Positions 1-64,000 of a stretch of 64,000 nt of DNA are shown here, piece after piece. The notes under the pieces were generated by a model. The model was not told the DNA's origin, did no database searches, and saw nothing but the letters and a program-made list of their open reading frames with translations. Both the position numbers and the translations under genes were made by a program. Source of the DNA: Pseudomonas sp. PSE14 (GTDB taxonomy: Bacteria; Pseudomonadota; Gammaproteobacteria; Pseudomonadales; Pseudomonadaceae); contig NZ_CP115669.1 in assembly GCF_029203285.1 (NCBI RefSeq), positions 1-64,000 of the forward strand, given 5' to 3'. How positions within the stretch are numbered: the first letter of the stretch is position 1; each line of letters starts with the position of its first letter.

Positions 1-1536
1 GTGTCCGTGGAACTTTGGCAGCAGTGCGTGGAGCTTCTGCGCGACGAGCTGCCGTCCCAGCAATTCAACACCTGGATCCGACCGCTGCAGGTTGAAGCCG
101 AGGGTGAGGAGTTGCGCGTCTATGCACCCAATCGCTTCGTGCTCGATTGGGTCAACGAGAAGTACATGGGGCGCATGCTCGAGTTGCTCAGTGAGCGTGG
201 CAATGGCCAGATCCCGGCGCTGTCGCTGCTGATCGGCAGTCGCCGCAGCCGGACACCCCGTCCGGCGCTGGTTCCGCAGAGCCATGTGAGTGTGCCGCCG
301 TCTCCTGCGCCCGCCGTTGTGGCGGCGCCGGTGGCCGCTGTCGCTCCCGCACCCGTGGTGGTCGCGGAGCCGCAACCTGTGACGGCGCAGCCTGTCGTCC
401 AGCCGTTGCCCGATCTGGATGAGTCCAGTCCGGGGATCGATCCGTTGGCCGCTGCCATGCCGGCTGCTGCCGTTCGAACCGAACGCAACGTGCAGGTAGA
501 AGGTGCGCTCAAGCACACCAGCTATCTCAACCGCACCTTTACCTTCGAGAATTTCGTCGAAGGTAAATCCAACCAGCTGGCCCGCGCAGCGGCCTGGCAG
601 GTGGCGGACAACCTCAAGCACGGCTACAACCCGCTCTTCCTTTATGGCGGCGTCGGCCTGGGCAAGACCCACCTGATGCACGCTGTGGGTAACCATCTGC
701 TGAAGAAGAACCCCAATGCCAAGGTCGTGTACCTGCATTCGGAGCGTTTCGTCGCGGACATGGTGAAAGCGCTGCAGCTGAACGCCATCAACGAATTCAA
801 GCGCTTCTACCGTTCGGTGGACGCGCTGCTGATCGACGATATCCAGTTCTTCGCCCGCAAGGAGCGTTCCCAGGAAGAATTCTTCCACACCTTCAACGCC
901 CTTCTCGAAGGCGGCCAGCAGGTCATCCTGACCAGCGACCGTTATCCGAAGGAGATCGAAGGCCTGGAAGAGCGCTTGAAATCGCGCTTCGGCTGGGGCC
1001 TGACGGTGGCAGTGGAGCCGCCGGAACTGGAAACCCGCGTGGCGATCCTGATGAAGAAGGCCGAACAGGCCAAGGTCGAGCTGCCGCACGACGCCGCGTT
1101 CTTCATCGCCCAGCGCATTCGCTCCAACGTGCGTGAGCTGGAAGGTGCGCTCAAGCGCGTGATCGCCCACTCCCACTTCATGGGGAGGCCGATCACAATC
1201 GAGCTGATCCGCGAGTCGCTGAAGGATCTGCTGGCCCTGCAGGACAAGCTGGTCAGCATCGACAACATCCAGCGCACCGTCGCCGAGTACTACAAGATCA
1301 AGATCGCCGACCTGCTGTCCAAGCGCCGTTCGCGCTCGGTGGCACGTCCGCGTCAGGTTGCCATGGCACTGTCCAAGGAGCTGACCAACCACAGCCTGCC
1401 GGAAATCGGCGTGGCCTTCGGTGGTCGGGACCACACCACGGTGCTGCACGCCTGTCGTAAGATCGCTCAACTCAAGGAATCCGACGCGGATATCCGCGAG
1501 GACTACAAGAACCTGCTGCGTACTCTGACCACCTGA
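1..1536 (+). CDS. dnaA: Chromosomal replication initiator protein DnaA
   Basis: Binds DnaA boxes at oriC, melts the origin and loads the helicase. The 511-residue protein has the N-terminal interaction domain (about 1-80), a long Pro/Ala/Val-rich linker (about 90-165), an AAA+ ATPase with Walker A GGVGLGKT at 216-223 and Walker B LLIDD at 276-280, and the C-terminal DNA-binding domain with the GGRDHTT signature near 475. The start is GTG at base 1. The window opens on this codon, so promoter and ribosome site lie outside it. It is followed after 29 bases by dnaN. The linker is longer than in E. coli DnaA, as is usual for Pseudomonas. Confidence 0.98.
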
Positions 1537-1565
1537 CGCAGCCTCACGAGGCAAGGGACTAGACC

Positions 1566-2672
1566 ATGCATTTCACTATTCAACGCGAAGCTCTGTTGAA
1601 ACCCCTGCAACTGGTCGCTGGCGTTGTCGAGCGCCGCCAGACGCTGCCGGTTCTTTCCAACGTCCTGCTGGTTGTGGAAGGTCAGCAGCTGTCGCTGACC
1701 GGTACCGACCTTGAAGTCGAACTGGTCGGCCGCGTCACCCTGGAAGATGCCGCCGAACCGGGCGAGATCACCGTGCCGGCGCGCAAGCTGATGGATATCT
1801 GCAAGAGCCTGCCCAGCGATGCCGTGATCGACATCCGCGTCGATGAGCAGAAGCTCCTGGTGAAGGCCGGCCGTAGCCGCTTCACCCTCTCCACTCTGCC
1901 GGCCAACGACTTCCCCACCGTGGAGGAAGGCCCCGGCTCGCTGACTTTCAGCCTGGTGCAGAGCAAGCTGCGCCGCCTGATCGACCGTACCAGCTTCGCG
2001 ATGGCGCAGCAGGACGTACGTTACTACTTGAACGGCATGCTGCTGGAAGTGGGTGGCGGCACCCTGCGCGCTGTCGCCACCGACGGTCACCGCCTGGCCA
2101 TGTGCTCGCTGAGCAACGGCGTGCCGGAAGCCCAGGATCGCCACCAGGTGATCGTGCCGCGCAAGGGCATCCTCGAACTGGCCCGCCTGCTCACCGAGCA
2201 GGACGGTGAAGTGTCCATTGTCCTCGGCCAGCACCACATTCGAGCAACCACCGGCGAGTTCACCTTCACCTCCAAGCTGGTCGACGGCAAGTTCCCGGAT
2301 TACGAGCGTGTACTGCCCAAGGGCGGTGACAAGCTGGTCATCGGTGATCGCCAGGTGTTACGTGAGGCTTTCAGCCGTACCGCGATTCTCTCCAACGAGA
2401 AGTACCGCGGCATTCGCCTGCAGCTCTCCAACGGCCTTCTGAAAATCCAGGCGAACAACCCGGAGCAGGAAGAAGCGGAAGAAGAAGTGCAGGTCGACTA
2501 CAACGGCGGCAGCCTGGAAATCGGCTTCAACGTCAGCTATCTGCTGGACGTCCTGGGCGTGATGGGTACCGAGCAGGTGCGCATGATCCTCTCTGACGCC
2601 AACAGCAGTGCGTTGGTGCAGGAAGCGGATAACGACGACTCGGCCTATGTCGTCATGCCGATGCGCCTCTGA
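1566..2672 (+). CDS. dnaN: DNA polymerase III beta subunit (sliding clamp)
   Basis: Forms the ring-shaped processivity clamp that tethers DNA polymerase III to DNA. The 368-residue protein has the usual length and the three-fold repeated clamp domains. It starts MHFTIQREALLKPLQLVAGVVERRQTLPVLSN, given here as family-typical blocks MHFTIQREALLKPLQ and RRQTLPVLSN, and ends in the typical VVMPMRL. An AAGGGA ribosome site lies just upstream of the ATG. The gene sits between dnaA and recF in the conserved initiation operon; only nine bases separate it from recF. Confidence 0.98.
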   Translation: MHFTIQREALLKPLQLVAGVVERRQTLPVLSNVLLVVEGQQLSLTGTDLEVELVGRVTLEDAAEPGEITVPARKLMDICKSLPSDAVIDIRVDEQKLLVKAGRSRFTLSTLPANDFPTVEEGPGSLTFSLVQSKLRRLIDRTSFAMAQQDVRYYLNGMLLEVGGGTLRAVATDGHRLAMCSLSNGVPEAQDRHQVIVPRKGILELARLLTEQDGEVSIVLGQHHIRATTGEFTFTSKLVDGKFPDYERVLPKGGDKLVIGDRQVLREAFSRTAILSNEKYRGIRLQLSNGLLKIQANNPEQEEAEEEVQVDYNGGSLEIGFNVSYLLDVLGVMGTEQVRMILSDANSSALVQEADNDDSAYVVMPMRL

Positions 2673-2681
2673 CGCGTATCG

Positions 2682-6205
<3,524 letters not shown>

Positions 6206-6215
6206 TCTGCAGGCA

Positions 6216-6248
6216 AAAAGAAAGGGCCCTTCGGGGCCCTTTTCTTTT
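6216..6248. terminator. Bidirectional rho-independent terminator between gyrB and the acyltransferase gene
   Basis: A-rich flank plus GGGCCC-TTCG-GGGCCC stem-loop (6224-6239) flanked by AAAAGAAA on the left and TTTTCTTTT on the right. The hairpin has a U-tract in both orientations, so it can end gyrB from the left and the convergent acyltransferase gene (stop at 6264) from the right. Confidence 0.92.
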
Positions 6249-6263
6249 GTCCGGCTGAAAGTC

Positions 6264-7028
6264 TCAGGAGGCTTCGGCAACCGCCTGAGGGGTGGCCTCG
6301 GGCGGCAGCTCGCCCATCTCACGCAGGGTCTGCACGACCCAGTTCTCGGCGCGCTGGTTGAGCTCGGTGATGGCGCGAGCGCCCTCCCCCTCGGCGTACA
6401 TCGCCGGGCCGATCACTACCTGGATGGTGCCGGGGTATTTCGCCCAACCGTTCTTCGGCCAGCAGTGCCCGGCGTTGTGCGCGATGGGCAGTACCGGCAG
6501 GTTGGCGTTGACTGCCAGGGCCGCACCGCCACGGGAGAACTTGCCGATCTGGCCGGTGGGAACGCGGGTGCCTTCCGGGAAGATCAGTACCCAGGCGCCC
6601 TGCTTCAGGCGCTCGTCACCCTGCTTGGCCATCTGCTTGAGGGCCACCTTGGGTTGGTCACGGTTGATGGCGATGGGCTTGAGCAGCGCCATGGCCCAGC
6701 CAAAGAAGGGTACGAACAGCAGCTCGCGCTTGAGCACCTGGCTGAGCGGCTCGAAGTAGCCGGTGAGGAAGAAGGTCTCCCAGGTGCTCTGGTGCTTGGC
6801 CAGGATCACGCAGGGCTGCTCGGGGATGTTCTCCACACCCTTGAGCTCATAGCGCACGCCGACCATCCAGGTGGCCAGCCAGACCGCGAACTTGCACCAG
6901 GCCTGGGCGATGAAGCGATAGCGCGCGCGGAATGGCAGGAAGGGTGCGATGAACAGGCTGAGGGTGCCCCAGACGAAGGCGCTGAACGACAGCAGCAGGT
7001 AGAAGAGAACGGTTCTGATGGCCTGCAC
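6264..7028 (-). CDS. 1-acyl-sn-glycerol-3-phosphate acyltransferase (PlsC/LptA family)
   Basis: Transfers an acyl chain to lysophosphatidic acid in phospholipid synthesis at the inner membrane. The 254-residue protein has an N-terminal hydrophobic segment (about 7-30), the HX4E acyltransferase box HQSTWE at 79-84 and the FPEGTR substrate-binding box at 150-155. The Glu in place of the more common Asp in HX4D is frequent in this subfamily. It lies 12 bases downstream of gmhB and is probably cotranscribed with it. The position matches the P. aeruginosa lysophosphatidate acyltransferase beside gyrB (from memory). The exact acyl preference cannot be read from the sequence. Confidence 0.9.
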   Translation of the reverse strand: MQAIRTVLFYLLLSFSAFVWGTLSLFIAPFLPFRARYRFIAQAWCKFAVWLATWMVGVRYELKGVENIPEQPCVILAKHQSTWETFFLTGYFEPLSQVLKRELLFVPFFGWAMALLKPIAINRDQPKVALKQMAKQGDERLKQGAWVLIFPEGTRVPTGQIGKFSRGGAALAVNANLPVLPIAHNAGHCWPKNGWAKYPGTIQVVIGPAMYAEGEGARAITELNQRAENWVVQTLREMGELPPEATPQAVAEAS

Positions 7029-7040
7029 TGTGATGAATCC

Positions 7041-7571
7041 TCAGGAAAGTAGATGGGCAGCGACTGCCGCCAGATCGTCGAATACCAGGGTGCCCTCGGG
7101 CAAGGCTTTGCCCAGGGTGCGCTCGCCTTTGCCGGTCTTTACCAACACTGGCTGACAATCGACGGCCAGCGCGGCGTCCAGGTCACCCCGGCTGTCACCC
7201 ACGAACCAGATACCGTGGAGTTCCAAGCCGTAGTGGCGGGCGATCTGCTGCAGCATACCGGGTTTCGGCTTGCGGCAGTCGCAGCCGTCGTCGGGGCCGT
7301 GGGGGCAGTAGACGATCACCCCGAGCTCACCGCCCTGCTCCATCACCAGTTCGCGCAGGCGCTGGTGCATGCTCTCCAGGGTCGCCAGGTCATAGTAGCC
7401 CCGGGCGATGCCCGACTGGTTGGTGGCGACCGCGACGGTCCAGCCAGCCTTGCTCAGCTGGGCGATGGCGGTGATGGCGCTGGGGATCGGAATCCACTCG
7501 TCGAGGGATTTGATGTACTCGTCGGAGTCCTGGTTGATGACACCGTCGCGGTCGAGGATCAGTAGCTTCAT
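7041..7571 (-). CDS. gmhB: D-glycero-beta-D-manno-heptose 1,7-bisphosphate 7-phosphatase
   Basis: HAD-family phosphatase that removes the 7-phosphate of heptose 1,7-bisphosphate in synthesis of ADP-heptose for the LPS core. The 176-residue protein starts with the catalytic DRDGVIN motif (residues 7-13), carries TNQSGIARG, and has the GmhB zinc site CPHGPDDGCDC followed by KPKPGM. VGDSRGD supplies the last HAD motif. It is the first gene of a two-gene unit with the acyltransferase, after the glyS terminator. The zinc cysteines separate it from histidinol-phosphatase relatives. Confidence 0.93.
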   Translation of the reverse strand: MKLLILDRDGVINQDSDEYIKSLDEWIPIPSAITAIAQLSKAGWTVAVATNQSGIARGYYDLATLESMHQRLRELVMEQGGELGVIVYCPHGPDDGCDCRKPKPGMLQQIARHYGLELHGIWFVGDSRGDLDAALAVDCQPVLVKTGKGERTLGKALPEGTLVFDDLAAVAAHLLS

Positions 7572-7615
7572 GGGCGCTTCGATAAGTCAGACGCTGGGAA
7601 AAAGTCGGAAATGAA

Positions 7616-7661
7616 AAAGCCGGGAGTTCGTCACGGCGAACCGTTGCGAACTCCCGGCTTT
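7616..7661 (-). terminator. Rho-independent terminator after glyS
   Basis: A 15-bp perfect stem, AAAGCCGGGAGTTCG at 7616-7630 against CGAACTCCCGGCTTT at 7647-7661, with a 16-base loop. Read on the minus strand it is followed by a T-run, so it ends the glyQS transcript before gmhB. Confidence 0.88.
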
Positions 7662-7671
7662 CAGGTGGGCA

Positions 7672-9726
7672 TCAGCCCAGCAGCGAGATGTCGGCGACGC
7701 CGAGGAACAGCCCGCGCAGCTTGGCCAGCAGCGCGTAGCGGTTGGCCTTCACGGCGCTGTCGTCCGCGTTGACCAGCACTTCCTCGAAGAAGGCATCGAC
7801 CGGCGCGCGCAAGGCCGCCAGACGGGCCAGGGCTGCGCGATAGTCGCGAGCCGCGGCCAGCGGAGCCACTTCGCCTTCGGCAGCCGCTACGGCGCTGCCA
7901 AGGGCCTTCTCGGCGGTCTCGGCGAACAGGCTGGCGTTGACGGCGGCAGGAACCTCGCTTTCCGCCTTGGCCAGGATGTTCGACACACGCTTGTTGGCGG
8001 CCGCCAGGGCCTCGGCTTCCGCCAGCTGACGGAAGGCCTGCACGGCCTGCACGCGCTGGTCGAAGTCCAGCGGCGCGGTCGGCTTGAGGGCGCGCACGGC
8101 CTGGTACACGGCAACGTCCACGCCCTCGTCTTCGTAACGAGCGCGCAGGCGGTCGAAGACGAAGTCCTGCACCTGCTCGGACAGACCGGCGGCCTTCACC
8201 TTGTCGCCGTACTGGGCCACAGCCACGCCAATGGCGTCGGCAAGGTCCAGGTCCAGTTGCTTCTCGATGAGGATGCGTAGCACGCCCAGGGCGGCACGGC
8301 GCAGGGCATACGGGTCCTTGCTGCCGGTGGGCAGCATGCCGATGCCGAAGATGCCGACCAGGGTGTCGAGCTTGTCGGCCACGGCTACGGCGGCACCGGT
8401 CAGGGTGGTCGGCAGTTCGGCGCCAGCGCCGCGCGGCATGTACTGCTCGTTCAGCGCCAGGGCGACGTCCTTGGCCTCACCACCGGCGGTGGCGTAGTAG
8501 TAACCGGCGATGCCCTGCATCTCCGGGAACTCGCCGACCATCTCGGTGGCCAGGTCGCATTTGGAGAGGATGCCGGCGCGGGCGGCGTTGGTCGCGTCAC
8601 CGCCGATGCGTTCGGCGATGTAGGCGGCCAGCTTGGAAACACGCTCGGCCTTCTCGTACACGGTGCCCAGCTGGGCCTGGAACACCACGTTCTTCAGGCG
8701 GGCGTTGAAGGCTTCCAGCGGCTGCTTCTGGTCCTGCTTGAAGAAGAACTCGGCGTCGGTCAGGCGCGGACGCACGACCTTCTCGTTACCGGAGATGATG
8801 TGCTCCGGTGCCTTGCTCTCGACGTTGGCCACGGTGATGAAGCGCGGCAGCAGCTTGCCGTTGGCATCCAGCAGGCAGAAGTACTTCTGGTTGTCCTGCA
8901 TGGTGGTGATCAGGGCTTCCTGCGGCACGGCGAGGAAGCGTTCCTCGAAGGAGCACACCAGCGGCACGGGCCACTCGACCAGGGCGGTCACTTCGTCCAG
9001 CAGGTCGGCCGGAACCACGGCGGTGCCCTTCTGCTCGGCCGCCAGTTCGGCGACGCGCTTGGCGATGATCTCGCGGCGCTCGGCGAAGTCGGCCAGCACG
9101 TGGGCGCTGCGCAGGTCTTCCAGGTAGTTGGCCGGGCTGGAGATGCGCACGTTGTCCGGGTTGTGGAAGCGGTGGCCACGGGATTCGCGACCGGCCTTCC
9201 TGGTGAGGATCTCGCAGTCGACGACGGCGTCGCCGAACAGCATCACCAGCCACTGGGTCGGACGCACGAACTCTTCGCGGCGAGCGGCCCAGCGCATGCG
9301 CTTGGGAATCGGCAGCTCGTTCAGCGAGGTTTCGACGATGCCCGGCAGCAGGTCCACGGCCGGCTGGCCGGCGATGCTCTGGCTGAACTTCAGCTTCGGG
9401 CCGCTCTTGTCGATCTGCTCCAGGTCCACGCCGCACTTCTTGGCGAAGCCGAGGGCAGCCTGGGTCGGGTTGCCGTTGGCGTCGAAGGCGGCCTGCAGCG
9501 GCGGGCCGTCGAGGTTCACGGTGCGGTCGGGCTGCTGCACGGCGAGCTGGTCGATCTGCACGGCCAGGCGACGCGGCGCGGCGTAGCAGCGCGCGGCGGC
9601 GTAGGTCAGGCCGGCGGCCTTCAGGCCCTTCTCGATGCCGGCCAGGAAGGCTTCACCGAGGCTCTTCAGCGCCTTGGGTGGCAGCTCTTCGGTGCCCAGT
9701 TCGACGAGGAAATCCTTCGCGCTCAT
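7672..9726 (-). CDS. glyS: Glycine--tRNA ligase beta subunit
   Basis: Beta subunit of the heterotetrameric bacterial glycyl-tRNA synthetase; contributes tRNA recognition. The 684-residue protein starts [20 protein letters not shown], typical of the family, and has a C-terminal DALR-like anticodon-binding region. Its ATG overlaps the glyQ stop codon by one base (TAATG), so the two subunits are translationally coupled in equal amounts. A strong terminator follows at 7616-7661. Confidence 0.97.
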
Positions 9727-10673
9727 TATTCGGCCTCCTTCAGCTTGGCCAGTACTTCGTCACGCAGTTCGGCGGTGGCCATCGGGAAGCCGAGGCGGGC
9801 GCGGGCCTGCAGGTAGCTCTGTGCCACGTTACGGGCCAGGGTGCGCACACGCAGGATGTAGCGCTGACGCTCGGTCACCGAGATGGCGCGGCGGGCGTCC
9901 AGCAGGTTGAAGGTGTGCGAGGCCTTCAGGACCATCTCGTAGGTCGGCAGCGGCAGCTGCAGCTCGATCAGGCGGTTGGCTTCGCTTTCGTAGAAGTCGA
10001 ACAGTTCGAACAGCTTCTCGACGTTGGCGTGTTCGAAGTTGTAGGTCGACTGCTCCACTTCGTTCTGGTGGAACACGTCGCCGTAGGTGACCTTGCCGAA
10101 CGGGCCGTCGGCCCAGACCAGGTCGTACACCGAATCGACGCCCTGGATGTACATCGCCAAGCGCTCCAGGCCGTAGGTGATCTCACCGGTGACCGGGTAG
10201 CACTCGATGCCGCCCACCTGCTGGAAGTAGGTGAACTGGGTGACTTCCATGCCGTTCAGCCAGATTTCCCAGCCCAGGCCCCAGGCGCCGAGGGTCGGCG
10301 ATTCCCAGTTGTCCTCGACGAAACGGATGTCATGGACCAGCGGGTCGATACCGATGGCCTTCAGCGAGCCGAGGTACAGCTCCTGGAAGTTCTCCGGGTT
10401 GGGCTTGAGGACCACCTGGAACTGGTAGTAGTGCTGCAGGCGGTTGGGGTTCTCGCCGTAGCGGCCGTCGGTGGGACGGCGGCTGGGCTGCACGTACGCC
10501 GCGTTCCAGGTTTCCGGGCCCACGGCGCGGAGGAAGGTGGCGGTGTGGAAGGTGCCGGCGCCAACTTCCATGTCATAGGGCTGCAGCACCACACAGCCCT
10601 GATCAGCCCAGTATTTTTGCAGGGCGAGGATCAGGTCCTGGAAGGTGGGCACGGCGGGCGTAGTCTGGCTCAC
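9726..10673 (-). CDS. glyQ: Glycine--tRNA ligase alpha subunit
   Basis: Catalytic alpha subunit of glycyl-tRNA synthetase; activates glycine and charges tRNA-Gly with GlyS. The 315-residue protein contains the class II core with [20 protein letters not shown] and the long conserved block around [18 protein letters not shown]. An in-frame GTG at 10682 gives three extra residues. I chose the GTG at 10673 because AGGTGA lies five bases upstream of it, overlapping the earlier GTG, and because the resulting MSQTTPAV start matches the family in Pseudomonas. It is transcribed divergently from tag. Confidence 0.95.
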
Positions 10674-10711
10674 GAATTTCACCTGTGCTGGGTATGCGAC
10701 TAAAACCCGGC

Positions 10712-10741
10712 AGTATACCCCAAGACGCTTGCAGCTTGGGG
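10712..10741 (-). promoter_or_regulatory. Putative glyQS promoter region with inverted repeat
   Basis: On the minus strand TATACT (10712-10717) resembles a sigma-70 -10 box about 40 bases before the glyQ start. Directly upstream, where the -35 would lie, is the inverted repeat CCCCAAG (10718-10724) / CTTGGGG (10735-10741). No good TTGACA match is present. The assignment is inferred from position only. Confidence 0.35.
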
Positions 10742-10862
10742 CTCACAGCGATTTCCGGGCATCCAGCGAAAGATCACGAAGTGGCAGCAAAATCCGTCGG
10801 ATGACTGTGTTTTCATACAGTGGATTGGCTATAGTCGGATTTTCCCTGTCAGGACGACTGCC

Positions 10863-11417
10863 ATGCCCCGCTGCTTCTGGTGCAACGACGACCCGCTGTA
10901 TATCGCCTACCACGATGCCGAGTGGGGCGTGCCCCAGCGCGATGCGCGGGCGCTGTTCGAGATGCTGATTCTCGAGGGCGCTCAGGCCGGACTGTCGTGG
11001 ATCACCGTGCTGAAGAAGCGCGAGCGCTATCGCGAGGTGCTGTTCGGTTTCGACCCGGAGCGCCTGGCGCGCATGAGTGACGAGGAGATCGAGGCGCGCA
11101 TGCAGGACCCCGGCATCATCCGCAATCTCGCCAAGCTCAAGGCGGCGCGGCAGAACGCCCAGGCCTGGCTGAAGCTGCCCGATCCAGTGGGCTTTCTCTG
11201 GTCCTTCGTCGGCGGCCAGCCCAAGGTCAACCACTTCAGCGAACGTGGCCAGGTGCCGGTGGTGACGCCCGAGGCCGAGGCCATGAGCAAGGCGCTGCGC
11301 AAGGCCGGCTTCACCTTCGTCGGCCCGACCATCTGCTATGCCTTCATGCAGGCCACCGGCATGGTGATGGACCACACCACCGATTGCGACCGCTACTCGG
11401 AGCTGACCGGCGCGTAG
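10863..11417 (+). CDS. tag: DNA-3-methyladenine glycosylase I
   Basis: Base-excision repair enzyme that removes 3-methyladenine from alkylated DNA. The 184-residue protein has the Tag zinc snap formed by Cys4 and His17 at the N-terminus and His171 and Cys175 near the C-terminus, plus the active-site region around Glu38 and Trp46 in LILEGAQAGLSW. AGGA sits eight bases before the ATG. A TATAGT hexamer at 10830-10835 could be its -10 box, though no clear -35 is seen. Length is normal. It is a single gene divergent from glyQS. Confidence 0.96.
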   Translation: MPRCFWCNDDPLYIAYHDAEWGVPQRDARALFEMLILEGAQAGLSWITVLKKRERYREVLFGFDPERLARMSDEEIEARMQDPGIIRNLAKLKAARQNAQAWLKLPDPVGFLWSFVGGQPKVNHFSERGQVPVVTPEAEAMSKALRKAGFTFVGPTICYAFMQATGMVMDHTTDCDRYSELTGA

Positions 11418-11542
11418 GGCGTATAACGCTCTGCGTTATACGCCGAGGCCCTGGTTCCCCACTCTGCCAGGGCCTGATCCAGGCGCTGCCCCAGCACGGG
11501 TACGGATCAGCTGAACCGGCGTACAACCGCGAACGGTTGTAC
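11418..11542. repeat. Two intergenic inverted repeats between tag and the lipid A acyltransferase gene
   Basis: A perfect 12-bp inverted repeat GGCGTATAACGC (11418-11429) / GCGTTATACGCC (11433-11444) begins at the tag stop codon. A second hairpin, GTACAACCG-CGAA-CGGTTGTAC, occupies 11521-11542. Neither is followed by a T-run. The first belongs to a small family with the near-copy at 18069-18096. Their role is unknown. Confidence 0.6.
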
Positions 11543-11627
11543 CCCCTACGCGCTGTTTGCCAAGTGCCTTTCGCCTTCACTCTTCGCCGCTGGTTAGAAT
11601 GTGCGCCTCTGAATGAAGGAGTTTCCC

Positions 11628-12515
11628 GTGGAGAAATTCAAGGGCGCACTGGTGGTGGGCTTCCTGCGCTTGTTCGCCATGCTGCCGTGGCGCGCGGTGG
11701 GGGCCTTGGGCGCGGGCATTGGCTGGCTGATGTGGAAGATTCCCAACCGTTCCCGCGAGGTGGCGCGGACCAACCTGGCGCATTGCTTCCCCGAGCTGTC
11801 CCAGGCGGAGCTGGAGAAGCTGCTCGGCCAGAGCCTGATGGATATCGGCCGTACGCTCACCGAAAGCGCCTGCGCCTGGATGTGGTCGCCGCAGAAGTCG
11901 CTGCAGTACATCCTCGAAGTGGAAGGCATGGAAGTGCTGGAAGAAGCGCTGGCCTCCGGCGATGGCCTGGTCGGCATCACCAGCCACCTGGGCAACTGGG
12001 AAGTGCTCAACCATTTCTACTGCTCCTACGCCAAGCCGATCATTTTCTACCGCCCGCCCAAGCTCAAGGCGGTGGACGAGCTGTTGAAGAAGCAGCGCGT
12101 GCAGCTGGGCAACCGTGTCGCGCCCTCGACGCCCGAAGGCATCAAGAGCGTGATCAAGGAAGTGAAGAACGGCGGCTGCGTCGGCATTCCCTGCGACCCG
12201 GAGCCGGACCTGGGCTCGGGCCTGTTCGTGCCCTACCTGGGCACCACCGCGCTGACCAGCAAGTTCGTGCCCTCCCTGCTCTCGCGCGGCAAGGCGCGCG
12301 GGGTGTTCTTCCACGCGGTGCGCCTGCCCGATGGCAGCGGCTACAAGGTGATCCTCGAAGCCGCGCCGGCGGACATGTACGACAAGAACATGGAAGTCTC
12401 GGTCGCCGCCTTGAGCCGCGAGCTGGCCCGTTACGTGCGCGCCTACCCGAGCCAGTACATGTGGACCATGAAGCGCTTCAAGAAGCGTCCACAGGGCGAG
12501 GCGAAGTGGTATTGA
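11628..12515 (+). CDS. htrB: Lipid A biosynthesis lauroyl-type acyltransferase (HtrB/LpxL family)
   Basis: Inner-membrane enzyme that adds a secondary acyl chain to lipid A. Taking the start at GTG 11628 gives 295 residues: an N-terminal hydrophobic anchor, the catalytic HX4E box HLGNWE at 120-125, and a late region ending near MWTMKRFKKRP, typical of LpxL/LpxM. An in-frame ATG at 11613 overlaps the ribosome site GAAGGAG, which lies six bases before the GTG, so the GTG is the better start. Pseudomonas genomes usually carry two such genes; which fatty acid and position this one uses cannot be told here. Confidence 0.88.
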   Translation: MEKFKGALVVGFLRLFAMLPWRAVGALGAGIGWLMWKIPNRSREVARTNLAHCFPELSQAELEKLLGQSLMDIGRTLTESACAWMWSPQKSLQYILEVEGMEVLEEALASGDGLVGITSHLGNWEVLNHFYCSYAKPIIFYRPPKLKAVDELLKKQRVQLGNRVAPSTPEGIKSVIKEVKNGGCVGIPCDPEPDLGSGLFVPYLGTTALTSKFVPSLLSRGKARGVFFHAVRLPDGSGYKVILEAAPADMYDKNMEVSVAALSRELARYVRAYPSQYMWTMKRFKKRPQGEAKWY

Positions 12516-12643
12516 AGGCAGTCCGCGTTACCGGCGCTGGCCCTGGACTGGCGGCGCTGCGCCGCCCTTCCCGGCTGCGGCAACCGCCGGCTTGACCTGG
12601 GCCCCCGCTTTCAGGCCCATTAGTGCGCTGACATTCAGGACGG

Positions 12644-12919
12644 ATGCCATCCATGGCCAACCAACGGCAACACCCGCGTACCCCGATGAAGTGCCGGATC
12701 AAGATCAGCCATCCCAGCCTGGGCGAGGTGTTCGGCCATACCCGTGACCTGTCCGACGGCGGTGTCTACGTGCGCCATGAAATGCTCGCCGGATTGGCCG
12801 CCGGCATACGAGTGAATGGCCAGGTGCAGGACATGCCCTTCGATGCGCCGATCCTGGAGATGGAAGTGATGCGCACCGACGCCGAGGGCGCTGGTTTTCG
12901 CTTCGTCGACAACGCCTGA
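12644..12919 (+). CDS. PilZ domain protein (possible cyclic-di-GMP receptor)
   Basis: A small single-domain protein of 91 residues. It carries the PilZ c-di-GMP binding signature: an RQHPR (RxxxR-like) motif at the N-terminus and DLSDGGVYV (D/NxSxxG) about 25 residues later, followed by the expected beta-barrel pattern. Two ATG codons are possible (12644 and 12653) and the AGGA site fits neither perfectly, so the start is uncertain by three residues. No partner is visible; it lies between the lipid A acyltransferase gene and the ehu genes. The target process is unknown. Confidence 0.85.
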   Translation: MPSMANQRQHPRTPMKCRIKISHPSLGEVFGHTRDLSDGGVYVRHEMLAGLAAGIRVNGQVQDMPFDAPILEMEVMRTDAEGAGFRFVDNA

Positions 12920-12930
12920 TATCTGCCTTT

Positions 12931-12996
12931 CATAGGAGCTTGCTCGTGAACAAATCCCCCTGTGGGGCTGGGGTTCGCGAGCAAGCTCGCTCCTAC
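12931..12996. repeat. REP pair (degenerate left arm)
   Basis: Inverted pair of REP sequences. The right arm reads GGTTCGCGAGCAAGCTCGCT and continues CCTAC; the left arm lacks four bases (TAGGAGCTTGCTCG instead of TAGGAGCGAGCTTGCTCG). It lies between the convergent PilZ and ehuA genes. Confidence 0.85.
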
Positions 12997-13015
12997 AGGG
13001 GACCTCGGCAGGTAA

Positions 13016-13873
13016 TCAACTGGCCTCGTTCACCGCGCTGAGGAACGCCCGCGTCCGCTCATGCTGCGGATGGCCGAACAGCTGCTGCGGGCTGCCCTGT
13101 TCGAGGATGTTGCCCTGGTGGAAGAAGCACACGCGGTCGGCGAATTCGCGGGCGAAGCCCATCTGGTGGGTGACCATCAACATGGTCAGGTTGTGCTCGG
13201 TGCCCAGCCGGCGCACCACGTTGAGCACCTCGCCACACAGCTCCGGGTCCAGCGCTGACGTCACCTCGTCGAACAGCATCACCTTCGGCCGCATCGCCAG
13301 CGCGCGGGCAATGGCCACCCGCTGTTGCTGGCCGCCGGAGAGCTGCGAAGGATAGTGGTCGAGCTTGTCGCCCAGGCCGACCATCTCCAGCAACTCCACC
13401 GCGCGCTGGCGGGCTTCGTCGCGGCGCATGCCGAGCACCTGCACCGGTGCCTCCATCACATTGCGCAGCGCCGTCATGTGCGGGAACAGGTTGAAGCTCT
13501 GGAAGACCATGCCGATCTTGCTGCGCACCCGGCGCACATGGCTTTCCGGTGCGCGCACCAGGCTGTCGTTGCGCATCAGGTGGGTCAGCGGCTCGCCGTC
13601 CACCGAGATCACGCCGCTGTCGATGGTCTCCAGGGTCATCAGCGCGCGCAGCAGGGTCGATTTGCCTGAACCGCTGGGGCCGATGATGGCGACCTTCTCG
13701 TTGGCGCCGACTTCCAGGTTGAGGTCCTTGAGCACGCTGAAGCTGCCATAGCTCTTGCACACGTTGCGGAAGCTCACCATGGGCTGGGCAGTCTCGGCGC
13801 GCGCGGCCGGCGCATCCTGGGTGGTCACGCGGGGGGACATGACCCCAGCTGCTTGCAGGGAGTGAACAGTCAT
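13016..13873 (-). CDS. ehuA: Ectoine/hydroxyectoine ABC transporter ATP-binding protein EhuA
   Basis: ATPase that powers the Ehu importer. From ATG 13873 the protein is 285 residues with Walker A GPSGSGKS at 65-72, Q-loop FQSFNLFPHM, signature LSGGQQQRVAIARAL, Walker B VMLFDEVTSALD and switch histidine in VTHQMGF, as in polar amino acid transporters. GGAGGA sits six bases before this ATG. An earlier in-frame ATG (13900) overlaps the ehuD stop as ATGA and would add nine residues. About 30 residues precede the usual ATPase start. The ectoine assignment rests on the neighbouring eut/doe genes. Confidence 0.88.
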   Translation of the reverse strand: MTVHSLQAAGVMSPRVTTQDAPAARAETAQPMVSFRNVCKSYGSFSVLKDLNLEVGANEKVAIIGPSGSGKSTLLRALMTLETIDSGVISVDGEPLTHLMRNDSLVRAPESHVRRVRSKIGMVFQSFNLFPHMTALRNVMEAPVQVLGMRRDEARQRAVELLEMVGLGDKLDHYPSQLSGGQQQRVAIARALAMRPKVMLFDEVTSALDPELCGEVLNVVRRLGTEHNLTMLMVTHQMGFAREFADRVCFFHQGNILEQGSPQQLFGHPQHERTRAFLSAVNEAS

Positions 13874-13896
13874 CGGTTTTCCTCCGGAAGAATCAG

Positions 13897-14553
13897 TCAT
13901 GGCAGCGCCGTGCGTTTTTCCACCTGGCGGACCACGCCGGCCAGGCTGATGCTGATGAGCAGGAAGAACACCCCGACCAGGGTGATCGGCTCCAGGTAGC
14001 GGAAGCTGTCGGAGCCGATGTTCTTCGCCTGCTGCATGATTTCCACCACCGTGATCGCGGAGAGCACCGGGGTGTCCTTGAACATGGCGATCAGGTAGTT
14101 GCCCAGCGCCGGCAGCACCGGGCGGATGGCCTGGGGCAGGATCACCTCGCGGTAGGCTTTGAAGGGCGAGAAGTTCAGCGCCGTCACCGCTTCCCACTGT
14201 CCTCGCGGCACCGCTTCCAGGCCGGCGCGGTAGACCTCGGCGGTGTAGCAGGCGTAGTGCAGGGCGATGCCCAGCGTGCCGGCCACCAGCGCGGTCATGT
14301 TCAGCCCGTAGGTCGGCAGCACGTAGAACAGGAAGTACACCTGGATCAGCAGTGGCGTGCTGCGGATGAACTCGATCAGCCAGGCCGCCGGCCACGACAG
14401 CCAGAAGTGCCGGCTGCGTCGGGCAATGGCGAAGAGCAGGCCGAACACCACCGCCAGGGCGAAGCCCACCAGGGTGATGGCGATGGTGCGCAGCGAGGCG
14501 TGCAGCAGTTGCGGCAGAATCTGCCAGGCGAAGTCCCAGTCGAAGAGTTTCAT
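13897..14553 (-). CDS. ehuD: Ectoine/hydroxyectoine ABC transporter permease EhuD
   Basis: Inner-membrane permease of the polar amino acid (HisMQ-type) family. The 218-residue protein has about five hydrophobic segments and the EAA loop that contacts the ATPase (YRAGLEAVPRGQWEAVTALN followed by LPQAIRPVLPALGNY). Its ATG overlaps the ehuC stop by one base (TGATG) and its stop touches ehuA, so ehuBCDA is one tightly coupled operon. Substrate is inferred from the adjacent ectoine-degradation genes. Confidence 0.88.
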   Translation of the reverse strand: MKLFDWDFAWQILPQLLHASLRTIAITLVGFALAVVFGLLFAIARRSRHFWLSWPAAWLIEFIRSTPLLIQVYFLFYVLPTYGLNMTALVAGTLGIALHYACYTAEVYRAGLEAVPRGQWEAVTALNFSPFKAYREVILPQAIRPVLPALGNYLIAMFKDTPVLSAITVVEIMQQAKNIGSDSFRYLEPITLVGVFFLLISISLAGVVRQVEKRTALP

Positions 14554-15218
14554 CACAGGCCTCCGCGGATTCGGCCATGCCCCAACCAGCGCTCCACGCG
14601 CCGCATGAGGAAGACGATGATCTGGGCCATGACGAAATACAGCACCAGGGTGAGGACGAAGATCTTCAGCGTTTCGAAGGTCGCCTGGTCGAGCTGGCGA
14701 GCGCGGAAGGTCAGGTCGGAAAGGGTGATCAGCGACACCAGCGAGGTGTTCTTCAGCAGCTCGATCAGCAGGTTGGTGCCCGGCGGGATCGCACAGAGCA
14801 GCGCCTGCGGCAGGATGATCCGGCGAAAGCGCGTGAAGGGCGTCATGTTCAGCGCCAGCGCCGCCTCGTATTGCCCCTTGGGCACCGAGCCGATGGCGCC
14901 GCGCATCACCTCGGCCCCATAGGCGCCGATGTGCAGGCCCAGGCCGAGGATCGCCACGCTGTAGGCGCTCATTTCGAGATTGAACGGTGGCAGCGGCAGC
15001 ACGAAGTACAGCCAGAACAACTGCACCAGCAGCGAGGTGCCGCGGAACAGCTCGATGTAGCCGATCGCCAGCCAGCGCACCGCAGGCCACGGCGAGAGCC
15101 GGCCGAGCGCGGCGATGACGGCGGCGATGACCGCCAGCAGGGAGCCGAAGAGGGTCACCTGGACGGTGACCCAGGCGCCCTCCAGCAGCAGAGGAAGCAA
15201 TTCACCCATGATACGCAT
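14553..15218 (-). CDS. ehuC: Ectoine/hydroxyectoine ABC transporter permease EhuC
   Basis: Second HisMQ-type permease, 221 residues, with an EAA loop (GAEVMRGAIGSVPKGQYEAA, then LPQALLCAIPPGTN). EhuC and EhuD would form the heterodimeric channel. Two starts are possible, ATG 15218 and ATG 15209 (three residues shorter); neither has a strong ribosome site. It follows ehuB by 68 bases. Function beyond amino-acid-type permease is inferred from context. Confidence 0.88.
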   Translation of the reverse strand: MRIMGELLPLLLEGAWVTVQVTLFGSLLAVIAAVIAALGRLSPWPAVRWLAIGYIELFRGTSLLVQLFWLYFVLPLPPFNLEMSAYSVAILGLGLHIGAYGAEVMRGAIGSVPKGQYEAALALNMTPFTRFRRIILPQALLCAIPPGTNLLIELLKNTSLVSLITLSDLTFRARQLDQATFETLKIFVLTLVLYFVMAQIIVFLMRRVERWLGHGRIRGGL

Positions 15219-15286
15219 CCCGTAACGACAGGTTCGACGGAACGGCCAGGCGGGCGCGCGCTAAGGCAGAGCCGCGCCCTGCCCGG

Positions 15287-16141
15287 TCACTGTTTGCAGA
15301 GCTCGGCGGCGGTCTTGTCGGTGACGTTGGACTTGTCGAAGCCGAACGGCTTGACCGTCGCCAGGTGCTCGGCGCTGCCCAGCCACTGCTTGAGCTGTGC
15401 GTTCACCGCGTCGCGCAGGTCCTTGTCGTCCGGGCGGAAGGCCAGGGCGCCGTAACCGATGTGCGACGGGTCATCCTTGAAGTCGGCGATGGCTTCTACC
15501 GAATCGCCGCCTTTCGCCGCGAGGCCCTTCATGGTCAGCGCGGTACCGACGCTGGCATCGGCGCGGCCGGCGCGCACGGCCTGCAACTGGGCGGTGGTGT
15601 CGGGCACCTGGACGATCTGCTCTTCCGCCACGCCCTCGGCCCGGGCGTAGCCCAGTTCAGCGGTGCCGGACATGATCGCCAGCTTCACGTCCGGGTTGTT
15701 CTTCACGTCGGCGTAGCTGTGCAGGTTCTTCGGGTTGCCCTTCTTCACCAGCAGCGAGTCGGGGATCTGGTAGTGCGGGTCGGTGAAGATCACCTGCTGG
15801 CAGCGCGGCGGGGTGATGTACATGCCGGCGGCGATCACATCGAAGCGACCGGCGCGCAGGCCGGGGATCAGCGCGCCCCATTCGGTGAGCACCGGCTCGA
15901 TCTTCTTCACGCCCATCTTGGTGAAGATCTGCTTGGCGATTTCCGGGGATTCGCCGGTGACCTTGCCGGAGGTCTCGGTGTAGGCGAACGGCGCTTCGTT
16001 GGCGTAGCCGATGCGCACCGTGCCGGTGCTCTGGATGCGTTCGAGAGTGGTCTGGGCGTAGCTGCCGGCGCTGGCCAGCGCACAGGCGACGAGGGTACAG
16101 GCGAGGCTCAGGCGGTGCAGCAAAACAGGGGCGGTACTCAT
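15287..16141 (-). CDS. ehuB: Ectoine/hydroxyectoine-binding periplasmic protein EhuB
   Basis: Periplasmic solute-binding protein of the SBP family 3 type that delivers ligand to EhuCD. From ATG 16141 it is 284 residues with a cleavable signal peptide (MSTAPVLLHRLSLACTLVAC then ALASAGSYAQ) and the SBP_bac_3 core beginning GTVRIGYANEAPFAY. AGGAGA lies seven bases before this ATG; longer in-frame versions run into non-coding leader sequence. It is the first gene of ehuBCDA and is divergent from enuR, the standard arrangement for ectoine uptake in Proteobacteria. Confidence 0.88.
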   Translation of the reverse strand: MSTAPVLLHRLSLACTLVACALASAGSYAQTTLERIQSTGTVRIGYANEAPFAYTETSGKVTGESPEIAKQIFTKMGVKKIEPVLTEWGALIPGLRAGRFDVIAAGMYITPPRCQQVIFTDPHYQIPDSLLVKKGNPKNLHSYADVKNNPDVKLAIMSGTAELGYARAEGVAEEQIVQVPDTTAQLQAVRAGRADASVGTALTMKGLAAKGGDSVEAIADFKDDPSHIGYGALAFRPDDKDLRDAVNAQLKQWLGSAEHLATVKPFGFDKSNVTDKTAAELCKQ

Positions 16142-16525
16142 CTTCGGATCTCCTGATCGTCTTGCCGGCGCGTTCGGCGCGCGGCGCTGGATGGCAGGTA
16201 GCAATGTCGTACGACTATTGTTCTTGTTGGCAGGGCCCCTGCGGGGCCTTCCGAAGTTCACTCGCCAGGCGAGGTGATGGGGCAACGACGCCAGACTAAG
16301 CCCGGCCGTCTTGCGGCTCTTACCGATCGACAAGCTCGCGGCGGGAAAAAGCCACCGTTGCGACGAACGCATCTGCTGGTTTTTTCTGCACGGGCCTGAC
16401 AATGCGGTCCGATGTCCTGCACCCGAGCATACAAAGCGGGGGTGTGCGTCAACATTGCACTAGGACAATTGCCGCCGGTGTGCTGGTCGGTCACTCTGAG
16501 CGCCTGACCAGATGGAGCGCTCAAG
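16142..16525. promoter_or_regulatory. Divergent ehuB/enuR control region with candidate EnuR operator
   Basis: This 384-base gap has no supported gene. It holds the promoters of ehuB (leftward) and enuR (rightward), a GGCCCCGCAGGGGCC-type hairpin near 16227-16243, and at 16454-16469 the motif ATTGCACTAGGACAAT. The same motif, on the other strand, lies upstream of eutB at 18154-18169 with 13 of 16 bases equal. I infer an EnuR-binding site. No convincing -35/-10 pair was identified. Confidence 0.5.
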
Positions 16526-17920
16526 ATGGAAGCCTGGCGTCGCGCCCTGGCCGACCTGAGGGTCGGCGAATCCAAGTACAAGACCCTGGTTCAGGCCATT
16601 GCCGGCGATATCGAGCAGGGCCTGCTCAGCGACGGCCAGCGCCTGCCACCACAGCGCCAGGTCGCCGACGGCCTGGGGATCAGCGTGCAGACGGTGACCA
16701 ACGCCTACAAGGAACTGGAGCGCCAGGGCCTGGTGCGCTGCGAGGTGGGGCGCGGCAGCTTCGTCTCGCGGCGGATGACCGAAGGCATGGCGCACTACAT
16801 GGTCGACCACCCCGAGCGCGCCCTGGTGGACTTCTCCATCGCCAGCATCGTGCATACCCGCGAGCACGACCGCCTGTGGCAGGAAACCTGCCGCACGCTG
16901 GCGCAGGAAACCGACCAGCCGTGGATGCGCGCCTGCCGCCCGGTGGCTGGCTTCGACGCCCACCGCGACGCCGGCGTGCAATGGCTGGCGCAGCAGGGCC
17001 TGCAGCGCGAGCGCGACGACGTGTTGATCACCAACGGCGCCGCCCACGGCATCTTCCTCGCGCTGGCTTCCCTCGCCGGGCCGGACGACGTGGTGCTCTG
17101 CGAACAGCTCACCGACCACGGTGTGATCGGCAACTCCCAGGTGCTGGGCTTTACCCTGAAGGGCGTGGAGATCGACCGCGAAGGCATCGACCCGGAACAC
17201 TTCGAGGATCTTTGCGCCAACGAACGCATCACCGCGCTGGTGTGCACGCCGAACCTGAACAACCCCACATCGAGCCTGATGCCCGACTCGCGCCGCCGCG
17301 AGATCGCCGCCATCGCCCAGCGCTACGGCGTGCACGTGATCGAGGACGACGTCTACGGCCCGCTACTTGGCGATCGCCGCCCGCCCCCGCTCAGCCACTA
17401 CCTGCCGGACCTGTCCTTCTACTGCACCAGCTTCACCAAGAGCGTGCTGACCGGCTTGCGCATCGGCTATCTCGCCATGCCCCGGCGGCTGGCGCTGCGC
17501 ACCGAAAGCATCCTGCGGGTGAATAGCTGGATGGCCACGCCATTGCTGGCCGAGGTGGCCTCGCGGTGGATTCACAACGGCAACGCCCAGGCGCTGATCG
17601 CGCTGCAACGCCGTGTGCTGGAGAAGCGCCAGGGATGGGTGCAGGAGTGGTTGGGCGACGCTCTGCTGGGCCGCGATCCGCACTCCCTCAGTGCCTGGAT
17701 CGGCATTCCCGAGCACTGGGAGCTGGATAGCCTGGTGCGCGAGCTGCGCCATCGGCATATCGCCGTCACACCACCCGATCCCTTCATGGTGCGCGGTACG
17801 CCAAGACCGCGTGCGATACGCCTGTGCATGGGTGCGGAGTGCAGCGACGAGCGCATGGTTTCTGCATTGGAAGACATGCGCGAACTGTTCGGGCAGTACC
17901 CGAAGATTCACGATTTCTAA
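16526..17920 (+). CDS. enuR: MocR/GntR-type transcriptional regulator EnuR
   Basis: Transcription factor with an N-terminal GntR winged helix (about 10-85, including LPPQRQVADGLGISVQTVTN) fused to an aspartate-aminotransferase-fold effector domain (about 100-464). The PLP-binding lysine lies in SFTKSVLTG at Lys305, close to the Lys302 reported for EnuR. Known EnuR proteins repress ectoine catabolic genes and respond to pathway intermediates such as acetyl-diaminobutyrate or diaminobutyrate. The gene lies between ehuBCDA and eutBC and is read toward eutB. The EnuR identity, rather than another MocR protein, depends on this context. Confidence 0.87.
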   Translation: MEAWRRALADLRVGESKYKTLVQAIAGDIEQGLLSDGQRLPPQRQVADGLGISVQTVTNAYKELERQGLVRCEVGRGSFVSRRMTEGMAHYMVDHPERALVDFSIASIVHTREHDRLWQETCRTLAQETDQPWMRACRPVAGFDAHRDAGVQWLAQQGLQRERDDVLITNGAAHGIFLALASLAGPDDVVLCEQLTDHGVIGNSQVLGFTLKGVEIDREGIDPEHFEDLCANERITALVCTPNLNNPTSSLMPDSRRREIAAIAQRYGVHVIEDDVYGPLLGDRRPPPLSHYLPDLSFYCTSFTKSVLTGLRIGYLAMPRRLALRTESILRVNSWMATPLLAEVASRWIHNGNAQALIALQRRVLEKRQGWVQEWLGDALLGRDPHSLSAWIGIPEHWELDSLVRELRHRHIAVTPPDPFMVRGTPRPRAIRLCMGAECSDERMVSALEDMRELFGQYPKIHDF

Positions 17921-17941
17921 CGCTGAACAGGTGGCTCTTTT

Positions 17942-18020
17942 GTAGGAGCGAGCTTGCTCGCGAAGCGGACTCCCCGTCGGCTCTGACGCTGGGCGGGTTC
18001 GCGAGCAAGCTCGCTCCTAC
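17942..18020. repeat. REP pair
   Basis: Inverted REP pair: GTAGGAGCGAGCTTGCTCGC on the left and its reverse complement on the right, separated by about 35 bases. It lies between enuR and eutB. Confidence 0.92.
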
Positions 18021-18068
18021 CTGAAACATTCCGCGCGGGCCTCAGCCCTTTCCCCGCCCGCTTCCTGC

Positions 18069-18096
18069 GGCGGATAACGCTGGCGCGTTATGCGCC
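18069..18096. repeat. Inverted repeat of the GGATAACGC family
   Basis: GGCGGATAACGC (18069-18080) and GCGTTATGCGCC (18085-18096) form a hairpin with one mismatch and a TGGC loop. It is a near-copy of the repeat at 11418-11444. Together with the REP pair it fills the 305-base enuR-eutB gap. Confidence 0.6.
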
Positions 18097-18153
18097 CTAC
18101 GAAAGCTCTCGGCTCTTGCGCTCCGACATGCGGAAATCACCGCTGGCGACTAC

Positions 18154-18169
18154 ATCGTCCTAGTACATT
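18154..18169. promoter_or_regulatory. Candidate EnuR operator upstream of eutB
   Basis: ATCGTCCTAGTACATT is the reverse complement of AATGTACTAGGACGAT and matches ATTGCACTAGGACAAT in the ehuB/enuR gap at 13 of 16 positions. It lies 57 bases before the eutB start. A further GACAATT occurs at 18176-18182. A weaker CCCCTAGGATGGTT lies before doeC at 24003-24016. Binding by EnuR is inference. Confidence 0.45.
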
Positions 18170-18225
18170 CATCGCGACAATTTCCCGCCCCTACACTCGG
18201 CCCAACTGCATACCCGGAGGTCGAG

Positions 18226-19200
18226 ATGGAGCCGATTCACCTCGTCGAGCTGTACCGCGCACGCCAGCGCATCCAGGGCCTGGTGCGGCAGACGCCGCTG
18301 GAGCATTCACCCAGCCTGTCGCGCCTGCTCGGCGTGCCGGTGTACCTCAAGCTCGAATCGCAGCAGATCACCGGCAGCTTCAAGCTGCGCGGCGCCAGCA
18401 ACGCGATCGCCCAGCTCAGCGATGAGCAGAAAGCCAAGGGCGTGGTCGCCGCGTCCACCGGTAATCACGGCCGGGCGCTGGCCCATGCCGCCCGCATGCT
18501 CGGCGTGCCCGCCACCGTCTGCCTGTCGCAGCTGGTGCCGGCGAACAAGGTCCAGGCGATCCGCGAACTCGGCGCCGAGGTGCGTATCGTCGGCCACAGC
18601 CAGGACGACGCCCAGGCCGAAGCCGAACGTATCGCCCGCGAGCAGGGCGCGACGCTGCTGCCGCCCTTCGATCACCCGCAGATCATCGCCGGCCAGGGCA
18701 CCCTTGGCCTGGAAATCCTCGAACAACTGCCGGACGTCCGCCAGGTCCTGGTCCCGCTCTCCGGCGGTGGCCTGTTCGGTGGCGTAGCGCTGGCACTCAA
18801 ACACCTCGACCCGAATATCCGCCTGCATGGCATCAGCATGCGGCGCGGCGCCGCCATGGCCGCCAGCCTTGCCGCCGGCCACCCGGTGGAAGTGGAAGAA
18901 CTGCCGACCCTGGCCGACTCCCTTGGCGGCGGCATCGGCCTGGACAACCGCTACACCTTCGCCCTGGCCCGCGACTACTGCGACCAGTTGCACCTGCTCG
19001 ACGAAGACTCCATCGCCGCGGGTATCCGTCACGCCTACCGCGAGGAGCGGCAGGTGGTGGAAGGCGCCGCCGCGGTCGGCATCGCCGCGCTGCTGGACGG
19101 CCTGATCGCCCCGGTCGGGCCGGTGGTGGTGATCGTCAGCGGCCGCAACATCGCCATCGAACAACACCAACGCATCCTCGAGGAATCCATCCATGGCTGA
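18226..19200 (+). CDS. eutB: Hydroxyectoine utilization dehydratase EutB (threonine dehydratase family)
   Basis: PLP enzyme of the serine/threonine dehydratase fold, 324 residues. The Schiff-base lysine is Lys53 in GSFKLRGASNA and the phosphate-binding loop is the glycine-rich SGGGLFGG. In known clusters EutB acts with EutC in converting hydroxyectoine-derived intermediates into the ectoine route, probably by dehydrating a hydroxylated diaminobutyrate derivative; the exact step is not well settled. GGAGG precedes the ATG. The stop codon overlaps eutC by eight bases. Alone it would be called threonine ammonia-lyase; the eutC-doeAB neighbours decide the call. Confidence 0.86.
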   Translation: MEPIHLVELYRARQRIQGLVRQTPLEHSPSLSRLLGVPVYLKLESQQITGSFKLRGASNAIAQLSDEQKAKGVVAASTGNHGRALAHAARMLGVPATVCLSQLVPANKVQAIRELGAEVRIVGHSQDDAQAEAERIAREQGATLLPPFDHPQIIAGQGTLGLEILEQLPDVRQVLVPLSGGGLFGGVALALKHLDPNIRLHGISMRRGAAMAASLAAGHPVEVEELPTLADSLGGGIGLDNRYTFALARDYCDQLHLLDEDSIAAGIRHAYREERQVVEGAAAVGIAALLDGLIAPVGPVVVIVSGRNIAIEQHQRILEESIHG

Positions 19201-20185
19201 CGTCACCCTGCTCAGCGAAGCCGACCTGCGCGCCTGCGTGGCGCTCGACCACGAAAGCCTCGACGCCGTCGAACACGCGTTCCGCCTGCTCGCCACCGCG
19301 CCGGTGGCGATGCCGCCGATCCTTCGCCTGGACGTGCCCGAGCACAACGGGGAAGTGGACGTGAAGACCGCCTACCTGCCCGGCCTGCCGCGCTTCGCCA
19401 TCAAGGTCAGCCCCGGTTTCTTCGACAACCCCAGGCTCGGCCTGCCCAGCCTCAACGGCATGATGATGCTGCTCTCCTCGAAAACCGGGCTGCTCGATGC
19501 GCTGCTGCTGGACAACGGCTACCTCACCGCCGTGCGCACCGCCTGCGCCGGCGCGGTGGCGGCCAAGTGGCTGTCCCGCGAGGACTCGCGCCAGGTCGCG
19601 CTGATCGGCGCCGGCGAACAGGCGCGGCTGCAGCTCAAGGCGCTGTGCCTGGTGCGTCCCGTCGAAGGCGCCAGCGTCTGGGCGCGGGACATCGCCAAGG
19701 CTCGGCAATGCGCGGAAGAACTGAGCACCAGCCTGGGCATTCCGGTCACCGCCTGCGCCAGCGTCGACGAAGCGCTGGAAGGCGCCGACATCGCCATCAC
19801 CACCACGCCCAGCCGCGAGCCGCTGATCCAGAAAAAACACCTGCGCCCCGGCCTGCACATCACCGCCATGGGCTCCGACGCCGAGCACAAGAACGAGGTC
19901 GCCGCAGACGCGCTGGCGGCGGTGGACTGCTACGTCGCCGACCGACTCAGCCAGACCCTGGTGCTGGGCGAACTGCACCATGCGGTGGAGGCCGGCAACG
20001 TTAGTCTCGATGCCGATTTCGCCGAACTGGGCCAGGTCATCGCCGGGCAGCGCGCAGGCCGCCGTCGCGCCGAGGACATCACCCTCTGCGACCTCACCGG
20101 CACCGGCGCCCAGGACACCGCCATCGCCGGCCTGGCCTTCCAGCGGGCGCAGCGGATGGGCAAGGGATTCAAGTTCCACAGCTGA
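19193..20185 (+). CDS. eutC: Ectoine utilization protein EutC (ornithine cyclodeaminase family)
   Basis: A 330-residue member of the ornithine cyclodeaminase / mu-crystallin family with the dinucleotide-binding motif GAGEQARLQLKAL in the middle of the protein. The family reduces or cyclizes imino/keto acids with NAD(P). In ectoine clusters EutC works after EutB on the hydroxyectoine branch. It overlaps eutB by eight bases. The family alone does not fix the substrate; the call is contextual. Confidence 0.86.
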   Translation: MADVTLLSEADLRACVALDHESLDAVEHAFRLLATAPVAMPPILRLDVPEHNGEVDVKTAYLPGLPRFAIKVSPGFFDNPRLGLPSLNGMMMLLSSKTGLLDALLLDNGYLTAVRTACAGAVAAKWLSREDSRQVALIGAGEQARLQLKALCLVRPVEGASVWARDIAKARQCAEELSTSLGIPVTACASVDEALEGADIAITTTPSREPLIQKKHLRPGLHITAMGSDAEHKNEVAADALAAVDCYVADRLSQTLVLGELHHAVEAGNVSLDADFAELGQVIAGQRAGRRRAEDITLCDLTGTGAQDTAIAGLAFQRAQRMGKGFKFHS

Positions 20186-20194
20186 GCACTGACT

Positions 20195-20287
20195 TGTGGG
20201 AGCGAGCTTGCTCGCGAACGGATTCACCGGCCGCGCCAACGCTGGGCGGGTTCGCGAGCAAGAACTAGGCGTCCCCCTCGCTCCTAC
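20195..20287. repeat. REP pair with enlarged right arm
   Basis: Left arm is a normal REP (GTGGGAGCGAGCTTGCTCGC). The right arm begins GGTTCGCGAGCAAG but then carries the extra block AACTAGGCGTCCCCCT before CGCTCCTAC. Similar enlarged arms occur at 23078-23114, 26971-27007 and 62368-62402. It separates eutC from doeA. Confidence 0.85.
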
Positions 20288-20319
20288 ACAAAACCTGACA
20301 CCCGAAAGAGGATTTCCGC

Positions 20320-21510
20320 ATGTCCGAAATCGTCGTCAACCTCCCCTTCAGCCGGGAGGAATATGCCCAGCGGATCGCCAAGGTCCGCGCCAGCATGCTT
20401 GAGCGCGGCATCGAGCTGCTGCTGGTCACTGACCCGTCGAACATGGCCTGGCTCACCGGCTACGACGGCTGGTCCTTCTACGTGCACCAGTGCGTGCTGC
20501 TGGCGCAGGACGGCGAGCCGGTCTGGTTCGGCCGTGGCCAGGACGCCAACGGCGCGCGGCGCACCGTGTTCATGCAGGCGGACAACATCGTCGGCTACCC
20601 CGACCACTACGTGCAGTCCACCGAGCGCCACCCGATGGACTACCTGTCCCGCGAGGTCATCGCCGCGCGCGGCTGGGCGAACAAGACCCTCGGCGTGGAG
20701 ATGGACAACTACTACTTCAGCGCCGCCGCCTTCCGCTCGCTGCAGGCCAACCTGCCGAACGCCAGGTTCGTCGACGCCACCGCCCTGGTGAACTGGCAGC
20801 GCGCGGTGAAGTCCCCGCGCGAGATCGAGTACATGCGCGTCGCCGCGCGCATCGTCGAGAAGATGCACGCCCACATCGTCGAACGCATCGAGCCGGGCAT
20901 GCGCAAGAACGAGCTGGTCGCCGAGATCTACAGCACCGGCATCCTCGGCGCCGACGGCCACGGCGGCGACTACCCCGCCATCGTCCCGCTGCTGCCCACC
21001 GGCGCGGACGCCAGCGCGCCGCACCTGACCTGGGACGACACGCCCTTCGAGCGCGGCGCCGGCACCTTCTTCGAGATCGCCGGCTGCTACAGGCGCTACC
21101 ACTGCCCGCTGTCGCGCACCGTGTTCCTCGGCAAGCCGCCGCAGCATTTCCTCGACGCGGAAAAAGCCGTGGTCGAAGGCATCGCCGCCGGCCTGGACGC
21201 GGCCAAGCCGGGCAACACCACCGGCGACATCGCCCGCGCCTTCTTCGGCGTGCTGGAGAAGTTCGGCATCCACAAGGACAGCCGCTGCGGCTACCCCATC
21301 GGTATCAGCTACCCACCGGACTGGGGCGAACGCACCATGAGCCTGCGCCCGAGCGACAACAGCGTGCTCGAACCGGGCATGACCTTCCACTTCATGCCCG
21401 GCCTATGGATGGACGACTGGGGCCTGGAGATCACCGAGAGCATCCTCATCACCGAGCGCGGCGTGGAGACCTTCTGCGACTACCCGCGCCAGTTGTTCGT
21501 CAAGGAGTGA
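20320..21510 (+). CDS. doeA: Ectoine hydrolase DoeA (EutD, M24 peptidase fold)
   Basis: Cytoplasmic enzyme that opens the ectoine ring to N-acetyl-diaminobutyrate. The 396-residue protein has a creatinase-like N-terminal domain (about 15-150) and an M24 pita-bread domain (about 165-380). The canonical M24 metal signature is altered: where proline peptidases have D-x-G...GYxxDxTRT this protein has FEIAGCYRRYHCPLSRTVF, so Glu252 replaces the first metal Asp and the second Asp is gone. A non-metal mechanism with a catalytic Glu has been reported for the related EutD. It is three bases from doeB; hydrolase and deacetylase are known to work as a complex. Confidence 0.9.
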   Translation: MSEIVVNLPFSREEYAQRIAKVRASMLERGIELLLVTDPSNMAWLTGYDGWSFYVHQCVLLAQDGEPVWFGRGQDANGARRTVFMQADNIVGYPDHYVQSTERHPMDYLSREVIAARGWANKTLGVEMDNYYFSAAAFRSLQANLPNARFVDATALVNWQRAVKSPREIEYMRVAARIVEKMHAHIVERIEPGMRKNELVAEIYSTGILGADGHGGDYPAIVPLLPTGADASAPHLTWDDTPFERGAGTFFEIAGCYRRYHCPLSRTVFLGKPPQHFLDAEKAVVEGIAAGLDAAKPGNTTGDIARAFFGVLEKFGIHKDSRCGYPIGISYPPDWGERTMSLRPSDNSVLEPGMTFHFMPGLWMDDWGLEITESILITERGVETFCDYPRQLFVKE

Positions 21511-21513
21511 GCA

Positions 21514-22515
21514 ATGACTCAGCTTCGTGAGAATCCCATCTCCGCCAGCGTCGACTTCCAGCGCGATGGCGTGCAGCACGGCCACCTCAAGCTGCCCTAC
21601 TCGCGGGACGATTCGGCCTGGGGCGCGGTGATGATCCCCATCTGCGTGGTGAAGAACGGCGACGGCCCCACCGCGCTGCTTACCGGCGGCAACCACGGCG
21701 ACGAGTACGAAGGCCCGGTGGCGCTCAGCCGCCTGGCCCAGGAGCTGCGCGCCGAGCACGTGCGCGGCCGGGTGATCATCGTGCCGTTCATGAACACCCC
21801 GGCATTCCTCGCCGGCAAGCGCACCTCGCCCATCGACGCCGGCAACCTCAACCGCAGCTTCCCCGGCCGCCCGGACGGCACGGTGACGCAGAAGATCGCC
21901 GACTACTTCCAGCGCACCCTGCTGCCGCTGGCGGATGTGGTGCTGGATATCCACTCCGGCGGGCGGACGCTGGACTTCCTGCCCTTCGCCGCCTGCCACG
22001 TGCTGCCGGACAAGGCCCAGCAGGAAGCCAGCGAGGCACTCATGCGTGCCTTCGCCGCGCCCTATGCCATGCGCATGCTGGAGCTGGACGCCGTGGGTAT
22101 GTACGACAGCGCCGCCGAGGAACAGGGCAAGCTGTTCGTCACCACCGAACTGGGCGGCGGAGGTAGCAGCACGGCCCGCACTGTGGCCATTGCCCGTCGC
22201 GGCGTGCGCAACGTGCTGGTGCAGGCCGGCATCCTGCGCGGCAAGGTCGAGCCGGCGAAATCGGTGATGCTCGACATGCCCGACGGCGACTGCTTCGTCG
22301 CCAGCGAACATGGTGGGCTGCTGGAGATGTGTCGTGACCTGGGCGACCGGGTCGAGCGCGGCGAGGTGCTGGCGCGGGTGCACGACGTGCTGCGTACCGG
22401 AGCAGCCCCGGTGGAGTACTGCGCCAAGCGCAGCGGCGTCCTTGCCGCACGGCATTTCCCCGGGCTGGTGCAGATCGGCGATACCCTTGCGGTGGTCGCC
22501 GAAGTGCTCGACTGA
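21514..22515 (+). CDS. doeB: N-acetyl-diaminobutyrate deacetylase DoeB (EutE)
   Basis: Zinc deacetylase of the succinylglutamate desuccinylase / aspartoacylase family that removes the acetyl group from N-alpha-acetyl-L-2,4-diaminobutyrate. The 333-residue protein has the zinc motif GGNHGDEYEG (His61, Glu64) and the third ligand in LDIHSGG (His147), followed by a C-terminal beta domain. It lies three bases after doeA and 18 bases before the AsnC-type regulator, so the three form one operon. Confidence 0.9.
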   Translation: MTQLRENPISASVDFQRDGVQHGHLKLPYSRDDSAWGAVMIPICVVKNGDGPTALLTGGNHGDEYEGPVALSRLAQELRAEHVRGRVIIVPFMNTPAFLAGKRTSPIDAGNLNRSFPGRPDGTVTQKIADYFQRTLLPLADVVLDIHSGGRTLDFLPFAACHVLPDKAQQEASEALMRAFAAPYAMRMLELDAVGMYDSAAEEQGKLFVTTELGGGGSSTARTVAIARRGVRNVLVQAGILRGKVEPAKSVMLDMPDGDCFVASEHGGLLEMCRDLGDRVERGEVLARVHDVLRTGAAPVEYCAKRSGVLAARHFPGLVQIGDTLAVVAEVLD

Positions 22516-22533
22516 GCCGTTGGGGAGGCAGCC

Positions 22534-23016
22534 ATGATCAAGCTCGACCGCTACGACCTGAAAATCCTGCGTATCCTCGCCAGCGACGGACGCATCACCA
22601 AGTCGAGCCTGGCCGAGGCGATCAACCTCTCGGTCAGCCCGGCCTGGGAGCGCGTGCGCAAGCTGGAGGAAGCCGGGCTGATCAAGGGCTACCGCGCGCA
22701 GATCGATTGGTCGGCGCTGTTCAAACAGCAGCAGGTGCTGGTGGAAATCACCCTGGCGCGGCACACCGCGCAGGACATGAAGCGCTTCGAGCAGCGCCTG
22801 CAACAGGCGCCGGAGGTCGGTTTCTGCTACGCCACCGGCGGCGGAGTGGACTACATCGCGATGATCCAGGCGCGCGACATCGACCATTACCAACGCTTCA
22901 TCGACCAGCTGCTGCTGGAGGACGTGGGGATCGAGCGGTATTTCACCTACATCGTCACCAAGGTGATCAAGACGCAGGAGGCGGCGATTCCCGCCGAAGC
23001 ACTGGAAGGCGCCTGA
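22534..23016 (+). CDS. Lrp/AsnC family regulator of the ectoine cluster (DoeX type)
   Basis: A 160-residue feast/famine regulator: N-terminal helix-turn-helix (about 5-60; LDRYDLKILRILASDGRITK) and C-terminal RAM ligand-binding domain (about 70-150). A close relative, DoeX/AsnC, is a conserved member of ectoine-degradation operons, where it is thought to activate the catabolic genes. It starts with GGGAGG-like GGGGAGGCAGCC just before the ATG and follows doeB by 18 bases. The effector is not shown by the sequence. Confidence 0.88.
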   Translation: MIKLDRYDLKILRILASDGRITKSSLAEAINLSVSPAWERVRKLEEAGLIKGYRAQIDWSALFKQQQVLVEITLARHTAQDMKRFEQRLQQAPEVGFCYATGGGVDYIAMIQARDIDHYQRFIDQLLLEDVGIERYFTYIVTKVIKTQEAAIPAEALEGA

Positions 23017-23024
23017 CGCTTTTC

Positions 23025-23114
23025 GTAGGAGCGAGCTTGCTCGCGAACAAATTCCCGACGACGCTGGCGTGAGGCGGTTCGCGAGCAAGGGCTAGGCGCC
23101 CCCCTCGGTCCTAC
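23025..23114. repeat. REP pair with enlarged right arm
   Basis: Left arm GTAGGAGCGAGCTTGCTCGC; right arm GGTTCGCGAGCAAGGGCTAG continuing GCGCCCCCCTCGGTCCTAC. The enlarged arm is identical to that at 26971-27007. It separates the AsnC-type gene from the yhhQ leader. Confidence 0.87.
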
Positions 23115-23221
23115 AGGTTTGCCCGGCGGCATATCTCGGTATTGAACAAATTTTGCGCAATAAAACCTGACTTCCGGGTCCGGATCGTATACACTGCGCG
23201 CCGCTCGGCATGGTGCCGGGC

Positions 23222-23252
23222 ATGGGTTCCCTCACCCCATCGACGAAAAAGG
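23222..23252 (+). ncRNA. Candidate preQ1-I riboswitch in the yhhQ leader
   Basis: A short H-type pseudoknot candidate: P1 arm ATGGG (23222-23226), loop TTCCCTCAC (23227-23235) with a C directly before the second arm, P1 arm CCCAT (23236-23240), then A-rich tail CGACGAAAAAGG (23241-23252). The layout follows the Thermoanaerobacter preQ1-I aptamer (CTGGG, 10-base loop ending AAC, CCCAG, A-rich tail ending AAGG). The final GG can pair with the loop CCC and is also the ribosome site of yhhQ, eight bases before ATG 23261. Ligand binding would therefore block translation. The downstream gene encodes a queuosine-precursor transporter, which fits. A TATACA (23188-23193) could be the -10 box. Confidence 0.72.
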
Positions 23253-23260
23253 CCCGAAGC

Positions 23261-23911
23261 ATGTCGGCATCCCTTCCGGCGGCAAGGCGCGGCGCACTCG
23301 CCGGCCTGGTCGCGTTCCACATCCTGATCATCATCGCCAGCAACTACCTGGTGCAGCTGCCAATGACCCTCTTTGGCTGGCACACCACCTGGGGCGCGTT
23401 CAGCTTCCCGTTCATCTTCCTGGCCACCGACCTCACCGTCCGCCTGCTCGGCAAGCGCCCGGCGCGGCTGGTCATCGCGCGGGTGATGATCCCGGCGCTG
23501 CTGGCTTCCTACGTCATCTCGGTGATCTTCCAGGAAGGCGCCTTCAGAGGCCTCGCTTCCCTGGGCGAATTCAACACCTTCGTCGCGCGGATTTCCCTGG
23601 CCAGCTTCCTGGCCTACGTGTTCGGCCAGGTCCTCGACATCCAGGTCTTCGACCGCCTGCGTCGGATGCGCCAGTGGTGGATCGCCCCGGTGGTCTCGAC
23701 CCTGTTCGGCAACCTGCTGGACACCTTCACCTTCTTCTCCATCGCCTTCTGGCACAGCGACAACCCCTTCATGGCTGAGCACTGGGTGGAGATCGCCTGG
23801 GTCGACTACGGCGTGAAGCTGGCGGTCATGCTGATGCTCTTCGTGCCGCTCTACGGCATGCTGCTCAGCGCCATTACCCGCAATCTGCGGCGCCAACCCG
23901 CGGCCATCTGA
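23261..23911 (+). CDS. yhhQ: Queuosine precursor transporter YhhQ (VUT family)
   Basis: Inner-membrane carrier that imports preQ0/preQ1 for queuosine tRNA modification. The protein is 216 residues with about six hydrophobic segments and the family blocks FSFPFIFLATDLTVRLLG and DTFTFFSIAF. In-frame starts further upstream (23210, 23222) lie inside the riboswitch-like leader; ATG 23261 follows AAAAAGG at eight bases and is preferred. The gene is unrelated to ectoine metabolism yet sits between the AsnC-type gene and doeC, flanked by REP elements. Confidence 0.9.
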   Translation: MSASLPAARRGALAGLVAFHILIIIASNYLVQLPMTLFGWHTTWGAFSFPFIFLATDLTVRLLGKRPARLVIARVMIPALLASYVISVIFQEGAFRGLASLGEFNTFVARISLASFLAYVFGQVLDIQVFDRLRRMRQWWIAPVVSTLFGNLLDTFTFFSIAFWHSDNPFMAEHWVEIAWVDYGVKLAVMLMLFVPLYGMLLSAITRNLRRQPAAI

Positions 23912-23933
23912 GCCCACCCGAAAAAGCCCAACA

Positions 23934-23967
23934 GCGGCGGCAGAACTGCAAAAAGATTTGCCGCCGC
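23934..23967. other. Hairpin between yhhQ and doeC
   Basis: GCGGCGGCA (23934-23942) and TGCCGCCGC (23959-23967) form a 9-bp stem with a 16-base loop. No T-run follows on either strand, so it is not a standard terminator. The rest of the 135-base gap holds the weak CTAGGA motif at 24003-24016 and the doeC ribosome site. Confidence 0.4.
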
Positions 23968-24046
23968 CGTCCCCCGCTTAGGAAAAAACCGTGCGCCCGC
24001 GGCCCCTAGGATGGTTCCCATGCCATCCGCATGAGGAGCCGCCGCC

Positions 24047-25504
24047 ATGTCCTACGCCCATCCCCTGCTGTTCAAGTCGCTCTGCTACGTGAACGGCCAT
24101 TGGCTGCACAGCGCCAGCGGCGCCAGCATCGCCGTCGACAACCCCGCCACCCGCGAAGCCATCGGCCATGTGCCGCTGCTCGACCGCGAGCAGATCGTCG
24201 GTGCCGTCGATGCGGCCGCCGCCGCCTTTCCCGCCTGGCGTGCACGCAGCCTGGATGACCGTGGCGCGCTGCTGCGCCGCTGGGCCGAGCTGATCCGCCA
24301 GCACCGCGACGACCTCGCGCAGATCCTCAGCCTGGAACAGGGCAAGCCACTGGCCGAATCCCTCGGTGAGATAGACTACGCCGCCAGCTTCATCCCCTGG
24401 TTCGCTGAGGAAGCGCGCCGCCTGAACGGCCGCAACATCCCCAGCCACATTCCCGGCGCGCACCTGGGCACGGTGGTCGAACCTGTTGGCGTCGCCGCGC
24501 TGCTGACGCCGTGGAACTTCCCCAGCGCGATGATCACCCGTAAGGCCGCCGCCGCGCTCGCCGCCGGCTGCACCGTGGTGGTCAAGCCGGCCCACGAGAC
24601 GCCCTACTCCGCCTTCGCCCTGGCGCAACTGGCCGAAGAGGCCGGCTTCCCCGCCGGTGTGTTCAACGTCGTGCTCGGCGAGCCGCAGATGGCCATGGAA
24701 ACCCTGGTCGGCGACAGCCGCGTGCGTGCCGTGAGCTTCACCGGCTCGACCCGCGTAGGGAAGCTCGTGCTGCAAGCGGCCGCCCAGGATGTGAAGAAGG
24801 TCGCCCTGGAACTAGGCGGCAACGCGCCCTTCATCGTGCTGCCCGACGCCGATCTGGAGCAGGCGGTGAAGTTCGCCATCGACGCCAAGTTCCAGACCTC
24901 CGGGCAGGACTGCTGCGCGGCCAACCGCATCCTGGTCGCCCGCGAACTCTACGAACCCTTCCTGCAGCGCTTCGCCCGCGCCGTGCGTGAACTGCGCGTC
25001 GGCCCGGCCAGCGACTCGCGCAGCCAGATCGGCCCGCTGATGCACCAGGGCGCCTTCGAGGTCACCTGCGAGCGCGTGCAGGACGCCATCGCCCGGGGCG
25101 CGCGCCTGCTCGCCGGCGGTGAACCCCATGCGCTGGGCGGCTGGTTCCACCAACCGACGGTGCTGGCCGACGTCACCCCGCAGATGCGCATCTGGCGCGA
25201 GGAGAACTTCGCACCGATTGCCGGCGTGAGCGCGTATGACGACCTGGACGAAGCCGTCCGGCAGGCCAACGACACCGAGTACGGCCTGGCTGCCTACCTT
25301 TGTGGGCAACGCCTGGATCACATCTGGCCGCTGATGCGGCGCCTGGAGTTCGCCATGGTGGCGGTCAACGGCGCCAAGTTCACCGGACATCCCATTCCCT
25401 TCGGCGGCATGAAGGCTTCGGGCCTGGGCCGCGAGGGCGGCAGCGAGGGCTTCGAACCCTTCGTCGAAACCAAGTACTTCGCCTTGCACCACGGCGCCAT
25501 CTGA
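24047..25504 (+). CDS. doeC: Aspartate-semialdehyde dehydrogenase DoeC (ALDH superfamily)
   Basis: NAD(P)-dependent aldehyde dehydrogenase that oxidizes L-aspartate beta-semialdehyde to aspartate at the end of ectoine degradation. The 485-residue protein has the ALDH motifs: TPWNFP near 154, FTGSTRVGK at 231-239, catalytic base Glu255 in LELGGNAP and catalytic Cys289 in GQDCCAAN. Sequence alone resembles succinate-semialdehyde dehydrogenases (GabD); the adjacent diaminobutyrate transaminase gene supports DoeC. It is 16 bases before doeD. Confidence 0.85.
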   Translation: MSYAHPLLFKSLCYVNGHWLHSASGASIAVDNPATREAIGHVPLLDREQIVGAVDAAAAAFPAWRARSLDDRGALLRRWAELIRQHRDDLAQILSLEQGKPLAESLGEIDYAASFIPWFAEEARRLNGRNIPSHIPGAHLGTVVEPVGVAALLTPWNFPSAMITRKAAAALAAGCTVVVKPAHETPYSAFALAQLAEEAGFPAGVFNVVLGEPQMAMETLVGDSRVRAVSFTGSTRVGKLVLQAAAQDVKKVALELGGNAPFIVLPDADLEQAVKFAIDAKFQTSGQDCCAANRILVARELYEPFLQRFARAVRELRVGPASDSRSQIGPLMHQGAFEVTCERVQDAIARGARLLAGGEPHALGGWFHQPTVLADVTPQMRIWREENFAPIAGVSAYDDLDEAVRQANDTEYGLAAYLCGQRLDHIWPLMRRLEFAMVAVNGAKFTGHPIPFGGMKASGLGREGGSEGFEPFVETKYFALHHGAI

Positions 25505-25520
25505 CCGGGAGAACACCGCC

Positions 25521-26900
25521 ATGACCGAATACGCCAAGCTCTTCGAAGACGACCGCGCACACTTCATGCACCCCTCGACCCACGCTCACGATCACGCCAG
25601 CGGCGCGCTGCCGGGGCGGATCATCACCGGCGCCAGCGGCGTGCGCATCCGTGACCATCAGGGCCGCGAACTGCTCGATGCCTTCGCCGGCCTGTATTGC
25701 GTGAACATCGGCTACGGCCGCACCGAAGTCGCCGACGCGATCCATGCCCAGGCCACGCAGCTGGCCTACTACCACACCTATGTGGGGCACTCTTCCGAGG
25801 CGATCATCGAGCTGTCCGCGCGGATCATCCGCGACTGGGCGCCGGCGGGCATGAAGAAGGTCTACTACGGCCTCTCCGGCTCCGACGCCAATGAAACCCA
25901 GGTCAAGCTGGTGCGCTACTACAACAACGTGCTGGGCCGGCCGCAGAAGAAAAAGATCATCTCCCGCCAGCGCGGTTACCACGGCTCGGGCATCGTCACC
26001 GGCAGCCTCACGGGGCTGGCGAGCTTCCACCAGCACTTCGACCTGCCGGTGGAAGGCGTCAAGCACACGCTCTGCCCGCACTTCTACAAGGCGCCGGCCG
26101 GCATGGACGAGGCGACCTTCGTCCGCCACTGCGCCCAGGAGCTGGAAAACCTGATCCTCGCCGAAGGCCCGGACACCGTGGCCGCGTTCATCGGTGAGCC
26201 GGTGATGGGCACTGGCGGCATCATCGTTCCGCCCAAGGGCTATTGGGAGGCGATCCAGGCAGTGCTGGCCAAATACGACGTGCTGCTGATCGCCGATGAA
26301 GTGGTCTGCGCCTTCGGCCGCGTAGGCGACAAGATGGGCAGCCAGCGCTATGGCATGCGTCCGGATCTGATCACCACGGCCAAGGGCCTGACCAGCGCCT
26401 ACGCGCCGCTCTCGGCGGTGATCGTCGGCGAGAAGGTGTGGGACGTGATCGACAGCGCATCGACCCGCGAAGGCGCCATGGGCCACGGCTGGACCTACTC
26501 CGGCCACCCGATCTGCGCGGCGGCGGCATTGGCCAACCTGAACATCCTCGAGCGGGAGAACATCACCGCCAACGCCGCGGAGGTCGGCGGCTACCTCAAC
26601 CAGCAGCTGCGCCAGACCTTCGAGGGCCATCCGCTGGTGGGCGAGGTGCGCGGCGACGGCATGCTGGCGGCGCTGGAGTTCATGGCCGACCGCGAGGCGC
26701 GCACGCCGTTCGACCCGGCGCTGAAGGTCGGTCCGAAGGTTTCGGCGGCGTGCCTGGAGCGCGGCATGATCGCGCGCGCCATGCCCCACGGCGACATCCT
26801 CGGTTTCGCCCCGCCGCTGGTGCTGACCCGAGCCGAGGCGGACGAGATCGTCGGCATCGCCAAGGCGGCAGTGGATGCGGTGGCCGCCGAAGTTCTTTAA
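25521..26900 (+). CDS. doeD: Diaminobutyrate transaminase DoeD (class III aminotransferase)
   Basis: PLP enzyme that converts L-2,4-diaminobutyrate to aspartate semialdehyde. The 459-residue class III aminotransferase has the cofactor aspartate in LIADEVVCAFGR (Asp259) and the Schiff-base lysine in ITTAKGLTS (Lys288). GGGAGAACACCGCC precedes the ATG. It ends the doeCD pair and the ectoine island; a REP pair and convergent TPR gene follow. Many paralogues with other amine substrates exist, so the specific function leans on context. Confidence 0.85.
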   Translation: MTEYAKLFEDDRAHFMHPSTHAHDHASGALPGRIITGASGVRIRDHQGRELLDAFAGLYCVNIGYGRTEVADAIHAQATQLAYYHTYVGHSSEAIIELSARIIRDWAPAGMKKVYYGLSGSDANETQVKLVRYYNNVLGRPQKKKIISRQRGYHGSGIVTGSLTGLASFHQHFDLPVEGVKHTLCPHFYKAPAGMDEATFVRHCAQELENLILAEGPDTVAAFIGEPVMGTGGIIVPPKGYWEAIQAVLAKYDVLLIADEVVCAFGRVGDKMGSQRYGMRPDLITTAKGLTSAYAPLSAVIVGEKVWDVIDSASTREGAMGHGWTYSGHPICAAAALANLNILERENITANAAEVGGYLNQQLRQTFEGHPLVGEVRGDGMLAALEFMADREARTPFDPALKVGPKVSAACLERGMIARAMPHGDILGFAPPLVLTRAEADEIVGIAKAAVDAVAAEVL

Positions 26901-26918
26901 CGCGCGGCCTGCTTTTCT

Positions 26919-27007
26919 GTAGGAGCGAGCTTGCTCGCGAACACCTCGCACCAGCTCCGGTGTCATGCGGTTCGCGAGCAAGGGCTAGGCGCCCCCCTCG
27001 GTCCTAC
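26919..27007. repeat. REP pair with enlarged right arm
   Basis: Left arm GTAGGAGCGAGCTTGCTCGC, right arm identical to the enlarged arm at 23078-23114. It lies between the convergent doeD and TPR genes. Confidence 0.87.
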
Positions 27008-27037
27008 AAGTAATCTCGTCCTTCGAGGCAGGCGGAT

Positions 27038-27062
27038 GAAAAAGGGCGCTTACGCGCCCTTT
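27038..27062 (-). terminator. Terminator of the TPR gene
   Basis: AAAGGGCGC (27041-27049), loop TTAC and GCGCCCTTT (27054-27062). Read on the minus strand the stem is followed by TTTTTC. The TAA stop codon of the TPR gene lies in the loop. Confidence 0.8.
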
Positions 27063-27367
27063 GTCTTGTCCAGCTTGCGCAGGAACACCGTCATCTCCTT
27101 CTCCGCCTGCTTGTCGCCGTGGGCCTGGGCGGCGGCCAGGCCGTCGGTCCAGGCGGCGCGGGCGCCTTCGAGGTCACCCTCGGCCTGCAGCGCCTTGCCC
27201 AGCAGCTTCCAGGCGGCGGAGTACTTCGGGTCCTGTTCCACGCAGCGGCGCAGGTGCTCGGCGGCTTTCGCCGCGTCGCCGGCATCCAGGTAGCCCTTGC
27301 CCAGGCCGAAGCGCAGCAGCGGGTTGTCCACGCCCTTGGCGAGCATCTTTTCCAGGCCTTCGAGCAT
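27050..27367 (-). CDS. Small tetratricopeptide-repeat protein
   Basis: A 105-residue soluble protein made of about two to three TPR helices pairs (for example LLRFGLGKGYLDAGDAAKAA and YSAAWKLLGKALQAEGDLEG), which normally act as protein-protein adaptors. AAGGAG lies seven bases before the ATG. It is 14 bases after trkA and may be cotranscribed with it. No catalytic residue or signal peptide is seen. The partner is unknown. Confidence 0.82.
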   Translation of the reverse strand: MLEGLEKMLAKGVDNPLLRFGLGKGYLDAGDAAKAAEHLRRCVEQDPKYSAAWKLLGKALQAEGDLEGARAAWTDGLAAAQAHGDKQAEKEMTVFLRKLDKTKGA

Positions 27368-27381
27368 GTCGGGGCTCCTTC

Positions 27382-28755
27382 TCAGAAGAACGTCAGACCG
27401 GCCTGGAACAGCCGCTCGACGTCACGGATGCGCTTCTTGTCCACCACGAAGAGGATCACGTGGTCACCGGTTTCGATCACTGTTTCGCCGTGGGCGATCA
27501 GCACGTCGTCGTCGCGGATCACCGCGCCGATGGTGGTGCCCGGCGGCAGGTGCACGTCACTGATCTTGCGGCCGATCACCTTGCTCGACTTGGCGTCGCC
27601 GTGGGCGACCACCTCGATGGCCTCGGCGGCGCCCCGGCGCAGCGAGTGCACGCTCTCGATGTCGCCGCGGCGCACGTGGGTCAGCAGGGTACCGATGGTG
27701 GCCAGCTGCGGGCTGATGGCGATGTCGATGTCGCCGCTCTGCACCAGGTCCACGTAGGCGGGGTTGTTGATCAGCGTCATCACCTTGCGCGCGCCCAGGC
27801 GCTTGGCCAACAGCGAGGACATGATGTTCGCCTCGTCGTCGTTGGTCAGGGCGAGGAACAGGTCGGTGTCGCCGATGTTCTCTTCCAGCAGCAGGTCGCG
27901 GTCGGAGGCGCTGCCCTGGAGCACGATGGTGCTGTCCAGGTGGTCGGACAGGTGCCGGCAGCGCGCCGGGTTCATCTCGATGATCTTCACCTGGTAGCGG
28001 CTTTCGATGGCCTCGGCCAGGCGCTCGCCGATGTTGCCGCCGCCGGCGATGATGATCCGCTTGTAGCTGTCTTCCAGGCGGCGCATCTCGCCCATCACCG
28101 CGCGGATGTGGGCCTTGGCGGCGATGAAGAACACCTCGTCGTCGGCCTCGATCACCGTGTCGCCCTGGGGAATGATCGGCCGGTTGCGCCGGTAGATCGC
28201 CGCCACGCGGGTATCGGCGTTGGGCATGTGCTCGCGCAGCTGGCGCAGCTCCTGCCCCACCAGCGGGCCGCCGTAGTAGGCGCGGATGCCCACCAGCTGC
28301 GCCTTGCCCTCGGCGAAGTCGATCACCTGCAGGGCGCCGGGGTATTCCACCAGGCGCTTGATGTAGTTGGTCACCACCTGCTCGGGACTGATCAGCACGT
28401 CCACCGGGATCGCTTCGTTGTCGAACAGCCCGGCGCGGGTCAGGTAGGCCGCCTCGCGCACACGGGCGATGCGCGTCGGCGTGTTGAACAGGGTGTAGGC
28501 GACCTGGCAGGCCACCATGTTCACCTCGTCGCTGTTGGTCACCGCCACCAGCATGTCGGCGTCGTCGGCGCCAGCCTGGCGCAGCACGGTGGGGAACGAG
28601 GCCTTGCCCTGGACGGTGCGGATGTCGAGGCGGTCGTTGAGGTCGCGTAGGCGTTCGCCGTCGGTGTCGACCACGGTGATGTCGTTGGCTTCGCTGGCCA
28701 GATGCTCGGCCAGAGTGCCGCCGACCTGGCCGGCGCCGAGGATGATGATCTTCAT
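27382..28755 (-). CDS. trkA: Trk system potassium uptake protein TrkA
   Basis: Cytoplasmic NAD(H)-binding regulatory subunit of the Trk potassium channel. The 457-residue protein has two RCK modules, each with a Rossmann nucleotide site ([16 protein letters not shown] at about 7-22 and [16 protein letters not shown] near 238) and a TrkA-C domain. Length is standard. It follows rsmB by 45 bases on the same strand, an arrangement conserved in gammaproteobacteria (fmt-rsmB-trkA). Confidence 0.97.
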
Positions 28756-28800
28756 GGAGCGGGGTGCTTTCCGTTTCGATCCGTTGGGAGTCGGCGCCTG

Positions 28801-30111
28801 TTACTTCGCCGAAATCTTGATCAGCTTGGCATAGTAGAAGCCGTCATGCCCCTTCTCCTGGGGGAACAACTGGCGGCCATGGGGCTGCTTGATGCCCCAG
28901 GGGCCAGGCAGGTCCAGCTCGCGGGCACCGGGGGTGCGACCAAGGAACGCGGCGATCTGCTCGCTGTTTTCCCGGGGCATCACCGAGCAGGTCGCGTAGA
29001 CCAGCACGCCACCGACTTCGAGGGTCGCCCACAGCGCATCGAGCAGTTCGCCCTGCAGTTGCGCCAGTGCTTCTATGTCGTCGGCGGTGCGGGTCAGCTT
29101 GATGTCCGGATGGCGGCGGATCACCCCGGTGGCGGAACAGGGAGCGTCCAGCAGGATGCGCTGGAAGGATTTGCCGTCCCACCACGTGGCGGTGTCGCGG
29201 GCGTCGGCGGCGATCAACTGGGCATCCAGCTGCAGTCGCGCGAGGTTCTCGCGTACGCGCACCAGGCGGCTCTCTTCCAGGTCCACGGCGACCACGCCGG
29301 CCAGCGCGGGCTCGGCTTCCATCAGGTGGCAGGTCTTGCCGCCGGGGGCGCAACAGGCATCCAGCACGCGCTGGTTGGGCGCCAGCTCCAGCAGGTCGGC
29401 GGCCAGTTGTGCGGCTTCGTCCTGCACGCTGACGCGGCCTTCGGCGAAGCCCGGCAGCTCGCGCACATCGCACGGCTGAACGAGATTGATGCCGTCGCGA
29501 CTGAACTCGCAGGCCACGGCTTCGAAGCCGACGCGGTTGAGCTCTTCCAGATAGGCATCGCGGCTGCCGTGGCGGCGATTCACCCGCAGGGTCATCGGCG
29601 GGTGGGCGTTGTTGGCGGCGCAGATGGCTTCGAACTGCTCGGGCCAGGATTTCTTCAGGGCTTTCTGCAGCCAGCGCGGATGCGCCAGGCGCGCCGCCGG
29701 GTCCTTGTCGACCTCGGCCAGCAGGGTTTCGCTCTCGCGCTGGGCGCGGCGCAGCACTGCGTTGAGCAGGCCCTTGGCCCAGGGCTTCTTCAGCTTGTCC
29801 GCGCAGCCGACGGTCTCGCCGATGGCCGCGTGCGGCGGAATGCGGGTGTAGAGCAACTGGTACAGGCCGACCAGCAGCAGCGCCTCGACATCGCGGTCGC
29901 CGGCCTTGAACGGCTTCTGCAACAGGCGCGCGGCGAGGGTGGACAGGCGCGGCTGCCAGCGGGCGGCGCCGAAGGCCAGCTCCTGCACCAGGCCGCGATC
30001 GCGCGGTTCGACGTTTTCCAGCTGGGTCGGCAGCGAGCTGCCCAGCGAGGCGCGGCCGGCGAGTACGGCGGCCAGGGCGCGGGCCGCCGCCAGACGGGGA
30101 TTGGTGCTCAT
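28801..30111 (-). CDS. rsmB: 16S rRNA (cytosine-967-C5)-methyltransferase RsmB
   Basis: SAM-dependent methyltransferase for C967 of 16S rRNA. The 436-residue protein has an N-terminal NusB-like domain (about 1-140) and a Rossmann methyltransferase domain with the SAM motif [10 protein letters not shown] and the two catalytic cysteines in DAPCSATG and [10 protein letters not shown]. Its start overlaps the fmt stop by four bases (ATGA). Confidence 0.97.
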
Positions 30112-31052
30112 GCGCCCAGCACCTGGCCGGCGGCGAATTGCTCGCGGCGGCTGTTGAACAGGTCGGCTAAGGCCAGCGGCTTGCCGCCGGGCAGTTGCAG
30201 GCGGGTCAGCAGCAATGCGCCTTCACCACAGGCGACCAGCAGGCCGTCGCGGCTGGCGTCGAGGATCTTGCCCGGCTCGCCCTTGCCCTGCGCGGGCTTG
30301 GCGCCGAGCACTTTCAGCGCGGCATCGCCCAGGGTGGTGTGGCACACCGGCCAGGGGGTGAAGGCGCGGATGCGGCGCTCCAGTTCGTCGGCCGGGCGCG
30401 ACCAGTCGATGCGCGCCTCTTCCTTGTTCAGCTTGTGTGCATAGGTGGCCAGGGTGTCGTCCTGCACTTCGCCCTCGAGCGTGCCGGCGGCGAGACCGGC
30501 AATGGCCTCGACCACGGCTTTCGGGCCGAGCTCGGCCAGACGGTCATGCAGGCTGCCGCCAGTATCCTCGGCGGAAATCGGCGTGCTGACCTTGAGCAGC
30601 ATCGGCCCGGTGTCCAGGCCGGCTTCCATCTGCATCACGGTGACACCGCTTTCGGAATCGCCCGCTTCTACCGCGCGCTGGATCGGCGCGGCGCCGCGCC
30701 AGCGCGGCAGCAGGGAGGCGTGGCTGTTGATGCAGCCCAGGCGCGGGATGTCCAGCACCACCTGCGGCAGGATCAGCCCGTAGGCCACCACCACCATCAG
30801 GTCCGGCTTGAGCGCCGCGAGTTCGGCCTGGGCGGCCGGGTCGCGCAGGGTCGGCGGCTGCAGCACGGTCAGGCCGTTCTCCAGGGCGAGCTGCTTGACC
30901 GGGCTGGGCATCAGCTTCTGGCCGCGGCCGGCCGGACGGTCCGGCTGGGTGTAGACGGCGACGATCTCGTGCGGCGTATCGAGCAGGGCCTTGAGGTGCT
31001 CGGCGGCGAATTCCGGGGTGCCGGCGAAGACGATGCGCAGTGCTTGGCTCAT
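30108..31052 (-). CDS. fmt: Methionyl-tRNA formyltransferase
   Basis: Transfers formyl from 10-formyl-tetrahydrofolate to initiator Met-tRNA. The 314-residue protein has the formyltransferase core with [20 protein letters not shown] and the C-terminal tRNA-binding domain. Length is standard. It overlaps rsmB by four bases. Def lies upstream on the same strand, but a terminator-like hairpin at 31063-31095 separates the two. Confidence 0.97.
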
Positions 31053-31062
31053 ATCGGGCTCT

Positions 31063-31095
31063 TCAAAAAGAAAAGGCTTGCCGGGGCAAGCCTTT
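31063..31095 (-). terminator. Terminator or attenuator between def and fmt
   Basis: AAAGGCTTGCC (31072-31082) pairs with GGCAAGCCTTT (31085-31095). On the minus strand the stem is followed by TCTTTTTG. It lies in the 54-base gap between def and fmt, two genes usually cotranscribed. Confidence 0.75.
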
Positions 31096-31106
31096 GGGGA
31101 TGGGGG

Positions 31107-31613
31107 TTACGCCTGTTGCCGATGCTGCTTTTCCAGCTTCTTGCGGATGCGGTCGCGCTTGAGGTTGGACAGGTAATCGACGAACAGCTTGCCGTTCAGG
31201 TGATCGCACTCGTGCTGGATGCACACGGCGAGCAGGTCCTCGGCGATTTCCTCGAAGGGCTTGCCGTCGCGATCCAGCGCCTTGATGCGCACGCGCAGGG
31301 GACGGTCTACATTTTCGTAGAAGCCGGGAACCGACAGGCAACCTTCCTGGTACGGACCTTTCTCTTCGGTCAGCTCTTCCAGCTCGGGATTGATGAACAC
31401 GCGCGGCTCGGATTTGTCCTCGGAGAGGTCCATCACGATGATCTGCTTGTGCACGTTCACCTGGGTGGCGGCCAGGCCGATGCCGGGGGCCTCGTACATG
31501 GTCTCGAACATGTCGTCGATCAGCTGGCGAACGCTGTCATCGACCTCCGTGACCGGCTTGGCGATCGTGCGCAGGCGCGGATCGGGGAATTCGAGAATGT
31601 TCAGAATGGCCAT
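31107..31613 (-). CDS. def: Peptide deformylase
   Basis: Metal hydrolase that removes the N-formyl group from nascent proteins. The 168-residue protein has the three family motifs: GIGLAATQV (44-52), EGCLSVP with metal ligand Cys92, and QHECDHL with His134, Glu135 and His138. The gene is divergent from tsaP. Confidence 0.97.
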
Positions 31614-31751
31614 ATGCGTTTGTGATGCACTTGTGGAATAAAGTCAAAATCGACTGCTAATATGCTGAGCAGCATCGAAAAACGGCTGGAAAGCGCGGTA
31701 GGGGCGGCTTCCAGGCGTTTCATGTGTACACATAATAAAGGGATTCACCGC

Positions 31752-32777
31752 ATGAGGAAAACACTACTCGCCCTGCTGCTGCTAGCCGCAGGCGGGGTGG
31801 CTCAAGCTGCCGTGCAGCTCAAGGAAGGCCACCCGGACCGCTATACCGTAGTGAAAGGCGACACCCTCTGGGACATCTCCGGCAAGTTCCTCAGCAAGCC
31901 TTGGAAGTGGCCGGAAATCTGGCACGTGAATCCGCAGATCCAGAACCCGCACCTGATCTATCCGGGCGACGTGCTGAGTCTGGTGTACATCGATGGCCAG
32001 CCGCGCCTGATGCTCAACCGCGGTGAGTCGCGCGGCACCATCAAGCTGTCGCCGCGGGTGCGCAGCACCCCGATCGCCGAAGCGATCCCGACCATTCCGC
32101 TGGACAAGATCAACGCCTTCCTGCTCTCCAACCGCATCGTCGATGACGAAACCGCGTTCACCAGCGCACCCTATGTGGTCGCCGGCGACCAGGAGAGCGT
32201 GATCAGCGGCGCCGGCGATCGCGCCTACGCCCGCGGCAACGCGCTGTCCGAAGAGAACAGCTACGGCATCTTCCGCCAGGCCAAGGTCTACTCCAACCCC
32301 GAGACCGGCGAAGTGCTGGGCATCGACGCCATGGACGTCGGCGGTGCCAACGTCACCGCGAAGGAAGGCGACGTTGCGACCCTCCAGCTGACCCGTACCA
32401 CCCAGGAAGTCCGTCCGGGCGACCGCCTGTTCCCCACCGAGGAGCGTGCGATCACCTCGACCTTCATGCCCAGCGAGCCGACCACCCCGGTCAAGGGCAC
32501 CATCATCGACGTGCCGCGCGGCGTGACCCAGATCGGCAAGTACGACGTGGTGACCATCGACAAGGGCTCTCGCGACGGTCTGGCCGAAGGCAACGTGCTG
32601 GCGATCTACAAGCTGGGCGAAACCGTGCGCGACCGCGTCACCGATGACATGGTGAAGATCCCGGACGAGCGCTCGGGTCTGCTGATGATCTTCCGCACCT
32701 ACAACCGACTGAGCTATGGCCTGGTGCTGACCGCCAGCCGTTCGCTGGAAGTGAACGACAAGGTGCAGAACCCCTGA
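31752..32777 (+). CDS. tsaP: LysM-domain protein TsaP (type IV pilus secretin-associated)
   Basis: Exported peptidoglycan-binding protein. From ATG 31752 it has 341 residues: a signal peptide ending in VAQA (residue 19), a LysM domain at about 30-78 (YTVVKGDTLWDISGKF ... IYPGDVL) and a long C-terminal domain. The P. aeruginosa orthologue upstream of dprA (PA0020) was named TsaP and anchors the PilQ secretin ring to peptidoglycan. The longer in-frame ATG at 31662 would bury the signal peptide and is rejected. A strong terminator follows. Confidence 0.87.
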   Translation: MRKTLLALLLLAAGGVAQAAVQLKEGHPDRYTVVKGDTLWDISGKFLSKPWKWPEIWHVNPQIQNPHLIYPGDVLSLVYIDGQPRLMLNRGESRGTIKLSPRVRSTPIAEAIPTIPLDKINAFLLSNRIVDDETAFTSAPYVVAGDQESVISGAGDRAYARGNALSEENSYGIFRQAKVYSNPETGEVLGIDAMDVGGANVTAKEGDVATLQLTRTTQEVRPGDRLFPTEERAITSTFMPSEPTTPVKGTIIDVPRGVTQIGKYDVVTIDKGSRDGLAEGNVLAIYKLGETVRDRVTDDMVKIPDERSGLLMIFRTYNRLSYGLVLTASRSLEVNDKVQNP

Positions 32778-32796
32778 GTTCAGCCCCTGGCTGAAG

Positions 32797-32822
32797 AAAA
32801 CCCCGCTTCGGCGGGGTTTTTT
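32797..32822 (+). terminator. Rho-independent terminator after tsaP
   Basis: AAAACCCCGC-TTCG-GCGGGGTTTT followed by TT: a 10-bp stem with tetraloop and a T-run of six. Confidence 0.93.
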
Positions 32823-32916
32823 ATGGGTGTGTTTCGGAACGGTCCGACTGCGGTGGCGCGTCTTGGACGGCAAAGTCTGAGCGAACTCTTCCCGCTCGCC
32901 GCAAAGGACTGCCGCC

Positions 32917-34011
32917 ATGCCCGTCGATGTCTCCCCTGCCGAAGCCGAGGCGCGCCTGCGCTTGCATGCCCTGCCCGAGCTGGGCCCCAGGCGCTTCCGG
33001 CGCTTGATGTCGGCGTTCGGCTCGGCTTCCGCTGCCCTGAGCGCACCTTCCTCCGCCTGGCGTTCGCTGGGCCTGCCACAGGAGTCCGCCGAACGGCGTC
33101 GGGATGCCGGTATCCGCGAGCAGGCGGCCACCGCGCTGCGCTGGCTGGACGACCCCGCTCACCACCTGCTGGCCTGGGACGACCCCGCCTACCCCGCGCT
33201 GCTGGCCGAGCTGGTGGACGCACCGCCGCTGCTGTTCGTGGCCGGCGAGGTGGCGTTGCTGGAGCGCCCGCAGCTGGCCATGGTGGGTAGCCGGCGAGCC
33301 AGCAAGCCGGGGCTCGATACCGCGCGGGCCTTTGCCCGCAGCCTGGCCGGCGGCGGCTTCGTCATCACCAGTGGCCTGGCGCTGGGCATCGACGGCGCCG
33401 CCCACGAAGGCGCGCTGGAGGCCGCCGGAGGGACCGTCGCCGTGCTCGGCACCGGCCTTGAGCATCTCTACCCGCGCCGGCACGTCGGCCTGGCGCAGCG
33501 CATCATCGAGCAGGGTGGCGCGCTGGTCTCGGAACTGCCGCTGCACAGCCCGCCACAGGCGGCGAACTTTCCCCGGCGCAATCGCATCATCAGTGGCCTG
33601 TCGCTGGGCGTGCTGGTGGTGGAGGCCAGTCCTTCCAGTGGCTCGTTGATCACCGCCCGTCTCGCGGCGGAACAGGGGCGCGAGGTCTATGCCATTCCCG
33701 GATCGATCCACCATCCCGGTGCGCGCGGCTGTCACGAACTGATCCGCCAGGGCGCTTCGCTGGTGGAAAGCGTCGACCACATCCTCGAGGGCCTGCGCGG
33801 CTGGACCCGGCCAGCCGCGCCTGCGGCATCGCGGGAGCGCGAACCCGCGCATCCCCTTCTCGACCTCCTGCGCGCCGCCCCGCAGAGCAGCGAACAGCTG
33901 GCGCTGGGCAGCGGCATGGAACTGCCTGACGTGCTGGTGGCGCTGACCGAACTGGAGCTGGACGGACGGGTGGCCTGCGAGGCCGGCGTCTGGGTGCATC
34001 GTGCCCCCTGA
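32917..34011 (+). CDS. dprA: DNA processing protein DprA
   Basis: Binds incoming single-stranded DNA and loads RecA in natural transformation. The 364-residue protein has an N-terminal helical region, the Rossmann-like DprA domain (VGSRRASKPG, SGLALGIDGAAHEGAL, FPRRNRIISGLS, ASPSSGSLITARLA) and a C-terminal winged-helix domain (about 300-360). AAGGA lies eight bases before the ATG. TsaC follows 41 bases later on the same strand. Confidence 0.95.
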   Translation: MPVDVSPAEAEARLRLHALPELGPRRFRRLMSAFGSASAALSAPSSAWRSLGLPQESAERRRDAGIREQAATALRWLDDPAHHLLAWDDPAYPALLAELVDAPPLLFVAGEVALLERPQLAMVGSRRASKPGLDTARAFARSLAGGGFVITSGLALGIDGAAHEGALEAAGGTVAVLGTGLEHLYPRRHVGLAQRIIEQGGALVSELPLHSPPQAANFPRRNRIISGLSLGVLVVEASPSSGSLITARLAAEQGREVYAIPGSIHHPGARGCHELIRQGASLVESVDHILEGLRGWTRPAAPAASREREPAHPLLDLLRAAPQSSEQLALGSGMELPDVLVALTELELDGRVACEAGVWVHRAP

Positions 34012-34052
34012 GCACGTAAACTGCCGCGCATCGCAGATCCGAGGAGTTCCCG

Positions 34053-34610
34053 ATGTACAGCAACTGGCGTACCCAGCGCATGGCCCAGGTCGTGCGCGAT
34101 GGCGGTGTGATCGCTTACCCGACCGAAGCCGTCTGGGGGCTGGGTTGCGACCCGTGGAACGCCGACGCGGTGTACCGCCTGCTGGCGATCAAGGCGCGTC
34201 CGGTGGAGAAGGGCCTGATCGTGGTGGCCGCCGACATCGACCAGTTCGACTTCCTGCTGGACGACCTGCCGGACGCCTGGCGGGAGAAGCTGGCCGCCAG
34301 TTGGCCCGGCCCGAACACCTGGCTGGTGCCGCACCAGGACCGCCTGCCCGAGTGGGTGACCGGCCAACACGACACCGTTGCTCTGCGCGTCAGCGACCAT
34401 CCGCTGGTGCGCGAGCTGTGTCTCCATACCGGCCCGCTGATCTCCACCTCCGCCAACCCTGCCGGCCGTCCGGCCGCGCGTACGCGCCTGCGCATCGAGC
34501 AGTACTTCCATGATGAGCTGGATGGGGTGCTCGGCGGCGCCCTGGGCGGGCGACGCAATCCGAGCCTGATTCGCGATCTGCGGACCGGCGAGACCGTTCG
34601 TCCGTCGTAA
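34053..34610 (+). CDS. tsaC: L-threonylcarbamoyladenylate synthase TsaC (Sua5/YrdC family)
   Basis: Makes threonylcarbamoyl-AMP from threonine, bicarbonate and ATP for the t6A37 modification of tRNAs. The 185-residue single-domain YrdC protein has the nucleotide/substrate motifs [23 protein letters not shown] and [14 protein letters not shown] lies six bases before the ATG. Confidence 0.95.
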
Positions 34611-34631
34611 GCCGGATAAGAGGGTGTAATG

Positions 34632-34694
34632 CGGTTCGCGAGCAAGCTCGCTCCTACAGACGCGCTTTTCGTAGGAGCGAGCTTGCTCGCGAAC
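34632..34694. repeat. REP pair
   Basis: Two complete REP arms in inverted order (GGTTCGCGAGCAAGCTCGCT then GTAGGAGCGAGCTTGCTCGC) separated by about 13 bases, between convergent tsaC and qorA. Confidence 0.92.
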
Positions 34695-34709
34695 GCTCTT
34701 CTGCCCTGA

Positions 34710-35687
34710 TCAGGGCAACAGGATCGTCGATCCGGTCGTGCGCCGCGCCGCCAGCTCGGTTTGCGCCTTGGCGGCATCGGCCAGGGCGAAGCGTTGGTTG
34801 ATCTCCACCTTCACCTTGCCGCTGGTGATCATGCCGAACAGGTCGTCGGCCATCGCCTGCAAGCGTTCCGGCGTATTGGCGTAGCCGAACAGCGTCGGGC
34901 GGGTGACGTAGAGCGAGCCCTTCTGCGACAGAATGCCCAGGTTCACTCCGTCCACCGGGCCGGAGGCGTTGCCGAAGCTCACCACCAGGCCGCGCTGGGC
35001 GGTACAGTCCAGCGAGGTCAGCCAGGTGTCCTTGCCCACCGAGTCGTAGACCACCGGGCACTTCCTGCCCTCGGTCAGCGCCAGCACGCGTTCCACCACG
35101 TTCTCGTGGCTGTAGTCGATGGTCGCCCAGGCGCCGTGGGATTTCGCCAGTTCCGCCTTGGCGGTCGAACTGACCGTGCCGATCAGGTGCGCGCCGATGG
35201 CCTTGGCCCACTGGCAGGCGATCAGCCCGACGCCGCCGGCCGCCGCGTGCCAGAGGATGGTCTGGCCGGGCTGCACGTTGTAGGTCTGGCGCAGCAGGTA
35301 CTGCACGGTGAGGCCCTTGAGCATCACGGCGGCGGCTTGTTCGAAGGTGATCGCGTCCGGCAGCTTCACCACGTTCGCCGCCGGCAGCACGTGCAGCTCG
35401 CTGTAGGCGCCCAGCGGCCCGGTGGCGTAGCCGACACGGTCGCCCACCTTCACATTGGTCACCGCGCTGCCGATGGCTTCCACCTCGCCGGCGCCTTCGG
35501 TGCCCACACCCGAAGGCATCGTCGGCGCGGGGTACAGACCGCTGCGGTAGTAGGTATCGATGAAATTCAGGCCGATGGCGCGGTTACGCACGCGCACCTC
35601 GTTGGGGCCGGGTTCGGCTGGGGTGTAATCGACCAGTTCTAGGACTTCCGGGCCGCCGGTCTTGGCGAATTGAACACGCTTGGCCAT
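34710..35687 (-). CDS. qorA: NADPH:quinone oxidoreductase (zeta-crystallin type)
   Basis: Zinc-independent medium-chain dehydrogenase/reductase that reduces quinones with NADPH. From ATG 35687 it has 325 residues, with the GroES-like N-terminal domain and the nucleotide-binding loop HAAAGGVGLIACQWAKA. CAGGAGAGCGAC precedes this ATG; a longer in-frame version runs into the hemF promoter. It is divergent from hemF. Confidence 0.93.
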   Translation of the reverse strand: MAKRVQFAKTGGPEVLELVDYTPAEPGPNEVRVRNRAIGLNFIDTYYRSGLYPAPTMPSGVGTEGAGEVEAIGSAVTNVKVGDRVGYATGPLGAYSELHVLPAANVVKLPDAITFEQAAAVMLKGLTVQYLLRQTYNVQPGQTILWHAAAGGVGLIACQWAKAIGAHLIGTVSSTAKAELAKSHGAWATIDYSHENVVERVLALTEGRKCPVVYDSVGKDTWLTSLDCTAQRGLVVSFGNASGPVDGVNLGILSQKGSLYVTRPTLFGYANTPERLQAMADDLFGMITSGKVKVEINQRFALADAAKAQTELAARRTTGSTILLP

Positions 35688-35758
35688 GTCGCTCTCCTGC
35701 AATGCGCGAGGCTGGCGCCCCGCTGGGGAAAAGACCTTCATCCAAGCCGCCGGCTTGA

Positions 35759-36775
<1,017 letters not shown>

Positions 36776-36790
36776 CCCTCCTCTTTTGGG

Positions 36791-36864
36791 CGGTTCGCGA
36801 GCAAGCTCGCTACAAAAGCCTGCGAGCCGGGTCGCTCTTCGTAGGAGCGAGCTTGCTCGCGAAC
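36791..36864. repeat. REP pair
   Basis: Inverted REP pair between hemF and aroE; the left arm lacks two bases (CTCGCTACA instead of CTCGCTCCTACA). Confidence 0.88.
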
Positions 36865-36934
36865 CCGCCTGGCACGACGGCGGAAAAACCGGCAAGCTCT
36901 CCGCCCTTCCGATCCTCTCGTCCCAGGACTTTCC

Positions 36935-37756
36935 ATGGACCGCTACTGCGTCTTCGGCAACCCCATCGGCCACAGCAAATCGCCGCAGATCCACCGCCTG
37001 TTCGCCGAGCAGACCGGCCAGACGCTGACCTATGACGCGCGGCTGGCGCCGCTGGACGACTTCGCCGGGAATGCCCGCGAGTTCTTCGAAGAGGGCCTGG
37101 GCGGCAACGTCACCGTACCGTTCAAGGAAGACGCCTACCGCCTGGCCTCCGAGCTGACCGAGCGCGCGCGCCGGGCCGGCGCGGTGAACACCCTGAAGAA
37201 GCTCGACGGCGGCGGACTGCTGGGCGACAACACCGACGGCGCCGGGCTGACCCGCGACCTGACGGTGAACCACGGCGTCGTGCTGCGCGGCGCGCGCATC
37301 CTGGTGTTGGGTGCTGGCGGCGCGGTACGCGGCATTCTCGAACCCTTCCTCGCCGAGCAGCCGGCGTGCATCGTCATCGCCAACCGCACGGCGTCGAAGG
37401 CTCAACAGCTGGCGGAAGAGTTCAAGGATCTGGGGACGGTCAGTGGCGGCGGTTTCGACCTGCGCGATGAGCCGTTCGACCTGATCGTCAACGGCACCTC
37501 GGCCTCCCTGGCTGGCGAGTTGCCGCCCATCGATCCGGCGTTGATCCAGCCGGGGCATACCGTCTGCTACGACATGATGTACGGCAAGGACGTGACCGCG
37601 TTCAACCGATGGGCCGCCAAGCACGGCGCGGCGCGCTGCATCGATGGGTTGGGCATGCTGGTGGAGCAGGCGGCGGAAGCCTTCCTGTTGTGGCGCGGCG
37701 TGCGGCCGGATTCGGCGCCGGTCCTCGATGAGTTGCGCCGTCAGCTGAAGGGCTGA
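36935..37756 (+). CDS. aroE: Shikimate dehydrogenase (NADP+)
   Basis: Reduces 3-dehydroshikimate to shikimate in aromatic amino acid synthesis. The 273-residue protein has NPIGHSKSP at 9-17, the catalytic Lys64 in NVTVPFKE, Asp101 in NTDGAG and the NADP-binding loop [12 protein letters not shown] lies six bases before the ATG. The hemF-aroE order is conserved in Pseudomonas. Confidence 0.97.
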
Positions 37757-37761
37757 GCACC

Positions 37762-37783
37762 GATTCGCGAGCGGGCTCCTACA
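37762..37783. repeat. Solitary partial REP
   Basis: ATTCGCGAGCGGGCTCCTAC resembles one REP arm with a shortened core. It lies between convergent aroE and the SulP gene; no partner arm is present. Confidence 0.55.
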
Positions 37784-37797
37784 GATGAAGCCCGGCT

Positions 37798-39357
37798 CTA
37801 TTCCTCGACCTGCAACATCCCGCCCTTCCCCATCTGCTTTTCCAGCTCCGCGCGCACCCGTGGCCGCGCGTTGCGCAGTACCAGGCTGCGCCCTTCGCTG
37901 GCGAGGCGGCGGGCTTCCTGCTGGAGCATCTGCGCGCCGGCGAAATCGATGAAGTTGACGTGGTGGGCATCCAGCACCAGACGTTCGCTGCGGCTGTGCT
38001 GCATCCGTTTCTGCAGGTAATCGCAGGCGCCGAAGAAGATCGAACCTTCGATGCGCAGCACTTCTTCGTCTTCCCTCTCCCACTGCTGCACGCGTGGCTG
38101 CGAGGTGCGCTTGAGGTAGAAGAACAGCGAGGCCAGCACGCCAGCGTAGACGGCGTTCTGCAGCGGCAGCAGCAGCGTCGCGGCGAGGGTCAGCAGCATC
38201 ACCAGGGATTCTGCGCGGCTGCCTTTCCACAGTGCGCGCAGGGCCGGGCGATCGACGAGGTTCCAGCAGATCAGCAGGATGCCGGCGGCCATGGCCGGCA
38301 GTGGGATGTGGTTGATCAATCCGGCGCCGGCCACCGCCAGCAGCGCTACCCACAGCGCCGAGAAGACCCCGGCCAGCGGCGTGCGTGCGCCGGCGTCCTG
38401 GTTCAGCCCGGAGCGGGTGAAAGAGCCGGCGGACAGCGTGCCCGACAGCCAGGGCCCGATCAGGTTGGACAGCCCCTGTGCACGCACCTCCTGGTTGGCA
38501 TCCAGCACCTGGTGCGAACGCGCGGCCAGCGCGCGGGCGATGGACAGGCTCGTCACCAGCCCGAGCATGCCGCAGGCCACGGCGGCGGGCAGCAACTGGG
38601 CGATGGCGGAGAGATCGAACGACAGCGAACTCAGCGGCGGCAGCGCGCTGCGAAATGCGGCGACCTTGGCCACCTCGGCAAAGGTCGCCGGCATCGCCCA
38701 GACCAGCGCGCTGGCGCCGAACAGACCGACCAACAGCGCCGGCCCGCGTCGCCACAGGCGCTTCACCAGCAGGCTCAGCGCGAGGCTGAACACGCCGACC
38801 AGCAACGAAGGTCCATGGAAATCCTGCAGCTTCCACCACAGTGCGGCGGCACTGGTCAGCGCCGTGCCCTGCCCGCTCGCGGTGATGCCGAGCAGATAGG
38901 GCAGCTGGCCGATGACGATCACCAGCGCCGCGCCGCAGGTGAAGCCCAGCAGCACCGAGTGCGAGACGAAGTTCACCAGCACGCCGAAGCGCAGCATGCC
39001 CAGCAGCCACTGGAACAGCCCGGCGAGGAAGGTCAGCAGCAGCGTGTACTGGATGAACTGCGCGCTGCCTGGCGTGGCCAAGGGTGCGATAGCGGTGAAC
39101 AGCACCACCGAGATCGCCGCCGTCGGCCCGCCGACCATGTGTTTCGACGAACCCCACAGGCAGGCGATCAGCACCGGTAGCATCGCCGCATAGAGCCCGT
39201 ATTCGGCTGGCAAGCCTGCGATCAGCGCGTAGGCCATGGACTGCGGCAGGGCGAGCACCGCGCTGGAGAGGCCGACGCCCAGGTCACGACGCAGGTCGCG
39301 CCCCGTGACTTGCGGCAGCCAGGCGAGGAACGGCAACAGGCGGATCAGGCGCTCCAT
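37798..39357 (-). CDS. SulP-family anion transporter with STAS domain
   Basis: Inner-membrane anion permease of 519 residues: about ten to twelve hydrophobic segments (about 25-390), the SulP signature near the N-terminus (LPQSMAYALIAGLPAEYGLY) and a C-terminal cytoplasmic STAS domain (about 420-515). It follows choX by seven bases and betC before that, so it is the last gene of a choline-O-sulfate operon. It could import choline-O-sulfate or sulfate, or export the sulfate released by BetC; the sequence does not decide. Confidence 0.88.
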   Translation of the reverse strand: MERLIRLLPFLAWLPQVTGRDLRRDLGVGLSSAVLALPQSMAYALIAGLPAEYGLYAAMLPVLIACLWGSSKHMVGGPTAAISVVLFTAIAPLATPGSAQFIQYTLLLTFLAGLFQWLLGMLRFGVLVNFVSHSVLLGFTCGAALVIVIGQLPYLLGITASGQGTALTSAAALWWKLQDFHGPSLLVGVFSLALSLLVKRLWRRGPALLVGLFGASALVWAMPATFAEVAKVAAFRSALPPLSSLSFDLSAIAQLLPAAVACGMLGLVTSLSIARALAARSHQVLDANQEVRAQGLSNLIGPWLSGTLSAGSFTRSGLNQDAGARTPLAGVFSALWVALLAVAGAGLINHIPLPAMAAGILLICWNLVDRPALRALWKGSRAESLVMLLTLAATLLLPLQNAVYAGVLASLFFYLKRTSQPRVQQWEREDEEVLRIEGSIFFGACDYLQKRMQHSRSERLVLDAHHVNFIDFAGAQMLQQEARRLASEGRSLVLRNARPRVRAELEKQMGKGGMLQVEE

Positions 39358-39364
39358 CGCCGGC

Positions 39365-40321
39365 CTACAGCTTGGCCTTCACGGCGGCCAGGGCGTCGCC
39401 GCCGTCGCGGGTCTTCACGCCGGCCAGCCACTGGTCGAGGCGCTGCGGGTTGGCCTTGATCCAGGCCTTCACCGCGTCGGGGTTCTTCACATTCTTCTCC
39501 AGCACCTCGGCCATGATGGCGTTCTCCATCGTCAGGTCGAAGGACAGGTTCGCCAGCAACTTGCCGCTGTTCGGGCACTGCTCGCTGTAGCCGTTGCGGG
39601 TGACGGTGAACACGCTGCCGGTGCTGCCGAAGTATTTCTCGCCGCCGGTGAGGTACTTCATGTCGTACTTCACGTTCATCGGGTGCGGCGTCCAGCCGAG
39701 GAACACCACCCAGCGCTCGCGCTTCACCGCGCGACCGACCTCGGCGAGCATCGCCTGCTCGCTGGATTCCACCAGTTTCCAGTCGCCCAGGCCGAACTCG
39801 TCACCCGTGATCATCTTCTGGATCGACAGGTTGGCCGGCGCGCCGGAGCCGATGCCGTAGACCTTCCTGTTGAACTGGTCGGCGTGCCTGTCCAGGTCGG
39901 CGAAGGTCTTCACCCCGGCGTTCCACACGTAGGTCGGCACGGCCAGGGTGAACTCGGTGCCCTGCAGGTTCTTCGCCAGCTGGGTGACCTGCTTGCTGGC
40001 GATGAACTGGTCATGGAAGCCCTGCTGCGCCGGCATCCAGTTACCGAGGAAAGCGTCCACCTGACCGTCGCGCAGGCCGCCGTAGGTGATGGGTACCGAG
40101 AGGGTATCGATCTTCACGGTGTAGCCCAGACCTTCGAGCAGGAAGGCGGCCACGCCGTTGGTCACCGCGATGTCGGTCCAGCCCGGATCGGCCAGCTTCA
40201 CCGTAGCGCAGGCTTCATCTTCAGCCCGGGCCAGCGGACCGCCCAGCGCGAGCGCGCCGGCCAGCAATAACGCGGATGCATCTCGTGCGGTGAAGCGTCG
40301 TACGGTGAATAGCTTGTTCAT
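39365..40321 (-). CDS. choX: Choline-type ABC transporter substrate-binding protein
   Basis: Periplasmic binding protein of the OpuAC/ProX-like family for quaternary amines, 318 residues with a signal peptide (cleavage near PLARA-ED, residue 33). Family blocks include VKLADPGWTDIAVTNGVAAF and FLGWTPHPMNVKYDMKYL, which supply the aromatic ligand box. It lies between betC and the SulP gene with no ATPase or permease beside it, so it must share another transporter's membrane parts. Ligand may be choline, betaine or choline-O-sulfate. Confidence 0.87.
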   Translation of the reverse strand: MNKLFTVRRFTARDASALLLAGALALGGPLARAEDEACATVKLADPGWTDIAVTNGVAAFLLEGLGYTVKIDTLSVPITYGGLRDGQVDAFLGNWMPAQQGFHDQFIASKQVTQLAKNLQGTEFTLAVPTYVWNAGVKTFADLDRHADQFNRKVYGIGSGAPANLSIQKMITGDEFGLGDWKLVESSEQAMLAEVGRAVKRERWVVFLGWTPHPMNVKYDMKYLTGGEKYFGSTGSVFTVTRNGYSEQCPNSGKLLANLSFDLTMENAIMAEVLEKNVKNPDAVKAWIKANPQRLDQWLAGVKTRDGGDALAAVKAKL

Positions 40322-40354
40322 GCTCCCATCCCCTTCGGCTTGTTGTGGTTGTCG

Positions 40355-41863
40355 TTACGGTTGCGGATAGCGGGCGCGGCGCTCCAGATCGTCGAGGTCG
40401 ATGTGGTTGCGCATGTACTGCTGGCTGGCGTCGACCATGGGCTGGTGGTCCCAGCTCTTGAGGCTACCGCGGGTCAGCGCGTCGGCCACCAGACGGCGGC
40501 GGCGCTGGCTGGCCAGAACCCGTTCGGTGATGGCCGGGATATCCCAGCGCGCCCGGGCTTCGTTCAGCAGTGTGCGAGCCAGCTCGGCGTGCGCCGGGGA
40601 GTCCATGAGGTTCTCCAGCTCGCGCGGATCGTTGGCCAGGTCGAAGAGCAGGCACCGGTCCTGCTCGGAGTAGATGAACTTGAAGTCGCCGCGGCGGATC
40701 ATCATCAGCGGGCTGACGGTGCCTTCGGCGGTGTACTCGCCGATCACCTCGTCGTGGCCGCCGGTGCCTTGCAGGTGCGGCAGCAGCGAGCGGCCGTCCA
40801 GTTCGAGGCCCGGTTCCACCTGGCCGTCGGCCAGTTCCACCAGGGTCGGCAGCAGGTCTACCGTGGACACCGACTGGCTGACCCGGTGCGGCGCGAAGCG
40901 CTTGGGTGCATGCACCAGCAACGGCACGCGGGCGGCCATCTCGAACCAGTGCATCTTGTACCAGAGGCCGCGCTCGCCCAGCATGTCGCCGTGGTCGCCG
41001 GAGAACAGGATCAGCGTGTCTTCACTGAGACCACAATCCTCCAGGGTGCGCAGCAGTGCGCCGATCTGCGCATCGACGTAGCTGCAGGCGCCGAAGTAGG
41101 CGCGGCGGGCGGCGCGCACCTTCTCCTCGGGCATTTCCTGCCCCCACAGGTCGATCACCTTCAGCAGCCGCTGGGAGTGTGGGTCCTGTTCGCTTTGGTC
41201 GATCTGCACGGAGGGCAGCGGGATGTCCTCGTCGCGGTACAGGTCCCAGTATTCGCGGGGGATGGTGTAGGGGTCGTGCGGGTGGGTCATGGACACGGTG
41301 AGGCAGAACGGCTGCTCGGGGTGTTCACGCACATGGTCGTAGAGGTACTGGCGCGCCTTGAACACCACTTCCTCGTCGAAATCGAGCTGGTTGGTGCGCA
41401 CGCACGGGCCGGCCTGCAGCACCGAGGACATGTTGTGGTACCAGCTCGGGCGCACGTCCGGCTCGTCCCAGTTCACCGCCCAGCCGTAGTCGGCGGGGTA
41501 GATGTCGCTGGTCAGGCGTTCCTCGTAGCCGTGCAACTGGTCCGGGCCGCAGAAGTGCATCTTGCCCGACAGTGCGGTGCGGTAGCCCAGGCGGCGCAGG
41601 TAGTGCGCGTAGGTCGGGATGTCGGCGGCGAAATCGGCGGCGTTGTCCCAGGCGCCGATCTTCGTCGGCAGTTGGCCGCTCACCAGGGTGAAGCGCGAGG
41701 GCGCGCAGAGCGGACTGTTGCAGTAGGCCGAGTCGAACACCACGCCTTCGCTGGCGAGGCGCGAGAGGTTGGGCAGCTTGATCGGCGACTGGGCGTCGTA
41801 GAAGGGCAGGAGCGGCGCGGCCATCTGGTCGGCCATGATGAAGAGGATGTTCGGGCGCTTCAT
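40355..41863 (-). CDS. betC: Choline sulfatase
   Basis: Hydrolyses choline-O-sulfate to choline and sulfate. The 502-residue type I sulfatase begins MKRPNILFIMADQMAAPLLP, a BetC-typical start, and has the formylglycine site CAPSR with Cys53, plus metal-binding regions such as FSGDHGDMLGERGLWYK. No signal peptide is seen, as expected for cytoplasmic BetC. First gene of betC-choX-sulP; divergent from a LysR regulator. Confidence 0.93.
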   Translation of the reverse strand: MKRPNILFIMADQMAAPLLPFYDAQSPIKLPNLSRLASEGVVFDSAYCNSPLCAPSRFTLVSGQLPTKIGAWDNAADFAADIPTYAHYLRRLGYRTALSGKMHFCGPDQLHGYEERLTSDIYPADYGWAVNWDEPDVRPSWYHNMSSVLQAGPCVRTNQLDFDEEVVFKARQYLYDHVREHPEQPFCLTVSMTHPHDPYTIPREYWDLYRDEDIPLPSVQIDQSEQDPHSQRLLKVIDLWGQEMPEEKVRAARRAYFGACSYVDAQIGALLRTLEDCGLSEDTLILFSGDHGDMLGERGLWYKMHWFEMAARVPLLVHAPKRFAPHRVSQSVSTVDLLPTLVELADGQVEPGLELDGRSLLPHLQGTGGHDEVIGEYTAEGTVSPLMMIRRGDFKFIYSEQDRCLLFDLANDPRELENLMDSPAHAELARTLLNEARARWDIPAITERVLASQRRRRLVADALTRGSLKSWDHQPMVDASQQYMRNHIDLDDLERRARYPQP

Positions 41864-41991
41864 GGCGTGGGCTTATCCTGTTGGCGCTGTTATGGGATAG
41901 TGCTGGGGTTCAGTCTCTTCCCGGCGAAAACTAGGGTAAAGCGCATGCTGGAACATGCTTCGGATAACACAGGCTTATGTGAGGGCGTGGC

Positions 41992-42888
41992 GTGAGCGTG
42001 CCGCTGGAACTGCTGCGCGTGTTCGAAGCCGCGGCGCGCCTGCTCAGCTTTACCGCCGCTGCCGGCGAGCTGGGCACCACCCAGCCGGCGGTCAGCCAGC
42101 AGATCAAACGGCTGGAAAAGCTGCTGGCGGTGCGGCTGTTCGACCGCATCCACCGCGGCATCGCCCTCACGGAAAGTGGACAGGTGCTGCAGCAGCACGT
42201 TCAGGCGGGGTTGGAGAGCATCGACGCCGGCATCGCCGCGGTCACCGCGAAGAACCCCCATGAAGTGCTGCAGGTCGCCACCGACTTCGCCTTCGCCGCC
42301 TACTGGCTGATGCCGCGCCTGCCGCGCTTCCGCCAGGCGCACCCGGAGCTGGATGTCGGCCTGATCAGCAGCGACCGCAGTCCCGTTTCCCTGCGCAGCG
42401 ACATCGACGTCGCCATCGCCTTCGGTGATGGCCGCTTCAAACATGGCGAGGCGCTGCGGCTGTTCAGCGAGGAAGTCTTTCCGGTGTGCAGCCCCAGGCT
42501 GGTCGAGGGGCGCGACCTGCCGTTGTCGCCCGGGGCGCTGACCGGCCTGCCGCTGCTGCACCTCAAGCCCGAGGCGCACAGCCGCTGGTTCGACTGGGCC
42601 GGCGTTTACCGCGCATTGGGCATCGAAGGGGCTCCTGCTCCCGCCGGGCTACGCTTCGACAACTACACACTGCTGGTACAGGCGGCCATCGCCGGGCAGG
42701 GTGTGGCCATCGGCTGGCGGCACCTGGTCGACGAACTGCTGGAACAGGGGTTACTGTGCCGGCCCATCGCCGAAACGGTGGAATCGCGCTTCGGCTATTA
42801 CGCCGTACTGCCCGAGCGCAAGCGCCGCATGCGCCTGGTGCAGCGCTTCGTTGACTGGTTGCAGGCGGAACTGGAGCTGGACCGATGA
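41992..42888 (+). CDS. LysR-type regulator, probable activator of the choline sulfatase operon
   Basis: A 298-residue LysR protein: N-terminal winged helix (about 1-62; LSFTAAAGELGTTQPAVSQQ) and a periplasmic-binding-protein-like effector domain (about 90-290). It is divergent from betC across a 128-base gap, the classical arrangement for a LysR activator and its target. The start is GTG with GAGGG six bases upstream. Its stop overlaps the next gene by four bases. Effector (choline or choline-O-sulfate) is inferred. Confidence 0.85.
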   Translation: MSVPLELLRVFEAAARLLSFTAAAGELGTTQPAVSQQIKRLEKLLAVRLFDRIHRGIALTESGQVLQQHVQAGLESIDAGIAAVTAKNPHEVLQVATDFAFAAYWLMPRLPRFRQAHPELDVGLISSDRSPVSLRSDIDVAIAFGDGRFKHGEALRLFSEEVFPVCSPRLVEGRDLPLSPGALTGLPLLHLKPEAHSRWFDWAGVYRALGIEGAPAPAGLRFDNYTLLVQAAIAGQGVAIGWRHLVDELLEQGLLCRPIAETVESRFGYYAVLPERKRRMRLVQRFVDWLQAELELDR

Positions 42889-43223
42889 ACGACACCCCGA
42901 TCAAGGATTTCCACGCCCACGTCTATTTCGACGCGAGCAGTATCGAGCGCGCCCGCGCGTTGTGCGAAGAGGCGGCACGCCGTTTCGGCGCGAAGATGGG
43001 CCGCGTCCATGAACGCCCGGTCGGCCCGCACCCGGACTGGAGCTGTCAGCTCGCCTTCGACAACGCCACCTTCGCTACCCTGGTGCCGTGGTTGGCGCTG
43101 AACCGCGACGGCCTGGTGGTCTTCGTCCACCCCAACACCGGCGATGACCTTCGCGATCACCGCGACCACGGCATCTGGATGGGCGCGGTGCGGCCGCTGG
43201 ACCTGTCGCAGTTCACGAGCTGA
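42885..43223 (+). CDS. DOPA 4,5-dioxygenase family protein
   Basis: A 112-residue protein of the Dopa_dioxygen family (PF08883) with the pattern DFHAHVYFD at residues 8-16, GPHPDWSCQLAF in the middle and a late histidine-rich stretch (FVHPNTGDDLRDHRDH). In fungi and plants this fold performs extradiol cleavage of DOPA; in bacteria the substrate is mostly unknown. It is translationally coupled to the LysR gene (ATGA overlap), so it may belong to the same regulon. Confidence 0.83.
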   Translation: MNDTPIKDFHAHVYFDASSIERARALCEEAARRFGAKMGRVHERPVGPHPDWSCQLAFDNATFATLVPWLALNRDGLVVFVHPNTGDDLRDHRDHGIWMGAVRPLDLSQFTS

Positions 43224-43234
43224 CATCTTTTTGC

Positions 43235-43256
43235 ATTCGATAATAATTCTCGATTC
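43235..43256. promoter_or_regulatory. Fur-box-like site upstream of the ECF sigma gene
   Basis: ATTCGATAATAATTCTCGAT spans most of this site and contains GATAATAATTCTC, close to the Fur hexamer arrangement around GATAAT. It lies about 70 bases before the ECF sigma start, as expected for an iron-starvation sigma gene. No binding evidence is available here. Confidence 0.65.
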
Positions 43257-43326
43257 GGTGTATGCTGCCCACCCTTCGCATCGGCCTGACGGACGTCGGC
43301 CGGTTTTCCAGGGTATTTCGGCCATC

Positions 43327-43848
43327 ATGCGGCGCATCGCCTCCTCCTCCCTGCTGCAGAGCTTCCAGGCGCACTATGCGGACCTGATGCGCTTCCTTGC
43401 GCGGCGGTTGGGGGACAACCAGCGCGCGGCGGACGTGGCCCAGGACACCTGGCTGCGCCTGGCCGACCAGCCCGCCGAGGCCGAGGTGCAGGACCCGCGC
43501 GCCTACCTGTTCCGCGTCGCCAGCAACATCGCCATCGACAACCTGCGCCGTGAGGGCCGGCTGGCTGAACTGCATGTCGACGAAGCCGCCGCCAATGACC
43601 TGAGCGATCCCGCCTCCACGCTGGAGCACCGCTTGCTCGCCCACGAGGCACTGGAGCATCTGGACGCGGCGCTCGACCAGTTGCCGCCCAACGTTCGCCA
43701 GGCGCTGTTGATGAACCGTCTCGACGGCCTGACCCACGCGCAGATCGCCCGGCACCTGGGCGTGTCCGAGAGCATGGTGGGCAAGTACATCGTCCAGGCC
43801 ATGCGCCATTGCCGCGACTGGGCGCAGCGCCAGGAGGGCACGCCATGA
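43327..43848 (+). CDS. Iron-starvation ECF sigma factor (FecI family)
   Basis: A 173-residue extracytoplasmic-function sigma factor: sigma-70 region 2 (about 15-85; RRLGDNQRAADVAQDTWLRL) and region 4 (about 112-165; LPPNVRQALLMNRLDGLTHA then QIARHLGVSESMVGKYI). It should direct RNA polymerase to the promoter of the downstream receptor gene. From ATG 43327; longer in-frame versions start inside the preceding gene. Its stop overlaps the FecR start by four bases. Confidence 0.92.
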   Translation: MRRIASSSLLQSFQAHYADLMRFLARRLGDNQRAADVAQDTWLRLADQPAEAEVQDPRAYLFRVASNIAIDNLRREGRLAELHVDEAAANDLSDPASTLEHRLLAHEALEHLDAALDQLPPNVRQALLMNRLDGLTHAQIARHLGVSESMVGKYIVQAMRHCRDWAQRQEGTP

Positions 43849-44783
43849 GCCGCGTGGACTCGGCGTTTTCCGACGAAGCCATCGAGCGCCTGGCGCAATT
43901 GCATTCGGGCAGCGCTGGCGCCGCCGAGCGCATGGAGTTCCTGCGCTGGCGCGGACAGAGCCCGGAACACGAGCGCGCTGCCCGCGAAGCCGAGGCGCTC
44001 TGGGGCGCCCTGCCGGAAACCCGCAATGCCAAGGAGTACCGCCGTCGCGCCCGACGACTGCGGCGCTGGCCGGCACTGGCTGTTGCGGCCTGTGTCGCCG
44101 CGATTGCCGTGACCCTCGCCCTGCCCGAACCGCTGGCCGGGCTGTATGCCGATTACGCCACCCGCACCGGCGAGCGGCGAATGCTGGAGCTGGCCGATGG
44201 CAGCCGCGTGTGGCTGAACAGCGGCAGCGCGTTGTCCGTGGACTTCAGCCCGCAGCAGCGGCGCCTGCGTTTGCACAGCGGCGAAGCCTTGTTCGAAGTG
44301 GCGAAGGACGCGTCGCGGCCCTTCATAGTCGAAGCCAAGGGCGGCGAAGTGCGCGCCGTGGGCACGCGCTTCGATGTCGACAGCCGTGGGCCACAGGTGC
44401 GCGTGGATGTAACCGAAGGCGTGGTGCAGGTGAACAGTGCCGGGAGCGCGCCGGTGCGGCTGTCCGCCGGCGAGCGACTGAGTTACCGCGAGGCCGCCGT
44501 GCCGGAGCCGGTGCAGCCCTTGGACCTGTCCAGCGCCAGTGCCTGGCAGCGCGGCAAGCTGATCTTCAACCAGCGCCCGCTGGGCGAAGTGCTCGATGAA
44601 CTGGAGCGCTACGTGCCCGGCCGCATCGTGCTGACCGACAGCGCGCTGCGCCAGCACAAGGTCAGCGGCGTGTTCGACCTCAAGGACCCGGATGCCTTGC
44701 TCAAGACCCTGGAGCGCTTGCAGCCGGTGAAGGTCACCCATATGCCCTGGCTGGTGCTGATCCGTCCCGCGCCCAGAGCATGA
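43845..44783 (+). CDS. FecR-family anti-sigma / transmembrane sensor
   Basis: A 312-residue inner-membrane regulator with a cytoplasmic N-terminal sigma-binding domain (about 1-70), one membrane segment (about 76-94) and a periplasmic FecR domain (about 120-210) followed by a short STN-like C-terminal domain that contacts the receptor. It relays ligand binding by the receptor to the sigma factor. It overlaps the sigma gene by four bases. Confidence 0.92.
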   Translation: MSRVDSAFSDEAIERLAQLHSGSAGAAERMEFLRWRGQSPEHERAAREAEALWGALPETRNAKEYRRRARRLRRWPALAVAACVAAIAVTLALPEPLAGLYADYATRTGERRMLELADGSRVWLNSGSALSVDFSPQQRRLRLHSGEALFEVAKDASRPFIVEAKGGEVRAVGTRFDVDSRGPQVRVDVTEGVVQVNSAGSAPVRLSAGERLSYREAAVPEPVQPLDLSSASAWQRGKLIFNQRPLGEVLDELERYVPGRIVLTDSALRQHKVSGVFDLKDPDALLKTLERLQPVKVTHMPWLVLIRPAPRA

Positions 44784-44826
44784 AAGGCGGCTCCCTATTC
44801 CTGGGCAACTGCTGCGCGGCGCTCGT

Positions 44827-44872
44827 CCCTCTCCCCAGCCCTCTCCCTTCAGGGAGAGGGCTGGGGAGAGGG
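44827..44872. repeat. Perfect 21-bp palindrome related to the CCCTCTCCC element
   Basis: Two perfect 21-bp arms (44827-44847 and 44852-44872) with a TTCA loop. The arms are built from CCCTCTCCCCAGCCCTCTCC and its complement. The sequence matches the ends of the longer elements at 49180, 55786 and 62503. It lies after fecR and may act as a transcription barrier. Confidence 0.85.
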
Positions 44873-44947
44873 AAACCTCCAGTTCGAAGTTACAGAAGAG
44901 CGCCGTTGCTCTAACAGGAGCCCCCTGCAGCGCGCCCTCAGCAAGAA

Positions 44948-44966
44948 AATGAAAATATTTTCCATT
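44948..44966. promoter_or_regulatory. Fur-box-like palindrome upstream of the TonB receptor gene
   Basis: AATGAAAATATTTTCCATT is a nearly perfect 19-bp AT-rich palindrome in an otherwise GC-rich gap, the length of a Fur box, 98 bases before the receptor start. A FecI-type sigma promoter should also lie in this gap but I could not identify it with confidence. Confidence 0.55.
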
Positions 44967-45063
44967 CAGCACTGCAAGGTTCGGCTGGCCGTTTCGTCGT
45001 AGGCATGAACGCGAAAAATTCTCAATACGCGACCCTGCCCACACAAGAACGGATTTCACCTGC

Positions 45064-47448
45064 ATGCATTACCGTCCTTCCCCGCTGCACCGCGCGATCC
45101 TGCTCGCTTCCCTGCTCGGCGCCGCCGCGCCCGTCGTCCACGCCGCGAATGCTGCCGCCGTCGAGTTGCACATCGCGCCGCGCAGCCTGGACAGCGCGCT
45201 GACCCAGTTCGCCGACCAGGCCGGGCTGCACCTGCTGTTCAACTCCGAGGACATCCAGGGCCTGCAGAGCGAAGGACTGGACGGTACCTACAGCATCGAA
45301 GAGGCGCTCAACCAGCTGCTTTCCGGCAGCGGTATGAGCTGGCGCTTCACCGACGAGCGCACCGTGTTGCTCAAGCGCGAGAAGGACGACTCCGCTGCCC
45401 TGAGCCTGGCGCCGATGCAGATCAGCGTGGCGGCGCGTACGCCCACCGAGATCAGCTCGATTCCCGGCACCGTCTGGGTCGTCGAGCAGACCCAGCTGCG
45501 CGAGCAGCTGGATACCGGCGTGAGCCTGAAGGAAGCCGTGGGCAAGCTGGTACCCGGCCTCGACCTGGCACCGGAAGGCCGCACCAACTACGGCCAGAAC
45601 ATGCGCGGACGCAACGTGCTGGTGATGATCGACGGCGTCAGCCAGAACAGCTCGCGCGGCCTGTCGCGCCAGTTCGACAGCATCTCGCCGTTCAACGTCG
45701 AGCGCATCGAAGTGCTCTCCGGCGCCAGCGCCATCTACGGCGGCGGCGCCACCGGCGGCATCATCAACATCATCACCAAGAAGGGCGCGGCCGGCGATGC
45801 GCGTTTCGAGACGCAATTGGGCGCCACCAGCGGCTTCAACAACAGCGACGACCTGTCCACCCGCGCCGCGCAATCCATCAGCGGCGGCAGCGACCGCGTG
45901 GCGGGCCGCCTGGGTGTGTCGGCGGAGAAGAACGAAGCCTTCTACGACGGCGCCGGCAACCAGATCTTCATCGACAACACCCAGACCGACCTGCAGTACA
46001 ACCGCACCGTCGACGTGATGGGCAACCTCACTGCGCAATTCACCGACGAGCAGAGCCTCGACCTGCTGGCGCAGTACTACGATTCGGGCAACGACGGCAG
46101 CACCGGCATCTACTTTCCCAACCTGAAGTACCAGGGCCCATCGAACCTGGAGGACGCGGAAATCCGCAATGGCCTGGATACCGATCTGGAGCCGCGCTCG
46201 CGCCGCGTGCTGCTCAACGCCAACTATCACCACAGCAACCTGCTGGAGCAGGACTTCTACCTGCAGGCGTACTACCGCAAGGAAGACGACAACTTCTATC
46301 CCTTCCCCTACTACAACGCCGGCAAGCCCACCGGCTCCAGGGGCGTGTACTTCGCCGCCTCGCAGCAGAACTTCGAGGTCAGCGGCCTGAAGGGCCTGTT
46401 CAGCAAGCAGTGGGATTCGCTCAAGTTCACCTACGGCGTGGATTTCGACCACGAGCGCTTCAACGCCGAGCAGAAGGTCTTCGACCAGCGGCTGTCCTCC
46501 GAGAGCGGCGGCCTGGACCTGGAAACCGCCAGCAGCGCGCCGCGCTACCCGAGCTACATCGTCGACGGCCTGTCGGTGTACGGCCAGCTGGACTGGAAGG
46601 TCACCGACAACCTGACCCTCTCCGGCGGCGCGCGCCACCAGAAAATGGACGTCGAGGTGGACGATTTCAAAGGCGTGCCCGGCGGCAGCAACGACTACCA
46701 GGTCAACCTGTTCAACCTCGGCGCGATCTACGACTTCAGCAATGGCCACCAGGTCTGGACCAACTACAGCGAAGGCTTCGACCTGCCCGACCCGGCCAAG
46801 TACTACGGCAAGCCCGGCCTGTCGGTGGACGACAACCCGTTGGCCGGCATCAAGAGCCGCCAGGTCGAGACCGGCTGGCGTTACAGCGACATGCAGTGGC
46901 AGGCGCAGGCGGCGGTGTACTACATCTGGTCGGACAAGATCATCACCACCGACCAGGCGACCCTGACCATCGACGTGGAAGACCAGAAGAGCCGCGATTT
47001 CGGCTTCGAGGGCGCGGTCACCCGCTACTTCGACAACGGCTGGCAGGGCGGCACCACGCTGCACCTGGTGCGCTCGGAAGAGGAAGATGCCGATGGCGAC
47101 TGGATCAAGCGCGATGCGCGCTATGCGTCGCTGTCCAAGTCCACCGCCTTCGTCGGCTGGGGCGATGGCGAGCGCAGTGCGCGCCTGCAGGCCCAGCATG
47201 CGTTCAACCTGAAGGACGACGCGGACCACGAGATCGACGGCTACACCACCTTCGACCTGATGGGCGAGCAGAAGACCGGCTTCGGCACCTTCAGCGCCGG
47301 TATCCAGAACCTGCTGGACAAGCAGTACAGCACCGTCTGGGGCCAGCGTGCCGCGCTGTTCTATTCGCCGACCTACGGGCCGGCCTACCTGTACGACTAC
47401 CAGGGCCGCGGACGGACCTTCACCCTGGGCTGGAGCCTGGAATATTGA
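45064..47448 (+). CDS. TonB-dependent siderophore receptor with STN signalling domain (IutA/ChtA-like)
   Basis: Outer-membrane ferric-siderophore receptor of 794 residues. It has a signal peptide (cleavage near VVHA, residue 27), an STN domain (about 33-105) that signals to FecR, a plug (about 120-235; SGASAIYGGGATGGIINIIT) and a 22-strand barrel ending in an aromatic residue (SLEY). The C-terminal SPTYGPAYLYDYQGRGRTF resembles aerobactin receptors IutA/ChtA. With the upstream sigma/FecR pair it forms a cell-surface signalling system. No siderophore synthesis gene is nearby, so it probably takes up a siderophore made by others. Ligand assignment is tentative. Confidence 0.9.
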   Translation: MHYRPSPLHRAILLASLLGAAAPVVHAANAAAVELHIAPRSLDSALTQFADQAGLHLLFNSEDIQGLQSEGLDGTYSIEEALNQLLSGSGMSWRFTDERTVLLKREKDDSAALSLAPMQISVAARTPTEISSIPGTVWVVEQTQLREQLDTGVSLKEAVGKLVPGLDLAPEGRTNYGQNMRGRNVLVMIDGVSQNSSRGLSRQFDSISPFNVERIEVLSGASAIYGGGATGGIINIITKKGAAGDARFETQLGATSGFNNSDDLSTRAAQSISGGSDRVAGRLGVSAEKNEAFYDGAGNQIFIDNTQTDLQYNRTVDVMGNLTAQFTDEQSLDLLAQYYDSGNDGSTGIYFPNLKYQGPSNLEDAEIRNGLDTDLEPRSRRVLLNANYHHSNLLEQDFYLQAYYRKEDDNFYPFPYYNAGKPTGSRGVYFAASQQNFEVSGLKGLFSKQWDSLKFTYGVDFDHERFNAEQKVFDQRLSSESGGLDLETASSAPRYPSYIVDGLSVYGQLDWKVTDNLTLSGGARHQKMDVEVDDFKGVPGGSNDYQVNLFNLGAIYDFSNGHQVWTNYSEGFDLPDPAKYYGKPGLSVDDNPLAGIKSRQVETGWRYSDMQWQAQAAVYYIWSDKIITTDQATLTIDVEDQKSRDFGFEGAVTRYFDNGWQGGTTLHLVRSEEEDADGDWIKRDARYASLSKSTAFVGWGDGERSARLQAQHAFNLKDDADHEIDGYTTFDLMGEQKTGFGTFSAGIQNLLDKQYSTVWGQRAALFYSPTYGPAYLYDYQGRGRTFTLGWSLEY

Positions 47449-47470
47449 GGAGCTGAAAGCTCGGGACCTG

Positions 47471-47501
47471 AAAAACTCAGGCCACCTTTCCGGTGGCCTG
47501 A
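47471..47501 (-). terminator. Terminator overlapping the stop codon of the small monooxygenase gene
   Basis: TCAGGCCACC (47477-47486), loop TTTCC, GGTGGCCTGA (47492-47501). On the minus strand the stem is followed by GTTTTTC. The first three bases are the complement of the TGA stop. It is unlikely to end the plus-strand receptor gene because no T-run follows on that strand. Confidence 0.75.
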
Positions 47502-47794
47502 TCGAGGGTTTCCACTATGCCGCCGCTGAGGCTTCGGCAGTGGGTGAAGAGTGCTTCGCTGAGCAGTTGCAGCGAGGGTGAAGCGAAGTACGTCAGCAGT
47601 GCCTCCTCGTCGCGCCAGCGGCCTTGCAGCAACCAGGGCCGGTTCGCCCCCTGCATGACCAGCCGGCACTCCAGGCAGCCCGGCGTGCGGCGGGCGCCGT
47701 CCACCAGGTTGTCGATCAGGGCGCCGAGCTGTGCTTCGTGTCCGCTGCGGGGATGAATCTGCAATTCATGTTCGATGGGTGTGTGCCAGGGCAT
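47477..47794 (-). CDS. Antibiotic biosynthesis monooxygenase (ABM) domain protein
   Basis: A 105-residue ferredoxin-like alpha+beta protein of the ABM/YgiN family, with the pattern ELQIHPRSGHEAQLGALIDN, then PGCLECRLVMQG and WRDEEALLTYFASP. The family includes quinol monooxygenases and haem-degrading or stress proteins that act without cofactor. Its divergent neighbour is an AraC regulator, suggesting induction by a small aromatic or reactive compound. Substrate unknown. Confidence 0.82.
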   Translation of the reverse strand: MPWHTPIEHELQIHPRSGHEAQLGALIDNLVDGARRTPGCLECRLVMQGANRPWLLQGRWRDEEALLTYFASPSLQLLSEALFTHCRSLSGGIVETLDQATGKVA

Positions 47795-47893
47795 GTCCTG
47801 TCCTCCGCGTTACATCGAAGAAGTCCGAAGGTGGCTCCTCGGACGACTGACAGGAAGATTACGGGCCGGGAAGCGCCCGGCGTTATCCGGATG

Positions 47894-48029
47894 CTGCCGG
47901 CTTCTTGCCTGATCCTGCGCGGTGCTCGCCAACCCATTGGAAACCCCGTGTTTGCGCCCTGCACCGTCACGGTGCGCGCGCCGATGCCCATACGGCTTGT
48001 CCATTTCTGCCGATTGCTTGCCTGATCCT
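47894..48029. promoter_or_regulatory. Long direct repeat in the ABM/AraC divergent promoter region
   Basis: The 311-base gap 47795-48105 holds no other gene. A 23-base sequence occurs twice in the same orientation, at 47894-47916 and 48007-48029, with 20 of 23 bases equal; both end in CTTGCCTGATCCT and begin CTGCCG. Copies are 113 bases apart. AraC-family proteins bind long direct repeats, so these are candidate operators. The second copy is 77 bases before the AraC-type start. Confidence 0.5.
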
Positions 48030-48105
48030 CCAGCGGCTGCCTTACTGTCACACTCGTGCGCGCGCCGCGGGCGTAAGCTGCGTGCGCCGCCACTGGAGGT
48101 CCCGC

Positions 48106-49038
48106 ATGTCCCAGCCCTACGATCCCGTTGCCGCCGGCCGCCAGGAACTGGCCGACATCATCCAGCGCCACTGCCAGGGTGAAGGCGTCTTCGAAACCGC
48201 CATCGATTCGCTGCTGCTGGCGCGCAGCGACTGCCCCAGCGAGGGGCGCATGCCCACCCTCTACCGCCCCGCCCTGTGCGTGATCGCCCAGGGCTGCAAG
48301 GAAGTGCGCCTGAGCAACGAGGTGTACCGTTACGACGAGCTCAACCTGCTGGTGGTGTCGGTGACCCTGCCGGTCTCCGGCCAGGTGATCGAGGCCTCGG
48401 AAGAAAAGCCCTACCTGTCGATCCGCCTGGACATCGATCCGGGCGAACTCACCCGGCTGATCGCCGAAGCCGGCCTGGCCGGCAGCACGCCGCGGCCGGC
48501 CAGCCGCGGCATCTACCTGCAGCGCGTGGACTGCACCGTGCTCGATGCCCTGCTGCGATTGATGCGTCTGCTCGACAGCCCGCGCGACATCCCGATGCTG
48601 GCGCCACTGTTCGTCCGCGAAATCCTCTATCGCCTGCTGCGCGGCCCGCAGGGGCACCTGCTGCACGACCTGGCGATGACCGACAGCCAGACCCACCGCG
48701 TCACCCGCGCCATCGAGTGGCTCAACCGCAACTTCGACAAGTCCCTGCGCATCGAGGAGCTCGCGCGCGAGGTGAACCTCAGCGTGTCCACCCTGCACCA
48801 CCGCTTCAAGGAAGTGACCGCATTGAGTCCATTGCAATACCAGAAGCAGCTGCGCCTGCAGGAGGCGCGGCGGTTGATGCTGTCGGAGGGCCTGGAAGTG
48901 GCGGTGGCCGGGCATCGCGTGGGCTATGAGAGCCCGTCGCAGTTCAGCCGCGAATACAGCCGCCTGTTCGGCGCGCCGCCGTTGCGCGACCTGGCGAGCT
49001 TGCGCGGGGCGTTGGGAGAGGCCGCCGTGCCGGCGTGA
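48106..49038 (+). CDS. AraC-family transcriptional regulator
   Basis: A 310-residue regulator with an AraC_N-type (PF06719) sensor domain (about 20-180; LYRPALCVIAQGCKEVRLSN) and a C-terminal pair of helix-turn-helix motifs (about 205-300; LRIEELAREVNLSVSTLHHR and VGYESPSQFSREYSRLFG). GGAGGT lies five bases before the ATG; upstream in-frame starts run into the control region. It probably regulates the divergent ABM gene and itself. Confidence 0.88.
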   Translation: MSQPYDPVAAGRQELADIIQRHCQGEGVFETAIDSLLLARSDCPSEGRMPTLYRPALCVIAQGCKEVRLSNEVYRYDELNLLVVSVTLPVSGQVIEASEEKPYLSIRLDIDPGELTRLIAEAGLAGSTPRPASRGIYLQRVDCTVLDALLRLMRLLDSPRDIPMLAPLFVREILYRLLRGPQGHLLHDLAMTDSQTHRVTRAIEWLNRNFDKSLRIEELAREVNLSVSTLHHRFKEVTALSPLQYQKQLRLQEARRLMLSEGLEVAVAGHRVGYESPSQFSREYSRLFGAPPLRDLASLRGALGEAAVPA

Positions 49039-49060
49039 TCCGTGGGTTCAGATTGCTCGC

Positions 49061-49144
49061 GTAGGAGCGGACTTCGTCCGCGATGGCGTTTGCCGATTAT
49101 CACCGAGGCTGGGTGGAGTATCGCGGACAGAGTCCGCTCCTACG
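49061..49144. repeat. REP pair of the second type (GGACT core)
   Basis: GTAGGAGCGGACTTCGTCCG on the left and TCGCGGACAGAGTCCGCTCC on the right form an inverted pair around about 37 bases. The core GGACT/AGTCC differs from the common AGCTTGCT core. Other members: part of 53669-53690 and 62633-62655. Confidence 0.82.
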
Positions 49145-49179
49145 GGTGTTTCATCCAGGCCTTGGCGCGCGGGATTTCC

Positions 49180-49318
49180 CCCTCACCCCAGCCCTCTCCC
49201 TCAGGGAGAGGGGGCCGTTCGGCATGCGTCGAGACAACTGAGTCAGCCGGCGGGCGCCGAGTTTTCAAAGCACTCGGGACCGTCCCCTCTCCCTTCAGGG
49301 AGAGGGTTAGGGAGAGGG
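49180..49318. repeat. Terminal-inverted-repeat element, copy A
   Basis: A 139-bp element with left end CCCTCACCCCAGCCCTCTCC and right end GGAGAGGGTTAGGGAGAGGG, each followed or preceded by a second, inner inverted arm (CCCTCTCCC/GGGAGAGGG). The interior differs from copies at 55786-55900 and 62503-62620 but keeps GCCGTTCG near the left and GTCCCCTCTCCC near the right. No coding capacity. Confidence 0.75.
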
Positions 49319-49343
49319 CGTACCCAGGCACCGAAGCCGCATA

Positions 49344-49730
49344 TCAGCGCTCGTAAAGCTCCAACGGCAACTCATCCGGATCTGCGAAGAAGGTGAACCG
49401 CTTGCCGGTCAGCTCATCCTCGCGAATCGGCTCGCATGTCACGCCATGGCTCTTCAGATGCGCCACGGCTGCGTCCAGGTCATCCACCGCAAACGCCAGG
49501 TGCCGCAGCCCCTGCGCCTCGGGATAGGACGGCCTGGGCGGCGCGCCGGGGAAGGAGAACAGCTCCAGCTGCGTTTCGCCCAACGCCAGGTCGAGCTTCC
49601 AGGAGTCGCGCGCTTCGCGGTAGGTCTCGGCGATCACCCGCAGCCCCAACACCTGGGTGTAGAAGTGCCGGGAGCGCGGGTAATCCGAGCAGATCAGGGC
49701 GATGTGGTGGACGCTGTGCAGCAGGGCCAT
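49344..49730 (-). CDS. gloA2: VOC-family protein, GloA2/YaeR type
   Basis: A 128-residue vicinal-oxygen-chelate protein very similar in layout to E. coli YaeR (129 residues): VHHIALICSDYPRSRHFYT, YREARDSWKLDLAL, ELFSFPGAPPRPSYPEA, GLRHLAFAVDD and a final FADPDELPLELYE. The fold binds a divalent metal; glyoxalase activity of this subgroup is not established. I chose ATG 49730, giving the family start; a longer in-frame start at 49781 adds a poorly conserved tail. Confidence 0.87.
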   Translation of the reverse strand: MALLHSVHHIALICSDYPRSRHFYTQVLGLRVIAETYREARDSWKLDLALGETQLELFSFPGAPPRPSYPEAQGLRHLAFAVDDLDAAVAHLKSHGVTCEPIREDELTGKRFTFFADPDELPLELYER

Positions 49731-49908
49731 GGCGGCTGGTTTCCGGGAATGATCGATCGAGCCATCCTGCCAGTCATACACCAGTGGTCAATGCTGGCTG
49801 TCTGAATCTGGTGGTTGGAGTGTGGGCATTGTGCCTGCTAGCATCGCGCCGCCAACTCAAACGGTCGACAGGATGTCCCCCGTACGGCCGCACACGAAAG
49901 GAAGCAGC

Positions 49909-51411
49909 ATGAAAAAGACCGCCCTGGCCATCGCCATTCCCCTGGCCGTCGTCGGCGTTGCCGTCGCTGGCGCCTGGTACACCGGCTCGCGCGTCGAGCA
50001 GGAAATCACCCGCGGCATCGAACAGGCCAACACCCTCCTCAAGACTGATGCCCCCGACCTGGGCATGAGCGTCTCCCTGCTCGGCGTGGAACGGGGCCTG
50101 CTGTCCAGCAACGCGCGCTACCAGGTCACCATTGCCGGCGACGAAGGCGAGGCGCCCACCACCCTGGTGTTCACCGACCGCCTGGAACACGGCCCCTTCC
50201 CGGCTTCGCGCCTGGCGGCCGGCAAGCTGGCGCCGGTCATGGCGCAGAGTCATTTCGCCCTGGAGCAGAACGAATTCACCGCACCGCTGTTCGCCGCCGC
50301 CGCAGGCAAGGCACCGATCAGCGGTGAGCTGGCCATCCATTACGACCAGCGCCAGGAAGGCGTCTTTGAGAGCGCCGCCCTGCAGTTCGCCCAGGACGGC
50401 GAGAGCCTGCGCCTATCGCCGGCCAGGATGAACTTCAGCGTGTCCGGCGACCGCAAGGACGTGCGCGCCGATGGCCAGTTGGCCGAGGCCGACCTGGTGT
50501 TCTTCGACCCGCAGAGCAGCCAACCGGTGCAGGTTGAGCTGCGCGACCTGGGCATCGCCGGCGACAAGAAGGAAAACGCCAATGGCTTCGCCCTCGGCCC
50601 CAGCTCGGTCAGCCTCAAGAGCCTGCGCGTGAAGGCCCCGGGCAGCCCGGAAGTGGAACTGCGCCAGACCGTCGGCGAGGAAGTGCTCAAGCAGGGCGAG
50701 AAGGGCCTGGACCAGACGCTGTCCTACCGCGTCGGCCAACTGCTGGTGCAGGGCCAGGAGATCGGTGGCCTGAAGCTCGACACCAGCTTGCGCAACCTCG
50801 ATGAAGGTACTCTCAAGTCCCTCAAGGAAACCTACAACCAGTACGGCATGAGCAGCGTCGGCGATACCGGCGAGCTGACTCCGGAGCAGGAGGAAGCACT
50901 CAAGGGCCAGTTCCTGCGCCTGCTCGACAGCTCGCCGAAGCTGGCGCTGGACGAGCTCTCGCTGCAGACCGCCCACGGCGTGGCGAAGGTGTCCCTCGCC
51001 GTGGACCTGCGCAAGCCCGCGAAGGCTGCCCAGACCCCGGACGAGATGGCCCGCAGCGTGCTGGCATCGCTCACCGCCAACCTGAAGGTGGACAAGGCGG
51101 TGATCGGCGACGTCGTCTCGTTGCAGGCTGCCCTGGGTGGCGCAGAGGCCGGTAGCGTCGACCCGGTGGCGCTCAAGCAGCAGACCGACGCCATGACCGA
51201 CCTGTTCAGCGGCATGGCGCTGCAATCGGAGTGGGCGGTGCTCGATGGCAACAGCCTGAGCAGCTCGCTGGCCTACGCCGACGACAAGGTGAAGTTCAAC
51301 GGCAAGGACATGACCACGGAGGAGTTCGTCGCCTTTGCCATGGGCTCGGCGCAGGGGCTGGGCCTGGGCGCTGGCGCCGATGAAGGGGCGGTAGAGCAAG
51401 CGGTGGAATGA
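49909..51411 (+). CDS. YdgA family protein (DUF945)
   Basis: A 500-residue exported or membrane-anchored protein: a signal/anchor segment at 5-25 (KKTALAIAIPLAVVGVAVAG) and a long DUF945 domain. The N-terminal WYTGSRVEQEITRGIEQAN is typical of YdgA. Function is not firmly known in any organism. AAAGGAA lies five bases before ATG 49909. A terminator follows, so it is a single-gene unit. Confidence 0.83.
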   Translation: MKKTALAIAIPLAVVGVAVAGAWYTGSRVEQEITRGIEQANTLLKTDAPDLGMSVSLLGVERGLLSSNARYQVTIAGDEGEAPTTLVFTDRLEHGPFPASRLAAGKLAPVMAQSHFALEQNEFTAPLFAAAAGKAPISGELAIHYDQRQEGVFESAALQFAQDGESLRLSPARMNFSVSGDRKDVRADGQLAEADLVFFDPQSSQPVQVELRDLGIAGDKKENANGFALGPSSVSLKSLRVKAPGSPEVELRQTVGEEVLKQGEKGLDQTLSYRVGQLLVQGQEIGGLKLDTSLRNLDEGTLKSLKETYNQYGMSSVGDTGELTPEQEEALKGQFLRLLDSSPKLALDELSLQTAHGVAKVSLAVDLRKPAKAAQTPDEMARSVLASLTANLKVDKAVIGDVVSLQAALGGAEAGSVDPVALKQQTDAMTDLFSGMALQSEWAVLDGNSLSSSLAYADDKVKFNGKDMTTEEFVAFAMGSAQGLGLGAGADEGAVEQAVE

Positions 51412-51425
51412 GCCTCGCCTGAAAT

Positions 51426-51455
51426 GAAAAAGCCCGGCTTTCGCCGGGCTTTTTT
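51426..51455 (+). terminator. Rho-independent terminator after the YdgA gene
   Basis: AAAAAGCCCGGC-TTTC-GCCGGGCTTTTTT: a strong stem with a U-tract, 15 bases after the stop codon. A-run on the left makes it potentially bidirectional. Confidence 0.92.
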
Positions 51456-51476
51456 CTGGGTGTGGACTTTGATTTT

Positions 51477-51554
51477 GTAGGAGCGAGCTTGCTCGCGAAC
51501 AGGTTCACCGGCAGCGCTGGCGCTGGGCGGGTTCGCGAGCAAGCTCGCTCTCAC
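51477..51554. repeat. REP pair
   Basis: Inverted REP pair between the YdgA gene and trpA; the right arm ends CTCGCTCTCAC, one change from the usual CTCGCTCCTAC. Confidence 0.9.
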
Positions 51555-51608
51555 AGAAAAGCAGTCCTCAGCACGATCGCAGGATGGCGTGGAGCCGAAT
51601 AGCAGTCC

Positions 51609-54670
<3,062 letters not shown>

Positions 54671-54777
54671 GCGAGTCTGCGGCTTGCGCCGTTTGCCCTG
54701 AGTCCACCCCTCTACTAGTGTCCTAGGAAGGCGCTGGCACTCTGCCTGTGCCGCGCGGCGGATACAGGAGAGCGGAC

Positions 54778-54993
54778 ATGTCGAATCATCACACCTACAA
54801 GAAGATCGAACTGGTTGGATCCTCGCGCACCAGCATCGAGGACGCCATCAACAACGCCTTGGCCGAGGCGGCCAAGAGTATCGACTTCCTGGAGTGGTTC
54901 GAGGTGGTCGACACCCGCGGGCACATCGAGAACGGCGCGGTGGGTCACTATCAGGTGACCATCAAGGTGGGCTTCCGGATCGCCAACAGCTGA
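54778..54993 (+). CDS. Dodecin (flavin-binding storage protein)
   Basis: A 71-residue dodecin: [20 protein letters not shown], the flavin-stacking tryptophan Trp40 in FLEWFEV, and [13 protein letters not shown]. Dodecins form hollow 12-mers that bind FMN/riboflavin or coenzyme A. GGAG lies seven bases before ATG 54778. Terminator at 55095-55113. Confidence 0.93.
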
Positions 54994-55094
54994 GGGCGGT
55001 CGGGAAACCGCGACTGACCCTCCGACTTTTGTCATGCGTGTCTGCGATGCTCGCAGCGCGTCTTGAGCGGTGCACCGGGTTTGCCCGGTTTTCG

Positions 55095-55113
55095 GCCCGG
55101 CTGGGCCTTTTTC
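55095..55113 (+). terminator. Terminator after dodecin
   Basis: GGCCC-GGCT-GGGCC followed by TTTTT, about 100 bases after the dodecin stop and 26 bases before the next gene. Confidence 0.8.
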
Positions 55114-55138
55114 TGTGAATGGCGAGGGAGCGTTAACG

Positions 55139-55360
55139 ATGAAGAAGTTTCTGTTGGCCGTGGGGGTCTTCGCACTGGCGGGTAATGTCCTGGCTGCCGG
55201 CAAACCGTGCGAGGAGCTGAAATCGGAGATCGACGCGAAGCTCAAAGCCAAGGGCGTCACCTCCTACACGCTGGAGATCGTCGACAAGGGCTCTGCTACC
55301 GACAAGAAGGTCGTGGGCACCTGCGATGGCGGCACGAAGGAAATCGTCTACTCGAAGTAA
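55139..55360 (+). CDS. Small exported DUF1161 protein, copy 1
   Basis: A 73-residue secreted protein: signal peptide ending in LAAG (about residue 20), then a 53-residue DUF1161 domain (KPCEELKSEIDAKLKAKGVT, SYTLEIVDKG, VVGTCDGGTKEIVYSK) with two cysteines that may form a disulfide. ATG 55139 has GGGAG eight bases upstream. A paralogue lies 141 bases downstream. Function unknown. Confidence 0.87.
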   Translation: MKKFLLAVGVFALAGNVLAAGKPCEELKSEIDAKLKAKGVTSYTLEIVDKGSATDKKVVGTCDGGTKEIVYSK

Positions 55361-55381
55361 ACCCTGCGCAGTGGATGAACT

Positions 55382-55413
55382 GGCCGGGAGCCCGCATGGG
55401 CCCCGGCCTTTTT
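55382..55413 (+). terminator. Terminator after DUF1161 copy 1
   Basis: GGCCGGG-AGCCC / GGG-CCCCGGCC stem (55382-55408) with GCAT loop, followed by TTTTTCTT. Confidence 0.85.
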
Positions 55414-55501
55414 CTTGGCTGCCCTCCCGGCACTCTGTCGCCCGGCGGTGGTCCACCGTTAGGATAGAGTGCCCCGCGTGGGGGTATGACGAGGGATTGC
55501 G

Positions 55502-55744
55502 ATGACGATGAAATGGGCCGTGGCGACAAGCGTGGCGTTGCTGCTGGTGGCGCCGGCGAGCTGGGCGGTGCCCAAGTCGTGCGAAGAGCTCAAGGCGGAG
55601 ATCGAGACCAAGATCCAGGCCGCCGGGGTGACCTCCTACACCCTGGAGATCGTGGACAAATCCGAGGTGAAGGATCCGAGCATGGTGGTCGGCAGCTGCG
55701 ACGGCGGGAAGCGGCGGATCATCTACCAGAAGAACGACAGCTGA
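55502..55744 (+). CDS. Small exported DUF1161 protein, copy 2
   Basis: An 80-residue paralogue of the preceding gene: signal peptide (cleavage near SWAV, about residue 22) and the same domain (KSCEELKAEIETKIQAAGVT, SYTLEIVDKS, VVGSCDGGKRRIIYQK). Both cysteines are conserved. GAGGG lies six bases before ATG 55502; ATG 55508 is an alternative. Separate terminators imply separate expression of the two copies. Confidence 0.87.
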   Translation: MTMKWAVATSVALLLVAPASWAVPKSCEELKAEIETKIQAAGVTSYTLEIVDKSEVKDPSMVVGSCDGGKRRIIYQKNDS

Positions 55745-55785
55745 CGAACGCCGGATTGTTCTTCTGAGTAGGAGCGGGGAATTGC

Positions 55786-55900
55786 CCCTCACCCCAGCCC
55801 TCTCCCAAGGGGAGAGGGAGCCGTTCGTGCCGGCTGGAGCTGTGGTTTCAACCTGCGCCGACCAGTCCCCTCTCCCGTCGGGAGAGGGTTAGGGTGAGGG
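55786..55900. repeat. Terminal-inverted-repeat element, copy B
   Basis: A 115-bp element with ends CCCTCACCCCAGCCCTCTCC and GGAGAGGGTTAGGGTGAGGG. Its interior (GCCGTTCGTGCCGGCTG, GTGGTTTCA, CAGTCCCCTCTCCC) closely matches copy C at 62503-62620. Non-coding. Confidence 0.8.
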
Positions 55901-55945
55901 AAAATAGTCGGCACGCGATGTCCCCGCGATCCATCCGTTCGGCGC

Positions 55946-56371
55946 CTAGAACGGCCCGCAGCTCACCGCTCCCTGGAAGTCCGTCTTCGCCACCAGCGTT
56001 CCGCTGGCATCGGTCAGCAGCGCCAGGGCGCTGCGCAGCTGCGGGCGCAGTTCCAGGCGGTAGCGCTGGCCCGCGGCGAAGCCGTCGTAGGTCACCTTGA
56101 CCCGGCAGGTCAGCTCCGAGGGCTCGTTGTTCGGGCCCATGCCGCCGCCGGCGGGGACTTCGTACTGGAAGCGCACCACCAGGTCGTGGCGGCCGGGCGT
56201 CACCTGGAAATAGCGCCCGTCGTTGACCGACTTGCCGTCCAGTCGCTCGGCCATCAGCGTCTTGCCGGGCGTGGTGTAGAGGTCGACCCAGGCCAGCTGC
56301 GGGTCGTGGGCGGGCAGCGGGCCGGCGCAGGCCCCCAGCAGGGCGAGGGCGAAGAGCAGACACAGGCGCAT
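55946..56371 (-). CDS. Hypothetical lipoprotein, copy 1
   Basis: A 141-residue lipoprotein: signal peptide with lipobox LGAC (lipidated Cys at about 15), then a beta-rich domain with YFQVTPGRHDLVVRFQYEVP and YDGFAAGQRYRLELRPQ. It is a paralogue of the gene at 56434-56850 (shared YF.V.PG.H.L.VRFQ and FAAGQRYRLE). Function is not recognised. It could be cotranscribed with that gene (62-base gap, same strand). Confidence 0.8.
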   Translation of the reverse strand: MRLCLLFALALLGACAGPLPAHDPQLAWVDLYTTPGKTLMAERLDGKSVNDGRYFQVTPGRHDLVVRFQYEVPAGGGMGPNNEPSELTCRVKVTYDGFAAGQRYRLELRPQLRSALALLTDASGTLVAKTDFQGAVSCGPF

Positions 56372-56433
56372 GACGGTTCACCGTGGCGAAGGAACGATGG
56401 CCACAGCATAACCCCGTGCCGGCTCGGCGAGGG

Positions 56434-56850
56434 TCAGGCGCGATCGCAACCGCGCTCGCGGCCCCGGGCGATTTCGTTGGATTGCGCGTCATACAGCTTG
56501 GCCCAGGGGCGGAAGCCGATGCTGCCGGTTTCCAGGCGATAACGCTGGCCGGCGGCGAAGTCCTTGTACTTCACCGTCATCTCGCAGTCGCGCCAGAGCG
56601 CTTCGTCCACCGGGCCGATATCCACCGGTTCGACCTGGAACTGGAAGCGCACGCGCAGCTCGTGCTGCCCCGGATCGACCTCGAAGTAGCGCGAGCTGGG
56701 CCACTCCTTTTCGTCGACTTTCGTCGCCGCGAGGTCGCTTTTACTGTTGGTGTCCAGGTCGATCCAGGCGCGGTTCGGGTCGGGCTGAGGCAGCAGCAGG
56801 GAACAGCCGCTCAGGGCGAGCAGGCTGATGGCAGTGAGAACGGCGCGCAT
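56434..56850 (-). CDS. Hypothetical lipoprotein, copy 2
   Basis: A 138-residue lipoprotein with lipobox LSGC (lipidated Cys at about 16) and the same domain as its downstream neighbour: WIDLDTNSKSDLAATKVDEK, YFEVDPGQHELRVRFQFQVE and KDFAAGQRYRLE. Function unknown; tandem duplication followed by divergence is likely. Confidence 0.8.
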   Translation of the reverse strand: MRAVLTAISLLALSGCSLLLPQPDPNRAWIDLDTNSKSDLAATKVDEKEWPSSRYFEVDPGQHELRVRFQFQVEPVDIGPVDEALWRDCEMTVKYKDFAAGQRYRLETGSIGFRPWAKLYDAQSNEIARGRERGCDRA

Positions 56851-56918
56851 CGGGGGGGACTCCTGGGTAGGTTACGTCGTGCCAGCGGGCGGACCAGGCG
56901 CTGTGCTATGTTCCGCGC

Positions 56919-58007
56919 ATGCCCTTCCGCCTTCTTATCCCGACACTCGACCGTCGCCTGTGCCGCTGGGTTCCCTGCCTGGCGATCTGGGCGCTGAGCG
57001 GTTGTTCCACGGTGAGTTATTACGGGCAGCTGGCCGATGGGCAGCTGCGCCTTCTGGCCGCCCGCGAACCGGTCTCGGAGGTCGTTGCCGACCCCTCCCG
57101 CGACCCGGTGCTGCGCCGGCGCCTGGAGCAGTCCCAGGAGGCGCGCGCCTTCGCCGTCGCCGCGCTGGGCCTGCCGGATAACCAGAGCTACCGCCTCTAT
57201 GCGGATATCCACAGGCCCAACGTGGTGTGGAACGTCTTCGCCACCCCGGAGCTGTCGCTGCGGCCGGTGACCCACTGCTTCCCCATCGCCGGCTGCGTGG
57301 CCTACCGCGGTTACTACGGCGAGGCCGGCGCGCAGGGCGAGGCGAAGCGGTTGCAGGAACAGGGAATGGACGTCTACGTCGGCGGCGTCGAGGCCTACTC
57401 GACCCTCGGCTGGTTCAACGACCCGATCCTCAGCAGCATGCTGCGCTGGGGCGACCAACGCCTGGCCGAGACCATCTTCCACGAGCTGGCGCACCAGAAG
57501 TTCTACCTGCCGGGCGACACCGCCTTCAACGAATCCTTCGCCTCCTTCGTCGAGGCCGAGGGTGGCCGTCGCTGGCGCGCCGCGCGTGGTCTGGCGGACG
57601 AGTCGCCGCAGCTGGAAGCGCAGCGCAAGCGCTTCACCCAGCTGGTGCTCGATACCCGCAAGCGCCTGCACACGCTCTACGCCAGCCCGCGCAGCGACGC
57701 CGAGAAGCGCGCCGGTAAGGCGGCGGAATTCGAGCGCCTGCGCCGCGAGTACCGCGAGCTGTGTGATCACGAATGGGGCGGCAAGGCGCCATTCGACAAC
57801 TGGGTCAACGGCCCGCTGAACAACGCCAAGCTGCTGCCCTTTGGGCTCTACGACCAGTGGGTGCCCGCCTTCGCCGCACTGTTCGCCCAGGTGGGCGGCA
57901 ACTGGCCGGCGTTCTATGCGCGGGTGGAAAAGCTCGGGGCGATGCCGCCGGCGCAGCGCACGGCAGCGCTGGAGAGGCTGCTGGCGGGGCAGCGGGTGGC
58001 GTTCTGA
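56919..58007 (+). CDS. Predicted aminopeptidase lipoprotein (DUF2265/PF10023)
   Basis: A 362-residue envelope metallopeptidase. It has a lipobox LSGC with Cys at about 29 and the zinc motif HELAH at 188-192 in TIFHELAHQKFYLPGDTAFN, with a downstream Glu in NESFASFVEAEG as probable third ligand. The family is annotated as predicted aminopeptidase; its substrate is unknown. It is divergent from the two lipoprotein genes. Confidence 0.85.
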   Translation: MPFRLLIPTLDRRLCRWVPCLAIWALSGCSTVSYYGQLADGQLRLLAAREPVSEVVADPSRDPVLRRRLEQSQEARAFAVAALGLPDNQSYRLYADIHRPNVVWNVFATPELSLRPVTHCFPIAGCVAYRGYYGEAGAQGEAKRLQEQGMDVYVGGVEAYSTLGWFNDPILSSMLRWGDQRLAETIFHELAHQKFYLPGDTAFNESFASFVEAEGGRRWRAARGLADESPQLEAQRKRFTQLVLDTRKRLHTLYASPRSDAEKRAGKAAEFERLRREYRELCDHEWGGKAPFDNWVNGPLNNAKLLPFGLYDQWVPAFAALFAQVGGNWPAFYARVEKLGAMPPAQRTAALERLLAGQRVAF

Positions 58008-58024
58008 CGCCGCCGCCGCTTTTC

Positions 58025-58101
58025 GTAGGAGCGAGCTCGCTCGCGAACGGACTGCCCGGCAGCTCCAGTGTTGGGCGGTTCGCGAGCAAGCTCGCTCCTA
58101 C
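58025..58101. repeat. REP pair
   Basis: Inverted REP pair (left arm GTAGGAGCGAGCTCGCTCGC, one change from the usual sequence) between convergent genes. Confidence 0.9.
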
Positions 58102-58143
58102 AGGCCGCCGCCGGCGTCGATTTCGGTCATCGTTCCCACGGAG

Positions 58144-59718
58144 TCACTCCGCCCGATCGGGACTGTGCAGCGGCAAATCCAGCTGCACCCGTCGACGCAG
58201 CCAGGGGCTGGGCCGGTAGCGCGCTTCGCCGTAGCAGGCCTGCAGACCCTGGAGGATGGTGAGGATGCGCGCCGCGCCGTAGTGTTCGCCGAAGGCCAGC
58301 GGGCCGAAGGGATAACCCAGCGCCAGTTGCACCGCGCGGTCCAGCGTCACCGGCGTGGCGATGCCGCGCTGGGCAATCTCGCAGCCCAGGTTGACGATGC
58401 TGGCGACCACCCGCTGGCTGATGAAACCGGGTGAATCATTGATTACTTCCACCGGCACGCCGTCGCTGCCCAGCGCCTGCCGGGCCTGGATCTCCAGTTT
58501 CGGGTCGAGGGCGGGTTGGCGCATCAGTACGCGGCGGCGGTCCAGGTCGGTGAAGGTTTCCAGCGCCAGGCTGCGCTCGGGCGGCAGGCCCAGGGCGTCG
58601 ATGCAGGTGGCGGCGTCCGTCCCCAGCGGGGTGACCAGGCAGATGGCGCGGGACGAAGGCGCTTCACTGGTTTCCAGTACCACGCCGCCGAGGGTGAGGA
58701 TCGCGGCGATGCGGTGGCGCAGCTCCGGGTCCTGGCTGTCGAGCCAGTACGGACGGTTCAGCAGTACCGGCTCGGGTTGTACCTCCACCTCGTGCAGCGG
58801 CTGGCCATCGCGGTAGCGGTAGAAGCCTTCGCCGGTCTTGCGCCCGAGCAGTCCGCCGGCCACGCGTTGGGCCGCCAGCGGTGACGGCGTGTAGCGAGGG
58901 TCCTGGTAGAACTGCTGGTAGAGCGATTCCATCACCGCGTGGGAGATATCCAGGCCGGTCAGGTCGAACAGCTCGAACGGCCCCATGCGGAACCCCGCGC
59001 CGTCGCGCAGGATGCGGTCGACCTGCGCCGGGGTGGCGATGCCTTCGCCGAGGATGCGCAGCGCCTCGGTGCTGAAGGCGCGGCCGGCGTGGTTGACGAT
59101 GAAGCCGGGGCTGTCCGGCGACACCGCCGGGAAGTGCCCGGCCTGCTCGGCCAGGCGGCTCAGGCGGCGCACCACGGACTCCTGGGTGCGCTGGCCGCGA
59201 ACCACTTCGACGATGCGCATCAAAGGCACCGGGTTGAAGAAGTGGAAGCCGGCGACCCGTTCCGGATGCTGGCAGCGGGCGGCGATGCGGGTGACCGACA
59301 GCGACGAGGTGTTGCTCGCCAGCACGGCGTCGGGCGCCACGCGTTTTTCCAGTTCGGCGAGCAGCGCCTGCTTGGCACCAAGGTCCTCGATGATGGCTTC
59401 GATCAGCAGGTCGCAGTCGGCCAGCTCGTCCAGGCTGTGGGTCGGCAGCAGGCGCTGCAGGGTCCCGGCCAGCGCCTCGGGGCTGAGCTTGCCCTTGGCT
59501 ACCGAGCGTTCCAGCAGCTCGCGGTTGAAGGCCAGCGCCTGCTCCACGGTCTGCGGATTGCTGTCGTACAGGCGCACCGGCAGGCCGGCCGTGGCGAACA
59601 GTTGGGCGATGCCACGGCCCATGGCGCCAGCGCCGATCACGCCGATGCGGTTGAAGGACTCGGTCATGCTGCGAATCTCGTCGTGCGAACCTGCTTCAAC
59701 CATAGACGCTTCGGTCAT
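58144..59718 (-). CDS. 3-hydroxyacyl-CoA dehydrogenase (PaaH-type, long form)
   Basis: NAD-dependent oxidation of 3-hydroxyacyl-CoA. The 524-residue protein has a Rossmann N-terminal domain (VIGAGAMGRGIAQLFATAGL), the catalytic region SNTSSLSVT ... GFHFFNPVPLMRIVE, a C-terminal helical domain and a second, partial dehydrogenase repeat ending in a second helical domain. This layout matches PaaH. ATG 59718 overlaps the stop of the ligase gene (ATGA) with AAGGGA upstream; ATG 59667 is the alternative conserved start. Whether it serves phenylacetate or general fatty acid degradation is open; no paa genes are nearby. Confidence 0.85.
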   Translation of the reverse strand: MTEASMVEAGSHDEIRSMTESFNRIGVIGAGAMGRGIAQLFATAGLPVRLYDSNPQTVEQALAFNRELLERSVAKGKLSPEALAGTLQRLLPTHSLDELADCDLLIEAIIEDLGAKQALLAELEKRVAPDAVLASNTSSLSVTRIAARCQHPERVAGFHFFNPVPLMRIVEVVRGQRTQESVVRRLSRLAEQAGHFPAVSPDSPGFIVNHAGRAFSTEALRILGEGIATPAQVDRILRDGAGFRMGPFELFDLTGLDISHAVMESLYQQFYQDPRYTPSPLAAQRVAGGLLGRKTGEGFYRYRDGQPLHEVEVQPEPVLLNRPYWLDSQDPELRHRIAAILTLGGVVLETSEAPSSRAICLVTPLGTDAATCIDALGLPPERSLALETFTDLDRRRVLMRQPALDPKLEIQARQALGSDGVPVEVINDSPGFISQRVVASIVNLGCEIAQRGIATPVTLDRAVQLALGYPFGPLAFGEHYGAARILTILQGLQACYGEARYRPSPWLRRRVQLDLPLHSPDRAE

Positions 59719-61346
59719 GCGTTGGTCCCTTTGGCCAGTTCGAGATCGCGCAATTGGCGGCGTAGCAGTTTGCCGACGCTGGTCTTGGGCAGCTCGTCGA
59801 GCACCTCGACGAAGCTCGGCACCTTGTAGCCGGTGAGGTGCTCGCGGCAGTGGGCGATGATCGCTGCCGTATCCAGCGCGGGGTCGCGCAGGCTGACGAA
59901 CAGTTTCACCGCCTCGCCCTTGCGCTCGTCCGGCACGCCGATGGCCACGCACTCGCGCACGCCGGGGTGGCGCATCACCGCGTCTTCCACTTCGTTGGGA
60001 AACACGTTGAAGCCCGAGACCAGGATCATGTCCTTCTTGCGGTCGACGATCTTCAGCATGCCGTTGGCGTCCACTTCGGCGATGTCGCCGGTTTTCAGCC
60101 AGCCATCCTCGGTCAGCACCTGGGCGCTCTCCTCCGGGCGCCGCCAGTAGCCCTGCATCACCTGCGGGCCGCGTAGCCACAGCTCGCCGGGCTGGTCGGG
60201 GCCGGTGTCGGCTCCCTCCTCGTCCACGGTGCGCAGCTCGGTGTCCACCAGCGCCTGGCCGACGTAGCCCTCGCGATACGGGCTCAGCAAGGTGCCGGTG
60301 GAGACCACCGGCGAGGCCTCGGTCAGTCCGAAGCCTTCACGCACCGGCGCGCCGGTCAGCGCTTCCCAGCGCCGGCCCACTTCGCGGTTCAGCGGCGCGC
60401 CGCCGGAGGTCACCCATTTCAGGTGGCTGAAGTCGATGCCGGCGAAATCCGGGTGGTTCATCAGGCCGACGAACAGGGTGTTGATCCCGCTCATCAGGGT
60501 GAAGGGATAGCGGCGCATGGCGGTGAGGATTTCATCGAGGTTGCGGCCATCGCGGATGAACACCGTGTGCAGGCCCATGCCCACCGAGGACAGGCAATTC
60601 GTGGCGAAGGCCATGATGTGGTAGAGCGGCAGCGGCGCGATGCGCACGTCGCTGGCCGGGTCCAGCAGACCCGGTCGCATGAACAGTTCGAGGGTCTGGA
60701 TGACGTTGGCGATCAGGCTGCGATGACTGAGCATCGCGCCCTTGGAGACACCCGTGGTGCCGCCGGTGTATTGCAGCAGCGCGAGGCGGTCGAGGCCCGG
60801 CTCGGCGTCTACCGGCGGCGCCCCGGCGCCCAGGCGCAGGGCCTGCTGGAAGCGCACGCAGTCGGCGTCTTCGCAATCGAATTGCGGGCGCTCGATGTCG
60901 TCGATCGAGGTCAGTAGAACCTGCCGCACCTCACTGTGCGCCTGCACGCCGCGCAACAGTGGTAGCAGGCGATCGAGCAGCAGGATGGCGCTGGCGCCGG
61001 AGTCGGCCAGTTGGTGGCGCAACTCGCCGGCGGTGTACTGCGGATTGGTGTTCACCAGCACCACGCCGGCCTTCAGCGCGCCGAAGGTGGCGATGGGGTA
61101 CTGCAGGGAGTTGGGCAGCATCAGCGCCAGACGCTCGCCCGGTTGCAGGCCGGCGTGGTGGCGCAGGTAACGGGCGAAGGCGTCGGCCTGGCGCTCCAGC
61201 TCGGCGAAGCTCAGGTGGCTGTCGCCGCAGGAGAACGCGGAGCGTTCGGGGAAATCGCGACAGGCATCGCGCAACAGGTCGTGGAGATTCTGGTAACCGT
61301 GGCGGGCAATCTCGTTGGCCACGTATCCGGTTGCAATGGCAGGCAT
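59715..61346 (-). CDS. Acyl-CoA synthetase (FadD-like AMP-binding enzyme)
   Basis: Activates a carboxylic acid with ATP and CoA. The 543-residue protein has the P-loop LQYTGGTTGVSKGA, the A5 motif EGFGLTEASPV, TGDIAEVDANG and the C-terminal catalytic lysine in KTSVGKLLRRQL. GGAGA lies five bases before ATG 61346. It forms a two-gene operon with the downstream dehydrogenase. Chain length preference is not evident. Confidence 0.88.
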   Translation of the reverse strand: MPAIATGYVANEIARHGYQNLHDLLRDACRDFPERSAFSCGDSHLSFAELERQADAFARYLRHHAGLQPGERLALMLPNSLQYPIATFGALKAGVVLVNTNPQYTAGELRHQLADSGASAILLLDRLLPLLRGVQAHSEVRQVLLTSIDDIERPQFDCEDADCVRFQQALRLGAGAPPVDAEPGLDRLALLQYTGGTTGVSKGAMLSHRSLIANVIQTLELFMRPGLLDPASDVRIAPLPLYHIMAFATNCLSSVGMGLHTVFIRDGRNLDEILTAMRRYPFTLMSGINTLFVGLMNHPDFAGIDFSHLKWVTSGGAPLNREVGRRWEALTGAPVREGFGLTEASPVVSTGTLLSPYREGYVGQALVDTELRTVDEEGADTGPDQPGELWLRGPQVMQGYWRRPEESAQVLTEDGWLKTGDIAEVDANGMLKIVDRKKDMILVSGFNVFPNEVEDAVMRHPGVRECVAIGVPDERKGEAVKLFVSLRDPALDTAAIIAHCREHLTGYKVPSFVEVLDELPKTSVGKLLRRQLRDLELAKGTNA

Positions 61347-61554
61347 CGACTTCTCCGTTTCTTCGCTTCGATTGGCTCTGAGCTTTGAATTGTTGTTCTG
61401 CACAGCGAAACATCGTGTCGAAATCGATGGTATGCGATAGGCTTCCCCGGTGCAACGAGCACATTCGGACCGCTGCGGGGCGAGGGGCCGATCTGCTATC
61501 GTTCGCCCGCGCCGCCAGCGGCGCCCGTCATCCAGATTCCCCCGCCGAGGCCCC

Positions 61555-62340
61555 ATGAGCGACGACGTCGAAGACAGCAGCAACCCCAAGGACCGCAAGT
61601 TCGTCGAGGCCCTCGCCCGCGGGCTGGACGTGCTGCGCGCCTTCACCCACGGCTCGGTGGTGCTCGGCAACCAGGAAATCGCGCGGATCACCGGGCTGCC
61701 CAAGCCCACCGTGTCGCGCATGACCTACACCCTGACCAAGCTGGGCTACCTGTGCTACTCGCAGCAGCACGAGAAGTACCAGCTGGATTCCGGCGTGCTG
61801 GCGCTGGGGTATGCCTACGTTTCCAACCTGCGCGTGCGCCAGCTGGCCAAGCCGTACATGGATGCCTTTGCGCGACGCACCAACACCACGGTCGGCCTGA
61901 CCTGCCGCGACTGGCTGTCGATGATCTACGTGGAGAACTGCCGCCCGCCGGAGGCGACTTCCCTGCGCATGGACGCTGGCGTGCGTCTGCCGCTGGCCAC
62001 GACCGCCGCGGGCCGCGCCTACCTGGCGGCGACGCCGGAGCAGGAGCGCGAGCATCTGCTGTCGGCCTTGCAGGAGCGCCATGAAGGCGACTGGTCTGCA
62101 ATGCGTGCTTCGCTGGAGGCGTCCTTCGAGGAATACCGCGAGCACGGGTTCTGCCTGTCCCTGGGCGACTGGGACCGGAATGTGCGCGCCGCTGGCGTGC
62201 CGCTGCGCCTGGCCGACGGTGGGCTGATGGCGCTGACTTGCGGGGCGCCGTCGTTCCAGTTGAGCGAAGAGACCCTGCGTGGGTCGCTGGCGCATGAGCT
62301 GGAGATGCTGGCGCGGGATATCGAGAGTCTTGGGGCCTGA
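61555..62340 (+). CDS. IclR-family transcriptional regulator
   Basis: A 261-residue regulator with a winged helix (about 15-75; NQEIARITGLPKPTVSRMTY) and an IclR effector domain (about 90-255). It is divergent from the acyl-CoA synthetase gene across 208 bases, so it probably regulates that operon. Effector unknown. Confidence 0.9.
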   Translation: MSDDVEDSSNPKDRKFVEALARGLDVLRAFTHGSVVLGNQEIARITGLPKPTVSRMTYTLTKLGYLCYSQQHEKYQLDSGVLALGYAYVSNLRVRQLAKPYMDAFARRTNTTVGLTCRDWLSMIYVENCRPPEATSLRMDAGVRLPLATTAAGRAYLAATPEQEREHLLSALQERHEGDWSAMRASLEASFEEYREHGFCLSLGDWDRNVRAAGVPLRLADGGLMALTCGAPSFQLSEETLRGSLAHELEMLARDIESLGA

Positions 62341-62367
62341 TATTCCCTGACCGGGAGAGCGGCTTTC

Positions 62368-62402
62368 GTAGGAGCGAGGGGGCGCCTAGCTCTTCTCCGC
62401 GA
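62368..62402. repeat. Single enlarged REP arm
   Basis: GTAGGAGCGAGGGGGCGCCT, then AGCTCTTCTCCGCGA: the reverse orientation of the enlarged REP arm seen at 20242-20287, 23078-23114 and 26971-27007. First item of the 783-base gene-free stretch 62341-63123. Confidence 0.7.
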
Positions 62403-62502
62403 AATCTATCGCGCCTGACTTGGTGCTCTATGTGAACGCCGGCGTCATGCGCTCATGTAGGAGCAACTGTCTTCTACCGGGCTAATCCCTGCCTGCGCTT
62501 CC

Positions 62503-62620
62503 CCCTCACCCCAGCCCTCTCCCAGAGGGAGAGGGAGCCGTCCGTGCCGGCTGACGCCATGGTTTCATCCTGCACCGAACAGTCCCCTCTCCCGCTTGCG
62601 GGAGAGGGTTAGGGTGAGGG
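62503..62620. repeat. Terminal-inverted-repeat element, copy C
   Basis: A 118-bp element with the same ends and nearly the same interior as copy B. The right inner hairpin has a CTTG loop (CTCTCCCGCTTGCGGGAGAG). Confidence 0.8.
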
Positions 62621-62632
62621 GCCTTTGATCTT

Positions 62633-62655
62633 GTAGGAGCGGACTCCGTCCGCGA
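62633..62655. repeat. Single REP arm of the second type
   Basis: GTAGGAGCGGACTCCGTCCG, the GGACT-core REP, 12 bases after element copy C, without a partner arm. Confidence 0.7.
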
Positions 62656-62721
62656 TGTGTCTGCCTCACGCCTGGTTTCCCGCGTCGCTTCGGCGTGCGC
62701 GCTGGCTTCTTGTTTCGCCCC

Positions 62722-62990
62722 CTCGGGCGACCTCCTTTGGCAAACGACCCAAAGGAGGCAAAGGTCTTGCCCCTGCATCCGGCCCCGGCTTCGCCGGGGT
62801 GATTCGCTTCGCTCACCCTTCGGGCCAGCCTTCGGCTGTTACTTCGCTGCGCTTCGTTTCCCTCGCTCCATCGAAGTTTCAGGGGCACGCGTCGACGGGC
62901 TATCCATGGCCCGACGACGCTCTCGCGGCATCCATGCCGCTCAACCCCTGAAACTCCGATTTCACTCGGCCTCCTGAAGGGGCGGTTCGG
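62722..62990. repeat. Non-coding structured repeat-like stretch
   Basis: No gene is supported here despite open frames on both strands, whose translations show no family features. The stretch has many small inverted repeats: CCTTTGG/CCAAAGG, CCCCGGC-TTC-GCCGGGG near 62791-62807, and a flanking 11-bp pair AGTTTCAGGGG (62875-62885) / CCCCTGAAACT (62945-62955). It resembles intergenic repeats seen at many sites in Pseudomonas genomes, but I cannot confirm copies elsewhere. Confidence 0.5.
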
Positions 62991-63029
62991 AGTGCGCGGA
63001 TGTTTCTCTGGAAACCGCATTGCACTTCT

Positions 63030-63106
63030 GTAGGAGCGAGCTTGCTCGCGAACCGCTCAGCGCCGGAGCTGCCGGTGAATCCGTTCGCGAGCAAGCTCGC
63101 TCCTAC
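63030..63106. repeat. REP pair
   Basis: Complete inverted REP pair, last item of the gene-free stretch before the acyl-CoA dehydrogenase gene. Confidence 0.92.
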
Positions 63107-63123
63107 AAGGGCAGGTGGATGCG

Positions 63124-64000
63124 TTACGCCACCTCCATCAACCCCGCATACACCTTCAAATGATGATCATCGTCCCCCAGCTGATGGCTGAGCATCACCA
63201 GCCGCTTGGCGTGGTGCGCCAGCACGTATTCCCAGGTCATGCCGATGCCGCCGTGCAGTTGGATCGCCTGCTCGGCCACGTAGCGCGCCGCGCGGGTGAC
63301 GATGAATTTGGCGGCTGCCAGGGTGCGGCTGCGCTCGGCGCTGTCGGGTTGGTCGGCGACGCAGGCGGCGAGAATGGCCATGCTGGTGGCCTGTTCCAGC
63401 TCGCTGCGCATGTCCACCATGCGGTGCTGCAGCACCTGGAACTTGCCGATCGGCACGCCGAACTGCTTGCGCGTCTTCAGGTAGTCCAGGGTCAGTGCGC
63501 AGGCTTCCTGCAGGCTGCCGAGGGCTTCGGCGCACTGCGCGGCAATCGCCCTGCCCTGTTGATAACGCAACGCCGGTAGCGCCTCGCCGGGTGTGCCGAC
63601 GGCTTCACCAACGGCACCGTCGAGGAACAGCTCGCAGGCGCGCTGGCCGTCCACCGTCGGGTAGTCGCGGCGACTGACGCCGGTCTGCTGCGGGTCGACC
63701 AGGAACAGGCCGATGCCTGCTTCGTCCCGCGCATTGCCGGCGACTCGCGCCGAAACGAGGATCGCCGTGGCGCTCTGCCCGCCGATCACCACTGCCTTGC
63801 GGCCGCTCAGTTTCCAGCCGTCGCCGGCCTGCTCCGCGCGGGTCTGCACGTCGTGCAGCTGGTAGTGGCTCTGCAGCTCTTCCAGGGCCACCGCCAGCTG
63901 CGCCTCGGCGCTGGCGATGCGCGGCAGCCAGTGGTCCTTCTGCACGTCGCTGCCCAACTGGGCGATCAGGCCCCCAGCGTGCACCACCGATTGCAGGTAG
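63124..64000 (-). CDS. Acyl-CoA dehydrogenase, C-terminal part (start beyond window)
   Basis: FAD-dependent acyl-CoA dehydrogenase. The reading frame is open to the window end, so the N-terminus lies outside; about 292 residues are present. Visible are the beta-barrel middle domain and the C-terminal helical domain with the family signature (TRKQFGVPIGKFQVLQHRMV) and QLHGGIGMTWEY. It is probably the smaller member of a paired acyl-CoA dehydrogenase operon and may belong with the nearby ligase and hydroxyacyl-CoA dehydrogenase in one degradation pathway. Confidence 0.88.
   Translation of the reverse strand, partial: YLQSVVHAGGLIAQLGSDVQKDHWLPRIASAEAQLAVALEELQSHYQLHDVQTRAEQAGDGWKLSGRKAVVIGGQSATAILVSARVAGNARDEAGIGLFLVDPQQTGVSRRDYPTVDGQRACELFLDGAVGEAVGTPGEALPALRYQQGRAIAAQCAEALGSLQEACALTLDYLKTRKQFGVPIGKFQVLQHRMVDMRSELEQATSMAILAACVADQPDSAERSRTLAAAKFIVTRAARYVAEQAIQLHGGIGMTWEYVLAHHAKRLVMLSHQLGDDDHHLKVYAGLMEVA

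Follow-up and report, generated by a model that had tools for sequence, protein, structure and literature searches.

A very probable preQ1-I type III riboswitch upstream of yhhQ in Pseudomonas sp. PSE14, and accessory hairpins in the leaders of its relatives

Introduction

The closest described system is the leader of yhhQ in Escherichia coli, a preQ1-I type III riboswitch for which a co-crystal structure with bound preQ1 is available; the RNA has nanomolar affinity for preQ1 and switches in live cells (PMC10622847). Type III was defined on 293 sequences, almost all from Pseudomonadota, and its listed features are a loop rich in pyrimidines, a UU motif, an AC that carries the specificity cytosine, and an AAGG tail (PMC11625349). 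This AAGG, which serves as the Shine-Dalgarno, is preceded by 4-5 conserved adenines (PMC10622847, PMC11625349). A 2017 paper places yhhQ under preQ1 riboswitches of various classes across bacteria (PMC5372724). The type III subtype and its link to yhhQ are therefore already published. The available portions of the literature contain no report of type III in Pseudomonas, or of a hairpin preceding a type III aptamer; the 293 defining sequences (McCown 2014) may well include Pseudomonas.

Here we consider the leader of yhhQ in a window of 64,000 nucleotides (the whole stretch of DNA that was analysed) from Pseudomonas sp. PSE14. A preliminary description had proposed that it is a compact preQ1-I riboswitch whose tail hides the ribosome-binding site of a queuosine-precursor transporter. 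We conclude, with a probability of about 0.93, that this leader is a preQ1-I type III riboswitch, the known subtype that controls yhhQ. The argument uses the sequence itself, its conservation, its genomic link to yhhQ, the covariation of its stem P1 and its match to a model built from unrelated families, all of which are established below. What is new in this analysis is the presence of an accessory hairpin, P0, in many leaders of the Pseudomonadaceae (hereafter the family), and of an insert in L3 in one genus.

Results and discussion

The leader and its gene

The lengths given in the preliminary description (a 5-bp stem, a 9-base loop and a 12-base tail) are correct by direct reading of the sequence (Table 1). 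The gene downstream is indeed a queuosine-precursor transporter, with 337.5 bits against the profile NF008406 (cut-off 252) and 187.8 bits against TIGR00697.

Table 1. Features of the yhhQ leader (positions in the window).
Feature	Position	Strand	Basis or remark
Probable sigma-70 promoter: CTGACT (23167-23172), 17-nt spacer, TACACT (23190-23195)	23167..23195	+	Sequence reading, inference
P0, 8-bp accessory hairpin abutting P1: arms 23203-23210 and 23214-23221, loop UGG	23203..23221	+	Predicted fold
P1 5' strand, AUGGG (DNA: ATGGG)	23222..23226	+	Sequence reading; two outer pairs covary
Aptamer loop UUCCCUCAC (DNA: TTCCCTCAC)	23227..23235	+	Identical to E. coli loop; type III signature UU-CCCUC-AC
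Loop sub-parts: UU motif; anti-Shine-Dalgarno C-C-U (23230-23232); specificity C (23235)		+	Roles transferred from the available text of PMC10622847
P1 3' strand, CCCAU (DNA: CCCAT)	23236..23240	+	Sequence reading and covariation
Tail CGACGAAAAAGG	23241..23252	+	Sequence reading
L3: variable linker CGACG and A-tract AAAAA	23241..23250	+	Sequence reading
Type III tail signature AAAAAGG	23246..23252	+	8 nt upstream of the yhhQ ATG
Shine-Dalgarno AAGG, which preQ1 and P2 are predicted to bury	23249..23252	+	Homology to E. coli
Predicted P2 pairs: U23232-A23250; C23231-G23251; C23230-G23252			By homology, from E. coli U11-A28, C10-G29 and C9-G30
yhhQ (COG1738/QPTR), 7-cyano-7-deazaguanine/7-aminomethyl-7-deazaguanine transporter, 216 aa	23261..23911	+	Profile matches

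The start of yhhQ, which the preliminary description had moved to 23261, is supported by the spacing of 8 nt between the GG and the ATG, and by the frame of the ATG that lies inside P1. When the start is set mechanically, as the earliest ATG, GTG or TTG that leaves 3 nt or more after the GG, the 83 leaders with this inner ATG divide into 40 with frame 0 relative to the start, 23 with frame 2 and 20 with frame 1 (28, 19 and 19 of 66 after removal of duplicates). Since the frame varies among leaders, the leader is non-coding, which supports the start at 23261.

The candidate promoter matches the consensus at 8 of 12 positions, and a promoter scanner with a 9-of-12 threshold found none. In 67/67 unique family leaders measured, a TAnnnT box that agrees in 4 or more of 6 positions is located 22-32 nt upstream of P1; the measurement covered these 67 of the 93 unique family leaders, the other 26 being outside it. 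Further upstream, the segment 23028-23098 contains a palindrome with 13-nt arms (23036-23048 and 23077-23089). With at most 2 mismatches allowed, the genome has 557 copies of the 22-mer at 23028 and none of the reversed control; we take this palindrome to be of the REP type.

Identity with the E. coli type III aptamer, and the blind spot of Rfam

The leader of E. coli K-12 yhhQ reads AUUGGGUUCCCUCACCCCAAUGGUUAAUCAAAAAGG, and its loop is letter for letter that of the window. The class identity follows from the loop, the A-tract and the GG, which are shared with this leader of published structure. All sequence features listed for type III in the available text of PMC11625349 are present as well. 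The preQ1-I assignment of the preliminary description can thus be refined to type III, all nine loop letters being those of the E. coli RNA. The double role that it gave to the tail GG, as Shine-Dalgarno and as predicted partner of the loop, also holds up, with the pairing P2 assigned by homology. By the same homology, C23235 would read the ligand, and A23249 would be the counterpart of the Shine-Dalgarno adenine that touches preQ1.

Folding energy does not single out the element: the 31-nt aptamer has no advantage over its shuffles (z +0.77), and the 53-nt leader is unremarkable (z -0.50). The AAGG is unpaired in the predicted ligand-free fold, which comes from a program that cannot draw pseudoknots.

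A search with the Rfam preQ1-I family had been suggested as the first check. With RF00522 (PreQ1, gathering score 39 bits, Rfam release 15), there is no match at the locus, and none genome-wide at E up to 10. The same model gives no match in the proven E. coli yhhQ leader at E up to 10, and none of 18 further type III loci reaches the gathering score. The miss is therefore uninformative against type III: Rfam release 15 is blind to it in all 19 other leaders tried, and that first check would have argued against a correct call. Surveys based on Rfam are likely to score Pseudomonas, E. coli and their relatives as free of preQ1 riboswitches. In a published survey that used Rfam 14, 15 of 60 pathogens are credited with PreQ1 riboswitches; E. 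coli and Pseudomonas are both missing from the alphabetical list of species with PreQ1-I, in the part that runs up to Staphylococcus (PMC9495176).

A covariance model from unrelated leaders

We built a covariance model, R1, from 56 leaders that are all from outside the Pseudomonadaceae. They were taken from 75 unique leaders; the 19 left out are L238, eleven leaders whose linkers are longer and seven that have one C more. The match of R1 to 23221-23253 reaches 41.6 bits (E 3.7e-8 over 64 kb), against 8.5 bits for the runner-up in the window; over the whole 6-Mb genome, at E up to 10, the only other match has 17.1 bits (E 3.47). A second match of the search pattern in this genome (L120, position 4714245; 17.1 bits) has neither P1 nor yhhQ and was rejected.

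R1 matches 99/146 genomes of the family, every one of which belongs to the set of 102 that carry a yhhQ over the cut-off. The remaining three of the 102 are G026, whose leader (L107) is devoid of the motif, and G153 and G154, whose leaders (L056 and L039) do carry it; we infer that G153 and G154 were outside the 146 genomes scanned with R1, the full set having 148. G018, a genome of the same genus, has neither yhhQ nor an R1 match.

Distribution upstream of yhhQ

The motif is present upstream of the yhhQ match in 109/113 Pseudomonadaceae loci, hence in 110 of the 114 leaders read when E. coli is included (at most 2 differences allowed); genomes with weak or partial yhhQ matches (G033, G049 and G149) are outside these 113 loci. 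The motif-free loci are L107 and three distant homologues, L112-L114 (E-values 5.5e-10 to 1.4e-8). L107 belongs to a small-genome relative with a true yhhQ; its leader is without the riboswitch and has an inverted repeat that contains a probable Shine-Dalgarno. L112, L113 and L114 are distant COG1738 homologues in family genomes, also without the riboswitch, and they may represent another branch of transporters.

A pattern scan of named genomes gave at least 119 stretches. Among the matches listed, yhhQ is directly downstream in 110, one sequence (L192) ends 23 nt past the site, and in eight the 1500 nt that follow (868 nt for L217) are devoid of yhhQ; these eight (L146, L150, L159, L217, L223, L224, L226 and L247) were excluded from the covariation counts. 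Judging by titles, the organisms among the matches listed are presumably Gammaproteobacteria for the most part, with some Betaproteobacteria (e.g. Chromobacterium, Pollutimonas). Type III leaders also precede yhhQ in two Desulfobulbaceae-type MAGs (L168 and L225), which we take to fall outside Pseudomonadota; contamination is possible. Variant aptamers were seen too (L079, the Vibrio leaders L151, L167 and L180, and also loci such as L092, L093, L097 and L099); in these, P1 is either one G shorter or separated from the specificity cytosine by one additional C.

In a class-wide search of 274 genomes, the true pattern gave 6 matches, 5 of them upstream of yhhQ, and the reversed control gave 8. 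The control count being no lower than the true count, the pattern alone is unspecific, and both P1 and the gene are required. In viral contigs, 17 matches in 17 stretches, none upstream of yhhQ, were rejected as chance; 12 of the 17 are copies of two unrelated sequences.

Covariation of P1

An alignment of yhhQ leaders, which had been proposed to look for compensatory changes in the stem, reveals such changes, at the two outer pairs of P1, below its closing end of G-C pairs. Removal of duplicates from the 225 sites used for the counts leaves 80 unique 21-nt cores. In 69/80 of these, pair 4 is canonical (T-A 45, C-G 16, A-T 8), against a shuffled mean of 45.9. Pair 5 is canonical in 53/80 and unpaired in 27/80, against a shuffled mean of 30.8. 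A sixth pair shows no excess in the 80 cores (27 against 25.2 shuffled) and pair 3 hardly varies in them. Pairs 1 and 2 and the loop are fixed by the search pattern in the pattern-derived sites, so that they are uninformative there.

An alignment of family leaders with that of E. coli (63 sequences, six family leaders with an L3 insert being left out) has 12 cells changed on both sides of P1 against 2.2 in shuffles, and a covariation score of 0.118 against 0.041; 0/500 shuffles reach either value. Slid controls come near on some measures (10 cells for slide +1, a score of 0.112 for slide +3), and the number of pairs changed on both sides and the number of pair types are matched by 73/500 and 283/500 shuffles, respectively. 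In the 56 non-family leaders the counts are 30 cells against 9.8 and the score is 0.269 against 0.071, which 0/500 shuffles reach, and no slide exceeds 10 cells or 0.099; here again, the number of pairs (434/500) and of pair types (487/500) is not above the shuffles.

These data bear on a very different explanation, according to which there is no riboswitch and the Shine-Dalgarno is blocked by a protein or a small RNA bound to the conserved loop and tail. A protein site could show the near-invariance that is seen in the loop, and the element is not recognised by Rfam, but the sequence of P1 changes while its pairing is kept, and the E. coli RNA, whose loop is identical, needs no partner to bind preQ1 at nanomolar concentration (PMC10622847, available text). 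We consider this explanation to be most improbable, and retain the type III riboswitch.

The letters of the loop and tail that would form P2 are complementary yet invariant in the compared leaders, which leaves no covariation signal possible; P2 is thus beyond the reach of covariation, and its assignment follows, by homology, the E. coli structure. The linker of L3 varies in length and sequence among relatives and the A-tract is conserved. At 23233, all four bases (C, A, T and G) occur among relatives. At the equivalent position of the E. coli RNA, it is the phosphate that the ligand contacts (PMC10622847), and the variability seen here would fit with such a contact.

A probable hairpin near the predicted start of the transcript

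P0 of the window, taken alone, has a z of -1.37, and 19/200 shuffles fold as well. In the 86 unique 24-mers found directly upstream of P1 in Pseudomonadaceae, the mean energy is -9.5 kcal/mol (mean z -1.7, 74/86 at -5 or below), against -3.7 kcal/mol (z -0.5, 31/109 at -5 or below) for those of 109 other leaders, a set that holds some Pseudomonas. The contiguous-stem score is 13.5 in the family against 7.5 shuffled, and 5.9 against 5.2 in the other leaders. Under a stricter rule (at least 5 bp, a loop of 3-6 nt, within 4 nt of P1), P0 is present in 67/93 unique Pseudomonadaceae leaders. Among the 26 without it, some have interrupted, longer-looped or more distant hairpins; the L060 group, L038, L086 and L103 have at most 3 bp upstream of P1.

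Comparison of nearest neighbours within the family (41 leader pairs, each counted once) gives 10 double changes that kept the pairing and 2 that broke it; for single changes, the respective counts are 20 and 11. When the register of P0 is slid, 0-2 double changes are kept and 1-2 broken. A count on 188 leaders of all groups, with reciprocal pairs, gives 15 kept and 2 broken; the same neighbour test on the 109 other leaders gives 2 and 2. In an alignment of one clade, the observed covariation value is reached in 27/500 shuffles, so that a single clade supports the pairing weakly. RNAalifold on a MAFFT alignment of P0 and P1 (86 leaders) returned three pairs only, without P0 and without covariation; P0 was missed because it has no common register among leaders.

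The distance from the -10-like box to P0 is most often 7 nt (22/67; range 3 to 17), from which P0 is predicted to be at or near the 5' end of the transcript. The dyad that we call P0, being close to the predicted start, is also where operators are common, and it could be a DNA operator rather than an RNA hairpin. The 11 single changes that break the pairing, against 20 that keep it, show that it is not under strict constraint, which suits an operator. Operators usually keep their sequence. That of P0 differs between genera while the pairing is kept (as the double changes indicate), its loops span 3 to 6 nt (the only sizes allowed in the search) and 66/469 of its pairs are G-U. An operator at P0 thus seems to us unlikely, and its case concerns P0 only.

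We read the RNA hairpin as protecting the 5' end or insulating the aptamer; a strict stacking role is disfavoured by the gap of 0-4 nt between P0 and P1. In 9/398 family genomes, all of one genus (L026, L034, L037, L038, L041, L043, L259, L264 and L265), the L3 tail has a second hairpin, inserted upstream of the A-tract and downstream of P1, with a length of at least about 20 nt; the letters of its stem differ while the pairing is kept. A smaller L3-tail hairpin was seen in Shewanella (L212). Our tentative proposal, which is on balance doubtful, is that the Pseudomonadaceae leader is a composite switch made of P0 at the start of the transcript, near P1 or abutting it, and the aptamer, with a second hairpin in L3 in one genus. 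If it were so, P0 could seal the 5' end of the mRNA, prevent the aptamer from mispairing or stack on it from below, and the two hairpins, if functional, would be ways to embellish an aptamer of 30 nt.

Proposed mechanism

The pairing P2, the ligand, the burial of the Shine-Dalgarno and the direction of regulation are all transferred from the E. coli structure. When preQ1 is plentiful, be it through import or through synthesis in the cell, the leader would fold into an H-type pseudoknot. In this state P1 (AUGGG/CCCAU) would be formed, the specificity cytosine would be paired with preQ1, and the A-tract would run along P1. The loop would then hold the AAGG, and ribosomes would be blocked from starting yhhQ; when preQ1 is scarce, the tail would be free and the transporter made. 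QueC, QueF and Tgt are present in the genome, which means that preQ1 can be made inside the cell, and a sufficient supply would shut the import gene.

The same fold might instead respond to preQ0 as the physiological signal, since this is what YhhQ imports: the transporter reportedly prefers preQ0, and in-line probing data on type III RNAs had earlier been interpreted as suggesting it (PMC10622847, available text). However, the E. coli type III RNA binds preQ0 about 138-fold more weakly than preQ1 (PMC10622847), the loop letters here are identical to those of that preQ1-preferring RNA, and the genome encodes QueF, which converts preQ0 to preQ1; we regard a preQ0 switch as quite improbable. The analysis thus places the leader, with high probability, among known translational switches, and it fixes the start of yhhQ.

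Comparison with known preQ1 riboswitches

Compared to preQ1-II and preQ1-III (RF01054 and RF02680), which give no Rfam match at the window locus, the ligand and the control of translation would be the same, but these classes adopt HLout folds (PMC11625349, available text). With preQ1-I types I and II (RF00522), the leader would share the H-type pseudoknot, the small size of the aptamer and a cytosine that reads the ligand; types I and II differ by purine-mediated loop contacts and by sequestering less of the Shine-Dalgarno (PMC10622847, available text).

The type III riboswitch of E. coli is the nearest. The two leaders have in common the loop UUCCCUCAC, the GGG/CCC core of P1, the A-tract, the AAGG Shine-Dalgarno as tail, and the position directly upstream of yhhQ. 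They differ in the outer pairs of P1 (AU..AU here, UU..AA in E. coli) and in the linker (5 nt here, 8 nt in E. coli). Lastly, P1 is directly preceded here by an 8-bp P0 of -12.6 kcal/mol; in E. coli, the 24 nt upstream of P1 form no more than a weak 5-bp hairpin (-2.5 kcal/mol, z -0.29).
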